DNA of 39,801 nucleotides from Candidatus Nitrosopumilus sp. Its GTDB lineage: Archaea > Thermoproteota > Nitrososphaeria > Nitrososphaerales > Nitrosopumilaceae. The notes below the pieces were generated by a model. It searched no databases. It had not been told where the DNA came from and worked only from the letters and a program-made list of their open reading frames with translations. The DNA lies in NCBI GenBank assembly GCA_029864235.1, contig JAOTTW010000007.1:1-39801 (forward strand), written 5' to 3'. Position numbers and translations under genes: made by a program. How positions within the stretch are numbered: position 1 is the stretch's first letter; each line of letters begins with the position of its first letter. Below are positions 1 through 39,801 of the stretch, piece after piece.

Positions 1-18
1 TTATTCCATGAAATATAA

Positions 19-117
19 CTAAAAGACATTTTTAATAAAATATGGTTTAGTCAATTTTTACATTTTAAGAATCAAGATGATTCATTCAGACATAAAATGG
101 TAGAGCAGTGGCAATAA
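19..117 (+). pseudogene. possible C-terminal remnant of an unknown protein
   Basis: A short open frame follows a stop at 16-18 and ends at TAA 115-117. It reads as a plausible basic and aromatic C-terminal tail ending HKMVEQWQ. There is no start codon before an internal ATG, so it is either a decayed gene end or chance. I do not recognise the family. Nothing else is seen between 118 and 182. Confidence 0.2.
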
Positions 118-182
118 AATGCAAATACATCAGCATATTAAAAATTATAATTTCTTTTTGTTTTACAAATATTTAACAAATA

Positions 183-332
183 CTAGCCTAATTTTTTAAT
201 TTCAGAACGAGTTTCTTTTAGTTCTTTTTCCAACTTTTTTTTTTCAGTCAGAGAAATGGAATTATTACATAATAACTGTAGAATCAAAAATTCTTTATTT
301 TTTAATGACGCACGATAATCATGATCACTCAT
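183..332 (-). CDS. small hypothetical protein, 49 aa, charged coiled-coil-like
   Basis: The frame runs from ATG at 332 to TAG at 183. The product begins MSDHDYRASLKNKEFLILQ and ends in a lysine/glutamate-rich helix (EKKKLEKELKETRSEIKKLG) that could form a short coiled coil. It has no cysteines and no membrane segment. It lies just beyond the 3' end of the four-CBS gene on the same strand, with a 74 nt gap, so it may be cotranscribed. The function is unknown. The amino-acid composition looks like a real small protein, but there is no family evidence. Confidence 0.45.
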   Translation of the reverse strand: MSDHDYRASLKNKEFLILQLLCNNSISLTEKKKLEKELKETRSEIKKLG

Positions 333-406
333 AAATCTTAATGGGATCATTCAAACTTAAGATTTTTCCTATATCAGCAAATTAAAAGCAATTCAAATCC
401 AAAAAA

Positions 407-1300
407 TTACAATTTTCCTTTTGTTGCTAACACATTTACAATGTCAGATTTTGTCACAATTCCTACAAGTTTTTTATTTTTCATTACTGGAATGCCACTA
501 ATACCATGTCTGATCATCAGAATAGCTGCTGTGTATACAACATCATCAGAATATACAATGAAAGGGTTTTTTGTCATGATATCACTGGCAGAAAATGTCA
601 GAAGGTAGCTTAATCGGTTTACATTAAATTCATTAAGTTGTGGATTTTGTGATATTTCTTCTCTTTCATAGGGGTTGGTGAATTCTTTAGAAAAATCAAA
701 AGTCTTTGCAGGAACAAAATCACGATAAGTTATGATTCCTACAGGCTGATGATTTTTTACAACAATTACCCTACCGATTTTATTATTAAACAAAATACTT
801 TCAACCTCAAACACAGAATCATTTGGCGAAACAGTTACTATTTTTTTAGTCATAATCTTTGAGATATTCAACGATGCAGTGCTTTGAATAAGAAAAGTAG
901 AGACCAAATCTGTTTTAGTTACCAGCCCCACCAATTTTTCAGCATTATTTTTAATGATAATTGAGCTGATTCCATATGTTTTCATCAGTTTTGCGCAATC
1001 ATAAATTGATGAATCTAAAGTGGTAGTAATTAGATCTTTTGACATTATATTGCCAACAGATATTTTTCCAATTGGTTTTTCACTAAAAACTGAAATACTT
1101 TTTGCAATGTCTTTTTCAGTAACTATTCCTATAGGTTTTTTGTTAGATTCAACAACCAATCTGCCTATTTTATATCGCAATAGCATATCTCTTGCCGTTA
1201 AAATACCAGTGTTTGGAGTAACAGTTATTGGAGTTTTAATTATTGATTTTAGGTCTACAGGTATATTTGCTAAAATTTTTTTTGATTGTTTTACCATCAA
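407..1300 (-). CDS. protein of four CBS domains
   Basis: This 297-residue protein consists of four CBS motifs in two tandem pairs (roughly residues 20-75, 82-140, 147-200 and 240-297). Each ends in the typical G-I/L-V/I-T-x-x-D signature (GIVTEKDI, GLVTKTDL, GIITYRDF, GIVTKSDI). No catalytic, DNA-binding or membrane domain is attached. Stand-alone CBS proteins usually sense adenine nucleotides or SAM and regulate a partner. Such proteins are abundant in marine ammonia-oxidising archaea. The partner cannot be named from here. The start could be either of two adjacent Met codons. It is divergent from prs, so an energy-charge role is possible but is only inference. Confidence 0.9.
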   Translation of the reverse strand: MMVKQSKKILANIPVDLKSIIKTPITVTPNTGILTARDMLLRYKIGRLVVESNKKPIGIVTEKDIAKSISVFSEKPIGKISVGNIMSKDLITTTLDSSIYDCAKLMKTYGISSIIIKNNAEKLVGLVTKTDLVSTFLIQSTASLNISKIMTKKIVTVSPNDSVFEVESILFNNKIGRVIVVKNHQPVGIITYRDFVPAKTFDFSKEFTNPYEREEISQNPQLNEFNVNRLSYLLTFSASDIMTKNPFIVYSDDVVYTAAILMIRHGISGIPVMKNKKLVGIVTKSDIVNVLATKGKL

Positions 1301-1495
1301 AAAACAAACTACTCATATCTATATCAACAATAGATAAAATATCACTATTGAAAATCACATGACACATTAAAATGGAAAATAAAAAAATATCTTTGAATTT
1401 AGAAATTTTGATGAGAGACTATAATGTTAGAAATTTCAACAAAATCCTTTATCGATAAAACTAGCAGAGAAAACTATTACACCTGTTTTAGTATC

Positions 1496-1512
1496 CATAG
1501 AGTAACTCTATG
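1496..1512. promoter_or_regulatory. 17-bp palindrome upstream of prs
   Basis: Perfect 8-bp arms (CATAGAGT / ACTCTATG) flank one central base. The element lies in the divergent intergenic region, about 75 bp before the prs start. The symmetry suggests a dimeric regulator site or a small hairpin. No protein is known to bind it. Confidence 0.35.
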
Positions 1513-1586
1513 TTTGTCACGAATTTCTTAATTTATTGAAACATTTGAGGAATAACAATAAAAAGTAAATTCCACAATTATTATTA

Positions 1587-2474
1587 ATGAAAAAATATTT
1601 TGTTATTGGGAGTCCTTCTGCTAAAAAATTAGCAATAAATATAGCAAAAAAACTTGATGCAAAATATCTAAAAACAACACTGAAAGTTTTCCCTGATGGT
1701 GAAAACAAACTTACCATTCTAGGACACGTAAATAAAGAAACGATCATCGTTGTATCATCCACAGGACCGCCTGTAGACTCCAACATCATACAGACCTTGT
1801 CATTAATTGCAAAGTCTCGTGAAATGTCTTCAGAAGTAATTACAGTAATACCATACATGGGATATGCCAAACAAGATAAAGAGTTTCTCAAAGGGGAAAT
1901 TGTAACAATTTCAGTTATTGCAAAATTGTTTAAAGCTGCTGGAGCGACAAAATTAATTGTTGTAGATTTTCATAGTCCAGATGCTCTGAGTTTTTTCAAA
2001 TTACCTACAAAGAATTTATCTGCTGCTCCCTTATTTGCAAAGTATTTTAGAAAATACAAACTACAAAACCCAATCATAATAGCTCCAGACACATATTGGA
2101 AAGATGATGCAGAAAAATTTGCTAAATACCTCAACACAACTGCTACTGCCTTAAACAAACAAAGAGATAGAAAAACTGGAAAATTACTTATTAAATCACC
2201 ATTACCAAAATTTTCTAAAGGACGTGACCTGATATTATATGATGATATGGTGTCTTCTGGAGGAAGTATTTTAGAAGCAATTAAATTTCTTGGAAAGAAA
2301 AATTTTAGAAAGATATACGTTGTATGTACACATCCTGTTTTTGTGAGAGATTCAGAAAAAAAAATCAGAAAAGCAGGAGTCACAGAAATTATAGGAACAA
2401 ATTCAATAGAGAAAAAATTTTCCAAAGTGGACTTGACAGAGATTATTTGTAAAGCCATTCAGGATTGGAAGTAA
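1587..2474 (+). CDS. prs: ribose-phosphate pyrophosphokinase
   Basis: This enzyme makes PRPP from ribose 5-phosphate and ATP for purine, pyrimidine, histidine and NAD synthesis. At 295 residues it matches the short archaeal type. The N-terminal half carries the family's F-P-D-G-E (FPDGENKL, about residue 34). The middle has the DFHSPDALSFF segment where bacterial enzymes have DLH. The C-terminal PRPP-binding loop reads LYDDMVSSGGSI, close to the canonical DDxxxTGGT with Thr replaced by Ser. It converges on AMP phosphorylase with a 27-bp gap, which links two enzymes of phosphoribosyl metabolism. The ATG at 1587 gives full length. Confidence 0.95.
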   Translation: MKKYFVIGSPSAKKLAINIAKKLDAKYLKTTLKVFPDGENKLTILGHVNKETIIVVSSTGPPVDSNIIQTLSLIAKSREMSSEVITVIPYMGYAKQDKEFLKGEIVTISVIAKLFKAAGATKLIVVDFHSPDALSFFKLPTKNLSAAPLFAKYFRKYKLQNPIIIAPDTYWKDDAEKFAKYLNTTATALNKQRDRKTGKLLIKSPLPKFSKGRDLILYDDMVSSGGSILEAIKFLGKKNFRKIYVVCTHPVFVRDSEKKIRKAGVTEIIGTNSIEKKFSKVDLTEIICKAIQDWK

Positions 2475-2501
2475 TTGTTTTTCATAGCATAAAGTTTTCA
2501 A

Positions 2502-4040
2502 TCATCTATCTATCACAAATGTTCTTTCCACTGTTGGGGATTCTGTTATTTTGTGGATAAGCATGTCTGATCTCTTACCTATGCCTATCGGGGATTGATT
2601 AGTAAGAATGTATTTTACTCTATCAAGTTTATGTGATTTTTCAGCAAATATTGTAAATAGTAGCTCTCCTTTTTCTACATGATCTCCAATTTTTTTATTA
2701 AAAACAATTCCAGCACCTTTATCTTTTGGAGCGCCAGCTGCACGTCCAATGTCAACAATAATTCTATTTTCCATCCATAGAACTTGTCCTGATTTTTCTG
2801 AACGGATAAACAACGTATGGTTTCCGATTTTAATATCTTCTGGAAGAACGGATGAATTTCCTCCTTGTGTCTTGATTATGTCACGCATTTTTTTTTCTGC
2901 CTTTCCAGATTCAAGAATTTTTTTTGCAAGTAAATAACCGTCTTTTTTGCCCAACAATTCAAACATACTTCCAGCTATGTTACACGTCTTGTCGATAAGA
3001 TCAGGTACTTGTTTTTGATTCATTAATACCTCAAGTGCTTCTTTTGCTTCAAGTGCAGGACCAATACTGTTTCCTATTGGTTGCTCACCAAAAGTCACTA
3101 TACAGTGTGTATGAATTCTCAACCTACGCCCAAGCTCTATAATGTCTCTTGCCAGAAGATCTGCTTCTCCAGTTGTTTTCATTTTTGCCCCCCTTCCAGT
3201 CGGAATGTCAACTACAAGATGGGTTGCGCCAACTGCCTTCTTTTTACTCATGATGGACGGTAAAAGTAATGGATCAATATGAAGTGAGAATTCAGTTTTT
3301 ACAAAAATTTCATCAGCTGGTGCCAATTCAATAGCACCGCCCCAAACAATACATCCATTTGCTTTTTTGAGTATTTGTAACATCTTGTTTGCAGTAAATT
3401 CAACAGGCATCAAGACTTCTGCACGATCTGCAGTTCCTGCAACAGATGTGATTGCCCTTGAAGATGTTTTTGGAATGATAAATCCTTCTGATGCAATTAT
3501 AGGAACAACTAGTAATGTAGTTTTGTCTCCAGGAACACCCCCTATACTATGTTTATCAACAATAATTTTTTTATCAATACAAAGTGTTTTACCAGTATCC
3601 ACCATTGAACGTGAAAGACTTGTTGCCTCATCCAAATCTATTTTGTCAATATGTAAAGCAGTTACAAATGCAGAAATTTCATTTTCATTAAGATTTCCAT
3701 CGACCAAATCACGTACAATTTCATTTATCTCTGGGTACAACAACTTTTTTCCAGAAAGTTTGTTTCGAATAAATTGAAGTGATTTTGGAAACGGTGCAAT
3801 ATCTACAGTTACTTTGGAATTTTGTGTTAAGGAAAGTATTTTTCTAACTTCTTCGGTTACTCCTAGAAAACCCTTTTCGATGGTAGCAGAGATGTTAACT
3901 ATTGAAGTAATCTTCTTTTTTGATTTAACAGTTACACGTTCAGACGCAGTAATGTTTAGATCATCAGCATCTTTATCATTTAAAAATACAACAGGTTTAC
4001 CCCCTGAGTCAATATTTAGAATCTTTACTTTTAACAGCAA
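2502..4040 (-). CDS. deoA: AMP phosphorylase (archaeal thymidine-phosphorylase family)
   Basis: This enzyme phosphorolyses NMPs to a free base and ribose 1,5-bisphosphate. At 512 residues it has the archaeal architecture: an extra N-terminal beta domain of about 85 residues, a helical dimerisation region with the LVDGNLNENEISAFVTALH signature, the phosphate-binding KHSIGGVPGDKT motif near residue 160, and a C-terminal all-beta domain. In other archaea it feeds ribose-1,5-bisphosphate isomerase and form III RuBisCO. Neither is in this window, and ammonia-oxidising archaea generally lack RuBisCO, so the physiological sink is unclear. The family is clear. AMP preference over thymidine is inferred from the archaeal N-terminal domain. 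Confidence 0.9.
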   Translation of the reverse strand: MLLKVKILNIDSGGKPVVFLNDKDADDLNITASERVTVKSKKKITSIVNISATIEKGFLGVTEEVRKILSLTQNSKVTVDIAPFPKSLQFIRNKLSGKKLLYPEINEIVRDLVDGNLNENEISAFVTALHIDKIDLDEATSLSRSMVDTGKTLCIDKKIIVDKHSIGGVPGDKTTLLVVPIIASEGFIIPKTSSRAITSVAGTADRAEVLMPVEFTANKMLQILKKANGCIVWGGAIELAPADEIFVKTEFSLHIDPLLLPSIMSKKKAVGATHLVVDIPTGRGAKMKTTGEADLLARDIIELGRRLRIHTHCIVTFGEQPIGNSIGPALEAKEALEVLMNQKQVPDLIDKTCNIAGSMFELLGKKDGYLLAKKILESGKAEKKMRDIIKTQGGNSSVLPEDIKIGNHTLFIRSEKSGQVLWMENRIIVDIGRAAGAPKDKGAGIVFNKKIGDHVEKGELLFTIFAEKSHKLDRVKYILTNQSPIGIGKRSDMLIHKITESPTVERTFVIDR

Positions 4041-4156
4041 TACTTTTTTTGTATATTACATTGTCTTTTATAACATGCTCTATTGAGTGAAGTTTTTGGT
4101 ATCAAGTTTGAGTTTAGACCAATTTTCTAAATAATAGGTAAAATAGTTTATTTGTA

Positions 4157-4582
4157 TTGGACAGTAAAACACTTGATAAAATTTTGGTACCTTTGGACGG
4201 TTCAAAAAACTCTCTTAGAGGTTTGAAATTTGCATTAGTTATTGCAAAACAAACTGATTCATCTATTGTTGGTTTGAACGTATCTTCTTTTCCGGCATTA
4301 ATAAAAAATTCACCAATTTTAATTCACAATGCAAAACAAAAGAGCCAAGAGATCATCAAACAAGCAAAAAAAATATCACAAAAGGCAAATATTCCATTTA
4401 CAGGTATGAGCAAAATTAGCAAAAATATAGGAAACACAATTGTCACTTTAGCTAAAAACTACAAGATAGATATGATAATTATGGGATCTCGTGGTCCTGA
4501 TCCAGAAATTGGATTATTTTTAGGCAGTGTTGCCAATTATGTAGTCAATAAATCAAAAATTCCAGTTACAATAGTAAAATGA
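4157..4582 (+). CDS. universal stress protein UspA family
   Basis: A single Usp domain of 141 residues starts at TTG (4157), because no upstream ATG is in frame. It begins KILVPLDGSKNSLRGLKFA, the ATP-binding strand and loop, and ends with the G-x2-G-x9-G-(S/T) type nucleotide loop (MGSRGPDPEIGLFLGSVANYV). An ATP-binding Usp is therefore likely. It is cytosolic and has no membrane segment. It lies convergent with the thermosome gene. Usp proteins are expanded in this lineage, with a second copy at 7.6 kb. The specific stress is unknown. Confidence 0.9.
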   Translation: MDSKTLDKILVPLDGSKNSLRGLKFALVIAKQTDSSIVGLNVSSFPALIKNSPILIHNAKQKSQEIIKQAKKISQKANIPFTGMSKISKNIGNTIVTLAKNYKIDMIIMGSRGPDPEIGLFLGSVANYVVNKSKIPVTIVK

Positions 4583-4606
4583 AATGTCTCTAGTTTTAAA
4601 TTATTT

Positions 4607-6256
4607 TTAATACATTCCCATTCCACCACCTGGTGGCATACCTTGTGGCGGTTCAGAGGGGACTGAACGTGATACTGCAATTACATTATCAATTCTCAAT
4701 ATCATGTTTGCAGTTTCTGTAGCAGATTTTATGATTTGCTCTTTTACTTTAAGTGGCTCAACTACACCGAGTTTTTCAAAGTTGGTAATTACTCCATTGA
4801 TTACATCTACACCTGTAAAACGTTCACCATTATTTTGTTTTGATCTTAACTGAGTAATAGAATCAATCGGATTCATTCCAGCATTTCGTGCAAGCGCAAT
4901 CGGAATTGATTCCATAGCATCTGCAAACTTCTCAACTGCTAATTGCTCTCTACCTGAAAGAGATTTTGCCCAATCTCGTAGTTTTAGCGCAACATACGCT
5001 TCTGGAGAGCCTCCACCATAAACAATTTTTGGGTTTTCAATGACATCCTTGACTACCATCAATGCATCATGCATTGATCTGTCTGCTTCATCAATTACTC
5101 TTTTAGAACCACCTCGAATTAGAATACTGATGGCTTTTGGGTTTTTACATCCCTCAATGAACACCCAGTTATCTTCTTCAATTCTTTTTTCTTCAACATT
5201 TTGTGCTGAACCTAAATCAGTATTATTCAGATCATTGACACTTCCAACTATCCTGCCTCCAGTGGATTTTGCTAATTTTGACATGTCACTTTCTTTGATA
5301 CGCCTTACTGCAAGTATTCCCTCTTTGCTCATGTAATGTTGAATAATATCATCAATTCCCTTTTGACACAATACAACATTGGCATTGGTGGATTTTATTT
5401 TATTTACCATATCTTTGAGTAACTGACTTTCTTCTTCCATGAATGATTTGATTTGATTAGGACTAGAGATGTTCAGTTTTGCTTCAAATTCTGTTTTTTT
5501 AATTTCTAGTGCCTCACTAATTAAGGCAATTTGTGCATTTTCAATTCTTCTCGGCATGCCGCTATGAACAATTTCCTTGTCAAGAATTATCCCACTGACT
5601 AGTTCACTATCAGAAATAGAACCACCAGTCTTTTTTTCAATCTTTATGTTATCTAGATTTACTTTGAAAGAACCATTTTTCTCCTCCATGACAGACAATA
5701 CTGCATCAACTGCCAACATAGCAAGATCAGTTGCCTCAAGGGAGACTAGTTTTGTTTGCATTGAAGTATGTGCAATTTTTTTTAAAATTTCCTTATTTTT
5801 TGGCTCTACTTTAATTGCAATTTCATTTAGGAATTCTATTGCTTTTCTGGAAGCCTTTTTGTATCCATCTGCAATAATGACTGAGTGAATCTCATCGTCA
5901 ATTAATGATTCAGCTTTTTCAAGCAGTGCACCTGCCAAAACAACAGATGATGTGGTGCCATCACCTACTTCACTGTCAGTGGCCTTTGCAACTTCTACCA
6001 TCATTTTTGCAGCTGGATGTTGAACATCAATTTCTTTTAGAATTGTTGCACCATCATTTGTAATTGTTATATCTCCTATTGAGTCTACTAGCATCTTGTC
6101 CATCCCACGTGGACCCAGACTTGTTTGGATAATTTCTGCAATTAACTTTGCAGCATGAATATTATTTCGCTGGGCATCTCTACCTCGGGATTGTTTTGAT
6201 CCTTCTTTTAAAACAATTACAGGTACTCCTTCAGGCGTAGTCTGCATATGAGCCAT
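4607..6256 (-). CDS. thsA: thermosome (group II chaperonin) subunit
   Basis: This ATP-dependent chaperonin forms the double-ring protein-folding machine of archaea. The 549-residue chain has [26 protein letters not shown] and NDGATILKE near the N terminus, the [12 protein letters not shown] ATPase motif near residue 95, and a Gly/Met-rich C-terminal tail ending GGGMGMY. I chose the ATG at 6256. A TTG two codons earlier (6262) is also open, but a TATA-like box sits about 26 nt before 6256, fitting a leaderless start. Hsp20 lies immediately upstream on the same strand, forming a proteostasis pair. Confidence 0.97.
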
Positions 6257-6277
6257 GAACAAACAGCACTACTTGAA

Positions 6278-6287
6278 GTTAAAAAGG
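6278..6287 (-). promoter_or_regulatory. TATA-like box of the thermosome gene
   Basis: On the minus strand the sequence CCTTTTTAAC is centred about 26 nt before the ATG at 6256. This is the expected distance for a leaderless archaeal transcript. Confidence 0.5.
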
Positions 6288-6326
6288 ATTAGATTATTTT
6301 CAATAATGAAAATAAAAAGAAAAAAG

Positions 6327-6815
6327 TTACTGAACAGATATAGATTTTTTGTTTTGTGTCCTTGTTGGTTTTGATTTCGGTAAGGTAATATCCAATACTC
6401 CATCTGTGAGCTTAGCCTTTACTTGCCCTGAAACTACATTTTCTGATAATGGTAATGTTCTATAGTAAGAAACATGACTTCTTTCTTTTCTAAGATAATT
6501 CTTTTTCTTTTCTTCGGATTCTTCTTTGTGTTCTGCGGAGACCTCTAATGAGTTATCTGTAACGTTCAGATTTATCTCATTTTTCTTTACTCCTGGAACA
6601 TCCATTTTTACACGAAACTGGTTTCCTTCATCAATTACGTCACAAGAAGTTTGTAATATTTTTGGTATTCCAGGCATATGTATTGCTGGAAATGATGAAA
6701 ACGCCTTTTCCATGTCTTTGCGCAGATTTTCAATTGATTTGTCAATGTCTAACCAACTTGATGTCCAAGGGGTAATGCCAGTACCTTTCTGTGATTTACT
6801 CTTTGATTTGGCCAT
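6327..6815 (-). CDS. Hsp20/alpha-crystallin small heat-shock protein
   Basis: This ATP-independent holdase keeps unfolding proteins soluble. Its 162 residues have a basic Ser/Lys-rich N terminus followed by the alpha-crystallin domain (about residues 55-150). The domain contains the family's DVPGVKKNEINLNVTDN strand and a terminal A-x-L-x-D-G-V-L-x-I-x-L-P signature (AKLTDGVLDITLPKSK). The tail is short and basic and has a weak I-x-I/V type end (SISVQ). It lies immediately upstream of the thermosome on the same strand, with its own AT-rich promoter region at 6816-6850. Confidence 0.95.
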   Translation of the reverse strand: MAKSKSKSQKGTGITPWTSSWLDIDKSIENLRKDMEKAFSSFPAIHMPGIPKILQTSCDVIDEGNQFRVKMDVPGVKKNEINLNVTDNSLEVSAEHKEESEEKKKNYLRKERSHVSYYRTLPLSENVVSGQVKAKLTDGVLDITLPKSKPTRTQNKKSISVQ

Positions 6816-7079
6816 ATAATAAAGTAAAAATCGAAGTTAATTAATTGAGAGGGTAATTTTCACATATGATTGAAATAAAAAACGCCAGTGATGTGATTTG
6901 ATTTGCTCAAAATCAATTCATTATAAAATTCATCAAGGTGTTTAGAATTTTTTCAAATAATCAAATAAAACCTAATTGTAAACAGTCAGAATTGATTAAA
7001 CTAGGAAATTACAGTATTATAAATATCATAATTGGAATTTATGCTAATTTTATTTAGTTTTAATTTGTAATTCTTTTTC

Positions 7080-7505
7080 ATGGGGTTTGAGGAAGGTTTT
7101 GTTAATTTTGAATTTGAAACATTATTTCAGATGTTGTTGGCAGTGGCACTTGGGACACTAATTGGGTTTGAGCGAGAATTAAAACATCGTCCAGCAGGCT
7201 TACGTACACACATGATGGTAAGTCTTGGCGCAACAATTTTTACTGTAATTTCATTGTCATTTGACATTGAACCATCAAGAATCGCTGCCGGAATTGTGAC
7301 AGGCATAGGGTTTTTGGGTGCAGGAAACATAATTGCTCACAAAGGACATATACGAGGAATAACTAGTGCTGCAACACTTTGGGTGGTAGCTGGAATAGGA
7401 CTCAGCATAGGGGTCGGACAGTATCTATTAGCAATAATTTGCGCAGTGTTTGTTTTTGCAATATTGCAGCTTGGTAGAATTGAAAAACGTCAGATGTTAA
7501 AGTGA
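7080..7505 (+). CDS. MgtC/SapB-family membrane protein
   Basis: The 141-residue integral membrane protein has about four hydrophobic segments. The MgtC signature is GFERELKHRPAGLRTHMMVSLGA near residue 28, followed by RIAAGIVTGIGFLGAG and a GITSAATLWVVAGIG segment. In bacteria the family is tied to magnesium limitation and to modulation of the F-type ATPase. The archaeal role is untested. It lacks the C-terminal ACT-like domain of full MgtC, so it is the short SapB-like form. It is a single gene between Hsp20 (divergent) and UspA (convergent). Confidence 0.9.
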   Translation: MGFEEGFVNFEFETLFQMLLAVALGTLIGFERELKHRPAGLRTHMMVSLGATIFTVISLSFDIEPSRIAAGIVTGIGFLGAGNIIAHKGHIRGITSAATLWVVAGIGLSIGVGQYLLAIICAVFVFAILQLGRIEKRQMLK

Positions 7506-7582
7506 TTATTATAGTTGCAAGGTATTTTTTCAATACGCTAGCAAATAATACAAACAATAGAATAGTATTAAAAAAACATAGA

Positions 7583-8005
7583 TTAGTTAATAATTAGAAC
7601 TGGTACTTTAGAGCCCTGAACAAGCGCATTTGATACACTGCCAAGTGATGGTCCGGTAATCTTTGTAGTACCTCTACGCCCCATTACAACTAGATCGAAT
7701 TTTTTCTTTTTCATTAGATTCAAAAGTTCTTCAGAAGGATTTCCATACAAGATGTTTTGGTTTACAAGTATTCCTTCTTTGAATGCCGAATGCTTTGCAT
7801 CCTTTAAGAATTGTTTTACATGGCTTATCATTTTCCCTTTATAGGGTTGAACTATTTTGGCCATTGCACTATGATATGAAATGACATGAACTAAAGATAA
7901 AGTAGCGTTTGACAATTTTGCTAGTTTAATGGCGTAACTTAAAGCTCGTTTTGAATTTGATGAATTATCAAAAGGAACAAGAAGGTTGGCAAAGGGTTTT
8001 TCCAT
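7583..8005 (-). CDS. universal stress protein UspA family
   Basis: A single Usp domain of about 140 residues. It begins MEKPFANLLVPFDNSSNSKRA and ends with the nucleotide-loop motif MGRRGTTKITGPSLGSVSNA. The frame is open to an ATG six codons upstream (8023). The start at 8005 is preferred because it begins at the usual distance from the first beta strand and has an AT-rich TATA-like stretch about 28 nt upstream. The catalytic-looking ATP loop is intact. It is only distantly similar to the Usp at 4.2 kb (my reading, not an alignment). Confidence 0.88.
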   Translation of the reverse strand: MEKPFANLLVPFDNSSNSKRALSYAIKLAKLSNATLSLVHVISYHSAMAKIVQPYKGKMISHVKQFLKDAKHSAFKEGILVNQNILYGNPSEELLNLMKKKKFDLVVMGRRGTTKITGPSLGSVSNALVQGSKVPVLIIN

Positions 8006-8146
8006 AATATGACAATTATACACTAGAATTTATTCTTGCAAGTGTATTATCATTTTAAAAAAACAAGTCACAGCTAGAAAACGTATCTTGGAGCAAGCAA
8101 CTATTCTATATAAAATAATTTGACAAATAACAACATAAGAAAGTTA

Positions 8147-8558
8147 TTAGAAATTAGTTTTTTTCTTTCTGTAAACAAGATAAAAAACCATTCCAATTTC
8201 AATAATTGCAATTCCAACAATAAATGCTAGAAAATTATTTTTGAAAGCATTTTTTTACAGATGTGTATTCTGCAGTAGTTTTTGGAAAAACTGAGGAGAG
8301 TTTAGCATAACTGAATTCTGCAAATATTGCTACAACAGTTCCAAAACAAAAGAAATCCATAGAGTCTCCTGCCAACCATGCAGCCTTACCAATTAACACG
8401 TAAATCCCAGATCCCAATATCAAACCAATGCCATACACAGTCAGGTGAAACAAACTCATGTGACGTGTTAATTCAGATATGGATTTTGTTACATCTGAGG
8501 CAATATTAGAGGGATTGTCATTATCAAAAATTAGAGTCTTTTTAAGAATCATGTACAA
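8147..8558 (-). pseudogene. decayed amino-acid/polyamine (APC) permease
   Basis: The first frame (8235-8558) encodes a recognisable APC N terminus. Helix 1 is GIGLILGSGIYVLIGKAAWLAG. A shortened second helix follows, then FSYAKLSSVFPKTTAEYTSVKK. The frame stops at 8235, where a -1 shift at a run of A (minus strand) continues the family sequence (FLAFIVGIAIIEIGMVFYLVY). The reading ends in a basic tail, YRKKKTNF, and a stop at 8147. A normal APC permease has about 450 residues and 12 helices. Only about 135 residues remain, so helices 4-12 are gone. I read this as internal deletion plus frameshift. It is unlikely to transport anything. Confidence 0.75.
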
Positions 8559-8655
8559 TTAGATATTTTGAATGAAAAATTTGCAGTAACGAGTAGTCAA
8601 TACATTTAGTCTCAATCGTGAATAAAGATAGTAATAATTTAAAAAGGAATGAATT

Positions 8656-11076
8656 TTGAAACAAGATTATCCTTACTTGGTTTCTTCTCTTGGACTTGTT
8701 CCGTCATCAATAAATCAGAGATTGTTGTTTGTAGGTATTTTTCTTGCATCAATGTCAGGCATTATTTTAGAGATATCCTTGACAAGAATTTTTTCTGCAG
8801 CTATTTGGTATCATTTTGCATTTGTAGCAATCTCTGTCGCATTGATAGGTTTAGGGGCTTCAGGACTATTAGTTCATTATAGATTAGAGAAATTAAAGGA
8901 GAATTGGGCAAATGATATTACCATTGCTTCATGTGCAGGAATCACCTTCATTCTGCCGTTATCCTTGTTTGTCATGCATGTCTTAGCATCAGACATAACA
9001 TATCTGTCATTGTTTATCCTTTTATTTTCCATTCCATTTTTTTTTGTTGGAGTTGTTATATCTGCAGCATTTAGTGCCTTTGGACGCATCGCAGGAAAGA
9101 TATATGCATCTGATCTAATTGGCGCGTCATTAGGGGCATTATCAGTAGTAATACTTTTGAGCATACTTGGTGGAGAAGGAACATTTCTTTTAGTAGGTGT
9201 GATATCTGCAGTATGTGCTGTTATTTTTTCAGTTGCATCCAAAAGCAAAAAAAAAATATTGTTATCTCTTGTAGTAATTGTATTTGCATCAATGCTATTG
9301 GCAGTAAATGAAACAAGCCAAACGTTTTCCATTCAAACTGATTCACGAGCACAAAAGGATCTTCCGATTTTTCTCAGAGAGAATCCAGGTACACGTATTG
9401 TATATACACAATGGAATTCTTTTTCTAGAATTGATGTTGTTGAAGGACCTACAGATATTTGTGATCCTCAAAAGACAGATGCAATATTTGGGCAACCTCA
9501 ATGTGCAGGTGAAGGTCTTGTTGCGAAAATCTTTATTGATGGTGGAGCAGGCACCAACATCATAACTTGGGATGGATCACCTACCAGTAGACAAGAATTA
9601 TCCTCATGGATGCAGTATCTACCTTTTACTATGATGGATAATCCTAAAACGCTCATCATCGGTTCTGGTGGAGGACGAGATGTCATTGCAGCAATAGTTA
9701 GTGGAAATAAAGATATTACATCAGTAGAGTTGAATCCAATAATTTTTGAGACGGTGAAAAGATATGGTGAAAAAGACGGTAATGTGTATACACATCCATA
9801 TGTTGATGCAAATATAGATGAGGGTCGAAGTTTTGTTTCACGCTCAGTTGACAAATATGATATAATTTACATTCCATTTGTTGATACATGGGCATCAGTA
9901 TCCTCTGGTGGTTTAGGAGTTTCAGAGAATTTTTTATACACAATAGAAGGATTTCAAGAATACTATGATCACCTAACTGAGAGAGGAAAGATAGTCACAA
10001 TACGTTGGCTAATTGATACACCCAGATTTGTTTCCACGTTTGTAACCCTATTAGAAAATAACGGTATTTCTCAAAATGACGCCTACAAGCACATCATAAT
10101 TGTTGGTTCTGAATCAATCGAGATGGATCCTAGCGTGACCATGTCTGTTTTCTCTAAAGAGCCATTTACGGCTAAAGAAATTGAATTCTTTGTAGAGGCA
10201 TTTTCAAAAAATGGCTACAAACCTATTTTGATTCCAGGACAAGTAATGGTAGAACCATACTCAAAATTACTTAAAGACGAGATTACATTAGATGAATTTT
10301 ATGCATTGTTTCCAACAAAGGCACATCCAGTTACAGATGATAGTCCGTATTTTCTTTCCTTTGAAAAACCATTTCCAAAAATATTAGAACATTTATTGTA
10401 TCTGAGTATTGGGATTGCAGGAATTTTTCTAATAGGTCCATACATTTGGTTAAAGAAAAGTAGTAACACCAGTGTTAAGAACTACAGCAATTTGACAACA
10501 AAGAGCATAGTTCTTTATTTTGCTGCATTAGGATTTGGGTTTATACTAATTGAATTGGCTTTACTGCAGAAATTGATATTATTTTTGGGCAACCCTACAA
10601 TGACTTTTGCATTGCTACTTTTTACAATATTGTTATCAAGTGGAATTGGAAGTTTGATTAGTGTGAAAGCAGTTAAAATGAATACTAGAAATCTGATTTT
10701 TATAATTTCTGGAATAGCAGGCATAGGACTAGTTTACATTGGTTTTTTAACTCCGCTAATCCACATTCTAATTTCTGAATCATTTGCAGTAAAAGCAGCA
10801 ACAAGCATTGGGCTTTTGTTTCCAATTGGCGTTCTTATGGGAATACCAATGCCGACTGGAATGAGATTGGTAAAATCGCATGTTCCAACATTTGTACCCT
10901 GGGTATGGGCAATTAACGGAGGGTTTTCAGTGTTAGGTGCCATATGTACGGTAATTTTGAGCATAGTTTATGGCGGTTTGTATGTAATGTTGATAGGAAT
11001 TTTGGCATATCTAGTTGCATTAGCAGCTAGTTTTGCTTGGAGGCATCAAACAATTGAAATCAAAAGTACAATATAG
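8656..11076 (+). CDS. polytopic membrane protein with spermidine-synthase-like SAM-binding domain
   Basis: The 806-residue protein has three parts. First are about six hydrophobic helices (residues 20-215). Next is a soluble Rossmann domain with the motif I-x-G-S-G-G-G-R-D near residue 336 and an acidic strand end (TSVELNP). Last are about seven more helices (residues 580-800). This matches membrane-embedded members of the spermine/spermidine synthase-like methyltransferase superfamily. The aminopropyltransferase proton-acceptor motif D-S/T-x-D-P is not obvious: the corresponding stretch reads IPFVDTWAS. True polyamine synthesis is therefore doubtful. The start is TTG at 8656. An ATG at 8649 is in another frame and yields only a short product. 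Confidence 0.8.
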   Translation: MKQDYPYLVSSLGLVPSSINQRLLFVGIFLASMSGIILEISLTRIFSAAIWYHFAFVAISVALIGLGASGLLVHYRLEKLKENWANDITIASCAGITFILPLSLFVMHVLASDITYLSLFILLFSIPFFFVGVVISAAFSAFGRIAGKIYASDLIGASLGALSVVILLSILGGEGTFLLVGVISAVCAVIFSVASKSKKKILLSLVVIVFASMLLAVNETSQTFSIQTDSRAQKDLPIFLRENPGTRIVYTQWNSFSRIDVVEGPTDICDPQKTDAIFGQPQCAGEGLVAKIFIDGGAGTNIITWDGSPTSRQELSSWMQYLPFTMMDNPKTLIIGSGGGRDVIAAIVSGNKDITSVELNPIIFETVKRYGEKDGNVYTHPYVDANIDEGRSFVSRSVDKYDIIYIPFVDTWASVSSGGLGVSENFLYTIEGFQEYYDHLTERGKIVTIRWLIDTPRFVSTFVTLLENNGISQNDAYKHIIIVGSESIEMDPSVTMSVFSKEPFTAKEIEFFVEAFSKNGYKPILIPGQVMVEPYSKLLKDEITLDEFYALFPTKAHPVTDDSPYFLSFEKPFPKILEHLLYLSIGIAGIFLIGPYIWLKKSSNTSVKNYSNLTTKSIVLYFAALGFGFILIELALLQKLILFLGNPTMTFALLLFTILLSSGIGSLISVKAVKMNTRNLIFIISGIAGIGLVYIGFLTPLIHILISESFAVKAATSIGLLFPIGVLMGIPMPTGMRLVKSHVPTFVPWVWAINGGFSVLGAICTVILSIVYGGLYVMLIGILAYLVALAASFAWRHQTIEIKSTI

Positions 11077-11196
11077 AATCTAGGTTTTAATCTGTATGAA
11101 ATGTTCAAAGAACAAGTTTCATTTTAGACATATAATTTAAAATTAAAATGGTTTTAAAAAATTCAGAGTAGATAAAAATATTTTAAAAAAATGGTA

Positions 11197-12798
11197 TTAA
11201 AAGACCTCTTTTGGACGATATTCACCAAAAACTTCTCTGAAGGTATTGCTAATTTCGCCAGTAGTAGCATATGTCTTTGCAGCTGTAATGATGTAGGGCA
11301 TGAGATTCTCATCGGTATCAGCTGCACTTTTCATGGCAGATAAGGTGTTTTCGAGTTTCTTGTTATCACGTGATGATCTGAGATTTTTGAGTGCTTTCTT
11401 TTGTTGAATCTCTATTTTATCATCAACTCTTAGAAGTTCGGGTTGTGTTTCTTTTTCAGAATACTTGTTAACGCCAACTAGAATTCGTTCACCGTCATCG
11501 GCTTCCTTCTTTAGTCTATACGCATTTTGCCTGATTTCAGACTGGAAGAATCCCTTTTCGATTGCCTTAACAGAGCCTCCCATCTTTTGAATTTTTTTGA
11601 GATACTTCCATACACCATCCTCTATTTGATCACACAGTTCCTCAAGATAATAGGAACCAGCCATGGGATCAGCAGTCTTTGTTATGCCACTTTCATGAGC
11701 AACAATCTGCTGGGTTCTAAGTGCAATTTTTGCTGATTCTTGAGTAGGCAATGCAAGTGCTTCATCCCTAGAATTTGTATGAAGCGATTGTGTACCACCC
11801 ATCACTGCTGCCATGGTTTGAATTGCAACTCGGACAATATTGTTATCAGGTTGTTGGGCAGTAAGTGATTCGCCGCTTGTTTGGGTATGGAATTTTAGTT
11901 GCATTGATTTTGGATCTTTGGCATGAAACATTTCTTTGAGAATTTTTGCGTATACTTTTCTTGCAACCCTAAACTTTGCCACTTCTTCAAAGAATTCTAT
12001 GGTACAGCAAAAGAAAAACGAAAGGCGTGGTGCAAAGTCATCAATTTTTAGTCCTTTATCAAGACATGTCTGAATGTATGCAATTGCATTTGCAAGCGTA
12101 AATGCAACTTCTTGGGTTGCAGTACAGCCAGCTTCTCTCATGTGATACCCAGATATAGACACAGGATACCATTGAGGGACTTTTTGTGCACAATAATCAA
12201 TCATATCTCCAATTAATCTCATTGAAGGTTGAGGGGGATAGATGTAGGTATTTCTTGCAATGTATTCTTTAAGAATGTCATTTTGAGTTGTTCCCCGCAG
12301 CTGCTCGCTTTTGAATCCCTGAGACTCACCAACTGCAATGTAATATGCAAGTAAAGTTGATGCTGTGGAATTTATTGTCATAGAAGAGCTGACCTTGCCA
12401 AGAGGAATGCCATCAAAGGCAATCATCATGTCTTTTAGTGATGCAATAGATACTCCAACTTTACCGACTTCTCCCTCTGCTTGTGGTGAATCAGGATCGT
12501 ATCCTATCTGAGTTGGAAGATCAAATGCCATGCTAAGACCAGTTTGGCCTTTTTCAAGCATGAACTTGAAACGCTCATTGGTAAGTTTTGCATCTCCAAA
12601 TCCAGAATATTGACGCATTGTCCAAAACCTGTCACGAAACATTCCTGGGTGGATTCCACGTGTAAAAGGATACTTGCCAGAGTCCTCAATGGGTCTCTTT
12701 TTTGATGATTTTTGATAAATTCGCTTTACAGGAAAATTTGAATCAGTGAAAATTTTCTTTTCAGGTTCTTTTGTTTTTGATGACTTTTTTTCTGCCAT
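11197..12798 (-). CDS. mcmA1: methylmalonyl-CoA mutase, large (catalytic) subunit
   Basis: This subunit isomerises (R)-methylmalonyl-CoA and succinyl-CoA using adenosylcobalamin bound by a separate subunit. In this lineage it works in the 3-hydroxypropionate/4-hydroxybutyrate cycle. The 533 residues form the TIM-barrel substrate domain: YPFTRGIHPGMFRDRFWTMRQYSGFG near residue 43, GLSMAFDLPTQIGYD near 90, and SGYHMREAGCTATQEVAFT near 210. The C-terminal B12 domain of one-chain mutases is absent and is supplied by the gene at 19.4 kb. MeaB ends 7 nt upstream, so the two form an operon. A Lys/Ser-rich N-terminal extension of about 25 residues precedes the domain. Confidence 0.97.
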   Translation of the reverse strand: MAEKKSSKTKEPEKKIFTDSNFPVKRIYQKSSKKRPIEDSGKYPFTRGIHPGMFRDRFWTMRQYSGFGDAKLTNERFKFMLEKGQTGLSMAFDLPTQIGYDPDSPQAEGEVGKVGVSIASLKDMMIAFDGIPLGKVSSSMTINSTASTLLAYYIAVGESQGFKSEQLRGTTQNDILKEYIARNTYIYPPQPSMRLIGDMIDYCAQKVPQWYPVSISGYHMREAGCTATQEVAFTLANAIAYIQTCLDKGLKIDDFAPRLSFFFCCTIEFFEEVAKFRVARKVYAKILKEMFHAKDPKSMQLKFHTQTSGESLTAQQPDNNIVRVAIQTMAAVMGGTQSLHTNSRDEALALPTQESAKIALRTQQIVAHESGITKTADPMAGSYYLEELCDQIEDGVWKYLKKIQKMGGSVKAIEKGFFQSEIRQNAYRLKKEADDGERILVGVNKYSEKETQPELLRVDDKIEIQQKKALKNLRSSRDNKKLENTLSAMKSAADTDENLMPYIITAAKTYATTGEISNTFREVFGEYRPKEVF

Positions 12799-12805
12799 AA
12801 TATTT

Positions 12806-13723
12806 TCACTTTACCAAGAATTTTGTAATTTTATCTGCTGCTTCAAATGGATCAATATTTTTTGACTGGAGTTTTTTGAGATACTTTGAAAATGTTTTAT
12901 CAGAATCAAGCATTTCATTCATCTTTACTTTAATGTTATTTAAAACAATATCCTTAAGTTCAGCTTCGAGTCTTTCCTGATCTTTTTGTTTTTTGAATTT
13001 CTTTTTGTCTCCCATCATCTTTTTTAGAGTTTTTGCAAATTCTGTTATTCCAGTGTTTTTCTTTACAGATGTTTTTAAAATTATTGGGTTTCTCTCAGAA
13101 GCACCTATAAAATCCCTTACTGCATCAAAGAGCTGATTGGTGCCATCCAAATCACTTTTGTTAACAAGGTAGATGTCCCCTATCTCAGTCAATCCTGCTT
13201 TGATAGTTTGGATGCTATCACCAGTATGAGGATTAAAAACTACAACAGTGATATCGGCAATATTTGAAATTTCTACCTCTGTTTGGCCTGCACCCACGCT
13301 TTCAATAATAATTGGGTTAAAGCCAGCATACTCTAAAATGCGAATGCTATTTCTTAAGGAACGAGAAACAGCTCCTGTAGCACCTCTTGATGCAATACTG
13401 CGGATATATGTTCCTGAATCAGTAGATTCGCTCATCCTTACCCTGTCTCCAAGAATAGCCCCACCTGTTACATGGCTGGTAGGATCAACTGCAAGAACAG
13501 CAGGTTTTGTCTGTAATTTTTTCATGGCAACTGCTGTTTTGTTGATAAGCGAGCTTTTTCCAGCTCCTGCTGGCCCTGTAATTCCAATTATCATAGAGTT
13601 GCCAGTCTCTTTGAAAATTTTCTTTAGTAGTTTTTTTGCTTCAGGTTGATCATTTTCTACTATAGTAATTGCCTTTGCAATTGCTCCTCGCTTTCCCTTC
13701 TTAAGTTCAGCAATCAAGTCCAA
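12806..13723 (-). CDS. meaB: MeaB-type GTPase, mutase chaperone
   Basis: A G3E-family P-loop GTPase that loads and protects the cobalamin cofactor of methylmalonyl-CoA mutase. The 305 residues carry Walker A GPAGAGKSS at residues 50-58, the VDPTSHVTGGAILGDRVRM region, the ESVGAGQTEVEI switch segment and the NKSD specificity motif. All are standard for MeaB/ArgK. A charged C-terminal helical tail (KKKFKKQKDQERLEAELKD) follows. The start is TTG at 13723, with a TATA-like box about 27 nt upstream. It is the first gene of a two-gene operon with the catalytic subunit. The old ArgK label (arginine transport kinase) should not be used. Confidence 0.95.
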   Translation of the reverse strand: MDLIAELKKGKRGAIAKAITIVENDQPEAKKLLKKIFKETGNSMIIGITGPAGAGKSSLINKTAVAMKKLQTKPAVLAVDPTSHVTGGAILGDRVRMSESTDSGTYIRSIASRGATGAVSRSLRNSIRILEYAGFNPIIIESVGAGQTEVEISNIADITVVVFNPHTGDSIQTIKAGLTEIGDIYLVNKSDLDGTNQLFDAVRDFIGASERNPIILKTSVKKNTGITEFAKTLKKMMGDKKKFKKQKDQERLEAELKDIVLNNIKVKMNEMLDSDKTFSKYLKKLQSKNIDPFEAADKITKFLVK

Positions 13724-14038
13724 TACAAGAAACGTTTTGTTAGCTGCAATAAAATCTTGTGTAAATTTCCTTATTTAACAGATAATAAGGATATTTGGTA
13801 TTTAAAAAATCGTTCTTGCTCACATACTCAAAATTATATTATTAAGTACGTTATTGTAGAAATTAGAAATATTGACTTCGAAAAAAGTAGATTAGTTTCA
13901 AATTACTTTGTAGATTCATTTTAGTTCCATGATAAGTTTATGTTCAAAATGCTTTACATCAGAGGTCTCAATTCTTCTAAACGATAAAACCTTTGCAGTA
14001 TATGACAGGTAGAGTAAAATCAATTATAATAAAAAAAA
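13724..14038. other. gene-free leader region of the meaB-mcmA1 operon
   Basis: The region is very AT-rich and has no convincing ORF. The minus-strand sequence at 13746-13756 (GATTTTATTGC) is a TATA-like box for meaB. I see no other structure here. Confidence 0.4.
13746..13756 (-). promoter_or_regulatory. TATA-like box of meaB
   Basis: GATTTTATTGC on the minus strand is centred about 27 nt before the TTG start of meaB, which fits a leaderless transcript. Confidence 0.45.
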
Positions 14039-14143
14039 CTAGTCCAGGAGTGTTTCTCTAACTCCTAGAAGAACTGTTTCCTGATCAAATGATTCAGGGT
14101 CTATTTTTTGTTTGTAGATCTGTTTACTCATTTTTCCTCTCAT
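14039..14143 (-). CDS. small hypothetical protein, 34 aa
   Basis: The frame runs from ATG at 14143 (a second ATG at 14131) to TAG at 14039. The product begins MRGKMSKQIYKQKID and ends VLLGVRETLLD. A TATA-like box (CTTTTTATCT, minus strand) lies 16-25 nt upstream. A run of eight T follows shortly after the stop, a pattern typical of archaeal termination. There are no cysteines and no membrane segment. I do not recognise it. It could be a real short protein or the tail of a decayed one. Confidence 0.35.
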   Translation of the reverse strand: MRGKMSKQIYKQKIDPESFDQETVLLGVRETLLD

Positions 14144-14269
14144 TATAATTCAAATTAAGATAAAAAGATTAAGGTTTTCAGAAAATTAGATTCTCACCTT
14201 GAAGACACAAAAGTACGGAAAACATAATGGATATTTGTTTATTTTAGACTTATCGTTGAAGAGTATCTG

Positions 14270-14368
14270 ATGCAAGATCTTGTTATTGCTAGGTTTGTCC
14301 AAAGTCTAGTTATTGTGCAAAACTACAATATCTCTCAAAGACTCATTACATCAATTTTAGATATGTAA
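14270..14368 (+). CDS. possible small protein or gene remnant, 32 aa
   Basis: The open frame extends back to about 14231 without a usable start. From the ATG at 14270 it encodes a hydrophobic amphipathic stretch (MQDLVIARFVQSLVIVQ, then NYNISQRLITSILDM). The wider frame contains VYFRLIVEEYL upstream of the ATG, so it could be the tail of a lost helical protein. I cannot name the family. Confidence 0.25.
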   Translation: MQDLVIARFVQSLVIVQNYNISQRLITSILDM

Positions 14369-14465
14369 CGAGTCAGGACTGTCAGTAGGTAAAAAGTATC
14401 TGAAATAATCTAGTATTATCTGATAATAAAGAGAAATAAAAAGAAATTCATACAAAAACATTGGT

Positions 14466-14610
14466 TCAGGTTTTCAGTCCTTTCTTAAGTCTCATCGATA
14501 ACCTGTGAGAAATTCACACTACTTTGATTGGTTTTAATCTGTTCTGACTGTATTTTTCTAATATTGGAAACCAGATCATCATCAAGCATTATTGTGATTC
14601 TCTCTGACAT
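14466..14610 (-). pseudogene. ribbon-helix-helix (CopG-like) regulator with C-terminal frameshift
   Basis: From ATG at 14610 the frame encodes MSERITIMLDDDLVSNIRKI, the classical RHH beta strand and first helix. The second helix is entered at SSVNFSQVIDE. A stop follows at 14485 after 41 residues. Shifting by one base just before that stop restores LKKGLKT and a new stop at 14466-14468, the usual end of this family (VIxExLRKGLK). The gene has therefore lost its last helical turn, or has kept a shortened form. Small RHH proteins bind DNA as dimers and are common in this lineage. There is no toxin partner beside it. Confidence 0.6.
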
Positions 14611-14785
14611 TATTTTTGTATTCCATTACTAGATTAAGCATAATCAGAGGAATCATCAATAACAAAACATGACAATCCCATTGTATCAGGATAAATGTTT
14701 ACTTCACTTGGGAGGGGGTTTTTGGCCTCACTTCCAACTAGAGATAATTGGCTAGGTTTTTAGATGTATTTATGCGGTACTGTAA

Positions 14786-14911
14786 TTGCATATAATACTA
14801 TCTGTGGAAAATTATTTGACTATAGTGAGTAATTTGCGGCATGCCTTTTTAGTCAAAAAAGAGTATTTTTGCAGAATACAAAAGGGAGATGGATTCTGGC
14901 ATGTATCTTGA
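14786..14911 (+). other. possible 41-codon ORF or fragment
   Basis: The frame starts at TTG (14786) with later in-frame GTG options and ends at TGA (14911). The second half (HAFLVKKEYFCRIQKGDGFW) looks protein-like, but overlapping frames are open too. The family is unknown. It lies in the decayed 13.9-16.2 kb island. Confidence 0.2.
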
Positions 14912-15061
14912 TTAATGAGTTTTAATAATTGATGCTCAGAGTGATTAAAAGGTATGATTTTTTGGAGACTAATTTCCAGATATCAAATCCCAGAATAATC
15001 CAAATAATTCTTTAATCATATTCTTATTATTGCAGAAATTACAGATAATCTCTAAAGTTTC

Positions 15062-15265
15062 ATGTCATTGACCCAAATAGTGCATGAATTTAATCAAACA
15101 ATTGAAATTACACATGAATCAAGTTGCAAATCCATGATAGACAGATGCCAGAAATGCAGTAACGATGATGTAGAGGTATTTCAGACAGAAGTGTTTCTAA
15201 ATGACGAAGGAATTACAATAATTCCACTGTGTGATAAATGTAGAAGATTTTGGTTCTCAGAATAA
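15062..15265 (+). CDS. small zinc-finger protein, 67 aa
   Basis: The protein has a first half of about 25 residues without motifs, then a CQKC knuckle near residue 30 and a CDKC knuckle near residue 57. This gives a C-x2-C / C-x2-C zinc ribbon of about 30 residues. It ends RRFWFSE. There are no membrane segments. It could bind nucleic acid or protein. Small zinc ribbons of this kind are numerous in Nitrosopumilus-like genomes and mostly uncharacterised. It is the only full-length gene in the surrounding gene-poor stretch. Confidence 0.65.
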   Translation: MSLTQIVHEFNQTIEITHESSCKSMIDRCQKCSNDDVEVFQTEVFLNDEGITIIPLCDKCRRFWFSE

Positions 15266-15585
15266 AATAATGTTTCAAATACTTGACCTCTTTTCATAAA
15301 TCAATTGTGTTAGATAAAAAACACTTGAAGTGTATGGCAAGCATATAGAGAAAAATAGAATATTTTCATAATACTAGAAAAAACTATGAAAATATCTGAT
15401 TTCTCAATTTAACCAGAATTAAATAAAAATTTGATAATTTTTTACTGGAGAACATAATTTTTCTAATTTCAAGGCACGCCACACAAAAATAAATTTGCTC
15501 AAATATTGGTAATTGTAACTAGCATCATGTCACTAGTTCAAATTCAATGATAACATCACACCCTACAGATAGTATGTTTGCAACT
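15266..15585. other. gene-free AT-rich stretch
   Basis: I find no ORF worth reporting. One perfect 13-base palindrome (ACACTTGAAGTGT) occurs at 15321-15333, about 55 bp after the zinc-finger gene. It may be a hairpin near the transcript end or chance. Confidence 0.3.
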
Positions 15586-15732
15586 CTACAGTTCTTGAAT
15601 CTGTAATGATTTCTCAAAGGTTTCTAGAATAACATCAACATACGCAGGTGAAATTTCCATTCCAACACACGTTCTGCCAGTCTGCTCACATACAGAGTAC
15701 TTACTCCTTTGGCATTTGAAAATTACTAGTGT
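15586..15732 (-). pseudogene. C-terminal remnant of a DNA N4/N6 methyltransferase
   Basis: The minus-strand frame between stops at 15733-15735 and 15586-15588 contains C-E-Q-T-G-R-T-C-V-G-M-E-I-S-P-A-Y-V-D-V. This matches the conserved C-terminal segment of DNA modification methylases of the ParB/phage type (ACEQTxRxCxGMExDPxYxDV), where the SAM-site strand returns. It is followed by ILETFEKS and a stop. The catalytic D/N-PP-Y/W motif and the rest of the roughly 250-residue domain are missing, and no start is present. It is a dead fragment of a probably mobile or viral gene. Confidence 0.65.
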
Positions 15733-15879
15733 TTAGAAGTGAGTTTTTGGCACTACAACACTGAAAGGATTCAACCCAATTCATCAAATGAACTGAGTTG
15801 AATCTTTACATGAAGTAATTTAGAGAATAGAAATTAGCGTATTAAAGATTTTGAATAATCAGGGATTGAATTGATATTT

Positions 15880-15893
15880 TGCATTGCAATGCA
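15880..15893. repeat. 14-bp perfect palindrome
   Basis: TGCATTGCAATGCA is identical to its reverse complement. It lies about 20 bp upstream of three tandem 11-bp repeats, so it may be part of the same control region. Confidence 0.35.
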
Positions 15894-15913
15894 TACATAC
15901 CACTTATAATATT

Positions 15914-15946
15914 CATACTATAATCATACTATAATCATATTATTAC
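15914..15946 (+). repeat. three tandem 11-bp repeats abutting an ATG
   Basis: CATACTATAAT occurs twice without a gap (15914-15924 and 15925-15935), followed by the diverged copy CATATTATTAC (15936-15946). The next three bases are an ATG. The unit contains TATA-like sequence, so this could be iterated promoter or regulator sites. Confidence 0.4.
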
Positions 15947-16052
15947 ATGAAGCCATTTGAAACAAACTATGGAAAAATACTCCACAATCATCTCTATGCT
16001 ACAAGCATGGAACCTTGGAACAATAGAAGGTAAAAAATATGAATTTGGATGA
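15947..16052 (+). other. two overlapping short frames, possible gene remnant
   Basis: The frame from ATG 15947 gives 28 residues (MKPFETNYGKILHNHLYATS and on). A second frame from ATG 15969 gives 27 residues ending TIEGKKYEFG at 16052. Together they may be a frameshifted small gene behind the tandem repeats. I do not recognise either. Confidence 0.2.
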
Positions 16053-16098
16053 GCATGCCATCCATCCTCTTTATAACATATCAAGATTTTACTAGAGA

Positions 16099-16185
16099 TT
16101 ATTTTTGCTGTTCTTCGTCAATGAATCTGTAATATGCAATCATCTCCCAATATCTCTTGCAGTTCTTACAATAGATGTGTTCGAA
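16099..16185 (-). pseudogene. C-terminal remnant of a small zinc-finger protein
   Basis: Directly after the stop of the 16186-16593 gene, in the same frame, comes HIYCKNCKRYWEMIAYYRF and then IDEEQQK and a stop. This holds one C-x2-C knuckle with aromatic and basic residues, as in the second half of the small zinc proteins of this lineage. No start codon or first knuckle is present. It appears to be the tail of a decayed gene, or reads as an extension if the stop at 16186 is suppressed or recently acquired. Confidence 0.45.
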
Positions 16186-16593
16186 TTAGGGCTTGCCATA
16201 GATTACAGAAGGTGCTGGTTCTCCCAATGGATGGATTTCAGTTTTTAGCTGAATCATTCCAAACTCTTGATGTTTAATATCAAAGACTACAGGATGTACA
16301 GGCCAGCCATATTTTGGTGAATTTGGAAATGGTACTATTTCAATAAATTCAGACTCTGAAAATGTTTTTTGAAAAGATTCATCCATGCCAAGTATTTCTA
16401 AAATCACATAGTCTGTTTGCTTTGATTTATCTAGATAAGAGATCTCAACATGACCAGAGTCATAGTAAATTGCATCAATCTGAAAAGTCTGTCTAAGAAT
16501 TTCCTTGTCGTCATTTCCAGTGCCAGTTAAAAATAAGATTGCAAAAACAGTAATCAGACCGAGAGAAATTGTTGGAATGATTTTTTTAGGCAT
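16186..16593 (-). CDS. membrane-anchored or exported hypothetical protein, 135 aa
   Basis: The N terminus is MPKKIIPTISLGLITVFAIL, a short basic region followed by one hydrophobic segment (residues 5-23). This is either a signal peptide or a membrane anchor. The rest is polar and predicted extracytoplasmic, with beta-rich character and a Pro/Tyr-rich stretch (PFPNSPKYGWPVHPVVFD). There are no cysteines or known motifs. The start overlaps the end of the M1 aminopeptidase by 8 nt, so the two are translationally coupled. The frame continues past the stop into a zinc-finger-like tail. I do not recognise the family. Confidence 0.7.
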   Translation of the reverse strand: MPKKIIPTISLGLITVFAILFLTGTGNDDKEILRQTFQIDAIYYDSGHVEISYLDKSKQTDYVILEILGMDESFQKTFSESEFIEIVPFPNSPKYGWPVHPVVFDIKHQEFGMIQLKTEIHPLGEPAPSVIYGKP

Positions 16594-19087
16594 CTTTGAA
16601 CTCTGCTCTCATCTTTCTTAGGAATTTGGAATTGATTCTTATCCTTTCAAGTGTTTGAGCCTGAGTTCTTTCAGTTCCAGGTGTGGGATTTTTTTTAAAG
16701 AATTGTCTGATTTCCTTTTCTTTTGAATCATCAACTACTGGAGAAATGCTTGCAACAATTCTATTGAAAAGTGGATTTCCATGTCCGACTTTTTTGTTTA
16801 GCTTCTTCCAGTTTTTCTTAAGCCATGGCCATAAAACTTGCTTTCCATAGGGGTTTGCAGCAACCTTCATTATTGGCAGTTGCATATTTTGTGAACGAAC
16901 TTCTGAGGTTTGAGAGAAATTTAATGACTTTGACAGTAATTTTTTATCCCTAAAGCTACACATTGCTCCCAAGAATCGTAATTTTTCCTCCATTGTTTTG
17001 GCATTCTTGTATAGTTTTACCAGTTCAGAGTGAGTCTTAGAGTCTCCAGTCCATGCAGCAATAGAGCAAATAGATTCAACCAAGTCAGGCGAAATGGAGT
17101 TTGGGTGTTTTAGGAATTTTTTGTATCTTTTTTGTGCTTCTTCTAAAACATGCTCATCATCCATTTTACCTAGAATAAAAATTACAAAGGAGCGCAGTAG
17201 TGCATCAGTGTGTTTGTCTGTTTTTTTTGCATCCCATCCCAGCTCTGACAATAATTTTCTAAAATAGGTTATAGCATAACCACGAATTTCCTCAGAAAAT
17301 TTCTCATCATATACACGAAAGAAAAGAGCTGCCAAGTTATGTGCAACGTTTACTGATGCAAGATAGCTGTCCTCTTCATAATATGCATCTGAAAAATCTA
17401 GATAGTTTCTAACTTGCTCGTCACCTGAGACACAAAGTGAATAAAGATCATTTTGTATTGCCCATCTGTCAATCGGTGGAATTTTTTTTTGATCAACTAG
17501 CATTTTCAAGTCAAGCAGTATTTCTTTACCATACTTTACGCGATAGAATCCCTTTCGTCCATAGTTTGCAACAAACCCAACAGTATTTTTAGGAAGTTTT
17601 ATTGTCATTGATTTTTTTGAGAACATTTTTTGTAAAATCTCATCAGACAAACCAATCGATAAAGGAATCATCCACAGTCCTTTGCTGAATTTTTTGTCAG
17701 GCTCCAGCAAGTACCTCTTTTGCTTTAAAGACAAAGTAGATTCGGTTTGGTTTACCTCAATTAGTGGGAATCCTGGTTGTTTGAGCCAGGAATTGACCAT
17801 CGAACTTACAGGCATTTTAGAGGCCTTGCCAATCTCATCCCAGAGATCTTGCCCCTGAGCGTTTTTGTACTTGAATTTTGTCAGATATTGTTTTAGGCCT
17901 TTTCGGAAATTAGCTTCGCCGACATAATGTTCAAGCATTCTTAGGATGCATCCGCCCTTGTCATAAGAGATTGCATCAAAGATTTCTCTGATTTCTGCAG
18001 GAGAATTTACTTTAACATCAATTGGATGGGTTGTCTTTAGGGAGTCAAGTCCCATTGCCACATTCATTGCATCCTCTACAAACTGATTCCACAAATCCCA
18101 TTGTGGATAGAACTTGTCTACAAATTTTGTTGCCATAAATGTTGCAAAACTTTCATTTAGCCACAAGTCATTCCACCATTTCATGGTAACCAGGTTTCCA
18201 AACCACTGATGTGCAATCTCGTGTGATATTACTTCGGCAATAAACTGCTTTGTTCTAGTAGAGGATGTTTTAGAGTCATAAAGTAAAATTGTTTCTCTAA
18301 ATGTAATTGCACCCCAGTTCTCCATTGCACCTGCAGCAAAGTCAGGAATTGCAATGAGATCAAGTTTAGGTAATGGATATTTTATTCCAAAATATTTTTC
18401 ATACGAGGTTAAAAGTTTCTTTCCCAAGTCTAGTGAGAATTTACCTTTTGATTTGTTGCCCCTTGTTGTCACCACACGAATCTGAACTTTGCCAATTCTA
18501 CTTGTGAGGTATTCAAATTCGCCAACGCCAAGATAAATAAGATACGTAGAGATGACAGGAGTTTTTCTAAATTTGTAAAGCGTTTTTTTGCCAATTTTTC
18601 TTTTAGACTCAACTGGCATGTTTGAGATTGCAGAAAACTTGTTATCTGCAATAATTGAAATCTCAAATGTAGCTTTTGCCTCTGGAACATCCCAGCAGGG
18701 AAATGCACGTCTTGCATCAGCTGCCTCAAATTGAGTAGTTGCAAGATGTTTTGTTTTTCCATTCTGTTTGTATTGACTTCGGTAAAATCCAAGCAGTCTG
18801 TCATTGAGGATTCCTTCAAACTCGATGTGAACAGATGTCCTGCCAGTAATTTTGTCTTTGAGTTTGATTTGAAGCTCTTCTTTTTTCTCACTTGTTTTTG
18901 CAGTTGCATTGATAGTTTTGCCTGCATTTTCAACATGTGCTGATTTTATTTTGATTTCAGCACAATCCATTAGAATTGTATTTGTAGGTTTTTTACAATC
19001 CATAGTGATTACTTCATTACCTCTAAAAGTGAATTTGGTCAGATCCGGTTCAAATGTCAGGTTGTAATTTATCGGAGTAACATCCAC
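16586..19087 (-). CDS. M1-family zinc aminopeptidase (tricorn-factor F2/F3-like)
   Basis: This peptidase removes N-terminal residues from peptides, probably finishing proteasome products. The 833 residues have the M1 order: N-terminal beta domain, then the GAMEN exopeptidase motif (residues 253-257), HEIAH zinc site (289-293) with the third ligand Glu 312 in NESFA, giving H-E-x2-H-x18-E. A C-terminal all-helical domain follows. There is no signal peptide, so the enzyme is cytosolic. Length and motifs match the archaeal tricorn-interacting factors F2/F3. The downstream gene overlaps by 8 nt. It sits between the two methylmalonyl-CoA mutase loci with no evident functional link. Confidence 0.95.
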   Translation of the reverse strand: MDVTPINYNLTFEPDLTKFTFRGNEVITMDCKKPTNTILMDCAEIKIKSAHVENAGKTINATAKTSEKKEELQIKLKDKITGRTSVHIEFEGILNDRLLGFYRSQYKQNGKTKHLATTQFEAADARRAFPCWDVPEAKATFEISIIADNKFSAISNMPVESKRKIGKKTLYKFRKTPVISTYLIYLGVGEFEYLTSRIGKVQIRVVTTRGNKSKGKFSLDLGKKLLTSYEKYFGIKYPLPKLDLIAIPDFAAGAMENWGAITFRETILLYDSKTSSTRTKQFIAEVISHEIAHQWFGNLVTMKWWNDLWLNESFATFMATKFVDKFYPQWDLWNQFVEDAMNVAMGLDSLKTTHPIDVKVNSPAEIREIFDAISYDKGGCILRMLEHYVGEANFRKGLKQYLTKFKYKNAQGQDLWDEIGKASKMPVSSMVNSWLKQPGFPLIEVNQTESTLSLKQKRYLLEPDKKFSKGLWMIPLSIGLSDEILQKMFSKKSMTIKLPKNTVGFVANYGRKGFYRVKYGKEILLDLKMLVDQKKIPPIDRWAIQNDLYSLCVSGDEQVRNYLDFSDAYYEEDSYLASVNVAHNLAALFFRVYDEKFSEEIRGYAITYFRKLLSELGWDAKKTDKHTDALLRSFVIFILGKMDDEHVLEEAQKRYKKFLKHPNSISPDLVESICSIAAWTGDSKTHSELVKLYKNAKTMEEKLRFLGAMCSFRDKKLLSKSLNFSQTSEVRSQNMQLPIMKVAANPYGKQVLWPWLKKNWKKLNKKVGHGNPLFNRIVASISPVVDDSKEKEIRQFFKKNPTPGTERTQAQTLERIRINSKFLRKMRAEFKDA

Positions 19088-19399
19088 ACAAGAGATTCAA
19101 TAATTAGGCTTTATGTAGATTTTCTATTTATCATAATGGTGGCGATCATTTAAGATTTAAAAATTCTGTATGTAGATATTTTTCAAATGAACTGTTTTGA
19201 GTAAATGAAATAATGAAATTGTTCTGAATTAAATAAAAGAATCAGAGCACAGAATTAACGTTTTTTAGACTTTATTCAGTAAAAGACATTTTGCGTTGTT
19301 TCATTTTTATAATTGAGTTTAGATGATTTTTTTACTTTGTTTTTCTAAGTCGAAAATCAAATAAAGCTTTTAAAATATGCAAAATAACCATAATTATTC
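19088..19399. other. divergent intergenic region between aminopeptidase and mcmA2
   Basis: There is no ORF worth reporting. It contains the promoter of the mutase small subunit near its right end. I see no repeats or RNA-like structure. Confidence 0.4.
19367..19377 (+). promoter_or_regulatory. TATA-like box of mcmA2
   Basis: CTTTTAAAATA is centred about 27 nt before the ATG at 19400. This matches the archaeal TATA box and indicates a leaderless transcript. Confidence 0.55.
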
Positions 19400-19822
19400 A
19401 TGAAGCAAAAAACTGCATCAAGAAGTATCAAGATTCTAGTAGCAAAGTTAGGACTTGACGGTCATGATCGAGGGGCTTTAGTATTATGTAGAGCATTCAG
19501 AGATGCAGGGATGGAAGTTATCTATTCAGGATTATTTGCAACACCAGAGAGAATTGCGCAGATTGCACAAGATGAGGATGTTGATGCTGTTGCAATGAGT
19601 CTTCTTAATGGTGCACATGGAACACTTTTTCCAAGAGTAGTAAAGGCACTAAAAAAGAAAGGGATTAACGATGTTCTTGTAGTTGGAGGAGGAGTGATTC
19701 CAGACATTGACCATGATGCACTAATCAAGGCAGGAGTTGATCATGTGTTTGGTCCAGGAACATCACTGTCAACAATCATCAATCATATCACATTAGGCGT
19801 TTCAAAATTAAGAAAGATATAG
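19400..19822 (+). CDS. mcmA2: methylmalonyl-CoA mutase, small (B12-binding) subunit
   Basis: The cobalamin-binding half of the mutase. The 140 residues form a single B12-binding Rossmann fold. D20-x-H22-x2-G25 (LDGHDRGALV) supplies the lower axial His. A SLLNGAH loop follows near residue 68, and the VVGGGVIPD motif covers the cofactor tail. It lacks the catalytic barrel, which is encoded at 11.2-12.8 kb on the other strand, about 6.6 kb away, with an unrelated aminopeptidase and a decayed region between. The split form is normal for archaea. It has its own TATA-like box, so stoichiometry must be set by two promoters. Confidence 0.97.
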   Translation: MKQKTASRSIKILVAKLGLDGHDRGALVLCRAFRDAGMEVIYSGLFATPERIAQIAQDEDVDAVAMSLLNGAHGTLFPRVVKALKKKGINDVLVVGGGVIPDIDHDALIKAGVDHVFGPGTSLSTIINHITLGVSKLRKI

Positions 19823-19825
19823 AAA

Positions 19826-20011
19826 TTATTCTGAATTAAATACGTCACATCCAGAGTTACAAGGTTTGTTCATTACACCCTCACACTTTCCAAATTCATC
19901 ATGCATAATTCTATGATGTCCACAGATTGCACATTTTTCCCTGAAGTAGGATATTAGTTCAGCTTTTGAGAGGGTAGATGTTTCAATTTTAGATTCGGTG
20001 GTTTCAGTCAT
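19826..20011 (-). CDS. small Cys/His-rich protein, 61 aa
   Basis: An acidic, Thr/Ser-rich N terminus of about 20 residues is followed by CAICGHHRIMHDEFGKCEG and then KPCNSGCDVF. The likely zinc ligands are C-x2-C, H-x3-H and C-x3-C. One site could be built from the CAIC pair and the distal Cys residues. It has no membrane segment. It converges on mcmA2 with a 3-nt gap. I do not know its function. The dense, regularly spaced Cys/His pattern argues that the frame is real. Confidence 0.6.
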   Translation of the reverse strand: MTETTESKIETSTLSKAELISYFREKCAICGHHRIMHDEFGKCEGVMNKPCNSGCDVFNSE

Positions 20012-20067
20012 TTCACTTATAACAAATAATAGACATTCATATTTATTAAATAAAAATAGAAATAAAA

Positions 20068-21066
20068 TTATTCTGTGGAATCAGGCCACATCATTTTACG
20101 CATTTGTTTGCCAACTTTTTCGATTTGATGTGCATCATATTCTTTCATGTATTTGTCAAATGCCTCTTTACCGTTTTTCTGATATTCATAGATCCACTCG
20201 TTGTTAAATGTACCATCTTGAATCATGGTTAGAACCTTTTTCATATTCTCTTTATTTGTGCTATCCATCACCATCGGACCACGAGTTAATCCACCATATC
20301 TTGCAGTTTCACTTACACGTCTCCACATGCCGTTAATTCCATATCTTTGAATCATATCTACAATGAGCTTCAGCTCGTGTAAAACTTCAAAATATGCAAT
20401 TTCTGGCTGATAACCTGCTTCAACTAGAGTTTCAAATGCATTTGTAACCATAGATGCTGCACCACCACAAAGGTCTGCCTGTTCGCCAAACCAATCAGTT
20501 TCTACTTCTTCTTTGAAAGTGGTTTGAATTAATCCAGCCCTTGCACTCCCGATTGCTTTTGCAATTCCCAAGGTTCTATCCCAGGCTTTGCCTGTATAGT
20601 CCTGATCTACTGCAACAATTGATGGAGTTCCAAAGTTATCAAGATATGTCTCTCTGACTTTGGAGCCAGGCCCTTTTGGTGCAACCATAATAAGATCAAC
20701 ATTTTTTGGCGCTTCAATCCATTTCCAATAGATAGCAGCTGCATGAGAAAACGACAATGCTTTTCCTTCAGATAGATTTGGCCCTATATCATCACGGTAT
20801 ACCTGACCTTGAATCATATCAGGAATCAATATGTGAATAATGTCTGCTTGTTTGGTAGCATCTGCAACTGACATTACTTTGTGCCCATCTGCTTCTGCTT
20901 TTTTCCAGCTGTTACCAGCTTGCTTGAGACCTATAATCACGTCAAGACCAGAGTCTTTCATGTTGTTTGCTTGTGCATCACCCTGTATCCCATAACCAAT
21001 TACAGCAATAGTCTGACTCTTTATTGGATCAAGACTAATATCGTCATCTTTCCATGTTTTTGCCAT
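20068..21066 (-). CDS. ilvC: ketol-acid reductoisomerase
   Basis: Catalyses the second step of valine, leucine and isoleucine synthesis: an alkyl shift and NAD(P)H-dependent reduction of acetolactate. The 332 residues match class I (short) enzymes. The N-terminal Rossmann motif is GYGIQGDAQANN (from about residue 24). The metal-binding helical domain has DWFGEQADLCGG near residue 197 and E-x3-E in the helical knot (FEVLHELKLIVDMI). The loop after strand 2 reads IGLKQAGNSW, with the usual Arg replaced by Lys and only one Ser, so cofactor preference is not certain. The start is ATG at 21066. Confidence 0.97.
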   Translation of the reverse strand: MAKTWKDDDISLDPIKSQTIAVIGYGIQGDAQANNMKDSGLDVIIGLKQAGNSWKKAEADGHKVMSVADATKQADIIHILIPDMIQGQVYRDDIGPNLSEGKALSFSHAAAIYWKWIEAPKNVDLIMVAPKGPGSKVRETYLDNFGTPSIVAVDQDYTGKAWDRTLGIAKAIGSARAGLIQTTFKEEVETDWFGEQADLCGGAASMVTNAFETLVEAGYQPEIAYFEVLHELKLIVDMIQRYGINGMWRRVSETARYGGLTRGPMVMDSTNKENMKKVLTMIQDGTFNNEWIYEYQKNGKEAFDKYMKEYDAHQIEKVGKQMRKMMWPDSTE

Positions 21067-21105
21067 AAATAGACATGAAAATATTGCAAATATTAACTAT
21101 GAAAT

Positions 21106-21225
21106 TCAGATCTCAATAATTTTGTTACATTTACGGCATTTCACAGTAACGCCATCACTGGGTAATCGCACAAATCTCTTTGAGCCACAATTGGGACAAA
21201 TCGGACAAGCTCGGACAGGTTCCAT
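21106..21225 (-). CDS. mini zinc-ribbon protein, 39 aa
   Basis: It begins MEPVRACPICPNCGSKRF and ends VKCRKCNKIIEI. Cys pairs C-x2-C-x2-C and C-x2-C make a compact zinc ribbon with little else. Its ATG overlaps the stop of nadM by one base (TAATG), so it is translationally coupled to nadM. The ribbon resembles those of TFIIB/TFS or RNA polymerase small subunits, but 39 residues is too short to assign. It is likely a nucleic-acid or protein adaptor. Confidence 0.7.
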   Translation of the reverse strand: MEPVRACPICPNCGSKRFVRLPSDGVTVKCRKCNKIIEI

Positions 21226-21755
21226 TAATGCTCAGTTGGTTTTGTGTCAGATTGAGAAATTATTTTTAGTCGTTTTCTGCCGTTTATTTTATCAATGAAT
21301 TCTGAAACTGTATTTGGCACATAGTTCTGCCAGTTTTCATCATGTATTATCATGGAGCGTATTCTTGTTGCATTATATTTTTCTCTGTCTAGAAATGCAG
21401 GCTGTACAACTTTAATTTCAGAATCTGCCAAAAGCATAGACACGTATTCGTTTCCACTATACACCTTATCAAAGTGAGGTAGTGATGCTTTAAGGTATGA
21501 GGCCCATGTTGCAATGTTGAACTGGTTTTCAATTCCCGTTACAATGCAACGCGACAAGTCTACATCAGAGTCTTTAAGAGAGTTGTGAATCATTTCAATT
21601 CGCTCACCAGAAGTAAATGGATCCTTTTCTAGATAATTGAACTGAGAGCTAGTAATTGCAATTATAATTTCATCGCATTCATCAAGTATTTTTTTTACCA
21701 AATCTAAATGCCCTAAATGGAAAGGCTGAAATCTACCCATCATCAATCCTCGCAT
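21225..21755 (-). CDS. nadM: nicotinamide-nucleotide adenylyltransferase (archaeal type)
   Basis: Adenylates NMN (or nicotinate mononucleotide) to NAD, the last or salvage step. The 176 residues have the nucleotidyltransferase (H/T)xGH motif in GRFQPFHLGHLDLVKKIL (residues 8-25). The C-terminal S/T-x-R type motif reads YNATRIRSMI near residue 141, where ISSTxxR is usual. The archaeal NadM family is about 170 residues long, in agreement. The gene lies between the EF-Tu-like gene upstream (34-nt gap) and the zinc-ribbon gene downstream (1-nt overlap). NadE is at 30.7 kb. Confidence 0.93.
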   Translation of the reverse strand: MRGLMMGRFQPFHLGHLDLVKKILDECDEIIIAITSSQFNYLEKDPFTSGERIEMIHNSLKDSDVDLSRCIVTGIENQFNIATWASYLKASLPHFDKVYSGNEYVSMLLADSEIKVVQPAFLDREKYNATRIRSMIIHDENWQNYVPNTVSEFIDKINGRKRLKIISQSDTKPTEH

Positions 21756-21789
21756 AAATTTAGATTAATTTTGATTTTATTAAATCAGT

Positions 21790-22710
21790 CTATTTAATTG
21801 GGCCACTACCAAGAATTCTAATTGTGGATGACTCTGGTTTTAGAATAACTGCAATTTCTCCGGAATTACACACTATGGGCTTTTCAAACGTTAATTTCAG
21901 AGGGGATATTGAAGAGAATTTTGCAGCCTTTATCTGCAGACCAATACTGACAAGGCATCCTTGATTTTCTGCTATATCACCTTTGTAAAATTGATTCTTT
22001 GTAAAGTCTAGTTCGATTTCAGATTTTATCGTGACTGCACCTTCTTCAGATATAACATCGCCTCTTCCCACATCATCAGGTTTTACACCCTTGACAGCAA
22101 GACCAACTCTGGCAGGACATACAGACTCATTTACAGGATCATCGTGCATCTGAATAGATTTTATCAAAACATCAATTCCTGCAGGATATAGTTTCAGGTT
22201 ATCATATTGTTTGACTTTTCCAGATGTAACTTTTCCAAGAATTACAGTTCCAACGCCCTTGACATCAAAACAGTGATCAATTACCATTTTGGGCTTACCC
22301 TCAATTGAGACAGGTTCAATCTTGTCCATCTCTTCTTTGATTTTGTCTTGGTCTACCTTGAGATATCTATCCACAACAGTTCCTTTGATCATTGTGTTTA
22401 ATTGAGATTCATCAACATCAAAAGTATGGGACAGTATTCCCTTGTCTTTTTTTAAAGAGTCCAGTGCAATAATTTGTTCACCAGTAAACTTGTCAAGTTT
22501 ATCAACATGAAAAATAACAAACTCTGCAAGATTTATTACTTGAAAGAGGGGTTGAATTTTCTCAGGAAACCCACTTGGCGTAACCCAGGTTTTAATTATT
22601 TCAGATTCTTTTCTATCATAAAGGGATAGATCAGTTACTGTTCCTTTTTTCCCAAAATTAGATGCAATATCTTGTTTTCCTAAAACCGCAAAGTTTATGG
22701 ATTTTACCAA
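21790..22710 (-). CDS. translation-factor-like protein with degenerate G domain (EF-Tu/SelB-related)
   Basis: The 306-residue protein keeps the two beta barrels of EF-Tu/SelB (from about residue 135 onward). Recognisable are the domain-2 segment FDVKGVGTVILGKVTSGKVK and later barrel strands (VGLAVKGVKPDDVGRGDVI). The GTPase part is vestigial: the P-loop position reads VLGKQDIASNFGKKGTV, without GxxxxGKS/T. The DxxG and NKxD motifs are also absent, while HVDKLDKFTGEQIIALDSL sits near the NKxD position. Archaea have a conserved paralogue group of this kind. It cannot hydrolyse GTP by the normal route. A role in translation or tRNA binding is inference. Confidence 0.75.
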   Translation of the reverse strand: MVKSINFAVLGKQDIASNFGKKGTVTDLSLYDRKESEIIKTWVTPSGFPEKIQPLFQVINLAEFVIFHVDKLDKFTGEQIIALDSLKKDKGILSHTFDVDESQLNTMIKGTVVDRYLKVDQDKIKEEMDKIEPVSIEGKPKMVIDHCFDVKGVGTVILGKVTSGKVKQYDNLKLYPAGIDVLIKSIQMHDDPVNESVCPARVGLAVKGVKPDDVGRGDVISEEGAVTIKSEIELDFTKNQFYKGDIAENQGCLVSIGLQIKAAKFSSISPLKLTFEKPIVCNSGEIAVILKPESSTIRILGSGPIK

Positions 22711-22912
22711 TAATTTTCAGCAAGAGATCGACTTTATGAAGTTTTGAATTTTTGTGTCATAATGCACTATATTATACTTAGAACAACACGATCAAAGTTT
22801 GTAATTTGAATGGATAATCAAGAGTAATACATGTCTACAAATAGAAGATTATTATTACGATCAAGAAAAGTACCATATTAATGAGTCAATCCCTATTGGG
22901 CGGAGAAAGTAA

Positions 22913-23173
22913 TTGAAAATCAAAGTAATTCAAGATAACAATATGATTCGTGTTTATCATTCACCTAAAGAAGTAGTAGTTAAACCAGTAGCAAAGAGAG
23001 TTGAGTTGTATAGTAGTAATGGAAATTTAATAGAAGCCTATGAGTTGAAAAATAAAAATCTATCATGGTTTGAGGATAAAGATATAGATAATTCTGAAAT
23101 TATATTAACTCTTGAAGTAGGAAAAAAGATTTTTGAGGAGAATTCATTTAGTCTAACGTCAGATAAAAACTAA
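22913..23173 (+). CDS. hypothetical protein, 86 aa
   Basis: The frame starts at TTG (22913) and continues past a later in-frame Met. The sequence is rich in alternating hydrophobic residues (MKIKVIQDNNMIRVYHSPKE, then VVVKPVAKRVELYSS), which suggests a small beta sheet. The C terminus is acidic. It has no cysteines and no membrane helix. It is a single gene between the EF-Tu-like gene and the serine hydrolase. I do not recognise it. Confidence 0.55.
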   Translation: MKIKVIQDNNMIRVYHSPKEVVVKPVAKRVELYSSNGNLIEAYELKNKNLSWFEDKDIDNSEIILTLEVGKKIFEENSFSLTSDKN

Positions 23174-23311
23174 AGATAGAAAAAATAAGTTTTAACAGTC
23201 ATCAGATTTGTCAATAACTTGTAGAACATAAAGTTATAATTCCATACATTGCAAATGAGACAAATATAGTCCATAACAATTTTTCTACAAGTAATTGATA
23301 TACAGTAAATA

Positions 23312-24067
23312 TTATGGGAACTGTTTGAGTACTGCAGCATAACTTGCAAATCTATGGTTTTTAGGCTTGACTGATTTTTGGCGATACTTGGAGATTGTAT
23401 TTCCAGTGGCACCATTAAGCCCAAGAGGACCTTTAACAAATTTCTGCTTATCTGACCAAGACAAAACCTCATCATATGGACTAAAGTAATTTATTATTTT
23501 TTTAGAGATTATCATGTCAAGTAATTTTTTATATTTTTTTGAGGAAGGAACATCTTCGGTAATTGATGCGCCAAAAAAGTAAACACTTTCAAGAATTTTC
23601 TTGTTTTGAGGGTTTTTTGAAAGGTGTTCTATGGTACTAAGGATCACCTGAGAACCCAGAGAATGCCCCATTAGTCGAATTTTTGTTTTCGGGCTCTTTG
23701 CTTTAAAATCCTGTATAAACAAAGAAAGATTACGCCCATTCTTTTTTGCAATTAATTGTCCTGTTGCAAGTGCATGCCTTGCATGTTTTATTAGGTGAGC
23801 ACCTGTTGTGTTTGAATCATAGCTGTATCCAACTACTGGAAAGAAATATCCCAGTTTTCGCAATCGATCTTTTGCAATCATTACTTTAGCAATGGCGCCA
23901 GCATTATCATTTCTAAGGCCGTGAATCATTATGGTTAATTCTTTTGAACCAATCAATTTCTCAAAATCTTTTCTAGGATACAAAAAGTATGAGTTTTTTT
24001 TAATTGTCTTACCATTAGAAAGATCGTAATAACCTCTTGTGGATATGCGTGGAATGATTTTTTTCAT
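23312..24067 (-). CDS. alpha/beta hydrolase (serine esterase/lipase-like)
   Basis: The protein is 251 residues long from the ATG at 24067, one base after the metG stop. An earlier start would overlap metG by about 75 nt and is unlikely. The sequence has TIMIHGLRNDNAGAIAKVM (oxyanion strand) and the nucleophile elbow GHSLGSQ near residue 145. A following segment suits the acid, and a His near the C terminus (KPKNHRFASY) completes the triad. The family resembles DUF900/lipase-like hydrolases, which remove acyl or ester groups. The substrate is unknown. There is no signal peptide, so the enzyme is cytosolic. The tight gap suggests cotranscription with metG. Confidence 0.8.
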   Translation of the reverse strand: MKKIIPRISTRGYYDLSNGKTIKKNSYFLYPRKDFEKLIGSKELTIMIHGLRNDNAGAIAKVMIAKDRLRKLGYFFPVVGYSYDSNTTGAHLIKHARHALATGQLIAKKNGRNLSLFIQDFKAKSPKTKIRLMGHSLGSQVILSTIEHLSKNPQNKKILESVYFFGASITEDVPSSKKYKKLLDMIISKKIINYFSPYDEVLSWSDKQKFVKGPLGLNGATGNTISKYRQKSVKPKNHRFASYAAVLKQFP

Positions 24068-24068
24068 T

Positions 24069-25721
24069 CTACTTTGGACCCAATTGTTTTTTATACTTTT
24101 CAATGTCGGCCTGTTCAACTTTGACAAACAAGGGAGATACATCACCTAACCTGTGACCTGGTTTTGCACCAAGTTCAGAGATTTGATTCCAATGGTTGTC
24201 ATTCACATTTCCTTCAAACCCGAGCTGCTCCCAAATTTTTTGAGAAGATTCAGGAATGAATGGAAACACACCAATTGCCAAACTTCTTACAGCATTTACT
24301 GACAAGTAAACACAGTTTTCAGTACCAGATCCTTTCTTCCAGGGTTCCTTATGTTGGAAATACTGGTTAAAGAAAGATGAAAATTCCATAATTTTCTTAA
24401 GTGCCCTATCCAAGTGATTTTGTTGCATCAGTTCTCCAATCACAGAAGAGAGATTTTTTATCTGGTCTAGTGCCTCTTTATCTTTTTCATCAAAATCTCC
24501 AGATTCTGCGATAACACCATCATACGCTTTTTTTGTAAATCCCAATGCACGATTTACAAAATTTCCCAAGTTTCCAATCAGTTCAGAGTTAATCCTATTT
24601 GTAAACTCATCCCAATCAAAGTTCAAATCATCTTGAGAGTATGGATTGATTGCAACAAGATAGTACCTCAAATAATCAGCAGGATAGTAATTTAGAAATT
24701 CTCTTAATCCGATATACCAATTTCTGCTTTTAGAGATTTTTTTTGCTTGTAAAGTCAAATGTCCACGGGTTGGAATGTAATCAGGAAGTTTGTATTCACT
24801 ATCAATACCTAAACGCATTGCAGGTAAGAAGAGATAATGATGATAAACGATGTCTTTTCCTATAAAATGATAAATATCTGCAGAATTCCAAAATTCTTTA
24901 CCATCAATTCCTTTATCATTTAGAAATTTCAGAGCAGTTGAAATGTACGCCAAGTGATTATCAAACCACCCATAGAAAACTTTGCCTTTTGCCCCATCAA
25001 GAGGTATTGGAACGCCCCATGTGATATCACGTGTGATATCCCAATCAATCAAGCCAGACTTTATCCAGTTTTGAACATATTTTTTTACATCTTTTTGAAG
25101 ATTCTTGTTTTCCTCTAGCCATTTAGATAAGGAATCACCAAAGTTTTTGAGTTTAAAAAAATAGTGTGTCGTTTTTTCTTTTTTCGGGATTTGTCCACAG
25201 ATTGCACATTTTGGATTAGATATTTCTTCAGGTACGCGACCACAGCTTTCACAAAGATCTGAATACTGGTCTTCTGCCTTACAATAAGGACAAGAGCCTT
25301 TCACGTATCTATCAGGCAGAAATTTCTTGTCATTACTGCAGTAAAACTGAATAATCTCTTTTTCATAAATATGACCAGCATCATTTAGTTTTTTGAAAAC
25401 ATCCTGGACAAATTCAATATTCTCAGTAGAACTTGTCTTGTAAAAATAATCAAAGTTAATGTTAAATGCTGTAAAATCATCATAATCTCGCTTATTCCAG
25501 TAAGATACATATTCTGATGGGGTCTTGCCTTCTTTTTCAGATTGGATTAGAATAGGAGTGCCAAAGTCATCAGATGCACAGACATAGTATGCCTCTACTC
25601 CCTTGAGTTTTAGAAATCTAGCAGTCACATCAGCTGGAAGATAAGTTGATGCAACATGTCCAAGATGAATTTCCCCGTTTGCATAAGGCAATGCACTTGT
25701 AATTATTGCTTTGTTACTCAT
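24069..25721 (-). CDS. metG: methionyl-tRNA synthetase
   Basis: Charges tRNA-Met with methionine. The 550-residue class I enzyme has the HIGH-like signature HLGH (residues 19-22), the KMSKS loop as KISKS (about residue 316), and a zinc knuckle domain with two C-x2-C pairs (CPYCKAEDQYSDLCESC and CAICGQ, near residues 145-178). The anticodon-binding helices follow. It ends soon after the catalytic core and lacks the C-terminal EMAP-like tRNA-binding domain found in many MetGs. Archaea often encode that domain separately. Confidence 0.97.
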   Translation of the reverse strand: MSNKAIITSALPYANGEIHLGHVASTYLPADVTARFLKLKGVEAYYVCASDDFGTPILIQSEKEGKTPSEYVSYWNKRDYDDFTAFNINFDYFYKTSSTENIEFVQDVFKKLNDAGHIYEKEIIQFYCSNDKKFLPDRYVKGSCPYCKAEDQYSDLCESCGRVPEEISNPKCAICGQIPKKEKTTHYFFKLKNFGDSLSKWLEENKNLQKDVKKYVQNWIKSGLIDWDITRDITWGVPIPLDGAKGKVFYGWFDNHLAYISTALKFLNDKGIDGKEFWNSADIYHFIGKDIVYHHYLFLPAMRLGIDSEYKLPDYIPTRGHLTLQAKKISKSRNWYIGLREFLNYYPADYLRYYLVAINPYSQDDLNFDWDEFTNRINSELIGNLGNFVNRALGFTKKAYDGVIAESGDFDEKDKEALDQIKNLSSVIGELMQQNHLDRALKKIMEFSSFFNQYFQHKEPWKKGSGTENCVYLSVNAVRSLAIGVFPFIPESSQKIWEQLGFEGNVNDNHWNQISELGAKPGHRLGDVSPLFVKVEQADIEKYKKQLGPK

Positions 25722-25823
25722 GTATTATTTGAGATTTCATCTGATCTTAAGAAGTTTTGTAGACAACACTTTTGTTAAAAACGTAACTTACGTTTAGAAT
25801 ATTTTCAAATTCCTTTTTTTCTG

Positions 25824-25850
25824 AATCTTGATGTTTATGACATCAAGATT
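25824..25850. repeat. hairpin between ahcY and metG
   Basis: Perfect 11-bp arms AATCTTGATGT and ACATCAAGATT flank a 5-nt loop (TTATG). The outer bases CTG/CAG can add pairs with a 2-base bulge. The element lies 3' of ahcY and about 100 bp upstream of the metG start, both on the minus strand. It may be an RNA hairpin at the end of the ahcY transcript or a regulator site. Confidence 0.5.
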
Positions 25851-25941
25851 TTCAGGATTCCATTGAGTTTAAAATAAACTATTAAACGCAATTAGGAAAA
25901 TATGTTTTAAGATTATTTAAAATCTAGAAAAAAATAGAAGA

Positions 25942-27183
25942 CTACCAACTGTTCATATACTTGATTTGCTCAGAGTTTAGCTTGTCAATTTTTACATCCA
26001 TTGCCTTGAGTGCATCAATGGCAACTTGTTTATCAATTTCTTTAGGAACATTAATAATTTTATTTTCCATCTTGTTGTGATTTTTAAGAATATATAATAT
26101 TGATAAGATTTGATTAGAAAAGGACTGAGCCATTACTTCTGGTGGATGTCCTTCAGCTGCAACGAGATTTGCTAATCTGCCTTCCCCTATAAGATAAACA
26201 CGTTTTTTGTTTTTGAGAGTACATTCATCTAGATTAGGTCTTACTCTTTTAACTGATTTTGATTGCTTTAGCAAAAATTTGCTATCAATCTCAACATCAA
26301 AGTGACCGACGTTTCCCATAATTGCACCTTCTTTCATTTGTAAAATATGCTCTTTTCTAATCACGCTTGTCATTCCAGTGCACGTGATAAAGATGTCACC
26401 GATTTTTGCAGCTTGAGCCATAGGCATTACTTCAAATCCATCCATATGTGCTTCGAGTGCTTTAACAGGGTTAACTTCAGTAACAATTACTTTGGAACCC
26501 ATCCCATGACATCTTGCTGCAACACCACGTCCAACCCAACCATATCCAACAACAACAACCCTTTTTGATGCCAGTAATAGATTCATTGCTCGTAAATAAC
26601 CATCAATAGTGCTTTGGCCAGTCCCATAACGATTATCAAACATGTGTTTTGTATATGCCTCATTAACTAAGATCACAGGATATCGTAGCTTGCCCTGATT
26701 CTCAACAGCTCTGATTCGAGTTACTCCAGCTGTTGTTTCTTCAGTTGCACCAAAGATTTCCATAGAGTTGAATCTTTTATCAAAATGTGCTTTGACGTTC
26801 ATATCTGCTCCGTCATCAGTCAAGATTACGGGTTTGTGTTTCAAAACCTGGTCGATACACCAATCATATTCTTTAACAGATTGACCATGCCAAGCATAAA
26901 CATGAATCCCTTGAGATGCCAAAAATGCAGCAACATCATCCTGTGTTGTTAGAGGGTTTCCACCACAACATGCAACAGTTGCTCCAAGTTCTTTTACACC
27001 CATTAAAAGTACCGAAGTCTCTTTTGTAATATGTAAACAAAATCCCAAAGTTATTCCTTTGAGAGGTTTAGATTTTTTTAGTCGATTAATGGTATTGTCT
27101 AAGATTTGCATATGGGATCTAGCCCATTCATATGACAATTTTCCATCTTTGATTAATTTTGAATTAGATTTGACTTTACTCAA
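25942..27183 (-). CDS. ahcY: adenosylhomocysteinase
   Basis: Hydrolyses S-adenosylhomocysteine to adenosine and homocysteine, relieving inhibition of methyltransferases. The 413 residues match the shorter archaeal and bacterial forms. Recognisable are the catalytic HITKETSVLL (residues 51-60), the TDDGADMN segment, NDRYGTGQST near residue 183 and the NAD-binding GYGWVGRGVAAR motif near 212. The start is TTG at 27183, with TATATTC-type sequence about 26 nt upstream. The C-terminal K/Y-containing tail seen in longer enzymes is shortened. Confidence 0.97.
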   Translation of the reverse strand: MSKVKSNSKLIKDGKLSYEWARSHMQILDNTINRLKKSKPLKGITLGFCLHITKETSVLLMGVKELGATVACCGGNPLTTQDDVAAFLASQGIHVYAWHGQSVKEYDWCIDQVLKHKPVILTDDGADMNVKAHFDKRFNSMEIFGATEETTAGVTRIRAVENQGKLRYPVILVNEAYTKHMFDNRYGTGQSTIDGYLRAMNLLLASKRVVVVGYGWVGRGVAARCHGMGSKVIVTEVNPVKALEAHMDGFEVMPMAQAAKIGDIFITCTGMTSVIRKEHILQMKEGAIMGNVGHFDVEIDSKFLLKQSKSVKRVRPNLDECTLKNKKRVYLIGEGRLANLVAAEGHPPEVMAQSFSNQILSILYILKNHNKMENKIINVPKEIDKQVAIDALKAMDVKIDKLNSEQIKYMNSW

Positions 27184-27202
27184 TACAAAATTGTTTCTGG
27201 GA

Positions 27203-27213
27203 GAATATAAAAT
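27203..27213 (-). promoter_or_regulatory. TATA-like box of ahcY
   Basis: The minus-strand sequence TTTTATATTC is centred about 26 nt before the TTG start at 27183, as expected for a leaderless gene. Confidence 0.55.
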
Positions 27214-27225
27214 CCTTCATGCGAA

Positions 27226-27236
27226 TCTAAATAAAT
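27226..27236 (+). promoter_or_regulatory. TATA-like box of the Rieske gene
   Basis: TCTAAATAAAT lies about 27 nt before the ATG at 27259, back to back with the ahcY promoter. Confidence 0.4.
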
Positions 27237-27258
27237 GACAAAATCACCAACAAAATAG

Positions 27259-27561
27259 ATGACATGGAAAAAGATTGCAGAAAAAGGAGAAATTGCTGCA
27301 GGCAAGGGCAAGGCCTTTAAAATAGATGGAAAACAAATTGCAATCTTTAATCAAGATGGATATCATGCATTAGATGATCTATGTGTACATCAAGATGGAT
27401 CAATTGCACCTGGAAAGCTGGAGGGGAATATCGTAGAGTGCCCACTTCATTTTTGGCATTACAATATCAAAACTGGAGAATTAACAGATTATCTAAAGGA
27501 TGTGAAATTACAGACATATACAGTTGAAGCCAGAGATGACGGCATCTATGTAGATGTTTAG
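27259..27561 (+). CDS. Rieske-type [2Fe-2S] ferredoxin
   Basis: A 100-residue soluble Rieske protein. The cluster ligands are C42-x-H44 and C61-x2-H64 in DLCVHQDGSIAPGKL and VECPLHFWHYN. It resembles the small subunits of aromatic dioxygenases and of NirD-type nitrite reductase, and acts as an electron carrier. It has no membrane anchor, so it is not a bc1-type Rieske. No oxygenase or reductase partner is in this window. It is divergent from ahcY with back-to-back TATA boxes. Confidence 0.93.
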   Translation: MTWKKIAEKGEIAAGKGKAFKIDGKQIAIFNQDGYHALDDLCVHQDGSIAPGKLEGNIVECPLHFWHYNIKTGELTDYLKDVKLQTYTVEARDDGIYVDV

Positions 27562-28001
27562 ATAAAAATCAATTAAGGGAGTCGTTTTACAAAAATTAAT
27601 AGAACAACTAATAATTCTTAATTTTAGATTGTCATAGATAGAGATAAAATATAAAAAGTTTGTAAAATTTGTGTAGCAGAAATAAATTGTGTTAAAAAAA
27701 AGGTTCAAAAACACATCTTCTAAATAAATTGATTTTTAGATGAAGACTCAATCAATTCATCTAACATGCAAGTGGTATCATAGTACATAGTAAGAGAAAG
27801 AAATAGAATCACAAAATTTTAGATAATTAATGAAGAGCAAGACATTGTATCATAAACAACTACTGTCATGAATTGACTTTATGCTCATTTCTTGTATAAT
27901 AGATGGATTGATGCCTCAGAAATATCGATGTATCATAGTGAAATACTTTGATGCCATATCTGATAATATTATAAAATAAATGAAATCATCTTTTCCAATA
28001 A
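27562..28001. other. 440-bp region without a convincing gene
   Basis: One 32-codon frame (27881-27979, +) ends in KYFDAISDNIIK but has no other support. The most structured part is two interleaved inverted repeats at 27727-27764. I see no tRNA- or rRNA-like sequence. A small non-coding RNA is possible but not shown. Confidence 0.4.
27727..27764. repeat. interleaved inverted repeats
   Basis: AATTGATT (27727-27734) pairs with AATCAATT (27750-27757). TTAGATGAA (27736-27744) pairs with TTCATCTAA (27756-27764). The right-hand arms overlap by two bases, so the pairings compete or form a pseudoknot-like layout. No gene overlaps the element. Confidence 0.4.
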
Positions 28002-28274
28002 TCATATTGTAGACACTATAGTTACCCATTCTGGAATTCCGGCAAAGGTCTCTTCTACTGCAGTATCAAATCTCTCTACATAAGGAATATTGTTTTTTGT
28101 AAAATGGTTTGGATTTTTTACATATTGGATTGTCCCCATTTGATTTTCACACATACAAACTCCTAGCTTAAACGGAAATTTACTTTGTCCGCAATTAGGA
28201 CATTTTTTGTAGTCTTCATTACCAGACAAAAAATTTTCAGGTCCAAGCGTATTTTCTTTTGTTGTTTGATTCAT
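28002..28274 (-). CDS. small zinc-binding protein, 90 aa
   Basis: A polar N terminus of about 20 residues precedes KKCPNCGQSKFPFKLGVCMC. This gives a C-x2-C knuckle and a C-x-C pair about 14 residues later, a probable zinc site. The C-terminal half contains aromatic residues and an acidic end. There is no membrane segment. It is divergent from the 59-aa zinc ribbon at 28453, and the shared upstream region carries symmetric repeats. The family is not recognised. Confidence 0.6.
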   Translation of the reverse strand: MNQTTKENTLGPENFLSGNEDYKKCPNCGQSKFPFKLGVCMCENQMGTIQYVKNPNHFTKNNIPYVERFDTAVEETFAGIPEWVTIVSTI

Positions 28275-28370
28275 AATTTAATCAACAAATCATAAAATAT
28301 AGGTTTCATGATAACATTATTAACAATATTAACAATCATACTTCTTTGATTTCATTTTAGATTATCCATA

Positions 28371-28428
28371 ATTAAATGAATGTTCAGTTTTTTGAGATTC
28401 ATTTAATATTTTCTACACATTGTAGAAA
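28371..28428. promoter_or_regulatory. two nested inverted repeats in a divergent promoter region
   Basis: The 11-bp arms ATTAAATGAAT (28371-28381) and ATTCATTTAAT (28397-28407) are separated by 15 nt. They are followed at 28410-28428 by TTTCTACA-CAT-TGTAGAAA, and then a TATA-like ATTTATCTTATAAAT. This position just upstream of the box suggests regulator binding sites for the zinc-ribbon gene at 28453. On the other side, ATTAACAAT is tandemly repeated at 28319-28336. Confidence 0.45.
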
Positions 28429-28452
28429 TTTATCTTATAAATTAGAATACAA

Positions 28453-28632
28453 ATGACAGTTATGAATCAAACCTTTGGATTGAGAAATGAAAAACTATAC
28501 TGTAACTACTGTAAAGCCACACCCACCATACAGATTCCAAGTAACATTGATCTTTCATCTCCCACAAGTGATGAGTTTGTAGAAAATGTCAGATGTACCA
28601 TATGCAAGAATGTAGGCTATGTTAGACGTTAG
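28453..28632 (+). CDS. small zinc-ribbon protein, 59 aa
   Basis: ATG at 28453, stop TAG at 28630. The sequence has LYCNYCKATPTIQIP near residue 16 and VRCTICKNVGYVRR at the end, two C-x2-C knuckles spaced by about 28 residues. This is a classical treble-clef or zinc-ribbon spacing. There are no other domains. It is transcribed from a region with several inverted repeats. The short length means it is easily missed by gene finders. Confidence 0.65.
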   Translation: MTVMNQTFGLRNEKLYCNYCKATPTIQIPSNIDLSSPTSDEFVENVRCTICKNVGYVRR

Positions 28633-28830
28633 ATTGCTTTTGACAAACCTAAAAGAATCACATAGATAGAATAAAGTGCATTTCTTGATAAAATTAAGAA
28701 AGAAATAAGACTTAGAATAAAGTCATCATTACTTTAAGACATTTCCATAGTTTCTGACAAGTGTATTTTGTAACAGGTTGAAACATTTTCAGTTAGAACA
28801 AATATCAAGTCTTAGTAAAAAAGAACAACA

Positions 28831-29166
28831 ATGAAATACCAAAATAATGTACAATTTAACATGGCATCAATCATTATAATCCCAATTATTATTGTTGCAA
28901 TTATAGGATTATCAGGATATCTTGTTTATCGATTTTTGATTTATGATTTGATGTGTAAAAGAACTGTTAAGCAAATCCTTCAAAAATATAACATCAAAAA
29001 AACTCCATCTCAAATCATTAGAGAATATTATACCAATAAAGGAGAGGAAATATCATACAAAGAAATACAAGATATTGAAAAAAATTACAGACAGAATGAA
29101 CCTGAACAATTTCTTGCAATGTATGATGCAATTAGAAATAACAAAGATAACTCAGAAAAAGAGTAA
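28831..29166 (+). CDS. single-pass membrane protein, 111 aa
   Basis: One strong hydrophobic segment (about residues 12-34, SIIIIPIIIVAIIGLSGYLV) is followed by a basic, helical C-terminal region (LMCKRTVKQILQKYNIKKTP and SQIIREYYTNKGEE). It is probably N-out with a cytoplasmic tail. The frame may start at the ATG at 28831 or at M12. It ends 8 nt from the convergent SPFH gene. No family is recognised. Confidence 0.6.
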   Translation: MKYQNNVQFNMASIIIIPIIIVAIIGLSGYLVYRFLIYDLMCKRTVKQILQKYNIKKTPSQIIREYYTNKGEEISYKEIQDIEKNYRQNEPEQFLAMYDAIRNNKDNSEKE

Positions 29167-29174
29167 TCAATCAT

Positions 29175-30035
29175 TTAACGTGTAGGTATTTGAATAAATG
29201 GTGTTCCACCTTCACCAACTACAAGTGGCAACTTGCCATCCCATGCTTGTGTTTTCAACCAATCCAAATAATTCGGATTCTCAGCTAAAGCCTTGTTGAT
29301 AATTGCAATTGCCTCAGCTTCACCTACAGCTTCGGCAATGTTTGCATTTGCTTTACCAATTGCTTGTGCCTCATTTTGCCTTGCTTCGACTTCAATTCTT
29401 CTTAGATCATTTTCTGCTCTTAGAGCATTTTGTTCTGCTTCTACTTTTGATTCAATGGCTTGAGCAAACAATGGTGAGAATTCAAAATCAGTAATCGAAA
29501 TTACTTCAGTTACAACTTCAAACTGATTTAATCTTTCTCTTATTGATGCCTCGATATCTTGTTTAACAAGAGGTCTTTTTGTAATTAATTCCTCGGCGTT
29601 GTAATTTGCGGTTACCTGTTTAACTGTCTCTTCGATGGCAGGTTGAATGACTCTATTTTCATAGTCAAGACCCAAATTTTTGTACAGTCTATGTACAGCT
29701 TCTTTTTCTGGGTGGTAGTTTACAGTAACAGTTGTCTCGACAGTTTGCAAGTCTCTTGATGCACTACGAGCGTCATTTGCATATTTTAGTGTACGAACCT
29801 CAATGTTAACTACGTCATCTTGGAAAGGAACTACAAAATGCAAGCCTTCCTCAAGAGGAGGAATTGATAGATCAACAGCATCCCAATGTAAAAGCACGCC
29901 TCTGTGACCAGCATCCACTATTTTTACTGAAGCAGATACTACTATACCAATTAGAACAAGAACAGCAATAGCTATAGCTACTCCTTTTGCTGCATTCATG
30001 TTTATACTAATGTTAGGAGTTTGATATTTAGACAA
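29175..30035 (-). CDS. SPFH/prohibitin-family membrane protein
   Basis: A 286-residue protein with one N-terminal transmembrane segment (about residues 15-36), an SPFH (Band 7) domain (roughly 38-200) and a long charged coiled coil (VEAEQNALRAENDLRRIEVE) with an Ala/Glu-rich helix. The motif VDAGHRGVLLHWDAVD opens the domain. Such proteins form large cage-like assemblies and often control membrane proteases. The C-terminal TQAWDGKLPLVVGEGGTPF is the conserved prohibitin end. The start is TTG at 30035, with an internal Met 13 codons later as the alternative. No partner protease is encoded nearby. Confidence 0.88.
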   Translation of the reverse strand: MSKYQTPNISINMNAAKGVAIAIAVLVLIGIVVSASVKIVDAGHRGVLLHWDAVDLSIPPLEEGLHFVVPFQDDVVNIEVRTLKYANDARSASRDLQTVETTVTVNYHPEKEAVHRLYKNLGLDYENRVIQPAIEETVKQVTANYNAEELITKRPLVKQDIEASIRERLNQFEVVTEVISITDFEFSPLFAQAIESKVEAEQNALRAENDLRRIEVEARQNEAQAIGKANANIAEAVGEAEAIAIINKALAENPNYLDWLKTQAWDGKLPLVVGEGGTPFIQIPTR

Positions 30036-30148
30036 TCATAAGGAATAGTTATTACCCACTATTATACCAACCTCAATGTAAAATGTATTTTGGCATTAGA
30101 ACTAACAATACTTAACAAATTTATGGCATCCAAACTTGTCAAAAATAA

Positions 30149-30553
30149 ATGGACCCAGACTTTTCTTGGATTTATTTGATATTTTTTTTAATAATTCCAT
30201 TATCAAGGATAATTCCTCGAATTTTAGCTAAAAGAAAAATTAAGGGCAATGCAACTCAAACAATCAAAGAAAAACAATTTCAACCAAGTTATGATGAATT
30301 CTCAGGAATTACTCAAAAGGAGTTTTCTAAACCTCAAACAAAAACAATGCTTGTTTTAGGCGAGCTAAATAGAGGGGTAAAAACATTTCAAAATATTCAA
30401 AAAAACACAGGTTTGGACACTAAAGAACTTGATATGATTTTACAAGATTTGGAGAAAAATGAATTGCTAAGAGTAGAGCAAAAACAAGGATTATTTGGTC
30501 CCAAAATAGAACTATATCCAACAGATAAAGGATTTAGAGAATATTATACCTAA
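30149..30553 (+). CDS. membrane-anchored winged-helix protein, 134 aa
   Basis: An N-terminal hydrophobic segment (residues 5-22, WIYLIFFLIIPLSRIIPRIL) is followed by a basic linker (AKRKIKGNATQ). From about residue 65 there is a winged-helix domain with MLVLGELNRGVKTFQNIQKN, GLDTKELDMILQDLEKNELL and a KIELYPTDKG wing. It resembles the DNA-binding part of the protein at 38.1 kb, which has the same order of helices. A membrane-bound transcription regulator is possible. It is divergent from the SPFH gene. Regulation by membrane state is inference. Confidence 0.6.
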   Translation: MDPDFSWIYLIFFLIIPLSRIIPRILAKRKIKGNATQTIKEKQFQPSYDEFSGITQKEFSKPQTKTMLVLGELNRGVKTFQNIQKNTGLDTKELDMILQDLEKNELLRVEQKQGLFGPKIELYPTDKGFREYYT

Positions 30554-30704
30554 ACCAAAATCCAATACAGAATAATTCTATTTTTAATTTCATATATTTA
30601 GGCACTACCAGAAGTTTTTGATAAAATTTGAATGTGTTTAAAATGAATTGAAAACAAAAAAAATAGCCACAATATTTATTCTGACATTAAATGAAAGAAC
30701 ACTA

Positions 30705-31496
30705 TTGAATCAAGAAATTATTGATAAAATAAAAAATCAGGATTACTCTGTAATAACAGAAAAACTAGAAAAGTTTCTTGTAGAGAAAATCAGAGAAAAT
30801 AATTCAAACGGAGTCATATTAGGTCTTAGTGGTGGAGTGGATTCAGCAGTATTGGCTTATTTGTGTAAGAGAGTCATAAAAGAAAAAACACTGGCAATAA
30901 TCATGCCAGATACTGAAATTACTCCAAAAAGTGAGACAGAAGATGCACTCAAGATGATTGCATTGACGGGAATAGAATACAAGTTAATTGATATCAAGCC
31001 AATTATTGGAGAGTATTCAAAGTATCTAGAGCCAAATGATTGGGCAAAGGGCAATCTTCGTGCACGTGTTAGGGCAAATATTCTATACTATTATGCAAAT
31101 GCAAAAAACTATCTTGTTTTAGGATCTAGTGATAAAAGTGAATACCTCATAGGATATTTCACAAAGTTTGGCGATGGAGCATCGGATTTGGTCCCTATCA
31201 TATCCCTGTACAAATTACAGGTAAGAGAGATTGCCAAATTTTTAGGAGTACCGCAAAATGTCATTGATAAAAAGAGCAGCCCTCATTTGTGGAAAGAGCA
31301 CATTGCAGAAAAAGAGATCGGAGTGTCTTATGAGGAAATTGATTCCATATTATATTGTATGTTTGAAAAAAAAATGCTAATAAAAGATATTGTAAATTTA
31401 CTAAACATTGAAAAAACAATTGTGGAGAAAATAAATCAATTATACATCAATAGTCAACACAAAAGAATTCCACAGGAAAAGCCACTTGAAGATTGA
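30705..31496 (+). CDS. nadE: NAD+ synthetase (ammonia-dependent)
   Basis: Amidates deamido-NAD to NAD with ATP and ammonia. From the TTG at 30705 the protein has 263 residues and matches the usual NadE length. It opens with NQEIIDKIKNQDYSVI and carries the ATP-PPase P-loop SGGVDS at residues 42-47. The deamido-NAD/ATP segment is LGSSDKSEYLIGYFTKFGDGASDLVPI. An earlier TTG at 30648 would add 19 residues unlike the family. A TATA-like stretch lies about 27 nt before 30705. It forms an operon with cysS, which begins 2 nt after the stop. Confidence 0.93.
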   Translation: MNQEIIDKIKNQDYSVITEKLEKFLVEKIRENNSNGVILGLSGGVDSAVLAYLCKRVIKEKTLAIIMPDTEITPKSETEDALKMIALTGIEYKLIDIKPIIGEYSKYLEPNDWAKGNLRARVRANILYYYANAKNYLVLGSSDKSEYLIGYFTKFGDGASDLVPIISLYKLQVREIAKFLGVPQNVIDKKSSPHLWKEHIAEKEIGVSYEEIDSILYCMFEKKMLIKDIVNLLNIEKTIVEKINQLYINSQHKRIPQEKPLED

Positions 31497-31498
31497 AA

Positions 31499-32884
31499 AT
31501 GAGATTACATGATACATTAAGCAGTTTAGAGCAAGAACTAGATATTTCAGACAATGTGAAAATTTACCTATGCGGAGTGACAGTGTATGATGAATCTCAT
31601 ATTGGTCATGCCAGAACCATCATTATTTTTGATGTTCTAAGAAAATATCTGGAGAAAAAAGGAATCAAGGTGGATTTTATCCAAAATTTTACGGACGTAG
31701 ATGATAAAATCATAAACCGTGCTAAATCAGAAAATGTTACTGCCGAAGAGATTAGTTTAAAATATATCAATAATTATTTTTTAGATTTTGATGCTCTAAA
31801 TGTAAAGAGGGCTACAAATTACCCAAAAGCTACAGAGCATATCAAAGACATTCAAGAATTTATAGAAATGTTGATTGAAAAAAATATTGGATATATCTCA
31901 AAAAATGGTGTTTATTTTTCAGTTGCAAAATTTCCAGAATATGGCAAATTATCTAAAAAGAATATAAATGAACTTCAATCAGGTTCAAGAATAGAGATAG
32001 ATGAAGCAAAAAACAGCCCTTTGGATTTTGCGCTGTGGAAATTTTCAGATATAGAACCATCATGGGAAAGCCCATGGGGAAAAGGTAGACCGGGATGGCA
32101 TATTGAATGTTCGGCTATGAGCATAAAATATCTTGGTGAAAATTTTGACATTCATGGTGGTGGAAGAGATTTGATTTTCCCTCACCATGAAAATGAGATT
32201 GCACAGTCCGAATCGTTTACATCAAAACAATTTGCAAAGATTTGGATGCATGTGGGAATGGTTACAATTAATGGTGAAAAAATGTCAAAATCACTTGGAA
32301 ACATTAAATCAATCAAATATGTATTAAAGAATTGGGGACCAAATATCATCAGGCTGTTTTGTTTATCAGGACATTATTCAAAATCAATAGACTATTCTGA
32401 AGAACTTTTAAAAGAAAATCTGATCAAATGGAGACAAGCAGAAATATGTTATTTTGAGTTAATTCATGCAAACAGCAATAAAAATACAGGAGTAAAAAAC
32501 GAAGTAGAAAAAATCTCAAAAGACTTTGATTCAGCATTGGAAAATGATTTTAACACGCATCTTGCATTATCTGCATTTTTTACACTAGTTAAAGAGACAA
32601 ACAGATTAGCGGCAGAATGCAAATTAGGTTTAGAAGATGCCAAAATAATAACAGTAGAATTTGAAAGAATGCTAGAGACATTAGGATTAAAAATTCCAAG
32701 AATAACCATAGATGAAAAAAATGAAATTGAACAGATGATTCAAGACCGAGAAAAATTTAGAACCCTAAAGCAATTCCAAGAAGCAGACAAAATTAGAGAT
32801 AAATTAAATGAGATGAACATTGAATTAATTGATCATAGGGGAAAAACAGTTTGGATTAGAAAAGAGAAAATTAGATCTGAATAG
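31499..32884 (+). CDS. cysS: cysteinyl-tRNA synthetase
   Basis: Charges tRNA-Cys. The ATG at 31499 gives 461 residues, the normal size. The zinc ligand C25 precedes HIGH (34-37, DESHIGHART). A second ligand region reads HIECSAM near residue 206, with HGGGRDLIFPHHENE just after. KMSKSLGN lies near residue 264. The C-terminal helical and wedge domain ends RGKTVWIRKE. A TTG two codons earlier (31493) overlaps the nadE stop, and is a less likely start. The tight spacing means nadE and cysS share a transcript. Confidence 0.97.
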   Translation: MRLHDTLSSLEQELDISDNVKIYLCGVTVYDESHIGHARTIIIFDVLRKYLEKKGIKVDFIQNFTDVDDKIINRAKSENVTAEEISLKYINNYFLDFDALNVKRATNYPKATEHIKDIQEFIEMLIEKNIGYISKNGVYFSVAKFPEYGKLSKKNINELQSGSRIEIDEAKNSPLDFALWKFSDIEPSWESPWGKGRPGWHIECSAMSIKYLGENFDIHGGGRDLIFPHHENEIAQSESFTSKQFAKIWMHVGMVTINGEKMSKSLGNIKSIKYVLKNWGPNIIRLFCLSGHYSKSIDYSEELLKENLIKWRQAEICYFELIHANSNKNTGVKNEVEKISKDFDSALENDFNTHLALSAFFTLVKETNRLAAECKLGLEDAKIITVEFERMLETLGLKIPRITIDEKNEIEQMIQDREKFRTLKQFQEADKIRDKLNEMNIELIDHRGKTVWIRKEKIRSE

Positions 32885-32945
32885 AAATAGAAGTTCAAGA
32901 ATACAATAGATATGTTTTAGTTGAATAAATTTTGTGATTAGAAAA

Positions 32946-32975
32946 ATTAGGACAGTCTAATTAGGACTATCTAAT
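32946..32975. promoter_or_regulatory. duplicated ATTAG-N6-CTAAT element
   Basis: ATTAG-GACAGT-CTAAT and ATTAG-GACTAT-CTAAT overlap at the central CTAATTAG. Two dyads share one half-site, directly upstream of the TATA-like CTATTATAAA (32991-33000) of the membrane-protein gene. This looks like a tandem operator. Confidence 0.45.
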
Positions 32976-33014
32976 TTTCAAATGCTTTAACTATTATAAA
33001 AAATAAAATTATTC

Positions 33015-33302
33015 ATGAATACATGGAATAAGTTTTGGAAATGGTATGAAAATAAAATTCTTGGAAGTGTGATTATGATTGCAGTTATTCAATTTATTCA
33101 GATTCCACACATGGTATGGAACGCAGACATAATGTTAGAAGCAGGAATTGTTTCAAGAGTTCATCCAGTAATTGATTGGTTTCTTTATGGTGTAGATCTG
33201 ATTGAAATTATTTCCATTGTTAACGTAGGAATGATCATGTATAGTTTGATTAAGAAAAGACAATCAAGGCAAAATAAAGCCAAGGCAGAAATCCAGAAAT
33301 AA
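33015..33302 (+). CDS. small membrane protein, 95 aa, two helices
   Basis: Two hydrophobic helices (about residues 14-33, LGSVIMIAVIQFIQIPHMVW, and 53-80, ending in a basic tail KKRQSRQNKAKAE) frame a loop with conserved-looking VHPVIDWFLYGVDLIEI. It has no known domain and no cysteines. The promoter region carries a duplicated dyad element. The function is unknown. It ends 6 nt from the convergent MscS gene. Confidence 0.6.
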   Translation: MNTWNKFWKWYENKILGSVIMIAVIQFIQIPHMVWNADIMLEAGIVSRVHPVIDWFLYGVDLIEIISIVNVGMIMYSLIKKRQSRQNKAKAEIQK

Positions 33303-33308
33303 AAAAAA

Positions 33309-34133
33309 TTATTCTTTAGCACGCCATATTACACGCTGAGGGAATGGAATTTCAATTCCAGCAGAATCAAGTGCTTTTTTAGCAACTTTGAGTAATTTTG
33401 GGCCAACTTCATCCCAATCCTCTCTAGGATGCCACACCAAAATTTCAATATTTACACTTGAATCAGCTAATTCATTTATCCTAAATTCAGGTTTTGGGAT
33501 CATTAAAACAAATGACATGGACTTGTAAATTTCTTTTTCAATAACAGATATGGCACCATCAATGTCTTCTTTGTATGCAATTCCAACTATAGCATCGGAT
33601 CTTCTAACAGGAGTGGAAGTAAGTGATCTAATATTAGAAGTAAAAAATGATTCATTTGGAACTCTGATAATTGTTCCATCAAATCGCCTAATTCGAACAG
33701 AGAAAGTGCTAATATCCAACAAAGTTCCAGAAATATCTGAACCAGGTAGTTCAATTTTGTCACCTTGTTTGACAGGTTTTTCTATCATCAAGAAAATTCC
33801 TGAAATTAAATTAGAAACAACAGACTGGGTTGCAAAACCAATTATAATTCCAAATATACCACCTGCAACAAGTAGTCCTGATAAATCAAGACCTGTTGAA
33901 GACGTAAACACTAAAAATGCAAGAATAATTATTCCAAAATATATGAGCTTGGCAAGATTCTTGGCAGTATCTTGAGGTAATTTTGGAGCATAATACTTTG
34001 TAAAAATTAGTCGAACTATTCTGGCAAGAATTATTCCAACTGCCATTATTATTCCCCCAATCAGAAGCGAAAGGAGAGTGAGGCTTTCTGTAATTTCTAT
34101 TTCATTAAGACTCTGTAAAAATTCCAATGTCAT
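33309..34133 (-). CDS. MscS-family mechanosensitive channel
   Basis: A 274-residue small-conductance mechanosensitive channel. Two or three N-terminal helices (residues 18-42, 62-78 and 82-115) end in the pore helix with Gly/Ala/Ser-rich GLLVAGGIFGIIIGFATQSVV. The MscS beta domain follows with PVKQGDKIELPGSDISGTLL near residue 140, then the C-terminal alpha/beta cap (DAIVGIAYKEDIDGAISVIE). The start overlaps the stop of the DUF432 gene by one base (TGATG), so the two are translationally coupled. It relieves turgor on hypo-osmotic shock. The conserved pairing with DUF432 suggests that DUF432 modulates the channel. Confidence 0.93.
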   Translation of the reverse strand: MTLEFLQSLNEIEITESLTLLSLLIGGIIMAVGIILARIVRLIFTKYYAPKLPQDTAKNLAKLIYFGIIILAFLVFTSSTGLDLSGLLVAGGIFGIIIGFATQSVVSNLISGIFLMIEKPVKQGDKIELPGSDISGTLLDISTFSVRIRRFDGTIIRVPNESFFTSNIRSLTSTPVRRSDAIVGIAYKEDIDGAISVIEKEIYKSMSFVLMIPKPEFRINELADSSVNIEILVWHPREDWDEVGPKLLKVAKKALDSAGIEIPFPQRVIWRAKE

Positions 34134-34891
34134 CAGTCTACACCCATATCCATTCGTTTAACAGGAATAGTACTTTCATATGTTGGTGCCAGAGTCCAAT
34201 CCGTTTGGGCAGGTTTTGAGAAAACATCAAGAATTTCCAGAGTAAGTTTTTTCCTTAAAACTGCAGTAACCGAATCAATAATAGCTCTTGAGTTTTTATA
34301 ATAAATAGAGTTATCAGATATTGGAAAAACTATTTTAGAAATAGAATGTCCTTCATCCAAATCATTTTGAAGATTAATTTTTAAAACTGCATTTACAAAT
34401 GGGATAGAATCTTCATAGGATTCAACTATCTCGGATTTGGCATATTTACATAAAGTACCAGATTCAGGCAACCCATAAAGGCCAAATCTAGAACTTACGG
34501 GGTCACAAGTAAACCAATCCAAAGAGTCTTTATGTTTGTCATGAACTATAAACACACCTATTTCTATTGGACAGCGAGCAAAGATTGTGGCTGCAGATCC
34601 CTCAGATAAAAAAATAGGAGTGTCCAAATCCAAATAAACATAGTTGGTTCGTCTTGCAGGATAATTCAAAGGCCTTATCGGAGACAATTCAATTGTAAGT
34701 TTGTTAGACTTTGTAGGAATCATTTGTTCAGAGATGTTATCCTCAGTGTCTTTTCGGTTATATGAAAAAACGTTTTCAGAAATTCGTTTAATTTTTATTT
34801 CTATGTTAGGAAGTAAGATATCTTCTGAATCAAAAATTGTGTAAATACCATATTTCGAATAATTATGTAATTCAGAGAAAGTTTCTTCCAA
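34133..34891 (-). CDS. DUF432 protein, partner of MscS
   Basis: This 252-residue protein of the archaeal DUF432 family starts at TTG 34891. It has no membrane helix and is acidic overall. Conserved-looking stretches are LSPIRPLNYPARRTNYVYLD near residue 70, FARCPIEIGVFIV near 104, and FGLYGLPESGTLCKYAKSE near 136. The family has no known biochemical function. It precedes and overlaps MscS by one base, a gene order repeated in other archaea as I recall, which supports a linked role such as channel control. A cytosolic sensor or cap is inference. Confidence 0.85.
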   Translation of the reverse strand: MEETFSELHNYSKYGIYTIFDSEDILLPNIEIKIKRISENVFSYNRKDTEDNISEQMIPTKSNKLTIELSPIRPLNYPARRTNYVYLDLDTPIFLSEGSAATIFARCPIEIGVFIVHDKHKDSLDWFTCDPVSSRFGLYGLPESGTLCKYAKSEIVESYEDSIPFVNAVLKINLQNDLDEGHSISKIVFPISDNSIYYKNSRAIIDSVTAVLRKKLTLEILDVFSKPAQTDWTLAPTYESTIPVKRMDMGVD

Positions 34892-35000
34892 CTTGCTAAC
34901 TTGCTAAAAATCTTGAATTTATTTGATATGATTTCAGATGGGAGTTTTGGATGGCGGTGCAGATACTAATGGAAAAGTAGATTTTGCCTTTTAACCAAGA

Positions 35001-36230
35001 TTACGTGCTAATTTTAGATTGTTTTTGAGATGCATTAATCAAAGAGACTACATCTCGATCTCTTAGCTGATAATCTACTGGCAATCTCAGATTATATCTT
35101 AAATCCTTTCCATAAAGAAGGCCTTTTGTTAGATCCGTATGAATCTCTTTTGCAAGGTCGCTAATTGTGGCACCATCCTTAAGTAAAATTAAGTCAGGCA
35201 AAACACGTCCTTGTTTATCTGCAAGATTTTTTTCATCAGCAACAGGATAAATAGAATTCATCTTTAATAATTTGAAAACTGCAACATTTATCGCAAATTG
35301 TACTCCGGTTCTCATATATTCCCCCATTATTCCTTTTTTAATAAAATTAAGTGCATTGATTTGTTTGGCATTAAGTTGATCAGAGCGTATGATGTCAAAC
35401 TGTTCAGATCCAGGAGAGTATTTAATTAATCCTTTTTGTTCTGCACGTCTTAGACTAAATTCACTGTCACCACTAACAGGGATTACAATTGAATTATTAT
35501 ATCGTTCACGTAATCTAGCAAAGTTTTTGTCAGCCCCAGCAACGTCAATTTTATTTGCGACAATTAATGTAGGTTTAGAGATTTTCCTCAGTCCAATTGC
35601 AAATTTTTTACTATCATTAATATTGAAATTATCAAATTCTTTTTCGTCTAGTTCTGTTGCAATGAGCGTTTCTTTGATATGATTTTTTTGTACACCAATT
35701 CCACGAAACAAATCAGTTAGTGCATCAGTTAAATCAGAGTTTGCTCTAATGAGTTTTGAGATTTTATCTCTATTTCCCTCTAAAATTTTCAAATACCACA
35801 TTGCTAATTCTTCTTCAATATCGGCAAAATCAGAAATTGGATCACCAGATCCAGGCTCAGTGATTTTTCCAGAAGAATCTATACCTCCTGATGCATCAAC
35901 TACATGTAACAAAGCGTCAGATTGAGCAGCTATGGAAAGAAACTGATTGCCAAGTCCTTTTCCTTTCCACGCATCTTTTATGAGTCCAGGTAAATCGATC
36001 AGTTCGATGGGGACATATCTCCAACCATCAAGACATTTTGAATTATTGGGATTGTCTTGTACTTTGAATTCATGATGAACACATAGAGATATTGCATGTG
36101 TAGTACCAGAAACAGATTTTTTTGTTGTAAAGGGGTATGAAGAAATTTCTTCAGAAGATAAAGTAGCCGCGTTAAAAAAAGTAGTTTTACCAGTGTTTGT
36201 TTTACCTATTAATCCAAGTTTAATTGTCAT
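35001..36230 (-). CDS. ychF: YchF/Obg-family GTP/ATP-binding protein with TGS domain
   Basis: The 409 residues contain a P-loop with GKTNTGKTTFFNAATL (8-23), the YPFTT switch I, DLPGLI switch II, and the NKID-type specificity motif (VANKIDVAG near residue 226). A helical insertion of about 80 residues with LIRANSDLTDALTDLF is typical of archaeal members. The C-terminal TGS fold begins near residue 335. Archaeal YchF homologues with an insertion containing CVHHEF and NSKCLDGWRYVPIELIDLPG match closely. These proteins interact with ribosomes. Nucleotide preference (ATP or GTP) is not resolved by sequence. Confidence 0.95.
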   Translation of the reverse strand: MTIKLGLIGKTNTGKTTFFNAATLSSEEISSYPFTTKKSVSGTTHAISLCVHHEFKVQDNPNNSKCLDGWRYVPIELIDLPGLIKDAWKGKGLGNQFLSIAAQSDALLHVVDASGGIDSSGKITEPGSGDPISDFADIEEELAMWYLKILEGNRDKISKLIRANSDLTDALTDLFRGIGVQKNHIKETLIATELDEKEFDNFNINDSKKFAIGLRKISKPTLIVANKIDVAGADKNFARLRERYNNSIVIPVSGDSEFSLRRAEQKGLIKYSPGSEQFDIIRSDQLNAKQINALNFIKKGIMGEYMRTGVQFAINVAVFKLLKMNSIYPVADEKNLADKQGRVLPDLILLKDGATISDLAKEIHTDLTKGLLYGKDLRYNLRLPVDYQLRDRDVVSLINASQKQSKIST

Positions 36231-36271
36231 GAATTAATAGTAATTTCAGAATATTTATCTCTGCCTAGATT

Positions 36272-36630
36272 TCAATTAAGAAAAATTTTCTTTTGCTTTT
36301 CAAGTGTGCAAGTTAATTCTCTCATTGCCCACTCTAGATCATTAACGTCTTTCTTTGAGAGTGCACCATTCCATTTTTCCAAGATGGTAGAAGATATTTC
36401 CGAACAATTGTACAAAAGATTCCAAAAGGATGATGTTCTGCAGTGGCAAAAGCAAGTTCTGAAACATCATTTAATCCATTTTTTGCTCCTGCAAGAGAAG
36501 TGATTTGCTCTCCAAAAATTTTGATGATGTTATTTTCAAGGTCCTTTTCAACCTTGATGGGAATATTATTTTTTTCATATCGTTTAACTAACTCAAGTAA
36601 TTCATTGTAAAAATTTTCAAAATTTGGCAT
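36272..36630 (-). pseudogene. small helical protein interrupted by a -1 frameshift
   Basis: From the ATG at 36630, one base after the stop of the CoA-binding gene, the frame reads a plausible helical protein up to FATAEHHPF. The same frame then gives unlikely sequence and stops at 36334. If one T is added to the T-run at 36424-36427 (minus strand), the frame continues as WNLLYNCSEISSTILEKWNG, then ALSKKDVNDLEWAMRELTCT, then LEKQKKIFLN and a stop at 36272. The total would be 119 residues. This could be a real frameshift, programmed slippage, or a base missing from the assembly. I do not recognise the family. Confidence 0.7.
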
Positions 36631-36631
36631 T

Positions 36632-37042
36632 TTATAGTAATCTCATATGCTCTGCAAGCATGCATCTGTTGAAAACTATCTTAATTCCTTCTTTTCGTGC
36701 AAGTTCTTCAGCTACGGGATTATGAATTCCTTCTTGTAGCCAGATAACTTTAGGTTTTTTCTTTATCGCCTCTTGTATTACAGGTAAAACCTGATCAGAT
36801 GGTCTAAAGACATCTACGATATCAACATCACTACCAATATCAGAAACTTTCTCATAACATTTTTTGTTGAGAATTTCATCAGTTGTAGGATTTACAGGAA
36901 TAACGTCATACCCATTATCAATTAGATATCTAGGCACATAATGTGCTGCTTTATTTTCATTTTTTGACATTCCAACAACTGCAATTTTTTTTAAGGATAA
37001 GATAGATCTGATTTCATCATCATTGTAAGAATCATGGTCCAT
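36632..37042 (-). CDS. CoA-binding Rossmann-fold protein (YccU type)
   Basis: The 136-residue protein is read from the ATG at 37042 (MDHDSYNDDEIRSILSLKKI). A frame open 26 codons further upstream adds a low-complexity stretch that does not fit the family. The CoA-binding domain has VVGMSKNENKAAHYVPRYLI near residue 25, then VIPVNPTTDEILNKKCYEKV. Its C-terminal half includes VIWLQEGIHNPVAEELARKE. Small single-domain CoA-binding proteins have no settled activity. The frameshifted gene begins one base after this stop, so the two form an operon. Confidence 0.9.
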   Translation of the reverse strand: MDHDSYNDDEIRSILSLKKIAVVGMSKNENKAAHYVPRYLIDNGYDVIPVNPTTDEILNKKCYEKVSDIGSDVDIVDVFRPSDQVLPVIQEAIKKKPKVIWLQEGIHNPVAEELARKEGIKIVFNRCMLAEHMRLL

Positions 37043-37147
37043 GTAAAGTGTTACATAAAGAGTAATATAATTTTTGAATTTACAAAGTGATTTATCACCA
37101 AAAAATTTTTCCAAATACAATAATAATGCAGATAATAGTTGTATAGT

Positions 37148-38059
37148 ATGACTGAATCAATTTTAGTGACGGGTGCAACAGGATTTATTGGTTCAAACTT
37201 GGTTAATTGCCTAGTTAAAAAAAGATATCAAGTTTCATCTCTAGTAAGAAAAGGTAAATCAGGACATAGTAAGTCAAAAATAATTACAGGGGATTTAACT
37301 GATAAAAAAATTGATTTTGGCAATGAGCAGTATGATTGTGTTTTTCATTTAGCATCACACACACCACTTGAAAAAAATAAAACAATACTGCACAAAGTAA
37401 ATCTTGAAGGTACAAAAAATCTTTTTGATCAAATTAAAAACAATACTAAATCAATTTTGTATGTTTCAGGGCTGGGAGTTTACGGGGAAACTGGAGAAAG
37501 AGTTGTTGATGAATCTTTTTCCTATAATCCAAACACAGAATTTGTCAAAACTAGAATAATGGCTCAAAAATATCTTGAAAAAAATTGTAAAGAAATAGGA
37601 GTTGATTTTTCAGTAGTGCATTTTGGAGATGTTTATGGGTCAGGGGGATGGTTTTATGAGTTTTTAATTAAACGACTTTTAAAACATACATTTAGACTTC
37701 CTAAAAAGGGAGATTATTACAAAGGATTTGTTCATGTAGATGACGCAGTTGGCAGCATGATATCCATTATGGAGAAAAATAAGATGAATGATACTTACAA
37801 TGTAGTAGATTCAATGCCTACAAAATTTCGAGACTTTGTAAACTATACGGCAGACGCCATTGGGGTAAAACATCCTGGAAACGTTCCAGTTTTTCTAGCA
37901 AAAACAGTGTTGGGCGGAGATTTAATCAAACTTTTAACTACATCTATGAAGGTCTCAAATGAAAAAATATCCAAAATTTATAATTTTAAATTTCACTCAT
38001 ACAAAGATGGTATCCCAAATGTGATTTCAGAATTAAGAAATCAAAATCGTTTACAATAA
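37148..38059 (+). CDS. NAD-dependent epimerase/dehydratase-like SDR with altered catalytic dyad
   Basis: An extended short-chain dehydrogenase of 303 residues from the ATG at 37148. The TTG nine bases earlier is also open. The N-terminal Rossmann motif is VTGATGFIGSN (residues 7-17). SILYVSGLGVYGE near residue 102 keeps the catalytic Ser. The dyad position reads EFVKTRIMAQK, so F132 and R136 replace the usual Tyr and Lys of Y-x3-K. The substrate-domain VHVDDAVGSM and the C-terminal segments are normal. It may bind a sugar nucleotide without catalysis, or use other residues. Sugar-nucleotide chemistry is inference. Confidence 0.85.
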   Translation: MTESILVTGATGFIGSNLVNCLVKKRYQVSSLVRKGKSGHSKSKIITGDLTDKKIDFGNEQYDCVFHLASHTPLEKNKTILHKVNLEGTKNLFDQIKNNTKSILYVSGLGVYGETGERVVDESFSYNPNTEFVKTRIMAQKYLEKNCKEIGVDFSVVHFGDVYGSGGWFYEFLIKRLLKHTFRLPKKGDYYKGFVHVDDAVGSMISIMEKNKMNDTYNVVDSMPTKFRDFVNYTADAIGVKHPGNVPVFLAKTVLGGDLIKLLTTSMKVSNEKISKIYNFKFHSYKDGIPNVISELRNQNRLQ

Positions 38060-38092
38060 ATTATCTCAAATAGTAGAATATTTTAGTAAGAA

Positions 38093-38614
38093 ATGAAAAT
38101 TGACAGCATGGAAGAGCCTAAAGATCTTATAGTTCTTGGCGCAATAAAGAATGGAATTAAAAAGTTTGATAAAATTCAAAAAACAACCCAAATAGATTCT
38201 AAAGAATTGAATTCAATTTTAGAAAAACTTGAAGAAAGAGGAATGATACAGGTGGAGGGGAAAAAAGGATGGTTTGGAAAGAAAATTGAGATAAAAACCA
38301 CAGAAAAAGGAGCCAAGGAAGTTGAGGAAAGAGTGCATGAATTACAAGACAAATGGAACCAAATGTCTGCATTGTACAAAACAGGAGATAAACAAAAACT
38401 TCAACAATACATGGATGACAATAAATCATTTTTGCCAACTATGATGTTTTTTGGGATTATGGACATGATGATGTTTTCAATGATGTTTAGCATGATGGGC
38501 ATGGCAATGTCAGACTATGTTCCTGCAGAAAGCATCCCAGAAGGAATAGATGGAAATGATGGAATGGAGGGAGGTTTAGATGATGGAGGTTTTGACATTG
38601 ACATTGGTTTTTAA
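38093..38614 (+). CDS. winged-helix protein with Met-rich hydrophobic C-terminal part
   Basis: The N-terminal 75 residues form a winged helix: LIVLGAIKNGIKKFDKIQKT, then ELNSILEKLEERGMIQVEGK, then a GWFGKKIEIKTTEKG wing. A coiled-coil helix (VEERVHELQDKWNQMSALY) follows. A Met-rich hydrophobic stretch (about 118-143) contains FFGIMDMMMFSMMFSMMGMA and is followed by an acidic Gly/Asp tail (DGNDGMEGGLDDGGFDIDIG). The Met-rich stretch could bind copper or sit in the membrane. The helix-wing part resembles the protein at 30.1 kb. A metal-linked regulator is inference. Confidence 0.65.
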   Translation: MKIDSMEEPKDLIVLGAIKNGIKKFDKIQKTTQIDSKELNSILEKLEERGMIQVEGKKGWFGKKIEIKTTEKGAKEVEERVHELQDKWNQMSALYKTGDKQKLQQYMDDNKSFLPTMMFFGIMDMMMFSMMFSMMGMAMSDYVPAESIPEGIDGNDGMEGGLDDGGFDIDIGF

Positions 38615-38659
38615 TTATTAAAGTTTGTATTTTATACTTGGATTGAAAAGTAAAATTAG

Positions 38660-39661
38660 TTGATTTACAGTTCGTTTAACAATCCAGGGTTAGTCAAGGT
38701 ATTATATTTTTTAAAATCACACAATACGGAATACCTGTCAGGACAAGATTTGAGTGATGTTCTAAAAATAAGTAGAGTTGCAGTTTGGAAGCATATAAAA
38801 AAAATTAAAGAATTAGGTTACAAAATTGAATCAAAACAAAAACTAGGTTATAGATTGGAATCAAATTCAGAGAAATTACTTCCATGGGAAATTACAGAGG
38901 GTTCAAAAACTAAGATAATAGGAAAACAGGCATATTATTTTGATTCAATTGATTCAACCCAAAACCAGGCATTAACGATGGCTTTTGATAAAGAAAACAA
39001 CGGCGCTGTAATTGTAGCAGAAAAACAAACAAGTGGAAAGGGAAGGTTAGGAAGAAAATGGGAATCTCCAAAAGGAGGAATATGGCTTTCAATAATTTTA
39101 CAACCAAAGTTTGACATTGGGGTAACTACATTATTTCCATTGGCAGCATCATTGGCATTGTCAAATGCAATTGAGAAGACATCAAAAATCAAATCAGAAT
39201 TAAAATGGCCAAACGACATTACAATTAAAGGAAAAAAGGTGGCAGGAATTCTGGTTGATGTTTCACTTGAATCAAATAAAATTGAGAATTTAGTTTTAGG
39301 AGTGGGAGTAAATTTTGATGTAAATACTAAACAAATTGAAAAATCATTAAAAGGAACACCTAATTTTTATGGAGTTGCATCTCTTTCTCAACAAAATAAA
39401 AACACTAGACCAATAGAACTAGTTAATTCTTTTTTAAGTGAGTTAGAGAAGATCTATTTTATGCTAAATTCTGGAGATGTCAAAAAAATAATTGAGGAGT
39501 GGACAAAAAAATCATCAACAATAGGCAAAGAAATAGAGATGAATACAGAGAAAGAAAAAATCAAGGGGAAAGCAATAGGAATTGATGATGACGGAGCATT
39601 GATCATCTTAGAAGATAAAAAGAAGAAAAGAATCATTGCAGGAGATATTATCCATATCTAA
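38660..39661 (+). CDS. birA: biotin-[acyl-CoA carboxylase] ligase with N-terminal HTH (BirA)
   Basis: Attaches biotin to the carboxyl carrier protein of acetyl-CoA/propionyl-CoA carboxylase, needed for carbon fixation in this lineage. The 333 residues begin at TTG 38660. The N-terminal HTH (residues 15-60) has SGQDLSDVLKISRVAVWKHI, as in bifunctional BirA that represses biotin genes. The catalytic domain carries the biotinyl-5'-AMP loop GKGRLGRKWESPKGGIWLS near residue 128 and KWPNDITIKGKKVAGILVD near 176. The C-terminal SH3-like domain ends with IIAGDIIHI. No biotin synthesis genes are in the window. Confidence 0.95.
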   Translation: MIYSSFNNPGLVKVLYFLKSHNTEYLSGQDLSDVLKISRVAVWKHIKKIKELGYKIESKQKLGYRLESNSEKLLPWEITEGSKTKIIGKQAYYFDSIDSTQNQALTMAFDKENNGAVIVAEKQTSGKGRLGRKWESPKGGIWLSIILQPKFDIGVTTLFPLAASLALSNAIEKTSKIKSELKWPNDITIKGKKVAGILVDVSLESNKIENLVLGVGVNFDVNTKQIEKSLKGTPNFYGVASLSQQNKNTRPIELVNSFLSELEKIYFMLNSGDVKKIIEEWTKKSSTIGKEIEMNTEKEKIKGKAIGIDDDGALIILEDKKKKRIIAGDIIHI

Positions 39662-39676
39662 GAATATGAAATAGGA

Positions 39677-39801
39677 TTACTTTTTTGAGTATTTTGGTTT
39701 AGATTTTGGTTTAGATTTTGGTTTAGATTTTGGTTTAGATTTTGGTTTAGATTTTGGTTTAGATTTTGGTTTAGATTTTGGTTTAGATTTTGGTTTAGAT
39801 T
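39677..39801 (-). CDS. C-terminal part of a KPKS-repeat protein, cut by the window end
   Basis: On the minus strand the reading frame enters from the right edge and repeats K-P-K-S at least nine times. It then ends with KPKYSKK and TAA at 39677-39679. The underlying DNA repeat is a near-identical 12-bp unit. Lys/Pro-rich tails of this kind occur in histone H1-like and other nucleic-acid-binding proteins. The N-terminal part lies outside the window, so no function can be given. The other frames of the repeat either contain a stop in every unit or give unlikely sequence. It faces birA tail to tail. Confidence 0.75.
   Translation of the reverse strand, partial: SKPKSKPKSKPKSKPKSKPKSKPKSKPKSKPKSKPKYSKK
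39691..39801. repeat. tandem 12-bp repeat
   Basis: The unit ATTTTGGTTTAG is repeated at least nine times with no variation seen, up to the end of the window. On the minus strand each unit encodes KPKS. The perfect identity suggests recent expansion by slippage. The true number of copies cannot be determined here. Confidence 0.95.

Follow-up and report, generated by a model that had tools for sequence, protein, structure and literature searches.

AlgP (AlgR3), a histone H1-like protein of Pseudomonas aeruginosa with a KPAA-repeat C-terminal domain, and the Pseudomonas phasin PhaF are the described proteins closest to the one reported here. Both have KPAA tails that bind DNA or are believed to do so, and in AlgP the repeat number varies (PMC9239181). 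HBHA of Mycobacterium joins a coiled coil to polyanion-binding, lysine-rich repeats at its C-terminus (PMC3293801). For the archaea, a transcription unit of its own is one trait of known nucleoid-associated proteins (NAPs), and histones make up under 0.06% of the proteome of Nitrosopumilus maritimus (PMC7613761). Putative PHA and polyphosphate granules have been described in the same species (PMC11082331). With this low histone investment and these putative granules, a nucleoid and a granule role are both conceivable for a basic-tailed protein of this group.

Here we report such a protein from Candidatus Nitrosopumilus sp., a member of a family of ammonia-oxidising archaea. The window, i.e., the whole stretch of DNA analysed (39,801 bp), is the entire contig C58 of a 115-contig, 1.68-Mb draft genome. 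The array at its right end therefore runs off the contig, and not merely off the window.

The array and the gene it belongs to

TRF detected this array with a period of 12, 100% matches and a score of 222, against 57 for the second-best array in the window (Table 1). Translated on the minus strand from position 39799, it reads SKPKSKPK...SKPKYSKK, followed by a stop codon at 39679-39677. The initial annotation had described base-identical 12-bp units coding for Lys-Pro-Lys-Ser and a proper stop after KPKYSKK, and both were recovered by TRF and translation.

Table 1 Coordinates of the array, its gene and the convergent birA.
Feature	Position	Strand	Remarks
12-bp tandem array	39691..39801	-	9.25 identical units, codes (SKPK)n, codons TCT AAA CCA AAA
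3' end of coiled-coil/KPKS-tail gene	39677..39801	-	array, then KPKYSKK and stop
birA-like biotin protein ligase	38660..39661	+	HTH_11, BPL_LplA_LipB and BPL_C domains; convergent neighbour
5' part of gene	L012:436-2 (contig C110)	-	outside the window

The only other place in the source genome where the array was found is the left end of contig C110 (4,915 bp), which opens with 127 bp of this array. Its minus strand encodes, from an ATG, ~103 residues (MNELGIGDMVYSLRKKIQKVQ...), predicted as helices; (KPKS)n follows and continues past the contig end. The N-terminal residues read from C110 are MNELGIGDMVYSLRKKIQ..., with the tail after them. The start and the N-terminal domain, expected to the right of the window, were thus both located, together with tail sequence. 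The C110 part is very probably the second half of the C58 gene. We infer the joint rather than read it, and it is strongly supported because both halves share the array and because synteny with birA is kept across the family. This is an ordinary gene, split by the assembly, and the number of units in the source genome (~10.6) is a lower bound. That the array is a real C-terminus was borne out, the whole gene lying at the same place beside birA in more than 120 relatives.

As to the possibility of an assembly artefact, also raised from the array, the assembly does break at the array, making the count a lower bound, but the array as such is not an artefact. Arrays of a similar sort were present in relatives, including genomes assembled into one contig (e.g., L117 from G084), showing that such arrays exist biologically. 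In another genome, the contig L007 (Thaumarchaeota NP142) also starts inside the same array, adjoining birA, L063 stops where the tail starts, and L059 has an N gap within the repeats. Together with the ends of C58 and C110, these cases show that the gene can break assemblies. In practical terms, draft assemblies of Nitrosopumilaceae genomes can break at the KPKS-tail gene.

Gene neighbourhood

In the window, 15 bp separate the birA stop, ending at 39661, from the stop of the array frame, beginning at 39677. We compared 126 distinct loci of Nitrosopumilaceae. Wherever the sequence reached birA (124 loci), the gene was convergent with it, and the stop-to-stop gaps were mostly 3-25 bp. The upstream neighbour was divergent in 116 of 123 loci, which, with the convergent birA, indicates that the gene probably forms its own transcription unit. 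The source genome is an exception: a universal stress protein encoded on the gene's own strand stands upstream, at a distance of 350 bp. In most loci (97 of 123, e.g., L093), this position is taken by a divergently encoded TPR protein that apparently has a signal peptide.

C110 also carries phaE and the start of phaC, encoding a class III PHA synthase (L012:4039-4915), ~3.5 kb from the gene, and in many relatives phaC is found a few kb from it. Beside phaE/phaC, C110 encodes a TFB (2526-3482) as well as a DUF6659 protein.

Protein family and predicted structure

The N-terminal 103 residues were used as query against 250 genomes of the organism's family, the Nitrosopumilaceae. Matches were found in 143 genomes, nearly always single-copy, and the gene was present in 96 of the 131 near-complete ones. 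A profile (A1) search of 400 genomes of the class gave three weak matches beyond the family, taken as chance coiled-coil similarity. Within the genomes searched, the gene is restricted to Nitrosopumilaceae. Several genera of the family were without the gene altogether, so that it is no essential chromatin component. Genus g15 (37 genomes searched) kept phaC, and the gene was nearly absent throughout. In L075, G114 (G114:C2:87760-88046), L114 and L094, there were internal stops or frame breaks, or the basic tail was nearly lost (QKE), reflecting either decay in a few lineages or sequencing errors.

Neither this protein nor other members reached the cut-off of any Pfam or NCBIfam family or matched a known DNA-binding domain or family; the matches obtained were weak and mostly to coiled coils. 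In the literature, we found no paper naming the family, or KPKS together with Nitrosopumilus. The family occurs in most near-complete Nitrosopumilaceae genomes, yet is without a curated name or model in Pfam/NCBIfam. Widespread but uncharacterised, this archaeal protein carries a basic tail prone to slippage.

The proteins are ~100-190 aa long. Their conserved N-terminal part, ~100 residues, is predicted to form two helices and is followed by a low-complexity tail. An AlphaFold2 prediction for the L011 homologue (mean pLDDT 78, pTM 0.57, alignment of three sequences) places the helices at residues 2-32 and 45-103 and leaves the tail unstructured. The remaining four models were less confident (mean pLDDT 60-65). 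Profile matches in the PDB were mostly generic coiled coils, and a structure search of the PDB with the L011 model gave nothing at E 0.001 or better. The best TM-score among the PDB overlays listed was to the helical hairpin of ESCRT-III/Snf7 (CdvB) (5fd9, TM 0.64, Foldseek E 0.43). A relationship to ESCRT-III, suggested by this one overlay, was rejected: the profile matched the four CdvB-like proteins of the genome with a probability of 0.6%, and Pfam Snf7 was unmatched. We treated the overlay as chance.

Basic tails and repeated birth of arrays

Tail composition was examined in 123 complete homologues, one of which, that of L059, was set aside for its N gap ahead of the count. The tails are made of K, S, P, T and R, with D or E almost absent: they had 43% K, 7% R and 1.2% D + E, and the cores 11.5% K + R and 16.4% D + E. 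The tail was net positive in 120 of the 123 homologues, the charge being lost in three. Many tails had no array and were short (median 16 residues), which makes a long array dispensable. What selection apparently maintains is a basic, disordered tail whose length changes by slippage; the property kept is the basic charge, rather than the sequence. Judged from sequence, binding of DNA or RNA by the tail is plausible and would be consistent with this conservation of charge.

Near-perfect tandem arrays were found in 19 of the 123 homologues, with periods of 6, 9, 12, 15, 45 and 54 bp. The periods of these high-identity arrays were multiples of three in all 19, in a scan that, as opposed to an earlier one, was not filtered by period. 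Among the units were SKPK, STPK, KPKT, NPKS, SK, KSQ, KTQSK and a 15-residue unit, and in a GC-rich genome (locus L120) an 18-residue unit of A/P/K/G/R. SKPK was spelled in five synonymous ways (TCTAAACCAAAA, TCAAAGCCAAAA, TCAAAACCAAAG, TCTAAACCCAAA and TCCAAACCTAAA), with one spelling per locus. Species differed in repeat number (~3 to 14), the units of any one locus being identical; at this level, the result agrees with the recent slippage and variable tail length that the first reading of the array had suggested.

In a tree of birA and the N-terminal core (a quick search over two proteins, with 40 of 119 inner branches weak), the source genome grouped with four genus members without a near-perfect array (support 99), and array presence needed at least 8 changes. 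A single clade, or common ancestry, of all KPKS arrays was rejected (p-AU 2e-69), and the codon spellings differed. Together, tree and spellings indicate that arrays were repeatedly born and homogenised. KPKS is one favoured array form, arisen in different lineages. With basic in-frame arrays born repeatedly and independently at one place, the gene offers a clean natural example of slippage in which charge, rather than sequence, is selected.

KPKS runs were also seen elsewhere. On a Nitrosarchaeum contig, a frame that runs off the end (L009:1591-1899) codes for another protein, which apparently has a membrane segment and carries KPKSKPKSKPKSKQK near the N-terminus, and a Lokiarchaeota GTPase-like protein (L004) has a KPKS run as well, showing that the motif arises in unrelated proteins.

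Proposed function and alternatives

Our preferred reading, held with moderate confidence, places the array at the 3' end of a stand-alone Nitrosopumilaceae gene, nearly always present once, whose product would oligomerise through its helices and bind a polyanion, most likely DNA, through its lysine tail. The architecture is predicted, and we infer oligomerisation and polyanion binding by the tail. The helices would oligomerise as a coiled coil, and the disordered tail would bind DNA, or possibly RNA or polyphosphate. The protein may be nucleoid-associated or, by analogy with AlgP/PhaF, tether granules to the nucleoid. Slippage of the array would change the length of the tail and thereby its avidity, with selection keeping the charge.

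More tentatively, the protein could be an unrecognised H1-like nucleoid protein, its grip on DNA tuned by in-frame slippage, that evolved separately from AlgP/PhaF and from eukaryotic H1, in cells with little investment in histones; we regard this as possible but doubtful. As in known NAPs, the protein is small and probably encoded in a single-gene unit, with neighbours mostly divergent upstream and convergent downstream. Should it bind DNA, the protein would be a chromatin candidate in very abundant archaea.

A granule protein, with helices on PHA (or polyphosphate, possibly only polyphosphate) granules and a basic tail tying these to the nucleoid, as proposed for PhaF/AlgP, seems unlikely. 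The nearby phaE and phaC on C110 and in many relatives point in this direction, as do the putative granules of N. maritimus (PMC11082331) and the architecture shared with AlgP/PhaF (PMC9239181). However, closeness to phaC is by itself weak evidence, given that the whole neighbourhood is conserved as a block, and no match to phasin or AlgP families was found. A hand comparison of two genome lists, covering the 250 genomes, gave 128 with both genes, 15 with the gene and without phaC, 73 with phaC and without the gene, and 34 with neither. Seven genomes at least 90% complete had the gene without phaC, and g15 shows the opposite pattern. These counts indicate that PHA is not an obligatory partner. 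A PHA phasin strictly coupled to PHA, an idea prompted by phaEC on C110, was therefore dropped.

A tail without any specific partner is a rather improbable reading; in it, a disordered, basic C-terminal end would be tolerated and in-frame slippage there would be nearly neutral. In its favour, unit and length vary without restriction, the charge is gone from three homologues, and only multiples of three occur as periods, as slippage would produce in any tail that is coding. Neutral drift would, however, leave unexpected both the net positive charge of 120 of 123 tails and the near-absence of D/E, which together extend to the GC-rich lineage of L120. Binding of RNA, ribosomes or an acidic partner protein instead of DNA appears improbable to a similar degree: disordered tails rich in lysine often serve in this way and charge alone cannot distinguish targets, but the gene has no operon link to translation genes. 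A non-coding satellite or regulatory element at two contig ends, or an assembly artefact, is highly improbable and already contradicted. In its favour, C58 and C110 both end in the array, which is T-rich on the birA strand; against it are a frame that stays open from start codon through core to stop codon, conserved synteny at 124 loci, periods that are always multiples of three, and arrays in one-contig genomes.

Comparison with known systems

The preferred reading, of oligomerising helices with a polyanion-binding tail, has its counterparts in three described proteins. The likeness to HBHA is one of architecture only, in the coiled coil and the C-terminal lysine-rich repeats; HBHA is a cell-wall-associated adhesin, whereas export evidence was absent for the archaeal protein. 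PhaF has a helical oligomerising N-terminus and a KPAA-type DNA-binding tail, and phaC is near the gene here. In contrast to PhaF, the archaeal protein had no phasin domain match, and its presence was not tied to that of phaC across the 250 genomes. The phasin/PHA granule models of Pfam and NCBIfam gave no match for it, and PHA_granule_1 matched, weakly, the neighbouring PhaE only.

AlgP differs in that the archaeal protein is without family match, its tail is often short and without repeats, and S/T take the place of A within the repeats of AT-rich genomes. The link to polyphosphate is AlgP's, and for the archaeal protein would be conjecture. Both have a small helical N-terminus and a disordered, C-terminal tail of K/P tandem repeats, the AlgP-type combination that we found here, and both have a variable number of units, which in the archaeal protein varies between species, from ~3 to 14 (PMC9239181 for AlgP).
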